Shown: one piece after another, positions 1-64,000 of the stretch | How the letters are laid out: every line of letters starts with the position of its first letter | Position numbering within the stretch: position 1 is the stretch's first letter | From: Watersipora subatra | Lineage: Eukaryota; Bryozoa; Gymnolaemata; Cheilostomatida; Watersiporidae | Assembly (NCBI RefSeq): GCF_963576615.1 | Contig: NC_088711.1 | Span: 23,468,182 to 23,532,181 of the forward strand | Length of the DNA stretch: 64,000 bases | Reading direction: 5' to 3' | Translations under genes and position numbers: made by a program | Notes under the pieces: model-generated | Told to the model about the DNA's origin: nothing | The model's input: the letters and a program-made list of their open reading frames with translations, nothing else | The model's database searches: none

Positions 1-912
1 ACTTTCCAAAGTTTATCCTTCTGCTTGTTTTCGTCACTGACTGTAAGATTGTTGACCACATGCAGCTTGGTGAGCAAGTCACGAAATCTATTTCTGCCTA
101 TAGCGGTGCTGACAGGAGGGTAGCTGGTTTCAATCTCCCAGTATTGTCTGACTGATGACATTCTAACTAAACCCATGTGAAAATACACCCCAAAAATCTT
201 TTCAATTTCCTTGTGGTCAGTTTGAACGGAAGTTCCAGTTTTCTGAACACTATAAATGTTGGTCTGCTGTACAATATTGTCAATCATTTCTGTAGAAATG
301 AACCGCCTAAAATATTCCAATGGGGTGTGAGTCGCTCCATCTACTGGTGGTTCAGGTTTTGGACCAGTGAAATCCAATGCAGATGGTGTGAAATTAGCCT
401 TGAGCCACCGATATTCTCTCCTCTGCCCCCGAACTGCATTCCCATTTGTTGGTTCCTCTTCTTCTTCATCTTCTGATTCATTATCAGACTCCTTGCAAAA
501 AAATGTCAACGTCAGCTTCCATGTATCAGTAAAATTTTGTTACCCGAGTATCATAGGCTATTGCAAATGTCTATAAATGTATTTACATGGGCATATGCTT
601 ATTATGGATGTATACACTATATTATACTGTAGTATATGTACATAAATTAGTATGTACGCTGTATAAGGACAGTTGCAGATATGTGGATATATGTGGAGGC
701 CGATATAACTTATATTGTACATGTATGTACATTAGTGAATATATGAATAATTTGTTATAAAATGCATATACCTGTTGTAGTTGCAAGTTAGTTTTTTGTT
801 GGGTAGCATCAAAATCATCATCGTCATCACTTTCTAGTCCTTCATAGTCACTGCTATTTCCATCTATCTCATCTAATACATTGTCCACAGTCATCCTGCG
901 ATGTTGAGCCAT
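1..912 (-). CDS. piggyBac-type transposase (PGBD-like), N-terminal part, two exons, cut by the window edge
   Basis: Cut-and-paste transposase of the piggyBac/PGBD family (DDE_Tnp_1_7). Exon 1 is 772-912 (47 codons from the ATG at 912), ending in an acidic DDDDDFD stretch. The donor GT is at 770-771 and the acceptor AG at 492-493. Exon 2 is 491-1 and open throughout. After an acidic EDEEEEE run, exon 2 shows the family's N-terminal catalytic-domain motifs: PLEYFRRFI, then TNIYS, the FGVYFHMGLVRM segment, RQYW, and the GRNRFRDLLTKLHVVNN block. The intron joins in phase 0. The catalytic aspartates and the C-terminal cysteine-rich domain would lie off the left edge. No stop or frameshift is seen, so it may be a recently active copy or a domesticated gene. 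The adjacent TTAA-type terminus favours the former. Confidence 0.88.
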
Positions 913-1612
913 AATTTTATAGTATACCTACATAACAAAATAAAGAGATACAGGTATTATAAATAGTTATACTAATAAGATATTATTGTATAACTATATA
1001 TTTCTAAAGCCAGACCATACTTTCTTATAAATGTTCAATGTGATTTTATTTATGTTATAATTATTATTCGAAACTTTATTACAAATTTCCCTTTATGAAA
1101 ATGCAAATTGTAATATTATTATTATATATGAAATCTCAATGTCTGTATCATGATATACCTAATATTTTATACATGATTGAAAAATGTAGCTTCCTCATTG
1201 TTACAAAGCATCTGATATTTATCACTATGACCATATTCTTTGTTGTGCACAAGTCCCAATGTTGCGCTGGCGCAACACATAGTTTGACACACACAAAAAA
1301 AGATGTTATAGACTAAATTTATGCAACATAAATAGTTTATACAGTTAAACTACCTCTGCACTTGAGTCTAATGTAAAAAAATTCTAAAGTTCTTACCTGA
1401 GAAGAAGCAAGGACAGCTAAGCTAAAATGGCAACTTTTCCCTCTTTTTGATATAGTCACATGGGCAACTTTGAAACACCCTCCTAGGTCACATGATTGAT
1501 GTAACCAACAAAAATCCTTGGAATCCTTGTAGAAAACATGCATTAGAATAAGAAAAATCCAGTTTTAATGCCACAGCAATATTAACTTGGTACTAAATTG
1601 CCTACAAAGTTT

Positions 1613-1650
1613 GTGTTGCGTATACGCAACACAGGGCCTAACAGGGTTAA
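1613..1650. repeat. piggyBac-like terminal repeat with perfect palindrome and TTAA
   Basis: GTGTTGCGTATACGCAACAC at 1613-1632 equals its own reverse complement. It is followed by AGGGCCTAACAGGG and TTAA. The related motif TGTTGCGC-TG-GCGCAACA at 1260-1277 is probably a subterminal transposase-binding repeat (inference). Confidence 0.75.
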
Positions 1651-2183
1651 ATGTTATTTTGGAGCAAGTTGTTTAGCCCTAGCTGCCACTAGTATGTAGT
1701 TAGACAAAGGTATTGAAATTTAGTCTAACCTTTGTGTTATAAAATTGGTATTAAAAGGCTATTGACTGCGCAGGTGGGAGTACTACGATGACAAGTATCT
1801 CAAGAAGGTATTACTCAGAGAAAAACCTGTCACGAAAGAACACAGCATCATGCGCACTCACTCAAAGCTTTCTCTTAAGGATGCCATGCATACAATGCAC
1901 TCTGGTTTCAGTTCAAACAATTTGCAGACAAGCAATGGCCAGTCACTTCTACGGCTTATTTCCAACTGGTCGGTCAGCTCTTTCCAAGACCAGTAAGTTG
2001 TAAGCTCGGAGTTGGTGTCTTGCTGATAATATTGTTGGTTGGAATTGCTGCAGGACCAGTGTAACAGTTGTATTTCAGTAAACTAGGTTAGCAAGGAGAT
2101 GTTCGCTATTGCATTTGCAACAAAGGTCTCTTTTTCACAAAAAATACCTGGCAGTTAGTTAGATAACACGAACCTTGATAATA
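1651..2183. other. non-coding spacer, nothing recognised
   Basis: Short open stretches only (for example 1788-2003), without family resemblance or splice logic. The stretch may be intronic for the exchanger gene whose last exons start at 6258. Confidence 0.4.
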
Positions 2184-3072
2184 CCGTAAAACCTCTATTT
2201 GAGCGCCACTGTCATGCCACTATATTTCTCAACCCTTTCTTTATAGTGGTGTTCTATTAAAGGTGACATCCTAATAGAGGGCGACGTTTTTTCTCGACTA
2301 GTTGGTCAGAATTTTGGGAAAATAAATTTAACTCTTTTAATGGCGAAGCGATGCTAATGTTGCCTATATTTTGCGCTCTCCTCCGGGTGGAGCGACATTA
2401 ATTCTGTCGACCACGGCATTTCGCATACTGATTTTTCATATACGTCGAAGTATTAGACCGAGTTAAACCAGGAACTACTTTGCGTAAAACATAGGTGGAT
2501 ACAGTAATTCCTTATTGTGGTGGTGTTGCTTTTAAAAGTTTTAAGAAAAACTCAACAAGCTTTGGGCATTAAAACCGGACTTTGATACACCGTAACAATG
2601 GCTGCTATTACGTCGTACGGTGTTCCTGAAGAGTATTCTCATCATTTATTAAACATTTTATAGTCTTTGTCAGATTGTAAACTACATTATGGACAAATCT
2701 GAAGACAATGGATCGGATTTAGACCTTAGGGACTTTGTATCGGAGTGTAGTTCTGATGATTGTGACGATCAATCTTCGCAGGCACGCCATCACTAAAACC
2801 TTGGTAACCACTGCAGCACAGCAGCAACAAAGTAATTAATCGTTATTGATGTAATCGAGTCATTACTAGTACCATTTTTTGGACAATTTTCTACTGATCA
2901 CTTTTTATTATGGGTTTGTGAAGATCAAGCATAATAAATGTCAGAGTGCAAGTCTGATAGAGGTGGCATTCAAATAAAGGATGACGCTGTATTTCCCAAC
3001 TCTTTTCCTATATTGGTGTTCTATTAGAGGTGGCGTTCAAATTAAGATGGCACTCAAATAGAGGTTTTACGG
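2184..3072. mobile_element. non-autonomous TA-target element, 'CCGTAAAACC' family, copy A
   Basis: The ends are inverted repeats: CCGTAAAACCTCTATTTGAG at the left and, on the other strand, CCGTAAAACCTCTATTTGAG at the right. A TA dinucleotide lies on each side (2182-2183 and 3073-3074), as expected for the Tc1/mariner/pogo superfamily. Subterminal copies of the 'GCCACC...ATTTGA' motif repeat inside both ends. A 35-codon reading frame at 2689-2796, rich in Ser and Asp, may be a remnant of the parent's coding region. Related copies are at about 17470-17779, 30597-33648 and 59410-60864. Confidence 0.75.
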
Positions 3073-3074
3073 TA

Positions 3075-6000
3075 TATTAGAAAAATCCCTTAACAATAGT
3101 TAAGTTATAGGTAAGTTCAATAAAGTGTAGTTATTAAAATGATATATTGCCACTGTATCAATATTTTTTTTCTGCCAATGCTTCAGTACCGTGCTTTTAG
3201 CAACAAAACTTGTGGTTTACATAACGTAGACACCCTGTAATCGTAGCTATTAGTGAATAAGAAGAATGCCTCACAGTAAATGCCTCACAGTAAATGCCAG
3301 GTACACGGCTGAATTTGGTGTTGTTTGTTGTAAGCTAAAAATAATTTCAAGACAGTTATTCCTCTTCTCCATTCCAAAATTTACTTTGTATGTACAAACT
3401 GTCGCATTCTGCAGAAATATTCCTATAAAGATATTATGTGGTGAATTTAATTTATTCCCCTGTCCAAAACCTATGGTAAAACAAATTCATTAAATAAAAC
3501 TACAAGAAAGACTAAATTACATGTAACAAACCAAATTAAAAATAGAAAAGTTTTATTACTTTACCTCGGAGACATGTGTAAGAAAGTGTAGGCTTGGCAA
3601 GGCTGAGTTAATGAGGCAGAGGTGGTGATCGATACGCATGACTTAGCATACTCTAGACTGTGTGAAGGGTAGACTAGACTAGCTTATAAATTACTTACTG
3701 TTTTACACATCTTTGTTTTAATTTTTGCCAGCCTTGATACTGGGCCCATTCCTGTGACGCTGCCAATGTCATATATTGGACATATGTCTATGTCATAGCC
3801 TAATATTTGCTGGAATTTCATGTAAAATTGGCATGCTCAGGCAATCGTATATAGACAATTTCTTGTATTCACATCTGCTTGAAGTATATTTTTTAAGCTC
3901 ACTAGGAAGCTGAGCGTCTTTCTCTAGATGAAGTATGAGCTAACTCATAAAGGCCTACTTAGGTTTGTTACTGTGGAGTCACCGTATCAAGTTATTTTGC
4001 TAAAGTTACCTGACAAGTCACGAAGGTCAATCAATCTTGATCACAACTCCCAAAACTATTGGTTTGAAATAAAAAAATGTTTATCTTATGTTGACATACC
4101 TATTCGCTGCAGTCGTCAGCATGAACTAGTATGTTGTGATCATATAGGAGAATAATACTAACTCTCAAGTTTCATGTATATGATATAAACATATACTACC
4201 AGAGGATTTCTAAAAGTTGGTTTTCTCAGACAAAAACTATGAAAACTGATTCTTAGTTTGACATAAGCGATTGAAATATAATTTAAACTCCAAGTTCAAC
4301 CCTAGTAAATGTAAATACCCATGTAAATATGTAAACCCGTGTAAATAAATGGAATTCTGTAGAAAAATGACATTTGTTGAAGGTTACATTAGAATAAAAA
4401 ATCAAACACAGGGAAGCCACTACGTGTGTATATTCATAGGTCAGGGGCTTCAGTGGAATTCGTGGACACCCTCAAAGACATTGTTTCTTATTCGTTAGTG
4501 CAGACAACTCCATTTTCACATGTTGTCAAATATTCCCAAAAACCTACAACTTATTATTGAAATTAAAAAAGCAGATAACAATATTCAAATACTACTCTCT
4601 CAAAGCAAACTTGTGATGACCACTTCATGAAATACATTGAAGCCACATTTACACCAGTGTGTGAGTATTGTTGATGTTTTTGTGGCTAAACGCTCAGCAG
4701 TTGCGCATGCCTAGCGTAAATATTGCGAACGAACGGCTAGTTTGCACAGACGTTTAGCATCAGCACTGTTAAATTAATTGCTTGCAGATTAGCCACTAGG
4801 TAAGGGGGGTTGATATCGGTCCGGCTCTGCTTCTGTTAAGTTGCTACGAGGGTGAAGGCCAGTCAGTATATACCGTAGTTAATCAAGTGGCCGAGCTATG
4901 GAGTACTATGAGTCATCAAAATATGAAGAAGAGATGCTGTTAGAGTATAAGATTTTATATATACTATTTTTTAAACAACTCCTTTTTAAAAATGGTTTTA
5001 TCGATGTCGTCATTCATATTGAATATAAGGAACATTAGGACTAAAATATACATACATGTATGCTACAACCGTTGAGACAAGGAGCAGAAAAAACTTGAAC
5101 TGAATTTACTGGAGTCATCATTTTCGCCATGTGTGCTTTAATTGGCATAAAAGTTATGTTTAGACGCTCAAAATGAGACGCTTTCATTTCTTGCATCCGA
5201 AGTCACGACCGCTACTCGTCCTGACAATGTAAAGAGTTTCACTAGTCACACCGATGTTTTACAATGCTCATGTTCTCGTAGCGCCCAAGTCTCGAATTAT
5301 AGGCTTTTTCATGTTAGCGTAAACGTAGCTGAAATCCTCTTGTAAAACCAAACTGTTAAACAACAGGATATTTGTACAATTGTGTATATGGAGGTGCTTC
5401 ATATACCAAGCTATCTAACCATTTGCATACTTACAGGGATGATGAGTTTACTCCCCGTTCACGGTTAGTATAATAGCTCGCAAGACCCTGTCAGAGAATA
5501 AAGCGAATAAAGGAACTACTTTATTCTTTGACATTCTTTGTCCATTTGCTTGCAGTTGGATTGCTTGAATTAGAATGTGTGTTTTTGAACCATTGTTAAT
5601 CACCAAACGGTTGTTGTCTTTCCCAATCCTCGTGAATCTGCTATTCCAGTTCTAGGACTTCTACTCGCTCCCATGACACGTATAACATCTGTATGTGAGT
5701 CGCGTAACAACCAACGGCTTGTATTAACCAACTGATCAAGACATTTAATAGTTTGTGTATCAAAATAAGGGCAGTCCTCAGTGTGATTAAAAACTTAACT
5801 AGCAGCTTGTTCACTGGAGCCAAGGCTTTCAAACTCACCAGCTTGCTACAAAAAGTATGTCGCTGTTACAGCAACTCGAGTTGTTTTTGTATTTGTTCCC
5901 ATTATTCAGTGCAGTTGCACTCGCTATCCACTATACGAACTGTTTCATCAATTTATTAAGATTTTTTCTATTTTTATGCGTTTTGACGAAGTGTCTCAAA

Positions 6001-6257
6001 AGGATTTGAGGTACTCTGCACTTCCATATCAAGGTTATGAGTATATATTTAACATGGTCAGAGTTGCTTACTAATTTTCTAGATGTCTTTTTGGCAATAG
6101 AATTTGTGAAAGACTTGGTTTTTATGCGCTTTGTTCATATAAAAACATGTTTGGACAAAGTCCTTGCTTGAACACTCCAGCATAGTGCATGCGCTAGGTC
6201 ACATTATTGTGTAGTCCTATGTTCAGATAAATTATATAATCAGATTTCTAATTGCAG
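3075..6257. other. non-coding stretch upstream of the recognised exchanger exons
   Basis: I looked for upstream exons of the exchanger gene here and found none. Open frames at 3266-3493, 3928-4155 and 5753-5959 have no family resemblance or usable splice context. A weak inverted-repeat element may span about 4639-5335. The rest is plain AT-rich sequence. Confidence 0.4.
4639..5335. mobile_element. possible MITE with weak terminal inverted repeats
   Basis: AGCCACATTTACACCAGTG near 4641 and the reverse complement of the 5310-5331 region (AGCTACGTTTACGCTAAC) agree at roughly two thirds of positions. No clear target duplication was found, so this is tentative. Confidence 0.3.
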
Positions 6258-9200
6258 CATGAGCAGCCATGCAGGAAGCGATGGGGAGCTGCAGCATAAT
6301 GACACAGTCGTTGACATGCAAGCTCTTGACGCCCACTTTAGTAAAAAGATAGCCGATGACACAAAGACTCATCATATGCTTGAAGAAAACCTGATTGTTC
6401 CAAGAAGCAAGGTACACGTAGTAGTAGCACCGGCTGTATTAGTCCTTTACTGACTACCCTTGCGCTCCACAGAAATGTTCATTATAGGAAAGCGGTATGC
6501 AGAGCTGCTACAGGGTTTGCTGTGACATTTACAACTTATTGGCTTAGAATAAATATAAACTTGCATGATATAACGCTATTTTTACAACCTGAGAAGACAA
6601 TTCCTCCCAACTGTCATGCTTAGCAGGTGGGAATGAAACAGCATCAACGCCACACAATACAGGAAGAGGAGGCTGATGCCTCTCACCACAGCGCCTACTT
6701 CCACCACAATGCCAAGCTACACCTCAGGCACATGATTAGTAAGCATCAGCACCATCTGCAGGAGAGGAAAAAGCAGAGGGCACAGGCAAAGATGGATAAG
6801 AATAAAGGGATACCAAAGAATGTCAGTTTTGCAAATATTATGACGGAGCCCGAAGTGCAAGGTTGGTCGAATGTTGTTGTTTGCTATAACCAATAACACT
6901 AGTTGTACAAAAAATGATGAAATCAGGCAGGAGTCATGCTTACTGTGGTCTTCACAGTGAACATTGAATGTTTTGTTGTTGGCCACACGCAGTATTATCT
7001 GTCAAAGAATTTGTTTCTATTTTAGTATTAATGCCTCTGCTAATGAAATACATAATGTAGTGTGTTTGCCCTTATTAAACAGTTGACTTGAAGTTGTCTA
7101 AATCATCGCTAGAATAAAAGTGCAATTTAAATGTTGACTTGCAACAAAATTCACATTACCGTTATTTGATATGAAAAGATTCACCATGTCTTACTCTGTT
7201 GTGTAGTAGGTGCCAAATATGTGGAAAGGTGATTACAAACTCTTAAAAGCTCAAAAATGAACAGAAAATCGCAGCCACACGAGACCGCCGTAGTTTGGAT
7301 TCTCTTTCCAAAACGGCTCAAATGTGATGTAGTTGTGAAAGATGGTTTCTGTTTACACTTTCATGCAACCTTATTCGTCGAAATATTTTCACAAATATAC
7401 TTCACGCATTCAATAAAACTATGTCTATTGTTCTTACACGTCTGTTTTATCGTCATCGTAATGCTGTCACTTTTAGCAGTGATATTTTATAACTTACCGT
7501 AAAAATTCGTTTAATTTTTCAGCCTTAGCTTGAAAGAGTACATATCATTGTCTGATAATCATGACGAGCCTGTTGGTCATTTGTGATAATCGAAAAGTGC
7601 TCCAGAATTTATTTGCGAAGTATTGAGTCACATGATTAGATTACGACTTGCCGATTAGACCAAACCGAAACAAAACGGTAAAGTAGCGAGCATCTATATT
7701 TAATACGGGGTCTTCGGTAAAACCCGAAGTGTTTGTCATAAACAAGTGCTACGATAAGTTTTAGATTGAGCTTTTTATTGGCCTTTCAATTCACGTGAGA
7801 ACATTACGTGACAAGACAATAACCAAATTTCATGGCTACGTCATCAAAATAAAGAGATTCCAATCTACAGCGGCTTTTCGTTTTTAAGCTTTTAAGAGCT
7901 TGTAATCACATTTCCACGTATTTGGCACCTACAACACAACAGAGTAAGACATGGTGAATCTTTTGATACCAAATAACTGTAATGTGAATTTTATTGCAAG
8001 TTAACCTTTAATAACACATACATGTATACTAGATGCAAGTCAACCTTTAACACAAAAATGTGTCCATATACAATGCACTCTCAGGATACAATTTTAATCT
8101 GTTCCAGGGTTGGCATCGTATCGTGAAAAAATCGTATGGAGGGGTATAGAAACCACAGTAATTATATAATGCAAACATCCCTGGTAAAAAATCATCAAAA
8201 TTTTACACAAGTATTGTATATATATTAAAAATTAGTAATAAAATAGTATGTTAATCTTAGTAACTATAGTTACCTACAGTAACTTTGTTGTATGTATTGG
8301 TTATGATCAGCATTAAAATGTAACATTGCAATGTGCTGTACCTGATGTTATTACCTCCAAGACAGACGTACATATAGGAGAAACTTTCAATTCACTTTAA
8401 TTAAGTTTAGCTTACTAAACACACACTTAAAGCTAAGTTTTAGCATCCATTTTTAACTATTTTACTGAATTTCAACTTTTTATCACTAAAATTTTATCAC
8501 TTATTAGTTTCTGGCTTCGTTGTCACCATAACTTTTAGCCGACCTGATTAAAACCTTTTTCAACCTAATTAGGCAAGAAAAAAATCGAACGATTCTGTTT
8601 TCGTAATGAAGTGGACTTTTGTTAGCAGATTGACAAGAGGTTGTTTGACCATTTGTTCTGTTTAAAGGGATCGCAACTCCAACTTTGCTACTGGTTTTGA
8701 AGGAAAAACATTACTGTTTTGCACTCAAGAATTGCTGAATTGAGAGAAATCTCTTTCAGGCTTTGTGAAAATGTTTTCAGCGAACAGCCTTTCGGCCTCT
8801 TTGTCATTTTGACTTACGTAATAAGCACCCTGACTGCCAAATTTGAGCTCGAGCAAAAATTTTGTTAAATTTATATGGTGAGGTGAAAAAGTCATGTTTC
8901 ACTTAAGGTAAAAAATCGTATAGCAGGGTAGTCGTAATCCGAGTGTGCACTGTATTAAGCATATGTTTTCCTCTAAAGCAGACAGTATCAGCCCTTATCT
9001 GTATTAGGGTTTCTATTTTAAAAGTTTTACATGAGTTTCTTCTTACGTTAATCTAAGCAACATTTATATACCATTTATATTATATACCATCATCTATTTA
9101 ATGTTTGTTAAAATAGTCATACTCTAAAATCTATCTGAAGGCATTCTAACCGTATTTTATTCCTATTAACATTATTCTAATACCGAACAAGTTGTAAAAT

Positions 9201-10375
9201 ACAATTGTTACACTCAATATTTACCAACTACAAATTTATAAAAGATTAATTGGGCATTAGTTTAGAGTATGTCTTCTTTCTCTTCGTAGTGTCTCTCTGT
9301 CTATCATTACCTACATACAGAAGGTGGCTCATTGGTAGACCTCAACTGCTCAATTATAAATTCAGTTTCCACAGTTGCTGTCTGCATGATCATTCAAGCG
9401 TTGTCTCATACAGTTTTCAGTTACTGCTCTAAAAATAGTCATTTGGGAATTAATTACTCATACTTCTTGCTGGAAGCTGATATGCAAATGACTGATGCCT
9501 TCTTTGTTGGAAACAGCTTGTTTGAAGAAAACTTCTAGAGTTATGCATATCGATGCGCTTGAAGTGTGTTTATTATTTTAGCCAACTATCAGTGCGACAA
9601 TGGAGAAGACTCCGATGAAGGAGGTATTGAGTTTACTGTGAGGTCTGGAAGCAATGGAGACGTCGGGGATGGAAAAGAACATATTGCTCCTGTGGCGCTA
9701 GAGTGCCAGTTACCATGGAAACGCTCTGCGAGCTCGCAAGACGCTGGCCCTGTAACATCATTGGCCACTCATCAGTTGCCAAATGACAACAAGCCAGAAT
9801 TGGCACAACTGCCTTCATGGGCGGACAACCTCGATTATAATCACATACCTGTGGTTTCACCTCGACCTGCATCAGAGATTCAAACACATAATGGCCGTCT
9901 CAATGCTTCAAACAATAATTCTAACTCGAGCATAAACTGCAGTGGGTTATCAGGAGCTATGGAGACAGCCAATCCTGTTCCAACCATTACTATAGACGGC
10001 CCCAAGAGTAGTGCTAATAACTTAGTTGTGGTTGCTGATCCGTCCACTTCTCTCAATGGTGGAGCCGTCCCACCTTCTACCAACCAGACGGCATTTTCCC
10101 TAGCTAGTGATTCACAAGAAAGTGACAGCACCGGCAGTTCAGGCTATCAACCGCCCTCATCTGAGTCAGAAGATGATGCAGAGGTAGAGATTAAACCATT
10201 TGGTAAAGTGCCCATGTCATCACGAAGCAGTGCAGCAAGGCTGGCTCGTAAGTCCACTCCTCCCATTACTACTGTGAATGAGCACAATTCCGAACTGAAT
10301 GGGAATGCTGTCAAATTTACCCTGAGTGATGGTGACGACTCGGATGATGGGAGCTCAATGTCCACAAATACCTAG
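6258..10375 (+). CDS. putative SLC9A (NHE2/NHE3-type) Na+/H+ exchanger, last three coding exons of the cytoplasmic tail
   Basis: Three consecutive exons join in frame: 6258-6411 (acceptor AG 6256-6257), 6627-6861 and 9582-10375 (stop TAG). The first begins in phase 2, so earlier exons must exist; they are not visible in the window. The protein is hydrophilic and lacks membrane segments. It fits the regulatory tail of plasma-membrane Na+/H+ exchangers. A basic amphipathic block in exon 2 has the order QHQRHTIQEEE, then FHHNAKLHLRHM, then ERKKQRAQAK, like the NHE3 tail 'SRHELTPTEDE...TMRKRL...RERAQKRR'. The last exon opens with NYQCDNGEDSDEGGIEF, close to NHE3's 'PPNYDEEMSGGIEF'. Downstream come LPWKR, AQLPSWAD and TITIDGP, also reminiscent of NHE tails. 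The end is an acidic Ser-rich stretch finishing ...SSMSTNT, with no hydrophobic C-terminal residue for a classical PDZ ligand. Family assignment rests on recalled motif similarity and the transporter domain is not seen. Confidence 0.55.
7080..8052. mobile_element. inverted-repeat element with long arms in the exchanger intron
   Basis: About 120 bases at each end are near-perfect inverted copies (core arms 7133-7250 and 7888-8002, sharing for example the inverted GGTGCCAAATA segment). The similarity continues at lower identity further inward. Each end carries two copies of a TTAAA...GTTGACTTG motif (about 7077 and 7128 at the left, about 8000 and 8040 at the right). No coding capacity is visible. 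Confidence 0.65.
8071..8952. mobile_element. non-autonomous pogo/Tigger-like element
   Basis: The left end CAATGCACTCTCAGGATAC and the right end (reverse strand) CAGTGCACACTCGGATTAC are inverted repeats, each flanked by TA. Inner copies of AAAAATCGTAT lie near both ends. No transposase frame is seen. Confidence 0.65.
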
Positions 10376-10766
10376 TACACGTATTTTTCTAGCCAATAAT
10401 GCTCTCCAGCAATAGATGTTCAGCCCTTGGTCTAATCGTCAAGGTTTTTCCTGCCTGTTAAAATCTCTTTATGTACATAAATTTATAATTTTACAGCCCA
10501 AAGAATGGTACAATAGCCTTAATACCATACCAAAATGCTGTTATTTGGCTACAGTTAATAGTGATGCTATTTTTGTTGTTACTTTAGCAGTTGCTGCATT
10601 ACTTTTAGCAAAACCAAAGTGTGCTTTGTTTTTACAAAGACCATTGAAGAATTGGTTTGATCCAAGAACAAGTCTTACTATATTTGAACATTTTATAATA
10701 ATATATGATTCATGAATGCATAATTTTAACTGTAATCGATGCTATGTAATTATTTTTGCAATGAAA

Positions 10767-10772
10767 AATAAA
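10767..10772 (+). terminator. poly(A) signal AATAAA of the exchanger-like gene
   Basis: AATAAA lies 392 bases after the stop codon at 10373-10375, on the correct strand. The SS18-like gene approaches from the other side, so the two genes are convergent. Confidence 0.6.
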
Positions 10773-11067
10773 ATTTATAGACATCCTTGGGTTGGTCTCA
10801 TAAAAACACCATTTTCAACAGAGCATGCGCAAGGTTGGTATTAATATAGCAGTAATGGGAAAATCTCAAGGATCAGATCTGATTCTAAGGATAATAAATA
10901 CTTCCAATAATATTTATAAGAAATTTTCCTGTTTATAAAATAGACTGAAGACTACAAAACAGCAGTATAAATGTTACGAATGTAAATTACCTACAGGAAC
11001 TAGTGAGCAGGCAAGGACAAGAATTCACAGTTCGGCCATAAATCAGGCCACTTGGTCCATTAACATT

Positions 11068-14000
11068 CTATGACGTGCCGGGCTGCAAAAAAATACGAAT
11101 TTCTTTCTGCGAGCCACATTCAGTTGCACTTGTCAAACATATACAGTAGACGCTCCTATGACGTAAATTCTAGATAATATATAAATTTATGTCAAGTTTT
11201 TGCTTTGTACTATGTCAAAATTACGTATAACGTGTCCATTCGGGCGAGTTTTCAAAATCGATTTGAATGCTAATTTATCTTGCCGCACTTGCGAAAGAAA
11301 AATCGATGTGCGTATAGCATTATATCGATTACATATAACTTCACAACATTCTTGTTCGTCATAATAGATCGTCAAATGTCTTGACAAAACAAGAGAATAG
11401 GATAGCTGGGCAATTGTTCATAAATACTTAGAGGTGATCGATTGGTGCAAGTGTTTACAGTGCCGATCTACCAATCTGAATGTCACGAGTTGGATTATCG
11501 CCGAAAGCTATCTTTTAACCTAATCTTGAACCCTGGATTCAGAGAGGCGATAAACAGGTAGAACCCCTTTTTATGGTAAAAATATTTAGTTGTTTCACCT
11601 TATTGTAGACCTACAAAATATTTGTTATTAGTGTTTCTTTGCAGAATAGACTGCTGGTTACAACTCGTAAAATTACTGCAATCAGGGTCTACAAAACCAG
11701 TGAGATTGATCATAATAAGGAGAAAAGTTGTCGATGCAATCTAACAATACTGCAGCTATGGCGCAGCCCACAAATTAAAAAAGATAAGTCAAGCATTTCC
11801 CTTTTGCATGGCCAAGGGGTGAGTTTGGAAAGATCTTGGAACGGATTAGGCAATTTACATGTATTTTACAGTTCTTATAACGTACATTCCCTATAACGTA
11901 AACGTACATGGATCGGATTATTTACATTGTAGGAGTTTCTACAGTAATGCTACCTACATCATATAATGAACCATAAATACTGAAAGATTGGAAACAAATA
12001 TGCTAATGAAGAGTCATCTCCCTTTTGTGTAGACAATTCCATTGTAACATGATTATATGCAACTCACTGTAGGTGGAAGAGGTATATTTGGAGTTACCAC
12101 AGAGCCGCTGAGCTTCTGATTGTTGGCATCTGCCACAGTGGCAAGATAAACAAGGTTTCTGTGAAGCATTCGTTGGTATCTGCAATAACATCGGATACTA
12201 CCAAATTGCACATATTCTGTGCAGCACAAATTATACATACAAATGTACACTAGTATTTTATGCTTTTGTTAATGGCAGCGACAATCACCAATATGGAATA
12301 TTTTACATTATGCCATAAGGTTTTACCTACCAGGAGTTATCTACAATCGTTAACAAAAACAATGTGTCATTTCAAAAAATATCAAAGTGAGAAAATATTG
12401 GATCATACAAAATCCAGCATTCGAATATCTGAGTGTATTCAAATGACATCTACGAATAGTGTATTACCATTTCAATGGCAGCAATTAATGAATCGGTTAC
12501 CCTTGTCACATAGTTAATGACAAACAGGGTGCCTACTGAGATAGGCAGCACAAAATAATGCATTATTCTCACATTATTCATATCGGAAATAATTGTTAAA
12601 TTAGTACTTACTCGGCACACTCTTGGTGCTTCCCTTTTGCTTGGTAGTCTAGGAGCAGCTGTATAAACTGGTTGTTCTCATCTAGCAGCTAGACAAACAA
12701 ATAATGACAGTTGCTTATGCACTCACAAACAAAAAGATTTATTGTAACTTGTACTGAATACTGTAACAAGAAATATTAGTAAGATACAGAATTTTTGACG
12801 TGTTAAACTTCTCTTCCAGCTCTTCTAACTCCTCCAGTCCCTTCTTTTCCTTCATGGAGTTATTACGTCAATACAGCCAAGTGCATGCCTTAAACAACGT
12901 ATGGCCCAGTAGTTTTATATTATTAATTGTATATAGAAGGTGCTGAAACAAGCTCTTCCCTTCACAAATGCTATTTAACAAATATTTTATGTCCAAGAAA
13001 TTTCTGTTTCAAATAAAACTAATGACGGTTCATATTGTAAACCAGAATTCATCATCAACACAAATTGCTGCTGTCGCTACCATATTGAAAGAAAAGTAAT
13101 TTTTTTACATATAGTTCGTTCTCAAGTTGATGTTAAACCAAAAACACTGCAATTTCTGATTGTTAGGATGTCTCAACATTGTTATCGATAAAACTTGATC
13201 GTGATTGAAATGCACAGAAGAAAAATCTTGAAACATCCTAAAATCTTGAAACAACCTCGAATGATAGCAAAATAACGATTCTGGTAAAATTTACTAAGAC
13301 AAGGCAAGTTCATTGTTAATAAGCGTTATAGCCATTTAATAAAGGTGTCAGAGTGGGATGTCTCATTATAAAAGTGTGTCAATAATTTAAAAGCAAACGA
13401 TTACCACATTTACCTTTTGTACTGACGCCGGCGGTGCCATCTGTTGCGGGTTCATTTCAGCAGAGCTGAGAGATGGATTTACCATAGGCATGCTCTGCAT
13501 AGGGTGTTGCTGAGCTGTAGACTGTGGAAGCGATACTGATTGTTGGTTGGGATGTTGATTTTGTGGTATTTGTCCTTGTGACATTTGACCTTGTGACATC
13601 TGGCTCTGTAAAATTTGATCTCGTGACATCTGCCCTTGTGGTGTCTGTGCTTGTGAAATCTGTCCTTGTGACATAGGCCCTGCCAGCATTTGACTTTGTG
13701 ACATCTGTCCTTGTGACACCTGCCCTTGAGCCATCTGACCCTGTGACATCTGACCTTGTGGCATCTGACCTTGTGACATTTGCCCTTGTGGCATTTGCCC
13801 TTGTGACAATGGGTTCTGTGCCATCGATCCTTGCATCATCTGATTGGGATGCATTTGTCCAGGTTGCATCTGACTTTGAGAAGGCATTTGCCCTTGTAGA
13901 GGCCCTTGTACTTGCGACTGCATCTGTCCTTGGGATGGAATCTGGCCATGCGGTTGCATTTGACCTTGAGATGGCATTTGACCCTGAGGCGGTATCTGAC

Positions 14001-14280
14001 TTTGCGGAGGTATTTGACCTTGTGGTGGCATCGAACTTTGAGATGGGATTTGCGGTTGCTGTGTTTGATTTTGGGGCATTTGTCCCTGACCCGGTGGCAA
14101 TTGACCTTGTGGTATGCCATGGTGCATAGCTGGGTTTCTCATACTGTTATAACCGTTAGCTGGCAATGATGACTGATTCATATGTTGATATTGACTGGGG
14201 TCAAATGCATGATGAGCTGCATTCGCTGGTCCAGATGATGGCTGTGGAGTTTCATTTTGATTGCTAAATACTGAGGACAT
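11068..14280 (-). CDS. SS18/SS18L-family transcriptional coactivator (SNH domain) with N-terminal Gln/Met-rich repeat region
   Basis: Exons on the minus strand: 13414-14280 (289 codons from the ATG at 14280), 12612-12688, 12068-12179, and a tentative last exon 11068-11082 giving PGTS then TAG. Donors GTAAAT, GTAAGT and GTGAGT and the acceptors fit, and phases match, giving 356 residues. Residues about 287-345 form an SNH domain: PASVQK, LLDENNQFIQLLLDYQAKG, QECAEYQRMLHRNLVYLA, TVADANNQ. These match SS18 residues that bind the BRG1/BRM (SWI/SNF, BAF) ATPase side in nuclei. The first exon is almost entirely Q, G, M, P and S, with QGQMS/P pentapeptides encoded by a 15-base period. In vertebrate SS18 and SS18L1 the SNH domain is N-terminal and the QPGY-rich region follows; here the low-complexity region precedes SNH and very little follows it. 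The last exon is the least certain part. Confidence 0.92.
11144..11944. mobile_element. non-autonomous TA-target element in the last intron of the SS18-like gene
   Basis: The left end CAGTAGACGCTCCTATGACG and the right end (reverse strand) CTGTAGAAACTCCTACAATG are inverted, with TA on both sides. ACGTAAA repeats sit inside each end. Fragments of the same family lie at 38485-38555 (one end) and about 34540-34612 (an internal piece, opposite strand). Confidence 0.7.
13550..14110 (-). repeat. 15-base coding repeat (QGQM-S/P pentapeptide array)
   Basis: Diverged tandem units of about 15 bases (CAAGGTCAGATGTCA type) encode the pentapeptides of the SS18-like first exon. Units are imperfect (QGQI, QSQM, QVQG), so the array is old but has kept its frame. 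Confidence 0.85.
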
Positions 14281-15244
14281 CGCTTGTTGAACTTATTCAA
14301 AACTGTAGCAAAAACAAAAGTCCCCATAAGGTTATGCAAATTTGATTTTTCTAACACTCCGACGAACAGCGAAAAATCATGACTGAACCCATATTTTAAA
14401 CATCAAGATCATAATGCTAGTCACAAGTACATATCTGGCAGTGCTCGATGTTTTTACAAAGTTGCTAGTGATACTGCTCCACCGCAGCAGCAGTGCATCT
14501 GCGTATATAGGTGAGGCAGACTGCTTGCTCAGCATAATCTATGATTTACCTGTTATTGCTTAGGAAATAGTAGTCCAGAAAGGTGACCCGATAAAGATAA
14601 TAGTCTACTCTAATGCAATCCCAGCTTCCAAAAGCAATAATACAATTTTACAGCAATAAGGTTACGAAACTTCGAATCTTTAACAGAAAAATAGAAGCTA
14701 TCAAGAAAATACTATGAGTATCAACTAAAAAAAAGCAAAAGGTAGGTTATTACAGAAATTATATTAGATGGCCGTTATAGGTTCTAACCATTATTCTATG
14801 ATAAAAATGTTTACTATAATATAACTTGAATGTACACAAACCGATGAGCGTATTGGATTCCAATTTCAATTGAAATAAATGACCGGGTGTCTGTAAGAAT
14901 GCTTTTTACATGCTTATTTCCTTCTAAATTTGAAGGAGTACTTTTATTTTTTATCTATATTTAACGATGGTGCATAAAAGCTCATTGCATTCATTGATAT
15001 GTTTGCTACAGTTTGCAGCCAAAACTAGCTTTTTATATAAAATAGATGTGAAGTTATGAGCATCAATCCATTGTAAGCCGTGTTAAGATAGCCGCAAGGA
15101 TTCTATTGAATAACATGCTATAAATCTGCATATTTATAAGTTATATATAATGAAAATCTATGAAATGATACAAATTCTTATTCATGAACAAGTGACATAA
15201 ATGAAACATAGTTATATTGCATGCAGAAACAAAAAACTAACATA
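14281..15244. other. upstream region of the SS18-like gene, nothing recognised
   Basis: AT-rich and without convincing open frames. It presumably contains the promoter and 5' leader of the minus-strand SS18-like gene, but no TATA box or initiator could be singled out. Confidence 0.4.
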
Positions 15245-16066
15245 TTTAAAACTAGAGTTGCACAATGATCGCGTTAATTAAACGATAAACGTGCCCAATA
15301 CAAATAAACGATTAACTGTGTTGAGCCAATTAATCTTCAATTAAAATGCAACCGGAGGTGATGATCTTGATGTGGTTCCTTTTCTTTGTACTGTTTAGTA
15401 CCATACGTTAGTAATACTAACGTAGCAGGTTACTACCATTTAATTTACTAACAAATAAATATTATGACAAGCAACACTTTCTTACCAATAAATTACAACC
15501 ACAATTATTTTGCACTCAACTATGAAAACACGTCGCTAACATTGGCTAACATTAAACTTACACAATTATACAATGCACAAGCGTTGTGCCGATCTAGCCC
15601 TAAGGGGCCATGTTGTTTGAACATGTTTCTAGGTAATAGCAACAAAAGTGATTTCAGTATTATTTAATAAGTATCTTACAGTTTACTTAGTTTATTTTTA
15701 AAAACTTTCTCAAGTGAAGTATACATGTATTTTCATTTTTCAAATAAGTCACAATCATATATCAGCTTCAGAATATTAGTAATATAAGATTGACACTTTA
15801 TTGGAACATGAAAGCAGAACAATGTCTTCCACCCTAAATAGCGCATTTCTGTAAGTTGTTGGAAGCGTAAACAAGAAAGAGAAGTGCAGTATATGCCAGA
15901 GAGAATTTGCTTACCACCACAGCACATCATCATTAAGATAATTTTAACTAATTCTCATCCTACCGCGTAGAAATCATCACCAGCTGTCGCAGACAATAAC
16001 TAATACTACTGACTACCGGCACTACTGTCCCCTGTGAGCGGCTATTCTCTAAAGCTGGCAATATTG

Positions 16067-17071
16067 TAGCCTGGGCATGGCTCTCGTGGGGGATTGGGAG
16101 AGAGAGCCTGGGACACATAGCGAAAAAAAGGTAAGATAACTTCTGCAAAACTAGCGACATATGTTACATATGACGCTCAGACTGATACTAATGGAAGCGT
16201 GTCGTTAGATTCGGATCTCACGATGTATTAGATGTGGCGCGTTTAAAAGCCTAGTATCACGATCACGTGACTTGATCTAGTAAAAAGCCCTGTATTTTTG
16301 ATAGACTGGGTGATTACGTAACACCCCGTTTGATAATAAAACGATAAGAGCCATAGGTTACTATTCTCTTGCGTTTTCACGTTAGCAGTTTCATTTCCTA
16401 TACTAATACAAAATGGAGCGATTCAAAAATTACTATCAAAGCTAGGCATTGTCACACTGAGACCAGAACAGTTTCAAGCTTTACAACATATTATCGCAGG
16501 TTTTGACCAATTTATAGTTCTTCCTACTGGCTTTGGAAAAGACTATTTGCTTTCAGATGGCACCGTTTTGCAGTGTTAGGTCCGAGTTGTTCATAATAAC
16601 TGTCGCGAGTAATCATAATACTCGTGAGTAAAATAAAACTGAGATTACTTTTTACTAGACAAACTTTTCTTTACTAGCAGCGTGCGATTCATTTTTGTTG
16701 TTCTATTGCTATTCGTTTGCTATGTTTGTATTGTTATTGTGAATTTTTTTATTCAATTGAATAAATTTTTTATTAAATTATATTAAAATATAATGAATTG
16801 AACATATGAAATAATATAACTCTCGTGATTGATTTATTATGCAACCAACATTTCATACTTACTAACCAGCGTTTGTTTGCTGCCAATTCAGATTAACAAT
16901 AATACATAATACTCGCGTAGATCATAAATAAGACCGTCACACGATACTCCTTCAGAAATAACGATGGTGATATTAGCGACTTCAGAAGTCGACTTTTAGA
17001 GTTGTCTTCTCCGCGTGTTGCTATGTGTCCCAGGCTCTCTCTCAATCCCCACGAGAGCCATGCCCAGGCTA
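16067..17071. mobile_element. nested terminal-inverted-repeat element with 9-bp target duplication
   Basis: GCAATATTG occurs directly at 16058-16066 and again at 17072-17080. Between them the ends are nearly identical inverted repeats of about 54 bases, starting TAGCCTGGGCATGGCTCTCG on both strands, with one or two differences. The high arm identity suggests a recent insertion into the older hAT element. A 9-bp duplication is typical of Mutator-like elements, but no MULE transposase is visible. It contains a helicase-like fragment (16412-16579). Confidence 0.82.
16412..16579 (+). pseudogene. RecQ-like DNA helicase N-terminal fragment captured in the nested element
   Basis: One frame without an in-frame ATG encodes IQKLLSKLG, then LRPEQFQALQHIIAG, then FIVLPTGFGK. 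This is the order found at the start of RecQ-type ATP-dependent helicases: motif 0 with LRPEQ, then Walker A. The Walker A lysine is followed by Asp rather than Ser/Thr, the reading ends at TAG soon after, and motifs Ia-VI are missing. The nearby ATG at 16413 is in another frame. It is therefore a non-functional scrap, either a relic of a transposon-encoded helicase or a captured host exon. Confidence 0.65.
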
Positions 17072-17469
17072 GCAATATTGGATGTAGGAAGGGGGGCATC
17101 TCTTTATTCAGATAATGTGAATAAACTGTGCAGCCTCAACTCTTGGCTGACTTAATTATAGCCTTTCATAGACAGTTTTCATACTCATAATAATTATTAC
17201 ATTGTAACTTATGTACATTGTACATAACATGTACTACTGCTAACAATTGTCTAAAATATAATTAATCTATATGTAGCTGTATTATTTGTTTTGAATATGC
17301 AGGTTTTTGCTAGATTAATTCTAAGATTAATCAAAGATTAACTGGTTCAGACCAGTTATTAATCGCGATCAATTTTTATAATCGTTGTGCAGCTCTATTT
17401 AAAACAAATCGTTTTTTTATATAAGTAGGCTACTTCAAAGTAGAAATACTGCTTTAAACAAGTAACTAC

Positions 17470-17779
17470 TATTAGCCTGAGATTGTTATTGATTATTTAG
17501 ATGGTGTTGTTTTTAAAGTTTTAACGAAAAAATGCGAAAAGCTTTGGAGTTGGACAACGAGAGAATTGATCGTTATTAATATAAACGATTTATTATTAAT
17601 ACGATTTTGTGGACACTTTTCTACTGACCACTTGATATAATGGGTTCATAAAGGTCAAATATAGTCAAAATGGCAGTCAAATGGTGGTGGCGGTCAAATA
17701 GAGGGTAGCACTTTATTTTTCAACCTTTCTCTTGTAGTGACGGACAAGTAGAAGTGGCTTTCAATTAGAGGTTTTACGG
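17470..17779. mobile_element. 'CCGTAAAACC' family, copy B, one end only
   Basis: The right end TTTCAATTAGAGGTTTTACGG is followed by TA at 17780-17781. Internal sequence (GATGGTGTTG...AGTTTTAACG, then GATCGTTATT) matches copy A near 2520-2560. The left terminus is missing; the boundary is approximate. Confidence 0.6.
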
Positions 17780-18431
17780 TACGTTTAGTAAAAGATTAAA
17801 ACTTAGCCCAAGTGTGTGTCTAGTAAGCTAAATTCATTGAAGTTAAATTTAAAGATGTAGTTGCGTCAAAATTTAAGTTGATCTTAAAAGAAAGCATTTT
17901 TTTTTCTCTATCAGTTGATATGTTGTTTGTTGTGTTACGCAATCGCATTGCCAAGATATTTGAAGATTAAAACCGAAAAAATCTGATCGCCGTAAAAACG
18001 CTCAGGCCACAAAAACGTGCCCAGCCTCGCCAAAAATGACGTAACGCGTTTGGCAACCTGTCTCTATCTCTCGTATTCACATCGGCTATTTGCGATAAAA
18101 GTCTAGCCTTACGCGGCTCTATTGGCATATATCTTATTTTGTATTTGCTCATGTTGGCTAGAATAAAATTTTAAATCCTGCTACAGATGCATTATTATGA
18201 ATGTTTAAAAGGCCTCAAATAAAGAAAATTGAAAATTTGTTCTACTCACTTTCTCCAAATGTTGTGTAAACATTTGGGTACCGACTACCAATTCTACCGG
18301 TCTACAGTAATTAGGTCAAGCGAACTAAGTTGATGACGGTCTCTGTGTCAGCGCAGTTCTCAATTGCTACTCGAACGTGAAACTACTAGCTGATCAAGCT
18401 ACTACCGATATACCGGTATTGCGAAAATACG

Positions 18432-19120
18432 AATAACTTTTGCTCATAAATTCCAACTTTCGTTGTGTTTGACAGAGACTAAAGTGAAAAGGCAAATCAT
18501 TATTTAGTAAGTGAATAGTATTTTCATTTGTTTTGATTTGTTGCTCTATAAATTAAAACAACATTAGCCATACTATTTTAGTTCATAGTTGCAGAACGCT
18601 GTTGTAGTTAGCTCGACTGGTTTACTAGTCAATCTGTCATTTCAATTGACGAAAATACTTTAAGTATGAAATATTAATCGTGGTTATACTGTAGTTATTC
18701 AACTTCGTTCACTTTTACGTATCTTTAAACGTTGTCGTTTTAAGATAAGATAGACACACCTTCGTATTTATATGAATAACTTTTTCTCACAATTTCCAAC
18801 TTTCGTTGTGTTTGACAAAAACTAAAATGAAAAGGCAAATCATTATTTAGTTAGTAAGTCAATTAGTATTTTCATTTGTTTTGATCTGTTGCTCTATAAA
18901 TTAAAACAACATTAGCCATACTATTTTAGTTCATAATTGCAGAACGCTGTTGTAGTTCATTCGACTGGTTTACTAGTCGATCTGCCATTTCAATTGACGA
19001 AAATACTTTAAGTATGAAATATTAATCATGGTTATACAGCTGTAGTTATTCAACTTACTTCACTTTTTCGTATCTTTAAACTTTTTAGTTTTAAGATAAG
19101 GTAGACACACCACGTATTTG
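18432..19120. repeat. tandem direct duplication, period about 343 bases
   Basis: The block starting GAATAACTTTTGCTCATAAA at 18431 is repeated, with few changes, starting near 18774. Shared landmarks include TTTGTTTTGAT, GCAGAACGCTGTTGTAG and GTATGAAATATTAAT. It lies between the element's left end and the THAP gene, so it probably duplicates promoter or leader sequence. Confidence 0.85.
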
Positions 19121-19243
19121 TACGAACATAAATCTCGGCCATATTATGGATATTAAGAATTTTCTTCAAAGTCACATTAGGTTAATCACTTGAATATCGT
19201 GATATTTTTCTATTTGTTAAGAATAGTCTGCATAACCACTTCA

Positions 19244-21064
19244 ATGTTTCGTTGTAGCAGTGAAATGTCTTCAAGTCGACATTGGGCTCTCTCCTGTGCC
19301 GCAGCTAATTGCGAAGAGACCAAACATCTATTTGCTTGGCCTCGGGGAAGGACATCAACAGATGTACAGCGAGCCAAATGGACAGCATTTGTGAAGAAAC
19401 ATGTAGCAAATTTTCGATATAAAACCATATCTAGAATTTGCTTCCGGCATTTTACTGAGGAATGCTTCAGCAACTACCACCAATACAGGTACCAACAAGG
19501 AGAAGATATCCGGCTCATGTTAAAGAAGCACTCGGATATAATTCCCACACGAAACCTGCACATTAAAGCTGATTCTGCTGCTACCCCAAGGAAGCAGAAG
19601 CCAATTACCCTTTTGCCTACAAGAGAGCGCAGAGCAGTGGTGCGAGGCTTACTTGCTGATGCGTAAGTGGTGTAAGATGTGATAATGCACAGTACTAGGA
19701 ATCTTTGAATTTCACAAGTTATGTTATGAGCTTCCAATTTGAAAATATAAAACAACTCGTGTTTTACGGAAAAAAAAATTCTTGTCTATATATTACAGTG
19801 TTCCTGCAGTGCCTAGGACAGCAACCTTTTTTTCTCATTCACGATCGAAAATACCAGTTCGTAATCATCAGCCTGCCGAGTCCTTTGGACCTGGAAAGTC
19901 CTCTAAGGTTGACAAAGGGGTACAGCTACGGAAATGTCTTCACCGTCCTAAGTATCGGTCGATTTCAACCCAGACCGATGCTAAACAGTGAGTACAGTTA
20001 ACTTGTTTCATATGGTCGGACGGGATTCTTTTTTACAATATATATTGATAGTCTATAAACATTTATTCACAGGCCTGATCTTCCAGCCTCACCTCCATCT
20101 AAAAGAAAAATGCCAGTAGTCGATGAAGCAAGCTCCATTCCTTCTACATCTAAGCAGTTACAACGTTATTCTCTAATTATGGAGAGTGATACTAGTGATG
20201 AGATGCAGGAACGAGAGGAAGATCTGGTAAGTTACAAATACTTTGATAAAATGTCATAGCAATTTTTCCTTTTCTCATGCTTCTTTTACGTTAAAGACTT
20301 AGATGAGTTTCCTAAAATGCCATAGCACTTTTCTTCATTTTCAATGCTTCTTTTAGGGTAAAGCCTTGGATGAAGAAGAATGGGTGCCAGATTCAGATAA
20401 CAGTGAGACGGAAGACGAGGTTTCAGAAGAAAGCTTTGAGGGGTAAGAAATATAGTAACTGCTAGTTCGTATTTGATAATGCGTATTATTTCATCGATTA
20501 TATGTACTCACTGTCTTTACAACAATATTTATTTTAGCCTGCTTGCAGTAAGTATGTGTGTGCTTCCTGAAGAAGCTAAACATAGGCTTGCCTTGTCATA
20601 CGCTTGCTGCTTTCTCATGCCTGCCTAACAACGCTATTTTACATTCGAGTGTTTCACTTAATTGCCGCAAATCAAACTGTAGAACTCTGCTAGATATTTT
20701 GTAGTTGCTAGCTGCTGTTAAATTTTTTACTATTTATTAACTGTAAAAATGATTGATTTTTTAAATATTTCTAAATTTTAAATATTTACAATATTTCAAT
20801 CTTACAATATAAATATTTTATATATATAATATTTAGCTATTACTGAGAATCTCTCAGTAATAGCTAATCATACTGCTGATTATAATTCATAAGCCAGTCT
20901 GCCAGACAATACTTTGGCAGATGTGGCAAGACAATGAAGTGTTTAATTTTTTTTGTCATTTATCTTTTGTTGATGATTATAGCTGCAGGTTCGTTGATGA
21001 GGTAGAGGAAGCAGCCAGACAGGAGACGAGAAGTTTGTCAAGCCACATTTTTTCCATTGTCTGA
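19244..21064 (+). CDS. THAP-domain protein of the TTAA-bounded element
   Basis: Exons: 19244-19662, 19799-19987, 20073-20226, 20357-20442, and a last exon that I place at 20983-21064. All borders are GT...AG and phases agree, giving 309 residues. The N-terminal 90 or so residues form a THAP zinc finger: CAAANC supplies the first Cys pair, FAWPR and W follow at the usual spacing, and ICFRHF supplies the closing Cys-x2-His. THAP domains bind DNA specifically, often transposon ends. The rest is basic, then Ser/Glu/Asp-rich (DEEEWVPDSD), and contains no catalytic DDE segment. The start is at 19244 or at 19265, which has the better context. An AATAAA at 21257-21262 supports the distal last exon; an alternative exon 20538-20628 also keeps the frame. 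The last exon overlaps the 3' side of the opposite gene. Confidence 0.82.
20834..20867. repeat. hairpin in the THAP gene intron
   Basis: TAGCTATTACTGAGA is followed immediately by its inverted copy TCTCAGTAATAGCTA. The perfect stem could be a transposon footprint or a palindromic insertion. Confidence 0.7.
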
Positions 21065-21114
21065 CTGTATTCCTGTGAATTTTCTCTGTTCGTAGTTCAA
21101 CTCTATTTGCTACA

Positions 21115-21120
21115 TTTATT
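21115..21120 (-). terminator. poly(A) signal of the ballast-domain gene
   Basis: AATAAA on the minus strand, about 155 bases past the stop at 21274. The two convergent transcripts would overlap. Confidence 0.45.
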
Positions 21121-21256
21121 TTGCTGTTCGCCGTTTGCATTCATTGTCTTTTACTTTTTTATTTTTGTATATATTATACATTGCCTACAAAGTTTAAGTG
21201 TATAAATATATTAATTTATATTAAATAGAAATTATATCTTTATAGTATATTTGTAA

Positions 21257-21262
21257 AATAAA
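21257..21262 (+). terminator. poly(A) signal of the THAP gene
   Basis: AATAAA on the plus strand, 193 bases after the proposed stop at 21062-21064. It lies just beyond the stop codon of the convergent gene. Confidence 0.5.
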
Positions 21263-21273
21263 GTATATAAAAA

Positions 21274-22405
21274 TCACTCCACTGCAGTAAATTCAAATTC
21301 TGTATGCGCCATATCTGCGTATTCATCCTCATCTTCAGTGCCAGGGTATGCAGCTCGCACCATGTTATACACGCAGGCTGGTAGTGGTCGTCGCTCTCCC
21401 CTCCTAAGTCCTGTTGGATATGTCCAGAATACCAGAGATCTATACGCGCATAATCTCCTCTGCCTACACACCATGTTGTAGATGTCGCAGTCTTTCAGAT
21501 GGTACCAGGCTCTCCGCATCTGGATACTTGGGCTCTAACAAAATATCATACTTTTACAGTATCTTGATAACTTACTTGAAGTAAGCAGTAAAAATAGCAG
21601 CTACAAACCTCATAAGCTTACCATGGTAGTGGCAGTAGTTATAATAAGCCACTCTCAATGGACCTGGCTTTATTAGATCTTTTATTTCGTCAGCTTCGGT
21701 AACGCATTTGATACCAGTTTGCGGAATGGAATGCCACATGTTGTGATTTGTGCAGCATATGTTCATTTCTTTTTTACTCCACGCATGGCAATTCTCACAC
21801 TTGCACCACTGCTGAACTGGTGGTGCCACGTAAACATCCTGTAATCAATAAAACAAACGTAATGATTACACGCATTCATTGATGTCGTTCTAAGGTGTAT
21901 TTACGGTAAGGTTTCAATTTGGGAGTCAATTAGATTGCTAATCTAAAATCACGATATGAGTAAACGTTTAACAAAAATATAGGTATGTAAAATATATAAA
22001 TACAAAACCAGCAATTCGAAGCTTTGTTTTTGGTAGTTAATGATGAGCAATGATCAATCGATTTTACCCACTTCCTACGAGTGAAAATAATTTGTAATCA
22101 TGACTCTAATTTACCAAAGATTCGAAAAAAAATTAAAGCTAGGTAAAACGGCAGATGAGCTATGAAACGATGATTGGAGATAGCAAAGAATTATCATTTT
22201 ATTAATTAGTATATGTATTTATGACTATAAAAATTACATTTACTTAGGTATAGAAGACTCTAAGTTAATTTACCTCCATTCTGTCTTTCTCTACAGCAAA
22301 ACGCTGCTGACGCCTGTCAGCTTTCACCATAGGCTGCCTGCTCCTATCTTTGACTAAAGGTTGCTCAGATAACTCTGAGTCGCAGTAGCTCGAACATGAA
22401 GCCAT
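21274..22405 (-). CDS. P2X7-type C-terminal zinc-binding ('ballast', P2RX7C) domain protein
   Basis: Three minus-strand exons: 22274-22405 (ATG in AAAATGG context), 21609-21838 and 21274-21532 (TGA). Phases match and the protein is 206 residues. After a short polar N-terminus it has the ballast-domain landmarks in order: WCKCENC, ICC, KCVTEAD, LRVAYYNYCHYHG, CAYRSLVFWTYP, LPACVYNMVRAAYP, then an acidic tail. In vertebrate P2X7 this domain sits in the cytoplasm behind the ATP-gated channel and binds zinc and guanine nucleotide. Here it stands alone, with no P2X transmembrane or ATP-binding part. The Cys residues that bind zinc appear intact, as does the reading frame. It lies inside the TTAA-bounded element, convergent with the THAP gene. 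A role in transposition is possible but unproven. Confidence 0.85.
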
Positions 22406-22796
22406 TTTAAAACTATAACTTGTATGTAGTAATTGGTGAAAAGCGCTGAACCAGTAACGGTGAGAATTCTCTATCGAATGAGAATCTTCGAGATCACAGA
22501 CAACCCGTTTTACGAGTGATAACATTTATTACGGCCTATATAAAAATTTCGCGCTCGTGATTGGCTAACGAAGCGACCTCATATTTATCGCTCGTGGTTT
22601 CGTTTCAGAAAACAAACTCGTTACGTCACGAAATTGGCACCCGCTGGAACGTGAGCTTTTTAAAAGAGGGCCTCATTCAAACGCATATATCTCTGGACAG
22701 GGTTGGTCTACAAAGACAAAAATGGCATCAAATTGTAGCTGATGTTTTAGCCTTTTATGCGTCCTAATTTCATTTTTGACGCAACTACATCTTTAA

Positions 22797-25194
22797 GGTT
22801 TTCGTTACATAGTACATTGTACTGAATGGGTTGCTGACAAGTCTCTCAGACTGCCATTAGTCAGGACATGTCTCGATGGTAACAACTTACAGCAGGGTAC
22901 ATAATAATGTTACATTTTATTGCAGATTTTAACAGCTGAATATGTATTCATTACTTTGTTAGTGTATGTAATGAATTACAACAATCCAAAACGTTTTTCT
23001 ACATGAATATCCTGTTTTATGTGGTTTTTTCATAGTATGGTAACATATTCAATTGTATTTAGTTACATGTATTTTATATAACAAATAATGTCATGCGTCA
23101 AGAGTAAATTGACATACGAGCTCAGTCTCAGAACGCATTAGACTCGTATGTCGAGGTATGACTGTAATGAAATCATAGTGATAGTCAATATTTATTAGTG
23201 AGAAGTCTATTTCATAATAGCACTGGTAAGGTACCAGTGCTACCTATCCTTACCAGGTAGGTAGCACTGGTAAGGTATGCACTGGAAAGCGTAAGATATC
23301 GAAACTATTTAAATAACAAGTGGCAATGAAAATTATGTAACACTTCGTTATTTACTTCAGCAGTGTATTTTATGATGTACTATCTACAAATATTTACACA
23401 ATGGAAGGTAAGCTCAGGGTAGATAACTCATGTTAGCTATCTAAACTATTACCCTCTACTTATTTGTTTAACAAAAACGCAAATCAAAAACCTAAAGAAA
23501 TTGTTTTACAGTTCTCCTATCACTTTGTTGTCAGATCTAAACTAATAAGCAACTCTAATGTATGTACGTATGTAAGTATATGCTGTTGAATAACCTTGTG
23601 ACCAAATTCACATAGTATTTAGTTACTCAGCTCTGTGTGTACCACTTATTAATAAATCTTTTGTAGTTTTCTAGTACAAAAAAGCAAATTTGAGCTGAAT
23701 TAAGTGAAAATGAGAATAATCAATACTTAAACTCATAAAGATTAATGATATTAGACCTCCACAACAAATAATTGCAACCTACGGAATCTCATATAGGTTG
23801 CCCTGTGGCAACACAGCAATATGTAGCCGATCTTACACAAACAGAACAAATGAGCAATGCAACTGTTTAGCAGATGTTTAGTTATGGATCTAGAAACTTT
23901 CAATTTTTTGTCTCAACTACATTTCTAAATCTGCAGCATATGTTTGCTAGACCATGACTTCGATTAAAAAAATAAGCCATTACAGATCGTAAAAGAAAGC
24001 AAGAACTAAACTTAAAAAATAGAAAAGAAAAAGTCTGATAATAAATTGTGCTCTAATCTTTTCTATGCTTGATATAACTTGTCAATTTTTACTGAATACA
24101 GGAGGAGCTTGGTCTGCTAAGAAATGTTTTTTATCAAAGAAATGTCTCTTAATGACAATTATCGCCCACTTTTCTCTGTATTTACAGTTTTTATGACTTC
24201 AAGTCATACAGCTTTAAATTTAACTAATCAAACTCTGCGACTTTCATTGCGGTAGCGCAAACTAGTCTTAGCCAATGCTGATGTTTGAAATGGTTGTTCC
24301 ATTCTAGTTTTGTCACAAAGGAATGATGCATGGCTGATTATCAAGTTTTTTTTTCGATTCAAAAGTAAAGTAACATGCTTCAACAGACTGAAGTAAAAAT
24401 AAAATTCGTGCAGCATGCATGCATGCTCTTGTACCTTCCCATTGAAGACTTCGTGTACTCGGTTCTCAACCACGATGAGTTATTTGAACCACTAATATAA
24501 ATGTATGTTTTAGGCTAAATATGCTGACCAAAAGTTTGATTTGAAATTTAATTAGGCTAACAAAGATCTCTTTGTTTTAATAACAAGTACGTTTGATACA
24601 GTAAAAATTGCCGTATGAGGTTTCACGTAAGAGCCATAAAATATACGCGCTCTTGTAATGGGAGGTACAAATCTTTTGTCGATAGCTCGTTTTTTAACTG
24701 TGATACGCGCGTCTAAAAATCAAGGTTGGTGGCGTTCCTCAAACTTGCTAGCGTAGTTTGGCGATGTAAAATATATCGGAGAAAACCTCACAAAGTTAAA
24801 ACTTTTATTTACGGCGGTGGGCTCTGTAACTATAGAACCGATGTAGGGCTAGGCCAAAGCACTTTTTGGAAAAATGTTGTGGCAAGGTCATGGACATGAG
24901 TGAAAACTGCCTACTACGGGCATTTTTTAAGGAGAATTCAAATACGGTATAGTAAGATAGTGCTTGGAAAATTTTTACAAAGGGTAGTTTTTTATATCTG
25001 AAAATTTGGGGAAGAAACTCCAAAGAACAATTGAGTTATTTTCTCATACAAAATCGAGCAATCCTATTGGAAAATGTTGATTTTAGCGATTCAAGTGCAC
25101 ATTTATAACAGGAATTTCCCGCAATGTCATGATACAGCTACGTTATGTATTCAGTTTTATTTTGTTATTATTTTTATTGTAAAAGTTTTTCTTC
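22797..25194. other. non-coding region with transposon scraps
   Basis: 23085-23165 looks like one end of a Tigger-like element: on the reverse strand, CAGTCATACCTCGACATACG, with an inner repeat GAGCTCGTATGTC. At 23222-23275 the motif GCACTGGTAAGG occurs three times, once in reverse. The remainder shows no gene or recognisable repeat. Confidence 0.45.
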
Positions 25195-25672
25195 ACAGTC
25201 ATGTGGTGGTAAGTGACTAGTTTTAGTCCGTGTTGAGTCCGGGTCTTAACAAAAGGTCAAAGGATCCAACCAGGCCTGCCAACCCAAGAGTGGGGCAATG
25301 TGTGAGATTTGGTTTTGGTGCAATTGATGTATCAATGATAGTATATATAAAATTATGGAAATTGGGGAAAAAATCTCACGCATCTCTCACGCATTTTCTT
25401 TTTTTTTTTTGGGGTGATTGCGTGAGTCTCACGCCCAATGCGTGAGAGTTGGCATGTATGGATCCAACAGCTTCCTCAATTCCACTAAGAGAGGACCCTC
25501 CTCAAAATGCGGGCTGTTCCTAAGATGGCTGTCTTCTGTATAGTCTCAAAAGACATGTTCACTTCTACATCGGCCAAGTATGCTATATGCCTCATTGATA
25601 TTGTTCCGAGTGCACCAATTACTATTGGTATCACTTCGGTCTTCACCTTCCACCGAAGGTGAAGACCGAAGT
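25195..25672 (-). mobile_element. 3' fragment of an R2/R4-type LINE, interrupted by a hAT MITE
   Basis: On the minus strand 25490-25650 reads KTEVIPIVIGALGTIS ... TAILGTARILRRVLS then stop. This is the C-terminal end of the same LINE type found at 57412-59225 (TTVIPVVIGALGAI ... ALLGTANILKQML). The 5' truncation ends in a perfect inverted repeat (25632-25672), and a (TTA)n tract follows. A 190-base MITE splits the 3' untranslated part. Confidence 0.75.
25271..25460. mobile_element. hAT-type MITE, 190 bp
   Basis: 8-bp target duplication GATCCAAC at 25263-25270 and 25461-25468. The ends are CAGGCCTGCCAAC and, on the reverse strand, CATACATGCCAAC. The body is rich in CTCACGC repeats. Confidence 0.82.
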
Positions 25673-25898
25673 GAAGACCCTTGTTATTATTATTATTACT
25701 TGGTGCTTTTGATTATACAATTTTTTCAACGTGTGCTAGCCATAAAGTGCTGCCGTCATCTCCTATCAAATAATCCAGGAAATATCAGAACAATTACCGG
25801 CAAAATATTAAAGAATTTTAAAAAAATGCCTAGAAATATGGCAATCTTCAGAAAAACAGCCAGAACAAAGTTTGGCCTTTATGGTGTTCCCTATAATT

Positions 25899-27384
25899 GA
25901 GTGTGCTTACATTCACAAGGCCTGTTACTCTAGATTTACTGATAAAAAGAAGTTGTTCAATGCACATAAAAGGGCAAAAGCTACTGTACAGGTGAGTGGT
26001 GTTTCTTCCCAACAAGGAATTGTTCATCAACCTCACTGGTTTATACACGTTTTTATGTTGGTTACTTTACTTGTTTTTCTACCTTACTCACTTAACCAGA
26101 CAAAACTGTAATTAGAACCTAAACAAACAAAGGGGTTTGGGTTAGCATGATCAGAAGGACAATGAAGATCACATTAGCATATTGATGAAACTATAACCCT
26201 GTTATATTTTTAAAGACATTAGACTTAGAAGGCCAGGTATCCTTAACATCTTTTTCTGACGCTGATCCTCCAATGAGGAAGAAACTATGCTCACATTCAG
26301 ATGTCAAGACTAGTTGCTTGACCAAACCTGTGCTGCCTGCAATATGTCATATGCAAAAAGAAGGATAGCTTCTTCTATAAGAAGGGACACGGTACTTGAA
26401 GAGACAAACTAATAAAGGCAGAAACAAAAGAAGCAGGTATCAAAGATTAATTAGCTTGTACTATGTAGCTTCTCAATGGGCCACTATTTATATTTAAGTA
26501 TCAAGAACGCAGAGAGAAAGAGAAGAACGGCTTGAGGGTTTTCAAAAGTTATACCAGTTGTACACATAAATAATGGAGATGTAAAGATACCAGCTAATTG
26601 GAAAGCCTTTTTTAGTTAGGCTGCAAACAAAGCAAACTTTCTGGCATTCCTGCATAAACATTGGAAAACTTGTTCATTTACCACTGAATTCTCTTTATTT
26701 TCTACAACACAGACAGAGTGTGTTGAGCATTTATATTCACCAAGCAGCCATCCATAACTGGTTGAAAGAAGAGAGCTCAAATCAGATCACGAAAAGGCTG
26801 ATACGCGGATGATTGCTTATGGTCTGCATGCCAGTCAACTTGGTAACTCTGTTCTAGTATCTAGCCCTGACACGGATGTGTATATCATGTGTATTGCTCA
26901 CAACCACAGATTTAGGGAGTGACTGATGTTTCTCACTGGTTGTAAAGATAGACAGAGAGTAATTGACATTGGCCAGATGTGTAGTCAACTAGGAAATTAC
27001 TTGTGTGAAGGGTTGATTGGGCTACATACATTCACAGGATGTGATGCGGTGAGTGTCTTCAGTGGCAAGGGTAAGAAAATACCCTATAGGTTGGCCAAAA
27101 CAATTGCAGCCACACTTGAAGCCTGTCATCCACTCGGTGAAACACTTCCCGTTCAAGACCAAACAATCCAACTTTGTGAGCAGATGACATGTGCACTGTG
27201 TGGAGAAGCTGATGCAACAGATATCAACAGCGTAAGATATCGGTCATTTAGCACAAAAGGATCAGACTCTGCCAAACTTCCACCATGCAAACAATCGCTC
27301 CTCCAACACACAAAAAGATCTAACTATGTCTCATATGTATGGAAATCCACCCATCTACCCAAAATGAATGTCCCGAAAGCCTAG
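25899..27384 (+). pseudogene. decayed copy of a transposon-associated family with FTGCDAVS / GKGKK motif (copy 1)
   Basis: A first exon (about 25899-25991) encodes CAYIHKACYSRFTDKKK and ends at a GTGAGT donor. The second starts at 26216 and continues TLDLEGQVSLTSFSDAD. Further on come EKADTRMIAYGLHASQL, LVSSPDTDVYIM, then GLHTFTGCDAVSVFSGKGKK, and near the end LPPCKQSLLQHTKRSNY. I recognise this set from uncharacterised, multi-copy invertebrate proteins. The spaced acidic residues (EKADTR, SPDTD, TGCDAV) resemble a PIN/FEN-like nuclease fold (inference). Stops after HMQKEG and at 26920-26922 interrupt it, so it is not functional as a whole. 26926-27384 remains open for 152 codons. Confidence 0.65.
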
Positions 27385-27879
27385 TTCTCTTTCAGCCGCT
27401 GATAGCTGTTTTGGGCCAAAAAACAAAAGATTTTTTATGCTGTACTTGCCAGTTTTGGCCACAACTGGCTAAAAATTGTTTTATACCATCATCAGACAGT
27501 TATCAATTATATTTATTAATTAGAACAGAGAAAATAGGTTCTAAAATTAATTTAGAAGTTTCAAAAAATCGAAATTTTTGCAAAAATGGACAAAAATGCA
27601 CTTGAGGGTCATGTTTGGGGGCCATTTAAAGGTGCATGTGAAGATTTTAGCCATAGTATTTCTGAATTTTCCAACAGTTCAGGTCTTAAAGATACTAGAC
27701 ACAAATTTTCATATATGTCCAAGACCTTGCCACAAAAAATTGATTTTTGAGCACGTTTAGCCTATTGGCCGAATGTTAGCCTAGCACCTAATGTTAATAA
27801 TGTTAGTGCATGTGGGATAAATGATAAATGGACTGATGGGGGGAAGGGGCGTTTGTGGGGGGGGGCTGATAAAGGCAAA

Positions 27880-28490
27880 TGGAATTCAACATCACCAAAC
27901 GTGAGACAACTTATTTTGTGAGGTTCCAGGAAAGCCCATTTTTTGACAAATACCTAAAGAAAGGCTAACAGCTAACATTTGTCACTCACTTTAAATACTT
28001 TGATTATCATTGACAACAAACTCAGTTTTAACCTCCACATAGAAAGGTGTATAACTAAGTCGTCATCTACCATGTACATGCTGATGAGGTCCCTAAAAAG
28101 TTGCTCATCTAAAAAAACCTTTCTTTTAGAACCATCTGCCGCCCAGTCCTTGAATACACCTCAACTGTCTGGTTCCCATTTTAATCAAAATCAAAGCACA
28201 TTGACTCTCTCGAATCAGTGAATAGTAAAGCTTTTAGGTGGGTGTTTGACCTGAACAAAAGCGCTATGGTTTCTGATCTCATGTCTGAGAGGTCATGGGC
28301 CAATCATGCAGAGCATCGAAGAACTTCTGACCAAAACTTCAAACATAAAATCATTACTGAAGGAATGGCAATCCCTTTAGATTTTTACTCTATTGCTCAC
28401 TTACACTATGCACTCCAAAAAAGTACCAAAGGTACCATTGACACAAACATAAAAAATGTTCTTTTTTGTGAGGACCCTTAACAATTAACT
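27880..28490 (+). mobile_element. CR1-like LINE reverse transcriptase C-terminal fragment
   Basis: Frames 27979-28221 and 28218-28481 together give IDNKLSFNLHIERCITKSSS, then LRTICRPVLEYTSTVW in a shifted frame near 28125-28180, then SVNSKAFRWVFDL and RSWANHAEHRR. This is the end of a CR1/Jockey-type reverse transcriptase ('DSKLSW..H', 'RPVLEY', 'R.A.RFV', 'W..L..RR'). Frameshifts and stops make it dead. The 3' tail runs to about 28675. Confidence 0.72.
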
Positions 28491-28675
28491 CACATTTTCC
28501 CTACCCTCTCATTTAATCTCTTCCCAATACTTTTTACTCCCAACCTGTTGTTAAATTCAAAAGCTCAAAATATAAAATGAACTAACAGTAATCTTCACAT
28601 GTTCTAAGTAAAGATATTGCTCTAATGCCCCCTATTTGGGGGTAAACGTGATTAACTAAATTGACTTGACTGCGA

Positions 28676-30596
28676 CTTGTAATGTTTTGTATCGTCGACT
28701 AGTTCCACGCTTTAGGCTATACAATCACGGCTCACAATATACATTCGTCGTAACGATCGACAGTTGGTCGTTTACACTCGTGGTACATATATGTATTCGC
28801 ATAATTTGTCATCCAAAACATTTTTTTCAACTACCTAGGTAGGTCAATTTTTTGCAAGACGTTAGGTAATTACTATTACAGCAATGTATCCGTTAGTTTT
28901 TTTATTAGCTTAATATGACACATTTATGTATCATTCAGTTAGACAACTTGAATTTGTGAACCAACTTTCTTATTTAAGAGGTATAGAGGGTTTATCAGTT
29001 ACTATTGTGTTGCCATTTAACATTTACATGTTTATTTATGTGTGTGCTTCGTGTAATTTTATTATCTATGTAAAATTGGTGGATTGACCCACGTTATTAC
29101 TCATGCATTTTTCTATGGTTATCATCTATGTTGCAATTTCATCAATAGTTAAAGTGCTTACAATTACTGTCTGTGTTTAGCTTTGTTGTAAAAAAGTATT
29201 AGCAAAAGTAGACAGCATATTGGAAAAACATCTAAACACTGGAGACATACACAATATTACAGTGAACATTACACCTAATACATTAGAGAACCAGCAATAA
29301 AAACAGTCATCATATACTCATTTACAAGCAGCTTAGAAACCTTCTGTGGATGTAGCTCATGAGAAAAGAGGCATCAATTGACATGCTAAAAACCATTAAA
29401 AGATATCAGACCTGTACCAGACACGACCAAGACAATTGGAGTTAGTCATAATTTCCAATCATTAAACTCCCATGACGTACTTACATGTAAGAAAAGTTCA
29501 CTTAATTGCTAAACCACTGCAACATGAAGAACAGAACCTGAGCGCCTAAACACCTTCTCACAGGCTAACCGAGACATATATAAAAGATAATAGCTTCAAC
29601 GACTATTGTCTATCAATCTATCTCTTTCTCAAGGACCTGCTGAGGCACGCTCCTCTGCCTCTGGAGCCTCTCTTTATCTTCCCTCTGCCTCTAGAGGCTC
29701 TATTTTTTCTACCTATGGAATTATCTTCTCCATCATCAGCTGATTCTCTTATACCTCAATATTTCAATTAACGAGTCTATATATAATGACTTTTATGACT
29801 CTTGATTAACTGTTGAAACCCGCAGCATTATGAACTGAGCAACCAAACATGAAAGGTGTAACTTTTATTGGCTATTATAACCTTTTGTCATTAATATTAT
29901 TGTTTAGAATTTTGTTAGTTGTGTATTTTAATTGTTGGTCTTGTACAATAAAGAAGTACCTTTTACTAATATATATCAGTATTGCTTACAATAGCCTAAC
30001 TCCTTGACTCGTACCTGAACCAGTAATAACCGATTAGTTTCCACACGACAAAGCCAAAGTACACAAACTGAACACGGTCGCAAGAGAATGAAATGATAAA
30101 GCAAATTCAACGCTGATGTTGTGTGTGTATTCGGATTCGTTGTGCATAACACAATTTATCCATGTCCACTCATGACAGCATCATCCAGCCCTTATATAGG
30201 ATGTTGTCATGATCTAGAAAGCATTCTTCCTGCTTATATTGCCATGCACTTGCAGATCTCATCACATGCTCATATCTTTTATTAGTAGTATTACAAGCAG
30301 CTTTGTGCCAGTGAAATTAAGGATACCTTTTAAACCAATACACTGTGTTAGAATGCTGGCAAACTAGTATTGTGCCAGCATTGCTCTACACCTCTGTCCA
30401 CCAACTTGTTTTCCTTCACTCTAGCAATCCGCTTCGATTGTAGCTCGCTGCCCCAGCCAACTAATGCTCCATCATCATCAGGTAGTTTTGGACCATTTAG
30501 TATTTGCACCTCCAAGAGGCATTAGTTGCACCATATTGCTTGACAAATTGCCATTAGTTGTTTCTTCTCGATTTGTGACAAACATGCCGTAAAACC
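28676..30596. other. non-coding, nothing recognised
   Basis: No open frame with family resemblance. A CTCTGCCTCTGGAGCCTC-like direct repeat occurs near 29650-29700. There is an AATAAA at about 29948, with no gene assigned to it. Confidence 0.35.
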
Positions 30597-31534
30597 TCTA
30601 ATTGAATGTCACCTTTATTTGACTGTCACCTCTATTTGACCACCGCTTTAGGAGAAGGGTTGAAGAATAGAGCACTACCCTTCAATTGAATGCCACCTCC
30701 ATTTGACCGCCACATTGACATTCTTTGATCTTTATGAACTCATAATAGCTAGGGATCGGTGAAAGTGTTCACAAAATCACACTAATAATGACTCAGCTAC
30801 ATCAATAACAATTAATTCTTTTGTTTCTGTTTGTATTAAAGTTTGTTTTCCAACTTCCAAGCTTTTGCTTTTTCATTAAAAATTGGATAATTGGATAGCA
30901 ACACTATAGAAATAATTAATAAATGTATCAGGCTAATAGCAGTTCTTTGTTCAACTTGATCAACGCAGTCTTGATACTTTGACGTATGTGAAATATGGTT
31001 CACATTTACGATGGTATACGAATGACTATTTTTAGGCTAAAAGTTGTGCTTAGCGTGAATCAGGTTTAAAGTTTATCAATATTTGTGCAAAGTGCAACAC
31101 ATAAAAGTTTTGCTGTTTAAAAAATTGTTTGAACATTAATATTGACTAGTTCAGCAGTGCATAAGAGGAGTTGAGGTCAGAAGACATTGTGGAAAGTATT
31201 GAACAGCCAGAAGTCGTTTGTATCATTGAATGCAACAATCAAAACCCAACGGTACGAGCAAATGATGAAAATATTATAAGTATTATAAGTATGGATCATT
31301 TATATCACTTGTTCTTGAATCAGTTTTTGTAAAATTCAATAGATTATCAAATTATCAATATATAACTTATAAATTTGCAGATTTATAGCGCATTACTTGA
31401 TAGCTTCCTTGCGTTTATCTTAACTCAGCTTACAATGGATCAACACTCATAACTCGTCTTCTATTGGACATCAAAAGCCAGTTTTGGCTGCAGACTGAAG
31501 CAAACATATTATGCAACATTTTTAAATCTATATA

Positions 31535-32292
31535 CAGTGAAACATGGACAACTCGCTCACGGATAGCTCGAACACATGGTTAATTCGAACGGTTTCTTTG
31601 GTCCGTTCCCACGTAATGATAAATTGCTATAGATAACTCGAACTCAACACTGTTAACTCGAACTGTTTTTCCCAACGGCTACCGAAACGGTTTTTATCGC
31701 TTTAGAAAATCACTTTATTCCAAGCCATAGAGGTAAACCTCAACTTTTCGTAATTCATAAGCGTCGTTATTACCACCATCGGCAAAATATTTTTGTCAAT
31801 GACTTTTCTAAAGGTTTGGTGAAATTTGATTTATACCAAACATCTGCTTAACGATCGCCCTTTGGAAGCAAGGTAAAGAGAGGTAATCTTTGCATAAAAT
31901 TCAATAAAAATCGGCAAAATTGATCGTGGGTAAAACGCTCAAAAGAAAAAGATGTCTTTTCTTTTGAGCATTTCAACAACGATCAAGTTTTGCCAATGTC
32001 AATCTAAAAAACGTCCTGGCAATAGCATCACCTCAAACAACAAACCAATCTCAAGTGATAGAAAAATCTCTATACTTTTTGAAAAAACGTTTTAAACTTT
32101 ACATTAGAAGCATTTAATTTGAAACAAGCCATTTGTGCTTTTGATTTATATTATAGTTTGTATATGTACATGTATCTACTAATAAATAAGTAAATACATG
32201 GACTTGTGACAGTGCTCTGATAACTTGAACGCTCTGATAATTCGAACACTTTCGCTCGGTGCCGTGAAATTCGAGTTATCCATGTTTGACTG
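31535..32292. mobile_element. pogo/Tigger-like non-autonomous element nested in copy C
   Basis: The left end CAGTGAAACATGGACAACTC and the right end (reverse) CAGTCAAACATGGATAACTC are inverted, with TA on both sides (31533-31534, 32293-32294). Near each end, 'GATAACTCGAAC' motifs repeat. A central hairpin lies at about 31913-32000 (CTCAAAAGAAAA / TTTTCTTTTGAG). Confidence 0.85.
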
Positions 32293-32515
32293 TATATTTA
32301 TATATACTCATGCTACAGGCAGTACTGTTTTGGCTATTGAAGCCTCATAAGTGCAGCTCAGAGCTTAGGCAAGGGACACAAATCTCATGACCAATGAGAG
32401 TTGACTTTCTGCCATGAAACAACTAAGTCGCCGCACAGACTTTAAGAAAGTCAATGTGCTGACACTATAGAGTGCTCAAATCACAAAAGTGATGAGCTTT
32501 GCACAAAGGCTATAT

Positions 32516-32520
<5 letters not shown>

Positions 32521-32598
<78 letters not shown>
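32521..32598. repeat. (TA)n microsatellite
   Basis: An almost pure TA run of about 78 bases directly upstream of the SINE. Reading frames here are artefacts of the repeat. Confidence 0.95.
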
Positions 32599-32603
<5 letters not shown>

Positions 32604-32604
<1 letters not shown>

Positions 32605-32925
32605 CGAGACAGATGGTGCAGTTGGTAAGGTATTGGGACAGTGATCATTTGGTCCTAGGTTCAAACCCCAACAACTGCACCCTTCTGGCAGGTCCTTAGA
32701 CAAGACCCTTGCCTGTATATTGTCTACAACCTCTATGATGAGTGCGATAATCAAAGCCGTGCCGGCTTGAACGTGCTCGGTCAAACAAGGTCTGCCGCCT
32801 GTAGCCGAACCAGGACAAGGCAGTAAAACTGGTTACTGGTTCAAAAACAGTTGCGTGCTCAAACTCCCAGGTCTCTGATAGGAGACCCAAGTTAGAGCAG
32901 AAATTATCACCCATATGGTTAACCG
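32604..32925 (+). mobile_element. tRNA-headed SINE whose tail matches the R2/R4-type LINE 3' end
   Basis: A-box-like TGGTGCAGTTGG at 32614-32625 and B-box-like GGTTCAAACC at 32658-32667 form an internal RNA polymerase III promoter. The body follows, and the last 70 bases (32856-32925) match the LINE 3' end at 59145-59215. Shared segments are TGCTCAAACTCCCAG, then TTAGAGCAGAAATTA, then GGTTAACCG. SINEs commonly borrow a LINE tail to be reverse-transcribed. Confidence 0.82.
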
Positions 32926-32933
32926 AAAAAATT

Positions 32934-32983
32934 GATCTCAAAACCTCCCGTTCGCCAGGCAAAGGGAGGTTTTGAGATCACCT
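32934..32983. repeat. hairpin after the SINE
   Basis: GATCTCAAAACCTCCC and its inverted copy GGGAGGTTTTGAGATC flank an 18-base loop. It may belong to the SINE family's end or be a separate insertion. Confidence 0.7.
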
Positions 32984-33650
32984 TACAAATTTAGGTATGG
33001 CGAGATAGATGGATTCATTGGTGATATACGTCGTTATGTAGATTAAAATACGCTATTGCTCTGTTATGGCCCAACGTCATTCAATGTAGTAGTCAGAGCG
33101 TGCTTAACTTGGCCATTGGCAATGTGCCAGGTAAGCGGCATTGTTTATAACACAGTTGGTAGGTGTGGTATTGCTATCACTGTTTATAAGCTGAATTTTA
33201 ATACCTGTGCAACACTGCGCATTTCGCTAGTATAGTTATAACATCAAAATATGCCTTTAAATTTAAAGTGAAATGAAAAAATTTAAGTTCCAACAAGTTT
33301 TAAAACAGGGCACAGGCTATATTATCAGAGCAAGTTAATAGCAAACAATAGGTATAAGCTGGTAAAGATATTTCCTTAGTTCCTAAGGCATACTTATTTA
33401 GATATCTTTGAGAAGTTTGAGGTAAGTTAGCAGATTTATTCCAAGCGAAAGGGTTAATATTGTCGGAAAGAACGTGCGAAATAAAGGCGACATTCGCTTC
33501 GCCAATAAAAGGGTTAAATTTAGCTTCCTAACATCTGACGAGTTATTTGAAAAATACAATGCCAGCCACTATTTGAGCCATTCAACCGCCGCTATAGGAA
33601 AAGAGCTAAAAAATAGAATGCTATGCTATTTAAATAGAGGTTTTACGGTA

Positions 33651-35744
33651 TACCGAATTAGAAAGTCAGTTTGGAGTTGCCCTCTCTGCAATGAAAACAC
33701 TAGAGACTCGATAATTACTAACTGAAAGTGCTGAAATCCAGTTCAGGGCTACTTAAAATCATCAACTACTGCAGGCATAACAATGCAATGGAAAAATGTT
33801 TGCTTTTAAAAATAAATGAAATTTTGTGCTTCCAAATCATAAGCAAGGGTAAAGCACATTTTGCAATACTATTGTTCTAGCCAAGCCGATATTTGACATT
33901 TGACCTTTCTGCAACATACCTAAATTAATTACCAGTATTTATATTAAGGTCTTTGTGCTATTGTGATTGTTAGATTGTTTTTTTCATTTTATATTTAATT
34001 TTTATGCCATTAATATTGTATAGTTTATGAAGTTAATTTTATCATATTACCATTTTATTATATATTTTATCACTTGTTCTACGGCATGCTAGTTTACATC
34101 TATATATATATATATATAGATATATGTATGTATTTCTCAAAGGTTGGGTATTCATGGTTGTATATGCCCAGCTAAATAGACATTTCATATTTTGGAATAA
34201 AAAATCCGTAAAGCAGATCCAAGATGATTGATTGGTGATTGAAGGTGATTGATCCAAGATGGATTTCTCAAAGGACTGCAGCATCATGCAGAAGGGCATT
34301 CCATGTTGTTGTTGTGAGAAACCAGGACATACATGTACTCATCGAGAAATCAGGATGAATCCTTGAAACTTCGAAAGAAGTAGGCAGTCAGTAAATTTGA
34401 CAGGTCAGATGAGGAGCAGTAAGGTAGGCTGCTGCCAAAGGGCTTTTCCAGATGAAAGCCCCTTCAGAAAAGCAATGAAGCAAAGTTTGGACTGCAAATT
34501 GTAGTAACTAAGTATTACAAACCAAAGGAACAGTAAAAAAATAACAACAGTAAAATACATGTAATTGCCTAATTTGTTCCAAGATATTTCCAAACACACC
34601 CCTTTGGCCATCTACAAAGGAAAAGCTTTACTTAACTCATTCAATTTGTGGGCGGTACCGTAACTGCAGAATTATTGGTTCGCATCAACTACTTTTCTTT
34701 TTATGACCTCAATGGTTCGATAGACCATGGTTGCAGTAAATTTACAACAGGTTGATAGAGACCGCACATTTTCGACGTTCATTCACAACAATTTGCTTAT
34801 TTTTCTACACAGCAAAGTCTATTCTGCAAAGTAAAGCTGATAACAAATACAGTGTAACGACTAAGTTTATATCGGCTTACAAATAAATATGTATCGTCCA
34901 AAATATAATTATCCATAGCAAAAACCTCCTAAGGTGAATGACAATCAGTACTCCAACAAATAAATGTTCCAAATTTAAACTAATAGACGTTGTAACAGCG
35001 TTAGACAACAAACACCATACAAAAATGTAAGTCTTATCAGAACAATCTAAATTGGTTTCTATTGTGAATATATCAAGTTTGTAAATATTTTGTAAACATA
35101 TTAATGCTCATTCACCAGTTGATAAGTTTCATAGATTCTGAGCCACTGCAGATTCACAAAAATGGCAATCGTGCCATGTTAGCAAAAGTGTTGCAAAAGT
35201 GCGCAAACGGCATTTGAAGAGTTAATCTTTTCTATATTCTATGAAATAATGCCTCTGTGCATGACTTACTTCGCAACTATTCTTTTGCTATTCTATTCAG
35301 AATATCCATCATTTTCTCAGATAAATAACCACCTACATGTAAGTTAATATATTTCATTCGCAGTTTCTAACTCCGATACAAAATTGGCAAATGTCCAAGT
35401 TTTCATTCTGCATATCCACACTGCCTCTCTTATTATAAATACTATGAAATGTCACGCTACCATGGCCTAAGGCCAGTTTTTATCTATATTGTATGTGATT
35501 GTCAGGTTCTTAAAAGTGATGACTCAGGATAACTTTCTTGTACCTTTTGCCGCTGTTGCTGGTGAAAACTGGACACAAATTGGGCATGACCCGGACACAT
35601 TTGACTGTCAAATGCTTTGCTATACCTAGTGCTTTAGTAGACAAGCATTTTCCTCCAACCAACCCCACACAAGTGCATATTTTAATTTTAGTCAATTTTA
35701 ATATTCAATCGTTTTTTGCCAATCAGTAACATTACCTGTATAAT
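33651..35744. other. non-coding, transposon scraps
   Basis: 34098-34125 is a short (TA)n. 34540-34612 (reverse strand) matches the inside of the 11144-11944 element: GGCCAAAGGGGT, TCTTGGAAC, TTAGGCAATT. No supported gene. Confidence 0.45.
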
Positions 35745-36056
35745 TCACTGTTTCTCTATCCACATAAACTCAACTTTGTATATATAGTTATCTGTACACT
35801 CAAGCATTATCAGCCCCTCTTTGATCAGTTGATATTCATCTTCAGCTGTTTTAACAAATGAGGACTCTAAGGAAAATGGTGTAAATGTCATTGACTCAGT
35901 TGCCATTGCGAAGCTATAAGTTTCAGTGTCACACAGCTGTCTATAGAAATCAGATATCTTTACGCCTCCATGAGTTGATCAAATCCAAGTGTTTCCCTTC
36001 TATTTCAATATTGTCGTAGCTATCTGAGAATAGTTGGTAGTCTAGTTTATGTATCA
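35745..36056 (-). pseudogene. unrecognised coding-like stretch with one frameshift
   Basis: On the minus strand, two abutting frames look protein-like and together give about 100 residues before the TGA at 35745-35747. The upstream part includes DYQLFSDSYDNIEIEGKHLD and LINSWRRKD. The downstream part includes DFYRQLCDTETYSFAMATES, SFVKTAEDEYQLIKEGL and YKVEFMWIEKQ. They differ by one base at about 35952-35955. I do not recognise the family. It could be the last exon(s) of a gene with an intron, a frameshifted relic, or chance. Confidence 0.25.
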
Positions 36057-36757
36057 ATCAGCCAGCAGTAAGTAGCAAATAGACTTCAATATTCAAAGTT
36101 AGCAATGAAAATTGAACTCACCATATCATAACGTGCGACTCAAAGCCATGACGTAATGCTTCCATACTTACAAAGAATAAACAGTATACCCCTAATGCAG
36201 TGTCCTATGTTAAAACTGATTTATATTTTATAACACAATATTGTTGGTATTATACAAATTAGTGATTTAGCTAAAAAAAATTAATAGATCAGGATATGCT
36301 TGAACATAATCTTTTACGATGCAATAAAAATCAGGAAAAAACTAGGCTGCTAATTGGTATTTTAGAAATACTGTTCACTAACAGGTCCATTGATATGATA
36401 TAATATCATAGCTGACTAATTGTGCTACTTGGCTAGTAACTGTGTGTTTAGCAATAATGAATTAAGTCAGATAAGGTGACAAATGAGTTTTTCCTAGATC
36501 CATGCAATTGACTGATGCCAATGCTGAACTCATAGCGTAATCATGGATGCAGTGACATCACACAGTACACTGTTGTAAAATAGCGCACAACCACTTTTGA
36601 TTGCTTTATTCAGTAGCTCTATTAAATGCCATTGGAGATATTTTAGGTCAATTTATAAACCAATAATAATAATATTACAATACAAAAAAGAAATTAAATT
36701 ACCACAAAAAATTATTGCAGGTTGGCTTTTATTTTAACATCATTTACATTTTTTTTT

Positions 36758-37014
36758 TTAAATTAGCATAAAGTTGGGATGAGCGAAAAATAAATATGTT
36801 ATTTGGGACAAGTGTGTGTACTTTTTATAGAGATAAACAACTTGTCGGTCAAAGTGATTTACGGCGATGACAGTAACATGGTTATTGATTGTTAATGTTA
36901 GACCTGCATCATACTGGAGAACTTCACTCAACAGTTGCCGTACACCAAACTGATGCATGACACAATTTGGCGCTGTCAGTAGATATCGTGAATCTACAGA
37001 CCGAAGTAGCTGCA
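36758..37014 (-). CDS. possible unrecognised exon
   Basis: An open stretch on the minus strand begins right after a good acceptor (TTGCCCTATTGCAG) and reads LLRSVDSRYLLTAPNCVMHQ, then LLSEVLQYDAGL, then VTVIAVNHFDRQVVYLYKK, ending at a TAA at 36758-36760. Its composition is protein-like for this AT-rich region, but no family is recognised and no partner exons were found. The stretch at 35745-36056 is on the same strand and could belong with it. Confidence 0.22.
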
Positions 37015-37059
37015 ATAGGGCAACACAAAAGCAACTGGTGATGTGATGTAGATTCAACT

Positions 37060-38960
37060 AACCTCTCGGTTCTGTTCTCAAGAAGTTATGCAAACCCAGT
37101 TACTCTAGCCCACTCCTACCAGTCTTTTGGAGTTATCAGTTTTCGTGAAGGAAGTACAACTCCTAATTTCACACCAAGCGTTCAAGTGCATATCAACTTC
37201 AAACTGCAATTTTTGCCACAATTAGAGTTAGGAATTGTTGTGCCTCTATGCTTTGAAAACTCCAGGGAGTTTAGGCTTACGCTAACCTCACTACCATAAC
37301 AGCCATTGTATCACATCTGCCAAAACAGAGAGGTATGAGCTACTGTCTATTTGTCACTGTGTTTACCCAGACTGCAGTTGGGGCTGCTGGCTCTGATTAT
37401 AGTTGGTAATAAACCACCTGCAGGCTGCCAACTTAAGCTATCTGTGAGAGACCGACCACCAGCTAGTGGCTAAGTAATAGGCGCAACTCGTTTGATAGAG
37501 GGACGGCAGAGTAAACATATTCATAATGTTCCCACTGCTCTGTTGGCAAGGTGGCTAGCAGAACCATACATATTATTTATGAACAAAGAAATATACTCTC
37601 AAGCATACCGAGCAAAAATAAGTGTGCAGGAACAGCATAAAATACAGATATGCGTAGGGCTCACTCTCACAGATTTTATACTACTTACAGGTAAGTATCG
37701 TTTGATTTTGAATTTTATGCTAAAGACTGTATTAATCAATGACTCACCCAGTGCACACAAAGCGCTTCCAATGATAACCAGTAGTGGCTCATCTAGAGTA
37801 GCTCACACTTGTGGTAATCATTTAAGATTAAATATCACGGGTTTAGGTTATCTGGTATCACTAATTCGCTGGTGTTGCAGGCTTACCATTGCAGCTAGCT
37901 TGAAATCTGCCAGATGTAATTGAATGTGTGATTAAAAAAAGATGACAAAGTTTAATTAATAGACATTTTATGTAATGTGTGCAGATGTGTACTGAGCCCT
38001 TCAAAAACCTGCTCAATGCAAAAAACTCTGTAGCTGTATTTTTAGTTATATCCTAGTAGTCTCATTAAAATTGTTGTTGTTAATCCAGATTGTTCAATAA
38101 TATTCGCTTTAAAGTAAAACTAATATGTAATTTTGATGAGGTATTAGAGATACAGAACTTGTCTAACACTGTTTACTTAAACTGTAAGTAACTTAGCTTA
38201 TACATACATATTTTCTTTTATATTTGATGCTTCTAAAATTTTCATCATTAATTATCACAGCAAGCCCTTCAAATTTTTAGTCTATGTTTGTTTGCCTCAT
38301 CTTTACTTTCTAGATTGTGGCAACCACTAGACAGCTCTGGTGGTGTCTTACAAATTGGTTTGAATCTTTTTGCGAAAGTTTTTTTATCATTAGTTGTTTT
38401 AATGCTAAAAAAGCAGTACCTTCTTTTTTACCACTATTATCCTTTGCACTAGGCTTCTTAAGGTGTATGATTTAAACATGTATGGACATACAATCGCTAT
38501 AACGTAAATGGCCTCGTACAGAGCTGACGATTTGTATTGTAGGAGCGTCTACTCGCTAATGTGTTTAGCCCAACTTGGCTCATTCTTTTATACTACTCGA
38601 ACCTTGCACATGTCTGTCAGCAGTAGTCTCAATGTTTTTATGGGTTAATTCTTATCAAGTACGAGCATTAAATTGAGAATTTGCTGTTAGTTAGATAGAT
38701 TTTATCCAGACTACATGTTAGATTGGAATGTTAGCATGTATCAGCATAGCTTTGAATATTGACCTATGGCATAGGACAACGTAGGTCAACAAATTGCAAT
38801 AATTAATGTTGGGAGTTGTTCACTGTGCCATTAAATGTTATGTATTATATTTATATTCTCCGCCAGAAAAAACTCGTCTAGCTTTTTCAGTTCATTCTCT
38901 AATCATAAACAAATTTTGAGTTTGACTCATTTGCTGATAAGTTGCGTAATTGCAGTGTGC
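37060..38960. other. mostly non-coding
   Basis: 37492-37923 (+) is open but unrecognised. 38485-38555 is one end of the 11144-11944 transposon family (ATTGTAGGAGCGTCTAC and AACGTAAAT). Confidence 0.4.
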
Positions 38961-38984
38961 AAAGCTGTGTGAGTGGGCGGTGTG

Positions 38985-39412
38985 GATTGTTGCGTCAGTA
39001 TGGGTGTCTAACATGTCGTCAGTATCATGGGTGTCTAACATTGCGTCAGTATGGGTGTCTAACATTGCGTCAGTATGGGTGTCTAACATGTCGTCAGTAT
39101 CATGGGTGTCTAACATTGCGTCAGTATCATGGGTGTCTAACATTGCGTCAGTATGGGTGTCTAACATTGCGTCAATATGGGTGTCTAACATTGCGTCAGT
39201 ATGGGTGTCTAACATTGCGTCAGTATGGGTGTCTAACATTGCGTCAGTATGGGTGTCTAACATTGCGTCAGTATGGGTGTCTAACACTGCGTCAGTATGG
39301 GTGTCTAACATTGTGTCAGTATGGGTGTCTAACATTGCGTCAGTATGGGTGTCTAACATTGCGTCAGTATGGGTGTCTAACATTGCGTCAGTATGGGTGT
39401 CTAACATGTTGT
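38985..39412. repeat. 24/27-base minisatellite
   Basis: About 17 units of GTGTCTAACATTGCGTCAGT plus ATGG (24 bases). Some units are 27 bases, with an extra ATC before ATGG. Because both lengths are multiples of three, several frames stay open across the array, for example MLDTHTDA repeats on the minus strand. I read this as non-coding. Confidence 0.92.
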
Positions 39413-39833
39413 TTGCTATAGCATAAGGTACAATAGCGTGTCAAGATGTCGGCAAGTGGCTATATTAAAAGTTGCTAATGAAATAATATTTAAGAGTATA
39501 AAGACTTTAAAAACTCAAAATAACATTTTAGATCTGATTCTAGGCTACATTTATGTTATCAAAAGATGAGACACTCATTTTGTTTTTATATAGTTTGCAC
39601 ACTCTTCATTGTAGCAGCATGAAGTTAGTAAAAGATTCCTTGATAAAAAGAGAACCCGCTATTTTCATTCTGCACAACTGCTTTTAGCATCAGATTCTAC
39701 TTCATCCATAGCTTCAGTATTCCACTCTATCCACCTGGAACAAGCAACCAGTGGTTGTTATTATTGATCATGGTGTGAAAGAAATAAGAAGGTAAGAGAA
39801 TGTTCCTGAATAGTGTACGTAACTCCCATTATA

Positions 39834-40444
39834 CCTCAAGTCCTTATGTTCAAGCCGCGTGACTTGTCGTTGGGCGCGGCTTCTGGTTCAAGGTCATAGA
39901 CCGCGGCTTAAGGCCATTCTTTTAAAACTTACGTGGGGCTCAGGGCGGCTTCTCGATAAATGCGGCTTTTGCTCAGCATCTGCGCTATAATCATAGAATC
40001 GCATTCATGATACACGTTTATGTACGGGGATTTTAGCGACCTACTCGTTTATTTTCAAGGTCATGTTTATGGAATACTTAAGACTAAAGAAGAATTTATT
40101 TCTCTAAGCCGAGATGATTTCGTGACACACGAGTGAGAGACAAGTGGTTGGGAGTGTGTTAATACCTGCTGACGTCGAAGCAGAAACTATGGACCAAACT
40201 GAGTGGAAAACAGTTTTTCTTATTCAAAAGGACGGGGGTATAGCAAAACCCATCTCAACACTCTTGCTTCCGAAGAGGTCAATGACGACAAAACCTCAGT
40301 CGTTAGTCGCGGTCTGTGGGCATATGCGGCTTGTTGGTAAGGGCGGCTAGATACCACAGATGGCTTATTGGAGGATCAATTTTTCCTTCCTGAGTCGTCT
40401 GTTTGTGAGCACAAGCCGCGCGGCTTGATCATGAGGACTTACGG
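39834..40444. mobile_element. non-autonomous TA-target element with GCCGC-rich ends
   Basis: The left end CCTCAAGTCCTTATGTTCAA and right end (reverse) CCGTAAGTCCTCATGATCAA are inverted, with TA at 39832-39833 and 40445-40446. 'GCGGCTT' repeats occur throughout. It is distantly similar in style to the element at 49958-50382. Confidence 0.75.
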
Positions 40445-40446
40445 TA

Positions 40447-41735
40447 GACTGCAGAACTTCAATTTTGGTTGTTATTAGGTAGGAATTCATGCTCATAATT
40501 TGAGAATATTCAGCAAGATCAAGTAGTGAAAGTTAAATATACTTTTCCTTTGCTGAAAAGGACTTTTTTATATGATTCCGCTTACAATCCTATCATTTGC
40601 ATCCACTTTATCAATCTTAGTTTAGTTTCAAGTCGTTTTATGTTTCCAATTGCTGTTTATAGGCGATGAAACATACATTCAAATAAAACTATGCTGCCAC
40701 CTGCGGTCAAGCAAAAGAGAGTAACTATATCTCAGCATCAGATGAATTGCTGACAAATCGGTTTTGTGTCTCACCAATTAGGTGCTATTGCCTAGCTTAT
40801 GCTTGCACGCATTGCTTTACTTATCTATCTCCCACACTCCTACAATTATATATTTATATGCACTCATTTCACAATGTTTCTACTTAAAGCCCACTATGCT
40901 CATATTTGTGGGCTAAACAACCTGCTTTAGCACTGACATCTGCGCTAGATAATTATAAAACTTTACATTCAAATAAAATCATAAATCTTTTTATTTCACA
41001 ATCATCTTAAGTATTTGGTTGGTAGGCTATATTTAGTGAAGGAACAGAACATCCAACAATACAAAACTGGCTAATTTGGTTTATTGTTACATATTCATAA
41101 TTAGCTGTTGAGTGTTGTGCTCTCTTTGAAAAGTTACACTTCATCGCTGAAATTGACAAAAGCAGTTGTAAAAATATTTTCGTTTTTTTCAAATTTATTT
41201 TGGTTGAGCGTGTGTGATTTTAAAACAGCATATGGTTTAATATTATTTGTATATTATTCCGTGAAACTAATGAGGCGAAAAAGAAACGTAATTTTGAGGG
41301 GATGGCAAAAAAATCATGCTCAGTGACAAAAATTGACATCTGATTAGCAAGGCAAAGTTTTGCTTTTAGATCATCCTTGGGTTATATTTGAATTTCTATA
41401 AGCTGTGTCAATGTTTACAAGCTGTATCCACTTCAAATTGAATAGCTCAATATCTTTGAATAGAAAGAGATAGAAAGGTGTTACCTAATGCTCTATAAGC
41501 ATATCCATCAGGTATTCATTTTATCATCAGAAACACCAGTTATTACAATATCTCAGATTTGATTACCGCAACAGATGTAACTCGCACAGTTAAGTAGCAT
41601 GAGATTTGATAGGAGGATGAGATGAAATCACTAAAGTGTAACATTTCACACAAGCCTGCTCGGCGTCCCTAGAAAACTAATCACAAACATTTGTATTCAC
41701 TGAGCGACATTCGACAGATACAGCAGAGTGTAGTC
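40447..41735. other. upstream region of the SLC22-like gene
   Basis: No gene or clear repeat. The promoter and 5' leader of the transporter must lie here or further left; no distinct core promoter motif stands out. Confidence 0.4.
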
Positions 41736-44700
41736 ATGTCCGCATCGGAAGACGGAGAAGGCAACATAAATGACATACTTAGAGAGATCGGTGTACCAGG
41801 GCGATACCAGCTTTATGTCTTTTTCTGGACATTTCTTACTGGAGTAGTATCTGCATGGCAGATAATTGCAGTTCCGTTCACTCAAGCTGATATGCCTTTT
41901 AGGTAAGTCTGGATACCACATCTTAAACCAAAACTAACATAATATTAGATAGAAACAAGCAATATGGAGTGTTAGTAGCAGCTGAGAAGTGGAATATTAA
42001 ACATGATCATGTGTCTAATATTTCTACAGTGTTTAAAACAACTACAGAGCTCATAAAGAAGGTCAGTAAAACTGTTTATCTAATAAAATACATCCTTATT
42101 AACGTCTGAGTGTTATTTACTCCTTGGATGAGCTCCTAAATCTATTCATCTACAGGTGTGAACTGTGTTTATGAAGTCTAGGAAAAAATGGGGAAGGCCA
42201 ATTTTTATGTCAGAAAGGGGAAATGGAGAAATGGGGAAGGTCAGAAAATTTATGTTCAATCTACAAATACAATAATTACCATTCTAACTTTTAAATGAAG
42301 GGGTTTGTTTATTGCTGTGTGTGTCCGGCAAATCATATTTCAAATATTTGAAAGCTTGAGGCATAGCTAAAACAGATTGTTGAAAAACCTTTCTTGTTTC
42401 TTATGCTACACATTCATTCGATATTTAAAACAGCTTATAAACAGTGACAGGTGATGTAGTTGTCATTGGCTAAGTTTTCTACTAACTGAATTGGAGTAAT
42501 TTAAGGTAGTCTAAATATTTACTAAAATAAAATTTGTGTCCATCAGTGTGAAACCAACGATAGGAAAAAAGATTGCATCATAATCTCTCATGCAATCATG
42601 ATTTTCAAGCTGAAGCATTAATTGTAAAACCATTGAAGATTGGCACATGTAATAAGTAGGTACAAAAGTATTCCGTATTAAAGTAAGGACAACGTAACAT
42701 ACATGTATATAACTTAACATACGTAACTTGGATAGCACGCCTGTCTGCAGAGCTGGTGGTTCCAAGTTCAATTCCAGTGTGGAGTAGGTTTTAGTTCTTA
42801 GATTTTAACCGCTATAACTGAACACTCTAACAACAGATGATAGATAAACACTTATATTTATATATATAGATGATAGGACCATATAGGACTCGTCTTCATT
42901 AAGTACTACACTGTGAAATTGAGCAGATATCGTTAATAGCCAACTGACCGCGCCATAATGTAGACATACTCTATAGAGTGCTGAAAAGAAGTGTCCAGTA
43001 CCTAGCGGAAGTGCATGTTCTGGTAGAAAGGTGATTGTTTCGCTTCATGCAGCTAAAGCCTGATTCTCACCCCACCGTGAACAGGTCATACCGTGAACAG
43101 GTCATCAACGTCAACGAGCAACGTCATCGGTGGTACCCGGAAGGGCTGTATGTTGTCAGCGCCTACGGTACCAACGGAGATCACGCTATGATGGAACATT
43201 CTGCTCCTAGGCAATGTGATTTTCTACGCATAGAGTTAGATATAACGTATCTTTCTGAGTCAAGTTCGTTTTAATTTCTTTACCTCCGTGGAAAAAAGAA
43301 AAACAGAAGGTATGCTTGTTCTGGTAATCGTTAGTCTTCTTCTCATAAATGCATGGATATAGTTTGATGTTTTCCATGAGATCTTTATCGCTAAGCTTTT
43401 GAGCTCTGGCTGGACACTATAACAACCGTCAGTGATAAAAGAGAAAATATTAAGTACATAGCAGCGTGATCGATGTGCATGGTAGTCAGTGTATTGCTTT
43501 GGCTCCAAAAACATTTGCTCCAAACCTCTCGCGGAAATCATGCACACCGCATCTTGAGTGCTCGGTTCGCTGGTGTACAATCCTCACTGCCAGTGACATC
43601 CCGCAACCTACACTGAGGCCACTGCTAGCAGAAAAGTTGCCGCTGGCTTGCTGGTTATCTGCAACCACCTGCAGCTCCCGGTTGCATCACCGTCACTTCT
43701 TACGATGGTGTGAGATCAGGGTTTTTAAAAATGTTGAACCAAAAATTGAATGACATTACTTTCGTAAAGTATGGCAATGTACGGTGGTCAGTGATCGTAA
43801 GTGATCAAATTGACCGCATCATAAGTGAACTTGTGAAGCGTGTCAAGATACAGGTAAGAGAAAGAACATGCGGACCAATTTTTTGACTGTCTGCGCAGAG
43901 CGACCAGTGCATAAACTGGTGCCCTTATATAGTTAAAGATGGTAAAAGCTGTCTGTAATTGGTCTTCTTTTGCTCACATTTTAATAATCAGTTCTATAAA
44001 TATAATCAGTAATGTATTTGCATTAGTCATACTCAGTTGGTGTTTGAAATAGCTAAAAAGGGATGAATTAGCAAAGACCGTAGATGCTCGGTATTTCTAT
44101 CAATTTAAATCAGATAGGCTACAGGTGGCTACAGGTGGCTACAGGTGGCTACAGGTGGCTACAGGTGAATGTCTCAAGAAACCGATAAAGTTTTGAAACT
44201 AAATAGTTTTTAGTGATTTAGCGAAAGGCACTGAGAATAGGTGTGCAGATTTTCGCCGAAACCAGTAAAAAATGTGGATAAGCATAGCGTTTTTGCAGAC
44301 TAGCATGCACATGGATACACATGCACTATACACACACCATACACACACCGTACACACACCATACACACACCATACACACACCATACACACACCATACACA
44401 CACCATACACACACCATACACACACCATACACACACCATACACACACCATACACACACCATAAACATACCATAAGAACCAGGATTAGAAAAAACATGGTT
44501 TTTATGAAAAAAAACGTTTTTTTTTGTTTATACTAGTTTTTATGGTTTAAACCGGTTTTTATGGTGTTTATAATTTTACTAAGGTTTTTACAATTTTAAG
44601 ACTAATTAACATCACTAGACATCAACATTAACATAGCTGCATGATTGAGTATTGAACATACATATGTGGAATCATCTGTTAAAGATTGTACTGTGGGAGT

Positions 44701-47700
44701 TGTTACGGAGAAAAAAAAGAGAAAACATATGGAAATTTCAGAATGAGTGTTTAATCAAACATGATTGATGAAATACAGAGCAGAAATCTTATCACATAAA
44801 GTGAATATTTTACATACAGCTCTATGTATAGGTAGTAACTTTAATCCCAGTGATTAGTCATGTGGTAGTGTAAAGCAGAGCATAATGCAAATGCATTGCT
44901 AGTGTTTGGAGCAGTGGCAGATGACTCAACTTCTATCACCTGAATATTAGCATCACTGTCTAAATTGGTCTATCTGCATGACCTCGCGTTACGACAGCAC
45001 ACCTATTACGTTTCGCCTTAAAACCTTTGCCTTAAAACTTTTGCCTTTCAAAACTTTCCAAAACACAAAAAACTTAATAAACTGAATGTAAAAATCCAAC
45101 TACTTTGGCTGGTGCCTAACAAATAAAATATTAGTTTGCAAACTTGTAACTTTTGTCCAAAAGGATTTTATTGTTTTAATTTCTAATTATAAGTAATCCT
45201 TTCTCACTGGCCAGACTTGAGAACGTATTTATTCATTATTAGAGACGATGGTTGGATTAGTATATTTTACATGTTTTTTATATTTCAACAGTAAAGAGAT
45301 CATCATATCACTTGATAAAACCAATTGAAAATGAAATTCACTAATTCATTGTTGTGCTAGGATTTCATGCAGTTTCAACTTGAACTCTGCCATCAATTTA
45401 CTACTGTGTCCTAAATAAACTTCCACAGCTGATAATTACATATAATTGCATTTCTACCACACATGAACCACTAGGAGCTTAAAATATGATGTTTTTCACA
45501 AAAAATAATGAAAAAACCGAAAAACCATAAAAACTGGTTTTTCCGGGCTGGTTTAAAACCGGGCTTAAAACCACTCGGTTTAAACCATTAGTTTAAACCA
45601 TTGGTTTAAACCAATGGTTTAAACCAATGGTTTAAACCAATGGTTTAAACCAATGGTTTAAACCAGTGGGTTGGCTTGGTTTAAACCATTGGTTTAAACC
45701 AAGCCAACCCTGATAAGAACACTATAAGCACACATTGATCATGGGCCAAAGCAGTTTATCTAGCATTACCGTTGGCACCTCGTTCCAGTGGCATTGTTTT
45801 GCACTTACTAGATAGATTTGATTGTGTATAATTCATATCCAATGAGTTGCCATGCGTACCCTGCCGTACCGTTCCCACAAGTGGGAGAACTTTCACATTT
45901 TTGGTTTGGTAGTGTTTAAGTAGTTGTCTCCTTTTACACCGAATTTCAAATCGGCCTTTTACAGAGTGAGTCACAGTTTTTTCATTTATTACAAAGGTCA
46001 AGGTCAAATCATTGCCTGCTGTAATTACTTTCTTGTCATGCATGCATGGTTTAAGCTTTGACATGGCTTGTGTAGACCACATAAACGGTTCTAAAAAAGT
46101 AATTCGATAAACATCGGCTAAGCACACAGGTCAAACACTTAGTCACTGTCGAGAAAGCTAATGGAACATTTTTTTAAAGAGCATGAAAAGTCTGTTTCCA
46201 ATGGTCTGTGCTTTCAATTTGTCTGCAAGAGCTCTCAGATTCACAGAGCATGCCATACAGGTCGACTAGCAACTGCAAGATAGATATTGTGAGGAAAAAA
46301 CGCAATCAGGTGAGTATATTTTTAGACTTGTAATACTTTACCACTTGAACATTTAAGGTGAGATAATGTGACTTATAATAATTATTCTATAAAACAATAA
46401 TTATGTAAATTAATTACATAAGTACTAATTACTATTAAGATGAAAAGAATGCTAACTTGGAAATCTGTACAAACCGGTAGTGGTGGCTACTGGTCAAGGT
46501 CCTCGTATTCAGTCTGAAAAATAATTAAATTTCAATCCAGCCAGGCATTAATCATTAGTCTTGCCCTTGTTTATCAAGTGGACAAAGCGTGTAAGTATTC
46601 ACACTGGTTTATTGGTCATATCTAAGTGATAATTATTTCCCCAGTCAATGTTGTCCTGGCATTCATTTAGCCACATGAAGAGAGTCAGAAATCTACTATT
46701 TATGATACCCCTTGTTAAGATGAAGATGAGCCACGAAAGAAAACCACAAGATCCAATTCTGCTGTCCACTTCTCCGAATCAAGACCTGAACTTGAACATA
46801 CATGCATGATTTGTGAAAAAAAAATGCGGTACTAATCTCACAAATCGACTACTCGCAAAGCTGTCCTTCATGTAGCCAAAGCTGTGTCTGCTGGTATGTC
46901 TATCTATTCTGTAAATTAGCTTTAGACATGGTTTCTTCAGCTGATTCGACTATTATAGTAATTTGTAAGCAGTGTCCTGTGTTACTTTGTAGTCCAACTT
47001 GTACTGGCACAGTACCGATGATTGGCATCACATCACCATACAAGCAGCTATGGCTCCTCACAGCTGATTCAAAATCCTATCGACATGTTCAAGCATGGTT
47101 GCATGGAAACATCTTGCTAATTTTGCGAGCGGTGCACCTGTCTACATATGTAAATGGATTGAAGTTGAAGAATGCTGCTACCATCAAACAGGAAAAACGT
47201 ATACTTTATAAAACTTTGATCAAGATGCGGGTGTTTTAGCGATGGCCTATCATAACAAGTGTTATGACGAGTATATCTGTGTGATGCTCAATGCACGACT
47301 GCGTAAGTGGTGAAAATGTTGGTCAATCTTGCCTCAACAGAATCAATTAATAAGATTGTTCAACACTTATTATGGTACCTCAAAACTTTTTATTTAAAGG
47401 GACAAGCGGAGAGTTGTGCCTCTAACTATAGTTTTTGCATATTACAGCCCAGGTTCCTTGATGACAACTGAGTTAGAAACCTTCTCAGAGGACCAGTCTT
47501 GATCCTCTGAGAAGATTTCTTAAACCGTAAATGCAATGACTTCAAGCTATTGAGGATGGGGGGCAATCCTTGTTGATGTCATGGCACTTATCTAAGCCCT
47601 GCCTGCCAGTGCCATTCTTTCAACATTCCATCAACTGTCTGCAACCATTCTTGATGTGCTTATTGTTCGTGCTAAGAAGTGCAAGGCTGCTTGTGTAGAT

Positions 47701-50700
47701 TTTATTATCAACAACTATTGCAAGAAGATAGTGAGCAAGAGAGTGAGGAGAGTGAGTGAAGCAAAAAGTGATAAAAAACTACAAAACAATCTGCATGTTA
47801 GTGATAAAGCTGTGAAGACATCAAACTAAAAAGCTTCTGTAAGCAACTAAGAAGTGATGTTAGCATTCATGGTTTCACGCTGGAAGACTGCAGTCAAGCA
47901 TGATACCCTGATACTCTACACTACAACAACAAGATCATGCTACTGGATTAATGTTAGCCCTCACCACTATTAGAGGTGCCTACTTTGGCTTGCTATTACA
48001 AGGAGACAGACACACATCTCCTATTGCATGCATGTCATGCTGCTGATGACTATTCACAGGTGGTGATCAAATCTTGTGACGTAGACGTTGCTATCATGGC
48101 ACTTGCCCATGGTGAGAATATTAATTGCAGACTCTCTTTTTCTTATTGGATAGAAAGATGAAAAGTGGCTATTAGATGTCAGTGCAATGGCTACCAAGCT
48201 CGGAAATAGCTCGGAAAGTCTCATGTTTGCACAAATTCTCTGGCTGCGATGCGGTTTTGTCCTTTGCAGGCAAAAGGAAAAAGAGTCATAGGAAACTCAT
48301 CAAAACATTTGTGAACCGTCAGCAGCCAATGAAAGGGCTCAGATAATCATTTAAGTTTCGGGGCAACTTTATTCTCTCTTTGAGAAATACACATGCAGAC
48401 TCTATGGCCAAGAAGATAGCACCCAGGAAATTTGCACAGGCTTCTACTGACTAAGGTGCAGGCTATCTGTATCTAGGTCTAGGCCGGTCAGTCCCTCTTT
48501 CCCTGCCTTCAATCGCTGGAAGAACATTTGCGTTGTGCCAATTATGTAGCAGCTATGTACATGTATATGGAAAGAGGCAACAACACCACTTACCAATACA
48601 TTATTTCCTTTTTTACATGGGTGGATACTGGGTAACGAAAACAATGAGTATGCAGTAAAATGTATTACCAAAATTATTGCCCACCTGATGTTCCGCAAGC
48701 AGTCCTATGTCAGTGTCAAAAAACCAGCTGCCGAGAGAACAGATGGGCCGGTATTATTGCAAAGCTGCCTTACACATGCTTAGCACATGCGTGTATTGAA
48801 ATAAAACTGAAGCAGCAGTAGCAAAGGATGCCGATGGGGAGAACAATGACTAAGAACTCAACATATTGAACAAATAGTTAGGATATGCAATATTTTGAAG
48901 TAACCCGGCTTGTTTTGTAAGACTGTTGATGCTAGCATTTTTACTATTAATCACCATGGTCACAGTACTTTCAGCTTTCTTGGTATTTTCTATGATTCAT
49001 CAGTTTTAGGTTATAGAACATAAATATAGTGTTTAGATTGTTTGTAAAATAAATCTATTAAACCATGTATATACATGTCTATATACATGTCTATATACAT
49101 GTATATAGTTTACATGTAACAATCGTAAGATATGGAATGTTAGAAAATAGATAGAACATTAACTTTGGTTTTACCTCTGACATTCTAAATCATAAAAAAT
49201 AATTATAAAAAGCGGCAAAGCTGATGCTTCTGTGGAAGGAATCTTATTGACGGAAGAAAAATCTTAAATAATCACTTTTATCAAGTTTCTCACAGAAGTG
49301 GGAATGGCAGCCACGGCAACTTTTCAGGTTTGAAATCTTCTTACCCTAGAACACTTATGTATTCGCGGCATCTAACTTTCGCGTTTTCACACCAACAGCC
49401 TTTCGCGAAAATTTTCTGAGTGAAACTAAACTATCATAACGAACGAGCGAAAACGCGAAAATAAATGGATTTCTTCATTGATATTCACAATAAAATCGTC
49501 ATATTAGAAATGCAGGCAATTTTCGTGTGTGGTTGGCTCATTGGGCAAGTTTTGCTAAACTCATTATAGCTAATACCTCGACTGAGCAGCATGGTAAAAC
49601 AAATTAAGATAATAAGTTTTTTTTGGAAAAGCCTAGACAAATGAAGATGATGATATTAGTTTAGTCATTGAATTTGTAACTAATGAGGATGACAGTCTGG
49701 TAGGGAAAGTCATAAAATTGAATAATAATTATTGTGGTAATGAATTTTATTACCAGCCAAAAGCTATAACAAACCGAGGCCATGGCCACCGTGGTGCGTG
49801 CTATAAATACTTGAATTCTAATATTGGTACAACATCAGTCACTGCGGCAGGGATCTTGACATCATTGATAGTCCAGGAGACAAACTGCAGCAAGCGATCA
49901 AATTGCATTATTGATCTTGCCTACACATTTCTACCTGTGGTTCATAAATACAAACTACCGTACTTTTCGGACGATTAGCCGCTACTTTTTTCTGATGATT
50001 TGAGCCATGCGGCTTATAAGTAGGCCTACAAGGGTGCGGCTAATCACTGTGGCTTATTCTGTGGCTTTTTCCTTCACCGCTAGGGCGAACTAACGGGAAT
50101 CTCCAATTAGTGCATTTCTAGCTGTGGAAGAAAATACGAAACAATGCCTCACGGTACTGTCCCGTTAGGCACTAAGTTAAAAAAGCGTCGGATAATACAA
50201 AACTGTGCCGTTCTACACTGTTCCGTTTTAAATGGCAAAGTTGCTGCCACATTAAAAAGCACAGTCCTAAGTTCTGCGGCCTATAGTAAGGTGCGGCTTA
50301 TGTATGGTTTTATTATCGTTTTTGGAAAATAAAAAACATGCAGCTTATATAGAGGTGCGGTGTATTTGATTAAACAGTACGGTAGTCCCAAATTGAAAAA
50401 TATTTCGTAATAGTGAACTGGACCTGAGGAATCTAATATTTGTTCCACTGCATTTATTTTCACATCACTATATTTTCGCACTCATCAGAGCTGCGAAATT
50501 AAGTTCCAGCGAAATTTTACTCTGTATGCTACTCACGAAACTAAATACTAGCGAAATATATGTGTCCTAGGGTACTCAAATTAGTCTAAATCACTACAGA
50601 AATTGCTACTGAAAGAGGATGCCAATAGAACATCATTTCTAGAGCTCTTTTGCCTGCTCGGCCCACAGCCTAACATACAACACACACCACACACACCACA

Positions 50701-53700
50701 CACAATAACAGCGTGGAATTATGGCCAATCATGAATAGAGCTTATAAATGTCCTAGTTGCCTGAAGTAGAACTTTTGTTTAATTTAACGAGAAGTTCTAG
50801 AGCGCCATATGAAAGTTGGTACTGGATCTTACAGCTGAGGAAATGTAGCTGTCTGTGAATGCTTAAAGGTTAGGGAGGTTTCTGTCAGTTCTGTTAGCTT
50901 GCCTGATTGGTTGATTGAATTGTTATTAGTTGCTTTCTTGTTGGCTTTGGGGGTTGTATGCATCGTCTGATGAACTATAATCTACTGTGAGTGACACAAA
51001 TTTGATCTGCAATAGGCTGGCACATTAAACAATCGATAAAAACGTAAACGGTAAAGATCAACAGAAATTAAATTAAAACAATTGGATCGACATAAATTGA
51101 AAGATTAAACTTGCAAGGAAAGTATTACTCATTTAAAAAATGTGGCCTTCAAGGTTCTATTTGATTTACCTATTTAACATTGCATATTTAAAAATGAGCT
51201 CAAAAAAGCGATAACAGCGCTAGCTTGTAGTAAAATCGCGTTTTTTGAGCTCATTTTTCTCGACATTCAGCCCATTAAACATCATGTAGCAAGCCATGAG
51301 CTATTTTAAATAGTTCATCTACCTTTCATAACAGACTGAGATTATTTTACAGGCTGAATTTGGATAATAGTGATTTTTAGCCACCCATCTCTATCATTCT
51401 AAATCACACTAAACATCCCTAACTTTCGTTCCTAAAAAGCTAGGCTACGTCAAGTATTTATGGGCGGAGCTTGTTGTGCCGATTGTGCTGTTTTTGAGAC
51501 AAATATTGAAACGCTTTAAAAAAGCTTTCATGACATTGAAAGTTAGTGGACCAATCATTATTTCAAGTACAAAACCCAAAATCAACGTGTTTGATTTATA
51601 GAGTTATCTTCCCCTAGAGTGATAACAGTGCCTTCAACAACACGAGCGTTTCCAGTGCCAACAAGAAGCGCTTAGGCCATGCCCCTTTTTTGTGCTAGTC
51701 AATCGTCGGGATTGACAGAACAATAAAATCAGCCATGAGAATGATCATGAATTTCCACAGTTCAGATAGTTATTATTGCTCATATTAAAGAAATGATGAT
51801 TATAGTTTATTTCTCTAATACATGCTTATTATTTAAAACAATTCAATACCTACATGACTTGCAAACTGAATAGATAGTGTTAAGTAAGTGAGTTAATGCA
51901 ATCAGTTACTCATAGATAAGATAGATAGTCCTACTGGGGTTGTATTACATTGGTGAGATGGGAAACTAATCGACTGCCATCAACTGAAAGTATTGACATT
52001 GTATGGTGATAGAGTGATTCATTGACACCACAGTCCACAAACAGCCCTTGCATGTAATATTAGATTTTAGTACATATCAATCAAACACATAGACTAGCTT
52101 GAAGCAAGGATATCCACTAGTTAGTGGACATCCTTGCTTGATGTAAGCAAGCAAAAAGTTTGAAAGTTAGAGTGGCAAATGTTGATATATGTTAAATAAA
52201 AATAAATTATACTTAATTATACTAAATTATAATTATATAAAAATATAGTAGACTTTTTTATCACCCTATTTATTCAATAATTTTTTATTGTAATCATAGC
52301 TAAACAGATTATATTTAGCCATTACTTGCTAATTATTTTACATTTACATTTAAACACATTTGCAGTTTTATTTTTCTTCCTAATTTATTTCAACAAAACA
52401 CTTCTTACATGATACAAAATTTAAAAGTTGTAGTTGTTTGAAAAAACTTGAAAGCATTTACAGTTGTTTTCTTTTTCCTCTTTATTCATTTTAACTGCTT
52501 AAAATTATTTTCTCATGATATGAAGTTTAAAAGTTAGAATGGTAAATGTTACATAAAAATGGATTTTCTGTCCGAAGACCTTTCTATTACTCGGGCAACG
52601 CCGGGTAGTACAGCTCATAGTTGATGGCAGTCGATTAGCTTCCCATCACACCAATGTAATACAACTCCAGTATGACTATTTATCTTATCTATGAGTAACT
52701 GATTGCATTAATTAACTATCTATTCAGTCCCTTTGCAAGTCATGTAGGTATGGAATTGCTTTAAATAATAAGCATATATTAGAGTAATAAACTATAATCA
52801 TCATTTCTTTAATATGAGCAATAATTACTAGAAATTCATGATCCTTGTTTAACCATTCTCATGGCTGATTTTATTGATCTAGTCAATCACTATGATTGAC
52901 TAGCACAAAAAAGGGGTGCGGCCTAATGCTTCTTGTTGGCACCGGAAACGCACGGGTTGATATCACTTTAGGGGAAGATAACTCTATGGTCTGATTTACC
53001 TAGAAAATACGATAAAAGTTGTACGTGACAGTTACATATGGTTGTTTGGTTTAACACTCAAGTTTCCCACTAATGGTTGACTAGCCCACGACAGCTCTAC
53101 TGACCAATGGTAGCTTTACTGACCAATAGCAGCTATACTGACCAATGACAGCTATACTGACCGATAGCAGCTCTATTGACCAATAGCAGCTGTACTGACC
53201 AATGGCAAGTTCTACTGACCAATGGTAGCTTTACTGACCAGTGGCAGCTATAATGACCAATGGCAGCTCTATTGACCAATGGCAGATCTACTGATCAATG
53301 ACAGCTATACTAACCAATGGTAGCTATACTGACCAATTGCAGCTCTATTGACCAATACCAGTTCTATTGAGCAATAGCAGCTATTCTGACCAGTGGCAAG
53401 CCCTACTGACCAATAGCGTCTATACTAACCAATAGCGTCTATGTCTATACTGACTAATGACAGCTTTACTGACAGCTTTAGAGCTCTCGCTCTGGCAATA
53501 ACCGATTGTTCCTCCTAATTTCAATTTGACAAAAACCAAATTTGAAGGAAGAGGTTAACCACAAGTAGCTGCAGCCTGTTTATTTTTTTCCTGTGAGCTG
53601 TCACCACTGCAAAACAACTCGCTTGTAGGCTCGGCATAGAAGTAACTGAGTAGTTAGTACATATATAGATTGGTTGGCTCTTTCAGTCCCTGCGGTTAAA

Positions 53701-56700
53701 ATCTGATCTAAATAGGCTATGTAGGGCAAAATCTATGTATTGAACTCACATTACAACAGATGAGCTATTTCTGAGCCAGCTATATAATGTTATGCTGATA
53801 TTTTCTGTAGATGCACAGAAGGCAATATCTCTGAAACACTATTTGAGAGTGAGTTCAACAACACATGTTTCTACTCCAACCTCAGCTTAGAGTGTCAGCA
53901 GTTTGAATATGATACATCAATATTCAGCAAGACTGTAGTCAGTCAGGTAGGAGTTGTCTTAATTTACCTCAGTTGAGAAGCTAAGAGTTGAGATGCTATG
54001 GCCTAGTGCCTCCTACAGACATTTTAGTTTGTAACAGGCATAATAAATTATTTTAATATCTGGGGGAAAAGTTGGACAGATGAACTTAGTTGAATATTCA
54101 ACAACAATGTTGACAGAAGTCATGTTTCCAATAAGTATCCGTGAGACAGCTATACTTTTTGTAAACATAGTTAGTCGATGAGGTGTGAGAGACGTAAAAA
54201 GGGGTTTTGAGCAAACAACATCATTTTATATAATGTGCTGATAGCATTGGAAGGCTTATGGCCCTATTGGTAGAGACCCTATTAGTAGCAACCCCAACCT
54301 ACCACTTTGGGGCCTCAGATATACTCCTCAGATATACTTTAATAGAATGAAATATTGTAAGACTGAACCATTACTTTTCCCTATGGTTAGTTTAAATGTT
54401 CCTTCTCTATTGGGGGTCCTACCACACAAAGTTGTCGTCAGAATAGTCACTTTTAAAATCACTGTCGTCACTTTTAAAATCACTGTCGTCACTTTTAAAA
54501 TCACTGTCACCTTTTTCAAGTTGGTAACCAAAACAACCTCTTTCTTCACATTCGTTATTTTAATACAAATATCCATTCTGGTGGCACTGGGTTGCGTTAA
54601 AAACCTGAAACTTGCTCAGTTTTAACTTCTGCTAACCAAAAGCATGGCTCAACCAGCGACCTTCACAAACTTATTAGCGATGTTTGGGAGCGTTGCTGAT
54701 TACTCCGCGAAGAGTGACAGCCGTCTTAGGTTTTCAGGGCTACATTTTTTGTACTGAAAATAGACCGAGATTGTCTTTAATAATCACTGTCAGTCACAGA
54801 CTTAGAAACGGATTTGCTGTCAATGTCGTGGCATTACATTGCTGTTTCCTTTATTTATTTGGCAGTCTATAAATGCTGAACCAGTTGCTTCAAACCAAAA
54901 CTAGTGAAGTTTCGGTTGAACGTATTGATTTATGGACAAATAATAAGTTAGTAAAGGTACGGCTACACGTAACAAATTTTTTGTTGGTTCTAACCGAAAT
55001 CACGAAATGATTGAAACACAGAATTATTCAGCGCTGCTAGAATCGTGCTAGCGAGCACGATTCCAGCAGCTTTTGCAATTAGCATAGTCCAAGAGACGTA
55101 TCATTACACACAATAAAAGTGCAAGTGCAATTCAACATAGTACACATGATGCAACTGCCTAGATTGCGTTATTGTATGTATTTATTGTTTGGACGCTATA
55201 GCTACAAATTGTTTATTTTTAAATTATATTTCCTTTTTAGCAACAAAAGTTTTGTGGTAAAAAATGTTGCCATTTTTAGCGCAATCAAGTCGATTGCATC
55301 GTATTTACAATGGTGGATTTTCTTAATATTTTTCTTGCGTGTCGCATTATGTTCTCGGACTACATATATCTTTAAATTTGCTAGAATCGTGCTCGCTAAT
55401 AATTTGTTTAATCTGTTAAAAGCGTTTCGTCGACGAACTCGGTGGGCATGCACAGCTCAAATAATTCTGTGAATTTCGACCGATTAATTCTGCGTTTTTC
55501 GTGATTGCGGCCAGAACTTCAAACCAACGAAAAATTCGTTACGTGTAGCCGTACCTTTAGTAATCCTACTTACATAATCATCGTCACCTACATTGATAAA
55601 TGGTCGTCTCGTCTGTCACTTTTTAAATATCCCTGTCGTCGGGTCGTCAGAATCGTCACAAAACATGGGAGGACCCCCTCTATTGGTATTGTCTGACCGT
55701 AATGGTGAAGATGTGCTGTTTATACCGAGTCACAGTGTGCTCTCGACCTGAATGTTTATCTCCATTGTACAAGCTTTGATGGAAGTCTCTGGATTGTTTC
55801 AGTTTGACCTGGTATGCTCCCGGGTCAGCTACACAACCATCAGCAACATTGCTTACATGGTAGTGGCCACTCCATTCGGAGTCGTCAGCGGCTGGCTGTC
55901 AGACAGGCAAGTTCCTAACACATGTATTTGCCCTGGTGGGAGCCAAAGAGCTGCAGCTAATCTCACGACTCATGTATTTTTATTCATTTATCAATGACGC
56001 AAGTGAAAAGTTTTGGTGCCTGTTAACCTTACAGCAAAATATTTTGACATAGTAACAAGACGAATATCAGTGTTTACAAACCAAAGCGTTTGCTTTTCTT
56101 CAGGTTTGGAAGACGCTTGCTATCTGCAGGAGGCATGGTATCTATGGGACTCATAGGGCTAGTCATGGCATTCTCTGTCAATATAGAGATGTACATAGCC
56201 CTGAGATGTCTCATGTCTATTCCAACTATCGCTGTCTATGACAGCACAAACTCCCTTTGTAAGTTTTAAGAAAGAACTATATTACAAAATCTACTAACAC
56301 ACTCCTGCATTATGTTCAAGGCTATAACGAAGGTGCTGCTGAAATTGAGTACTGCCAGGGAACTAATATAATAAAATGTTTATTGCGCCACAAACCAACT
56401 TCAGCTCACAAACGTCTTTAGTAACTGCAACAGTGGATGAATAATAAATAATACATATATTTGCTATTTTTTGAGAAGTTTTAAACTTGCATGTATGTAT
56501 TTAGTTTGGGTATAGGGTATATTTGGGTAGTTTATGGTATCATTGCTTGTTCAATTAAAACCGACTTTTCACTTCAGCGAGGTAACTGACCACGTTTACA
56601 CACTCAGCAATCATGGGATGACATTGGGCTTCACATGTCTTTTCCAAATCTTACCAGCTGACTTATAAATACTATATAAGCAGCTGCTGCTGCTTCACAA

Positions 56701-59262
56701 CATCTTTTACAGTACCACTTTTTTGAGATTGTGGTATACTGTAGCGGTTCTAAAACAGAACAATACTCTAAATTTCACGTTATGAGTTTTGGTCATGATA
56801 ATAAAACAATAAGGTGCATCTAGTTTAAGTAGACTCAAGAACAAACTGGTCGCGCCTTATGATCTTATCATATTGGGTTGAAAAAGTGCCACCAATGATT
56901 ACATGTTGTTCCTATCTCAAGTGTGTATTTCTGATAAAAAAAACTTCTACAACATTGCTGTAAAGGGTCGCTTTGCTCAGCAATAGATTATATTATTGGT
57001 TTGTGCTAGAGTATTATAAACTCCTCTCATATGCTAAAGCCCATGATACCAAGACATAAGTTAGGCTTCACACTAAATACTCATCTGTGGCTAATAGCCT
57101 GTGACTTGCAAAACCTGTAAAAATCAGTACCGCTCTGAGAGGGCTGAGCCAAACATTTTTATAATGGTAATTATGCAATTGGCTTTTCGATCAGGTTAGA
57201 TTAAAACTCAAGCAACTTGTACATATAGCTACAATACTTACATGTACGTATAGCTACTTATAAGTATGCATGCCACTTATCTTTGTATATATTTAGTATA
57301 CAGGCATATATATGTATATATGAAAATATACAAACATATATATATATATATATATAAACATATATATATATAAACATATATATATATATATATATATAAA
57401 CATATATCTATAGGCATACCAATCTTGCCAAGGCTTGGATCGACTACAAAAACGCCTATGACTCAATTTTCCATAGTTGGATACTTGAGTGCCTCAGTAT
57501 GTATAAGGTTCCCCCTGCTCTTGTGGCATTCATCAAGATGTCAATGACCAAATGGAAGATGGAACTGGAGGCTAATGGCAAAAAGCTGGCGAGTGTAAAA
57601 ATTAAGCAAGGCATCTATCAGGTGACTCCATATCACCGCTGCTCCTCTGCATATGCCTAAACCCTCTAAGCAATATGCTGGAGAAGACTCAATATGGGTA
57701 CCAGTTTAAGAGTGGCACCAAGATAAACCCCCTCCTCTACACATGCATGACATCAAGCTGTACGCTAACAAAGAAAGGGACATTGATTCGCTAATACACC
57801 TCACTCAGGTATACAGCAAGGACATTGGAACGACCTTCGGTATTGAGAAATGTAGGAGGCTAATTCCTAAGAAAGACCATTCTATGCTCACAGATAGCCT
57901 AAGAATGCCAAATAGTACCATCAAAGATGTAGAAGAAGGGTACAAGTACTTGGGGATTATGCAAAACAACATCAACCACGAAGCCGAAGTACATCACAAA
58001 GCCATTACTGAATACAAGAAACGCCTTCGGCAGGTCCTACGGAGCCAGCTCAATACCAAGAACCAAGTCATGGAAATAAATACCGACGTACTGCCAGTAA
58101 TAAGATATCCAGCAGGCATAATAAAGTGGACTGAGGAAGCCATCAAGGAAACAGATATAGCAACTCGTAAACTGCTGACCATGCATGGAGCACTCAACCC
58201 AAAATTTGATACTACTAGATTGTATCTCGATAGGAAATATGGCCGTAGGGAACTCAAAAGTGTACAGCAGACAGTGAAGGAGGAAGAACAAAGCATCAAA
58301 GCCTGTGCAGCTTCCATGGCCACTTCAGATAAGTTGCTAGCTGAACTTCAATCAGCTGCTCTGACAATGGAGCTTTGCAGTGATGATGAGGAAACTGACT
58401 GGCACATGAAACCTCTTCATGGTGCCTACCATCGACAAGTATCTAAGGTTGGTGATCTTCACCAGACATATATGTGGCTGAACAAAGAAAACCTAACGGC
58501 CAATACAGAGTCGCTAATCATGGCAGCCCAGGAGCAAGTGCTCCCAACAAGGCAACTCCAAACAAGAATCTATCACAATAGAGACGAGTCTAAAAGCAGA
58601 CTGTGCAAAAATGCACCTGAGACCATCCAACACATCATCAGTGGATGCAAACAGCTCGCAGGAAGCGCATAAACAGAGCGGCATAATCATGTCGCAGGTG
58701 TTGTGTATAGAAGTCTATGTGATGAGTATGGCCCTAATAAACCAAAATACTGGTGGGAAGCTCCTGGTAAGGTCAATGAAAATGACCGCGCTAAGATTCT
58801 CTGGGACTTCTACATCCGGGCTGACAAGCATCTCCTAGAAAACCAACCAGATATAGTGGTGGTGGACAAGGAGAGCAAGAAGGCTACTATAATAGATATA
58901 GCAGTACCCAATGACTACAATATAGCCAGCAAAGAAAAAGAAAAGGTAGAGAAATATCTCTCTTTTGGAGACGCGATTGAAAAATGCTGGGATGTAAAAA
59001 CAACGGTAATCCCAGTAGTCATTGGGGCACTGGGCGCAATAACACTGGCGCATAAAATGTGGCTTGCCCAAATACCAACAACAATCAACTCAGGTGTGTT
59101 GCAGAAAAGTGCGCTATTGGGAACAGCTAACATCTTGAAGCAAATGCTCAAACTCCCAGTTCTCTGGTAGGAGACCTGAGTTAGAGCAGAAATTACCACC
59201 CACACGGGTTAACCGGGGTGAGGAAACAAGTTTTTATACATATAAATATATATATATGTATG

Positions 59263-59300
<38 letters not shown>

Positions 59301-62140
59301 CATACATATATATGTTTATGCATATATATATTATCACATATTCTCATATTATACACACACCTGCGCGCGTATGCACGTGCACAGATACGGCCATACATAC
59401 ATATATATACTGTAAAACCTTTAATTGAACGTCACCTCCTTTTGAGCGCCACCTCTATTGAAACTTCACCTCCAATTGACTGCCACCCTGAGAAAAGGGT
59501 TGAAAAATGGAGTGCCACTCTCTAATTAAAAGCCACCTCCATTTGACCATCACGTTGACATTATTTGATCTTTACGAGCCTATAATATCAATTGTTCAAT
59601 AGAAAAGTTTCCACAGAATCGTTTCTATTTAATGAATCGCTTACATCAATAACAATAAAATTTCTCGTTGTCCAATATCTAAAGCTTTTCATTTCGTTAA
59701 AACTTTGAAATTAACACCATAAAAATAATTAATCAATCATTAATCAATCAAATTAATTAATCAATAATTAATTACTACTGTCTCAGGCTAATAGTAGTTC
59801 CTTGTTTAACGCAGTCTTGATAATTCGAAGTACATTATGTAAAATAATATATGTATATAATGTACTTATAAAAAATAGTTTACATTTACAATTTACAATG
59901 GTAAAAAAGGTTAAGATTAGCGGGCAAAACTTTTATGGGTTGCAGTTGTGCTGAATGCATTGCGTAAAAGTTTTATTCTGTCAAAAAATTGTTTGGACGC
60001 TAATATCAGCTCGCTCAGCGGTCCAAAAAATGAGTTGAGGTCAGAAGATGTCGTGGAAGGTACTGAACAACCAGAAGATGTTCATTCAATCAAAAGCAAC
60101 AATCAGAACGCCGCTATCCAAGCAAAAGATGACAAATCTTTTTGTTTTAGGACGTTAGTTCTTGTTTCTGCATGTAATGTAATTATGGTTCGTTTATGTG
60201 TCTGGTTAATGAATATATATATTTGTAGCACGTGATCGATTATCGTTACACAACTTATAAATTTGCAGATTTATAGCATATTATTTAATAGCATCCTTGC
60301 GATTATCTTAACACGACTTACAAAGAATCGACCCTCATAATTCCACTTCTATTGCATTTGAAAAGCAAGTTCTGGCCGCAAACTGTAGCAAACATATCAA
60401 TGAGTGCAATGATATTTTATTCAACATTGCTAAATATAGATATAAAAAAAATGCCTTCAAGTTTAGAATGAAATAAAAAATTCAAAGCTTTAGCAAATTG
60501 CAAAGCAAGAAAAAGGCTATAATATGATCCCAGATTAATTGTAAACAATAGATAACAACTGGTAGAGATATATCTTGGCTTCCCCATGCAAATTTTATTT
60601 AGATATATTTGACAAGTTAAAGGTAAGTTAGGAGATTTGTTGCATTCAAAAAGGTTTAACATGGCTCCACCAAAAAAAGAGGGCCAAATATAGGCGACAT
60701 TCGCTTCGCCCGAAAAAGGGCTAAAATTATCTTCCCAAAATTCTGACCAACCATTTGAAAAATAGACTGCCAGCCACTATTTGAACGCCGCCTCCAATTG
60801 ATTGCCCTTACAGAAGAAGGATTGAAAGTTAGAGCGCCATAGCGTTCAATTTGAGGTTTTATGGTAGTTTTAATATGGTGATGAGTGGCCAGCACTAACT
60901 ACCTTGCTGCTTGCAGACTTGCGCAAAGAAAGAACGAACATTGCAAAAAAACTGACATACTAACAAAAGAAAAATTGTTTTGCCAATTTTATGACTCCTC
61001 AAACAATTGACACGAAAAGTCTTCGCGATTGTTGTAAAAATTCATAGTTGTTCTTTTGCAGTGAGTGAGATTACCTCCCCTGTCAAGAGACCCCATCTTT
61101 TGATAGGATTAGTCTTCTCATGGAGCGTGAGTATCTGCCTTGCATCTCCCTTAGCATACTGGCTCACTGACTGGTTCTACTTCCAGATTGCCATCAGCCT
61201 GCCCAGCGTCGTAATCGGTGCCATCCTCTGGTGGTAGGTAATTTGCACTGCTGTTTATTTGAGCTGCTCGGCTTGAACAATGAATACTTTGGAAAGATAC
61301 TTGGGATGAAAATTCTGGTAATATAGTTAATCATTTGGTTACATTTATTATTTTGAAATCCGATGCTATTCATAGCTCTTTTGACTATCACGTTTGAATA
61401 TTGGTTAAATTGCAAAAATGGTTAAAATGGAAAGGTTTTAACTTTACTGAGAAATATAAAACTTTGACAAATAAGCAAGAACTTTTTCTTTTGACACACA
61501 CGATGCTTGTTTATATTTGTCATTGACTTGTGTTTTTTTACACTTATTAATACTGTGCCTAACGCTTTAATCATTTGCCTCAATATTCTCAAAAGCACAA
61601 AAATATTTTGATATTATGTCAAGGCCAAAACAAAACTAGAACTAATAATAATACATTAAAACTTCAAAATGAGGTTCAAAATGTAATAAACAACCTATAT
61701 ATATAACATCATAATGAAAATTAAGACTGCATTATAGTTTTTTCAAAGTTCTTCACGAGCATCTAGTAAGATGAACACACCTACATAATAGAGGTATGTA
61801 ATAGAGGTATGTAATAGTGAATGTAGCGGTTCAGTGCAACTAATCTTTGATGCCACATTTGTGATAGGGTCTACGATGAGTCGCCGCATTGGCTCTTTGG
61901 CAAAAAGAGGTACAAAGAGGCTCAATTAGTTCTGGATAAAATTGCAAGATGGAACAAACTCACAGATGTTAACATCACGCTATCGATAGATAACCACTTT
62001 ATAACCGACCAAGAGACAAAGCGTAGTGACGAAAAAAATCTGGAAGCGAGGGAAGGGACAAAAGAGGAGACAAATGCTTGTGTGACGATATGCAGGCATC
62101 CTAAGTTTATAGCCATTTTCCTTATCTGCTGCTTCGGTTG
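41736..62140 (+). CDS. SLC22-type (organic ion) transporter of the major facilitator superfamily, six exons, 3' part outside the window
   Basis: Exons: 41736-41902, 53811-53946, 55803-55906, 56104-56258, 61062-61233 and 61868-62140. All phases match; about 335 residues are encoded and the gene continues to the right. The protein would sit in the plasma membrane and move organic ions or similar small molecules. Exon 1 gives NINDILREIGVPGRYQLYVF and TM1. Exon 2 is the extracellular loop with three N-glycosylation sequons and CQQFEYDTSIFSKTVVSQ. Exons 3-4 give FDLVCSRV, TM2 and the motif SDRFGRR split over an intron, then TM3-4. Exon 5 has SEITSPVKR with TM5-6, and exon 6 has DESPHWLFGKKRYKEAQLVL plus the large intracellular loop and TM7. 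The loop before FDLVC is short for SLC22 proteins. Intron 3 has a GC donor (55907-55908). The TTG at 41691 extends the frame, but 41736 is the first ATG. Substrate cannot be predicted. Confidence 0.9.
41903..42714. other. start of intron 1, nothing recognised
   Basis: AT-rich intron sequence with a short purine-rich direct repeat (AATGGGGAAGG at about 42189 and 42232). No gene or transposon end was identified. Confidence 0.4.
42715..42790 (+). mobile_element. tRNA-like sequence, probably a SINE head or tRNA pseudogene
   Basis: GGATAGCACGCCTGTCTGCA followed 30 bases later by GTTCAATTCC resembles A- and B-box spacing of a tRNA-derived promoter (compare TAGC.C.CC..G and GTTCGAATCC). No poly-A tail or flanking duplication was found. 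Confidence 0.4.
42791..44112. other. intron 1, unassigned
   Basis: More GC-rich than its surroundings around 43060-43700, with overlapping short frames on both strands (for example 43035-43274 and 43466-43753). The motif 'TGACCGC.(C/T)CATAA' occurs at 42946 and 43810. It may be an old transposon, but no ends could be defined. Confidence 0.35.
44113..44168. repeat. 10-base tandem repeat GTGGCTACAG, about five units
   Basis: Five nearly perfect units within intron 1 of the transporter. Confidence 0.9.
44322..44462. repeat. 11-base minisatellite ACACACCATAC
   Basis: About thirteen units, one with CGTAC in place of CATAC. The open frames across it on both strands are repeat artefacts. It abuts the hAT element at 44479. 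Confidence 0.93.
44479..45712. mobile_element. hAT-type non-autonomous transposon with a palindromic TTTAAACCA array
   Basis: Perfect 8-bp target duplication ATAAGAAC at 44471-44478 and 45713-45720. The ends are CAGGATTAG and, on the reverse strand, CAGGGTTGG. Both sides contain 'GGTTTTTATGG' and 'GGTTTAAACC' motifs. At about 45580-45700 a 13-base unit, TGGTTTAAACCAA, is repeated about eight times and can fold on itself. No transposase is visible. Confidence 0.85.
45756..46127 (-). CDS. hypothetical 123-residue open frame, unrecognised
   Basis: Starts at an ATG at 46127 and ends TAA at 45756. It is rich in Lys and Thr, with no signal peptide or membrane segment (for example LTLTFVINEKTVTHSVKGRF, KRRQLLKHYQTKNVKVLPL). 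It lies in intron 1 of the transporter, antisense to it. It might be a transposon relic; no partner exons or promoter are apparent. Confidence 0.22.
   Translation of the reverse strand: MCLADVYRITFLEPFMWSTQAMSKLKPCMHDKKVITAGNDLTLTFVINEKTVTHSVKGRFEIRCKRRQLLKHYQTKNVKVLPLVGTVRQGTHGNSLDMNYTQSNLSSKCKTMPLERGANGNAR
46720..48720 (+). pseudogene. decayed copy 2 of the FTGCDAVS / GKGKK family
   Basis: Pieces in family order but in several frames: LEHTCMICEKKMRY (46790), AMAYHNKCYDEYI (47242), CYYKETDTHLLLHACHAADD with VVIKSCDVDVAIMALAHG (47993-48110), HKFSGCDAVLSFAGKRKKSH (about 48225), and MFRKQSYVSVKKPA (48689). These parallel copy 1 at 25899-27384. Multiple stops and shifts show it is dead. It lies in intron 1 of the SLC22-like gene. 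Confidence 0.6.
48721..49341. other. intron 1, simple repeats only
   Basis: TATACATGTC repeats (about four units) at 49066-49105. Otherwise nothing recognised. Confidence 0.4.
49344..50572. mobile_element. TA-target inverted-repeat element (outer)
   Basis: The left end CCCTAGAACACTTATGTATT and the right end (reverse) CCCTAGGACACATATATTTC are inverted, with TA at 49342-49343 and 50573-50574. CGCGAAA-type motifs repeat near both ends. It hosts a second element at 49958-50382. Confidence 0.78.
49958..50382. mobile_element. TA-target MITE nested in the 49344-50572 element
   Basis: The left end CCGTACTTTTCGGACGATTA and right end (reverse) CCGTACTGTTTAATCAAATA are inverted, with TA at 49956-49957 and 50383-50384. 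'GCGGCTTAT' repeats are present at both ends. The style matches the widespread 'CCGTATTTTCCGGACTATAA' mariner/pogo-type MITEs. Confidence 0.78.
50575..51598. other. intron 1, one strong hairpin
   Basis: AAAAATGAGCTCAAAAAAGC near 51190 and its inverted copy near 51240-51258 form a stem of about 23 bp with a loop of about 24 bases. No gene. Confidence 0.5.
51601..52984. mobile_element. foldback element with inverted arms of about 380 bp
   Basis: The arm at 51601-51985 is matched in reverse by 52618-52984. Both start GAGTTATCTTCCCCTA, and both contain AATAAAATCAGCCATGAGAA and GCAGTCGATTAG segments. TA flanks each side (51599-51600, 52985-52986). The 630-base centre is very AT-rich and has a hairpin at about 52100-52150 (GCAAGGATATCCACTA / TAGTGGACATCCTTGC). 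No coding capacity. Confidence 0.8.
53085..53475. repeat. degenerate 18-19-base minisatellite containing CCAAT
   Basis: About twenty diverged units of AGCTATACTGACCAATGGC. It lies in intron 1, about 350 bases before exon 2. Confidence 0.85.
54412..55678. mobile_element. inverted-repeat element with 6-bp duplication, in SLC22 intron 2
   Basis: TCTATT occurs at 54406-54411 and 55679-55684. The ends are GGGGGTCCTACCACACAAAG and, on the reverse strand, GGGGGTCCTCCCATGTTTTG. The left side has three copies of CACTTTTAAAATCACTGTCG. A younger MITE sits inside (54954-55557). No transposase was found. Confidence 0.7.
54954..55557. mobile_element. 604-bp MITE nested in the 54412-55678 element
   Basis: TAGTA flanks both sides (54949-54953, 55558-55562). 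The ends are AAGGTACGGCTACACGTAAC and the same sequence in reverse at the right. Inner inverted copies of GCTAGAATCGTGCT are present. The open frame 55119-55472 has no resemblance to a transposase. Confidence 0.82.
56259..57411. other. intron 4, non-coding, ends in (TA)n
   Basis: No gene. From about 57290 the sequence is TA-rich with ATATATAAACATATATAT units, leading directly into the LINE. Confidence 0.5.
57412..59225 (+). mobile_element. 5'-truncated R2/R4-type LINE (reverse transcriptase + CCHC + restriction-like endonuclease), inactive
   Basis: The sense reading starts inside the reverse transcriptase: AWIDYKNAYDSIFHSWILEC, KIKQGIYQ, then after a one-base shift SISPLLLCICLNPL. The catalytic YMDD box is damaged to MHD (about 57743). 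57743-58672 continues DIKLYANKERDIDSLI, YKYLGI, LPVIRYPAGIIKW and KLLTMHGA. A TAA at 58670-58672 replaces a sense codon just after the zinc-knuckle region (CKNAPETIQHIISGC, whose first Cys is lost). 58703-59170 resumes in the same frame with the PD...D endonuclease signature QPDIVVVDKESKKATIIDIA and the tail ALLGTANILKQMLKLPVLW. C-terminal placement of this endonuclease is typical of R2/R4/NeSL LINEs. (TA)n lies on both flanks. It sits in SLC22 intron 4. Confidence 0.88.
59226..59408. repeat. TA/TATGCA-rich microsatellite
   Basis: TATATA, TATGTATGCATACATA and ACACACC runs follow the LINE. The short frames here are artefacts. Confidence 0.9.
59410..60864. mobile_element. 'CCGTAAAACC' family, copy D, most complete copy
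   Basis: The left end CTGTAAAACCTTTAATTGAA and right end (reverse) CCATAAAACCTCAAATTGAA are inverted, with TA at 59408-59409 and 60865-60866. Its interior matches the two halves of copy C (see that entry), which gives the family's uninterrupted length as about 1.45 kb. The frame 59948-60235 (95 codons) contains the conserved segment NELRSEDVVEGTEQPEDVHS, which is also partly preserved in copy C. It is probably a relic of the parent's protein. Confidence 0.75.
61234..61867. other. SLC22 intron 5, nothing recognised
   Basis: AT-rich intron. The TAGAGGTATGTAA motif is repeated twice near 61790-61815. No gene. Confidence 0.5.
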
Positions 62141-62329
62141 GTGAGTACAGGTTATGATTGTTACCCGTGTTATGAAATAAAATATGTTTGTAATCGCTTA
62201 CAGGCTTATCTATTGCTTTCTCCACAAAAAGCCTGATGTTTATACATTTATATTTACCTCTCATGTGATAACAGCTGACTCAACTTATCTGCGAGCTGCA
62301 CAACAACAATAAAATACTTCTAGATAGCA

Positions 62330-64000
62330 GTAGCAAGTAGCAAAGACAACTAGCAGATGCAACTAGCAAAGACAACTAGCAGATGCAACTAGCAAAGACA
62401 ACTAGCAGATGCAACTAGCAAAGACAACTAGCAGATGCAACTAGCAAAGACAACTAGCAGATGCAACTAGCAAAGACAACTAGCAGATGCAACTAGCAAA
62501 GACAAATAGCAGATGCAACTAGCAAAGACAAATAGCAGATGCAACTAGCAAAGACAAATAGCAGATGCAACTAGCAAAGACAAATAGCAGATGCAACTAG
62601 CAAAGACAAATAGCAGATACAACTAGCAAAGACAACTAGCAGATGCAACTAGCAAAGACAACTAGCAGATGCAACTAGCAAAGACAACTAGCAGATGCAA
62701 CTAGCAAAGACAAATAGCAGATGTAACTAGCAAAGACAAATAGCAGATGCAACTAGCAAAGACAAATAGCAGATGCAACTAGCAAAGACGAATAGCAGAT
62801 GCAACTAGCAAAGACAAATAGCAGATGCAACTATCAAAGACAAATAGCAGATGCAACTAGCAAAGACAACTAGCAGATGCAACTATCAAAGACAACTAGC
62901 AGATGCAACTAGCAAAGACAACTAGCAGATGCAACTATCAAAGACAAATAGCAGATGCAACTATCAAAGACAACTAGCAGATGCAACTATCAAAGACAAA
63001 TAGCAGATGCAACTAGCAAAGACAACTAGCAGATGCAACTATCAAAGACAACTAGCAGATGCAACTAGCAAAGACAACTAGCAGATGCAACTATCAAAGA
63101 CAAATAGCAGATGCAACTATCAAAGACAACTAGCAGATGCAACTATCAAAGACAAATAGCAGATGCAACTATCAAAGACAAATAGCAGATGCAACTAGCA
63201 AAGACAACTAGCAGATGCAACTAGCAAAGACAACTAGCAGATGCAACTATCAAAGACAAATAGCAAATGCAACTAGCAAAGACAAATAGCAGATGCAACT
63301 AGCAAAGACAAATAGCAGATGCAACTAGCAAAGACAACTAGCAGATGCAACTAGCAAAGACAACTAGCAGATGCAACTAGCAAAGACAACTAGCAGATGC
63401 AACTAGCAAAGACAAATAGCAGATACAACTAGCAAAGACAACTAGCAGATGCAACTAGCAAAGACAACTAGCAGATGCAACTAGCAAAGACAACTAGCAG
63501 ATGCAACTAGCAAAGACAAATAGCAGATGCAACTAGCAAAGACAAATAGCAGATACAACTAGCAAAGACAACTAGCAGATGCAACTAGCAAAGACAAATA
63601 GCAGATGCAACTAGCAAAGACAAATAGCAGATGCAACTAGCAAAGACAAATAGCAGATGCAACTAGCAAAGACAAATAGCAGATGCAACTAGCAAAGACA
63701 AATAGCAGATGCAACTAGCAAAGACAAATAGCAGATACAACTATCAAAGACAACTAGCAGATGCAACTAGCAAAGACAAATAGCAGATGCAACTAGCAAA
63801 GACAACTAGCAGATGCAACTAGCAAAGACAAATAGCAGATGCAACTAGCGAAGACAAATAGCAGATGCAACTAGCAAAGACAACTAGCAGATGCAACTAG
63901 CAAAGACAAATAGCAGATGCAACTAGCGAAGACAAATAGCAGATGCAACTAGCAAAGACAACTAGCAGATGCAACTAGCAAAGACAACTAGCAGATGCAA
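62330..64000. repeat. 26-base minisatellite, about 64 units, running off the right edge
   Basis: The unit is GCAACTAGCAAAGACAACTA + GCAGAT. Two main variable sites are seen: C or A in 'CAACTAGCAG/CAAATAGCAG', and G or T in 'ACTAGCAAAG/ACTATCAAAG'. The variants are clustered: TATC units are confined mainly to about 62825-63250 plus one near 63740. It lies in the intron after SLC22 exon 6. Confidence 0.97.

Follow-up and report, generated by a model that had tools for sequence, protein, structure and literature searches.

A probable internally deleted, non-autonomous Kol0-type Kolobok transposon in the bryozoan Watersipora subatra

The element at 17853-22792 of the window (the whole 64,000-nucleotide stretch of Watersipora subatra DNA analysed here) is, judging from its sequence, almost certainly a Kol0-type Kolobok DNA transposon that has lost internal sequence and is no longer autonomous. 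The DDE core of its transposase is missing because of a 3.1-kb internal deletion, which is seen against full-length copies of the same family, and the window copy very probably relies on a transposase made elsewhere. Gene content and termini are the grounds for assigning it to Kol0.

Results

The element spans 4,940 bp between two TTAA copies, and its 19-bp inverted ends match perfectly. The terminal inverted repeat, AGATGTAGTTGCGTCAAAA, was located by repeat and motif search at 17853..17871 on the plus strand and 22774..22792 on the minus strand, with no mismatches between the two, and is bordered by TTAA target-site duplications at 17849..17852 and 22793..22796. The termini read AG...CT, the 5'-RR ... 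YY-3' arrangement of Kolobok elements, and the Kolobok TTAA duplication is likewise present on both sides of the window element and of a second copy, L079. With up to three mismatches allowed, the window contains three matches to the 19-mer, where shuffled sequence averages 0.03; across the whole genome, TTAA followed by the 19-mer occurs 456 + 446 times (902 matches) and its reversed control 0 + 0 times. Two head-to-tail copies of a subterminal repeat of about 345 bp, found by repeat search and copy alignment, lie upstream of the first gene (18427..19111, plus strand), and the pair is also present in the full-length copies described below. No tRNAs were found.

Inside these ends are two spliced genes arranged tail to tail, as the initial annotation proposed; its description of both as intact is doubtful for the second, which is 8 bp short of its annotated relative P0001. 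The first gene carries a THAP domain, a call upheld by the profile search (PF05485, E 6.9e-7, 30.4 bits with a cut-off of 23.9). A single GT-AG exon chain, the sole fit among those tried, gives a translation identical to the database protein P0002 at every residue. It runs on the plus strand through transposase exon 1 with the THAP DNA-binding domain (19265..19662), exon 2 (19799..19987), exon 3 (20073..20226) and an acidic exon 4 (20357..20442) to a last exon at 20983..21064, with the stop at 21064. The DDE proteins P0005 and P0006 begin with the same 45 residues that exon 4 and part of exon 3 encode, and these 45 residues (exons 3-4) are all that tblastn with P0005 and P0006 recovered in the window element at E <= 1e-3, in agreement with the earlier remark that no DDE core is visible in this copy. 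A degenerate C-terminal transposase piece gave E 0.13, beyond that threshold. Rather than the protein's original terminus, the last exon of the THAP-only gene is a degenerate duplicate of the exon for the transposase C terminus, and full-length elements have it too. Its reading as the deletion's leftover of the transposase C terminus was ruled out, since full-length copies have it downstream of the true C-terminal exon. The protein database holds two sets of THAP-only gene models, P0002 (3 members) and P0003 (8 members).

The second gene encodes a P2X7 ballast-domain protein and is the KolX of Kol0-type Kolobok elements. Comparison with P0001 places its exons on the minus strand at 22274..22405 (exon 1), 21622..21838 (exon 2, with the WCKCENC...CC...C cysteines) and 21274..21534 (exon 3 from the P0001-type acceptor; an alternative acceptor starts the exon at 21491). 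Relative to P0001, 8 bp are missing near 21490. With the P0001 splice sites the window gene reaches a stop after 139 aa, and with a weaker acceptor just downstream it reads for 188 aa. Two spliced readings score 28.6 and 28.5 bits against the ballast profile PF20478, above the cut-off of 23.5; the reading with P0001 splice sites (18.9 bits) and P0001 itself (20.0 bits) fall below it. We have softened a reading of the gene as plainly broken: the acceptor beyond the 8-bp difference holds the frame and gives the better PF20478 score, and on sequence grounds KolX may be frameshifted here. The 8-bp difference is also found at L053, L054 and L059, loci without the deletion scar, and is thus not private to the window deletion. 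Eight cysteines of P0001 (C56, C58, C61, C72, C73, C89, C148 and C173) align with cysteines of human P2X7 476-595; seven cysteines bind zinc in the P2X7 ballast fold. An AlphaFold prediction of P0001 from its single sequence has a mean pLDDT of 35, too low for the model to be of use. The protein database contains only one KolX relative at E <= 0.001 among 29 candidates, and KolX found no match in viral contigs or, by sequence, among solved structures.

Three full-length elements share the ends of the window element (L061, 8,063 bp; L062, 8,036 bp; L078, 8,034 bp), and each is 98-99% identical to the window element on both sides of one gap. By tblastn, all three contain the THAP exons, the DDE segments and, on the opposite strand, KolX, the THAP exons lying upstream of the DDE core on the same strand. 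Longer copies do, then, carry a DDE domain, and the THAP and KolX genes recur together in them; the earlier suggestions that THAP with TTAA points to Kolobok and that the ballast domain travels on transposons are both borne out. No single database protein corresponds to the joined full-length transcript of THAP and core. In mussel, protein P0012 combines THAP and core in one chain. A Pfam scan of eight open frames of L062 detected THAP and PF20700, with PF20478 below its cut-off; P0005 matches PF20700 at E 1.4e-15, and P0006, a model without one exon, has no match to it at E <= 1. Blocks around GD, TDRH, DxWH and the E of LESFH occur in most of nine aligned proteins, those of fish and mussel included, truncated rows lacking some blocks. 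The full-length copies have GD, TDRH, DSWH and LESFH, a DDD/E core with C/DxxH between the second D and E, which the window copy lacks. They have flaws of their own: a stop interrupts KolX exon 1 in two copies and the core in the remaining one, the THAP gene is frameshifted in one, and one of the three is flanked at one end by TGAA in place of TTAA.

In the window copy, the central 3,114 bp of the transposase gene (2966-6079 of L062, element coordinates) are gone and, by alignment to the full-length copies, are replaced by a 26-bp filler at 20821..20846. Part of this filler repeats the flank of the right breakpoint in inverted orientation, and the scar carries perfect 16-bp palindrome arms at 20833-20848 and 20852-20867. 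The same exact junction occurs at eight loci dispersed over five contigs, with no mismatches at any of them where three were allowed (control 0 + 0), and the seven compared differ by at most 10 positions in 1,778 bp. Between these eight loci the left flanks show no relationship beyond two short matches (57 and 106 bp); TTAA precedes six, and CTAA and ATTA the other two. One scar locus fetched whole, L079, is 4,940 bp long with TTAA on both sides and differs from the window element at 4 of 4,940 positions. From these four differences and the scar at eight loci it therefore follows that the short form moved as a unit, as the description of a single 4.94-kb mobile element had it. In a further class, of about 2 kb, all that remains is about 500 bp at the left end and about 1 kb at the right, and the right-hand part covers KolX exon 1 with 83-87% identity. 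Ends without both genes, named at the outset as a finding that would speak against the element, thus occur in large part; mobility is not refuted by them, short copies of this kind being ordinary non-autonomous derivatives.

Discussion

We suggest that the short form arose from full-length relatives of about 8.03 kb, with a THAP and DDE transposase on one strand and KolX on the other. Excision of such an element may have been followed by gap repair templated by a full-length sister copy, and template switching that finished this repair after it had broken off could have left the palindromic filler. Because both ends were kept, the short form would be movable by the full-length transposase, which would then have cut and moved it at TTAA; such mobilisation in trans by the enzyme of full-length relatives presumably accounts for the near-identical copies. 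Of the two possibilities raised initially, a transposase acting in trans is thus the one retained, and divergence of the core beyond recognition is dropped, the core having been lost in one deletion. The short-form product would be a THAP protein without catalytic core that could bind the ends and compete with the transposase, and KolX would be an accessory zinc protein of the Kolobok element.

A parallel outside the superfamily is the Drosophila P element, whose target-site duplication is 8 bp. P elements also have internally deleted, non-autonomous copies, and KP-type repressor products retain the THAP domain; they belong to another superfamily with another target-site length, and the repressor role is reported for P (PMC7776569), whereas for the window element it could only be proposed by analogy. 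An account in which the deleted form spread with its THAP gene kept, as a THAP-only protein represses transposition, possibly with help from KolX, is in our judgement unlikely, although the anatomy is the same (catalytic part deleted, THAP retained) and THAP-only gene models exist in P0002 and P0003. Of 30 left-end loci, 18 contain exon 1, and in 16 of these (the window's own copy, L004, included) it is free of gaps; these 16 show 16 synonymous changes over 1,357 sites against 5 amino-acid changes over 4,493, with 2 stops. However, these comparisons are not independent, the window copy being the reference for all, and nine of the 16 are not shared-scar loci; the seven shared-scar loci read show 1 synonymous and no amino-acid changes in exon 1, and are too young for a signal of selection. 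The short-form KolX is possibly frameshifted, and non-autonomous P copies can spread through competition alone (PMC12393704).

More doubtful still is an extended version, reached by analogy, in which the short form would be a self-limiting regulator whose KP-like THAP-only protein sits on the ends, and KolX a trans-acting guanine-nucleotide and zinc factor for transposase assembly on DNA. According to a title cited in PMC7776569, the P element transposase relies on GTP at this assembly step, and the ballast domain captured by P2X7 has GTP/GDP and zinc sites whose purpose PMC9859053 gives as unknown. Among the GDP-contacting residues of rat P2X7, only R546 and R578 are conserved in invertebrate forms, according to PMC7016195.

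A distinct two-gene family, with THAP and ballast genes and either no DDE core at any time or one diverged beyond recognition, would fit the coreless scar at eight loci, but is refuted by full-length copies, near-identical on both sides, that hold the core exactly at the scar. Similarly, two fixed host genes, a domesticated THAP gene and a nanor-like gene, might have come to lie between inverted ends by chance, and domesticated Kolobok transposases and KolX proteins are on record (PMC6004289, PMC9587614); the eight dispersed, near-identical scar copies with largely unrelated flanks refute this at the present locus and leave it next to no probability. A piggyBac-type element, which also targets TTAA, is as remote and was rejected: Kolobok termini are 5'-RR and YY-3', unlike those of piggyBac (PMC9587614), and the window element starts with AG; most of the seven cysteines are missing from the piggyBac protein in question, whereas here eight cysteines align with P2X7; and the transposase of the full-length relatives matches PF20700 and THAP, with no match to the piggyBac transposase profile PF13843 in the 13 proteins P0001-P0013 or in eight open frames of L062.

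The internally deleted Kol0-type element finds its closest counterpart in the Kol0 Koloboks of the Kolobok-1_XT type (PMC9587614), which share the TTAA duplication, the RR/YY termini and a DDD/E transposase with a ballast-domain KolX; it differs in lacking the catalytic core, and the W. subatra lineage has its own ends. Xenopus XKol elements have AG termini, TTAA and a THAP and DDE transposase as well, at a length of 6.8-13.9 kb (Table 5, PMC6004289), and the word KolX is absent from the text describing them. KolobokP, also a Kolobok and with Bryozoa also among its reported hosts, has long terminal direct repeats and a His-Me finger nuclease (PMC9587614), neither of which was seen in a repeat search of the window element or in eight open frames of L062. 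The P2X7 ballast domain and nanor (PMC7016195, PMC9587614) are further close relations: in our alignment KolX shares the pattern WCxCxxC...CC...C...CAYR...LPxC with human P2X7 476-595, and differs as a stand-alone transposon protein without a channel. The proposed bearing on how vertebrates acquired the P2X7 tail is not new: PMC9587614 named KolX in 2022, identified the ballast fold and proposed that P2X7 originated by fusion with KolX.

The pairing of a THAP gene with a stand-alone ballast gene, and no core, is thus explained as parts of a single Kolobok element minus its middle. 'THAP-only' and 'ballast-only' gene models in the W. subatra annotation can be transposon products and call for caution. 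A young Kolobok family with many copies, in full-length, 4.94-kb and 2-kb classes, is present in one chromosome-level genome, a good setting in which to ask what KolX does and hence what P2X7 captured. Should KolX prove to be a cofactor of transposition, P2X7 would have put that cofactor to new use as its tail, and the earlier function would be testable in W. subatra.

Structure of the element

The unit at 17853-22792, described in the initial annotation as a single bounded mobile element, is real: it spans 4,940 bp, has perfect 19-bp inverted ends and is flanked by TTAA on both sides. The five exons of its THAP gene on the + strand exactly reproduce the database protein P0002, while the ballast gene consists of three exons on the − strand, and the genes are therefore arranged tail-to-tail. 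Profile searches place both domains above the Pfam cut-offs, with THAP scoring 30.4 bits against 23.9 and the PF20478 ballast domain 28.6 bits against 23.5 in the first spliced reading of KolX, the accessory protein of Kol0-type Kolobok elements encoded by the second gene. Two head-to-tail repeats of ~345 bp (18427-19111), which are retained in full-length copies, lie in the left part of the element upstream of the THAP gene and are possible candidates for transposase-binding or promoter repeats. A third match resembling the terminal inverted repeat, with 3 mismatches (23906-23924, − strand), is probably a chance match or a decayed end since no TTAA adjoins it.

Full-length copies carry the transposase core

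The DDE core has not diverged beyond recognition, as had been considered, but is carried by full-length relatives of the window element. Every database protein retrieved with the two genes (1 of 1 and 5 of 5) is labelled W. subatra. Two W. subatra proteins, P0005 and P0006, share their first 45 residues exactly with the stretch that the window gene encodes in the end of exon 3 and in exon 4, and then run on into a transposase core. P0005 matches PF20700 (E 1.4e-15); P0006, a gene model without one exon, gave no PF20700 match at E <= 1. In an alignment of nine proteins, blocks around GD, TDRH, DxWH and LESFH are present in most rows, truncated rows excepted, and the mussel protein P0012 holds a THAP domain and the core within one chain.

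A whole-genome search (783,720,542 bases in 239 contigs; the published assembly comprises 783.70 Mb in 240 scaffolds, PMC12902671) retrieved three longer copies that have the left and right ends as well as every core segment: L061 (8,063 bp), L062 (8,036 bp) and L078 (8,034 bp). In each of them KolX lies on the strand opposite to the THAP exons and core segments. A Pfam scan of eight L062 open frames identified THAP and PF20700, gave a weak hit to PF20478 and found no piggyBac domain. All three carry lesions: L061 has TGAA at one end and a frameshift in the THAP gene, KolX exon 1 has a stop in each of L061 and L062, and L078 has a stop in the core. Across 11 loci tested, seven have all four core segments, which are stop-free in five. 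Full-length elements also contain three successive partial copies of the transposase C-terminal exon (L062 element positions 4635-4877, 5095-5202 and 6217-6294), two of them degenerate; the THAP-only model takes the last of these as its closing exon. The genome probably holds one or more additional Kolobok families, judging from the W. subatra proteins P0004, a divergent THAP protein (54% to the reading obtained from the window), and P0007, another DDE protein (32% to P0006).

A deletion scar shared by eight loci

The window element aligns to L062 at 98.8% over element positions 1-2968 and 98.0% over 2995-4940. Between these parts a 26-bp filler (20821-20846) in the window stands in place of 3,114 bp of L062 (positions 2966-6079). 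Part of this filler repeats the right flank in inverted orientation, forming palindrome arms at 20833-20848 and 20852-20867. Such filler would be expected when repair synthesis switches template. L069 and L070, whose breakpoints differ, represent other deletions.

The search for further copies with the same ends gave 902 end matches. The scar sequence was found at eight loci (one each on contigs C2, C4 and C9, two on C7, three on C8; the window itself lies on C4), each with 0 mismatches where 3 were allowed (control, 0 + 0). One of these, L079, is 4,940 bp long with TTAA on both sides and differs from the window element by 4 mismatches. Over the first 1,778 bp, pairwise comparison of seven of the eight shows 1-10 differences; L014 was omitted because the distance from its left end to the scar is greater by ~1 kb, a shift we took for an insertion. 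Among the first 100 of the 902 end matches listed, 34 of 38 adjacent pairs fall in the commonest class of ~2 kb, the others span 3,511, 4,947, 7,832 and 8,012 bp, and 24 ends have no partner. In eight short copies (seven of ~2 kb, one of 3.5 kb) only the outer parts match the window element: roughly 500 bp at the start and about 0.9-1.05 kb at the end.

KolX and the P2X7 ballast domain

The suggestion that both genes are intact needs a caveat for KolX, whose window copy is predicted to be either frameshifted or intact via a weaker acceptor. The PF20478 score depends on splice choice, reaching 28.5 or 28.6 bits when 17 disputed residues are skipped or replaced, compared with 20.0 bits for P0001, an annotated W. 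subatra relative of KolX, and 18.9 for the early-ending window reading. The KolX match is broken at the place of an 8-bp difference in all eight scar loci, one of which reaches only residue 177; the 8 bp were directly read as missing at four loci, L058 with the scar and L053, L054 and L059 without it. P0001 has eight cysteines that align with cysteines in residues 476-595 of human P2X7; a single-sequence structure model of this protein was unusable.

That the ballast domain travels on transposons is borne out by KolX on these Kolobok copies, but this, like its bearing on P2X7, is not new. Kojima and Bao reported in 2022 that KolX, encoded by Kol0 Kolobok elements, adopts the ballast fold and has seven cysteines, and that P2X7 originated through fusion with KolX (PMC9587614). 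Rump et al. had found the domain across Metazoa in 2020 (PMC7016195), in a main text from which the word transposon is absent. They describe 'ancestral synteny' for ballast genes that stand alone, as well as an Ixodes protein combining a ballast region with an N-terminal 'TAHP' (THAP?) domain (PMC7016195); these genes and this protein may be transposon products. For the present W. subatra family, no report was found in the literature searched, partly by title or abstract opening and with Repbase outside the search, and 'transpos' is absent from the genome note (PMC12902671).

Neighbouring features

An open frame running to the window edge (3-539, − strand) matches PF13843 (DDE_Tnp_1_7, E 6e-21), which we take to be a piggyBac-type transposase, and is another transposon near the element. 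Two consecutive open frames at 57710-59170 (+ strand), the first with zf-RVT at 21.5 bits, below the cut-off of 27.5, are perhaps a retroelement remnant. An array of a 26-bp unit (62324-64000; 64.5 copies, 96% match) reaches the window end and is likely a satellite.

Mobility and possible function

The best-supported mechanism is that a THAP-DDE transposase moves the element by ordinary cut-and-paste at TTAA. Full-length copies would supply this enzyme, and the 4.94-kb form would ride as its passenger. By analogy, the THAP-only protein of the short form could act like the KP protein, encoded by a deletion derivative of the Drosophila P element (PMC7776569). THAP exon 1 is held by 18 of 30 left-end loci; with two omitted for gaps, 16 were compared, including the window's own copy. 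Amino-acid changes in them are few, 5 against 16 that are synonymous, with 2 stops besides; the shared-scar copies alone are too young to reveal selection. Selection for repression is not required for spread, because non-autonomous P copies can outcompete full-length P copies (PMC12393704).
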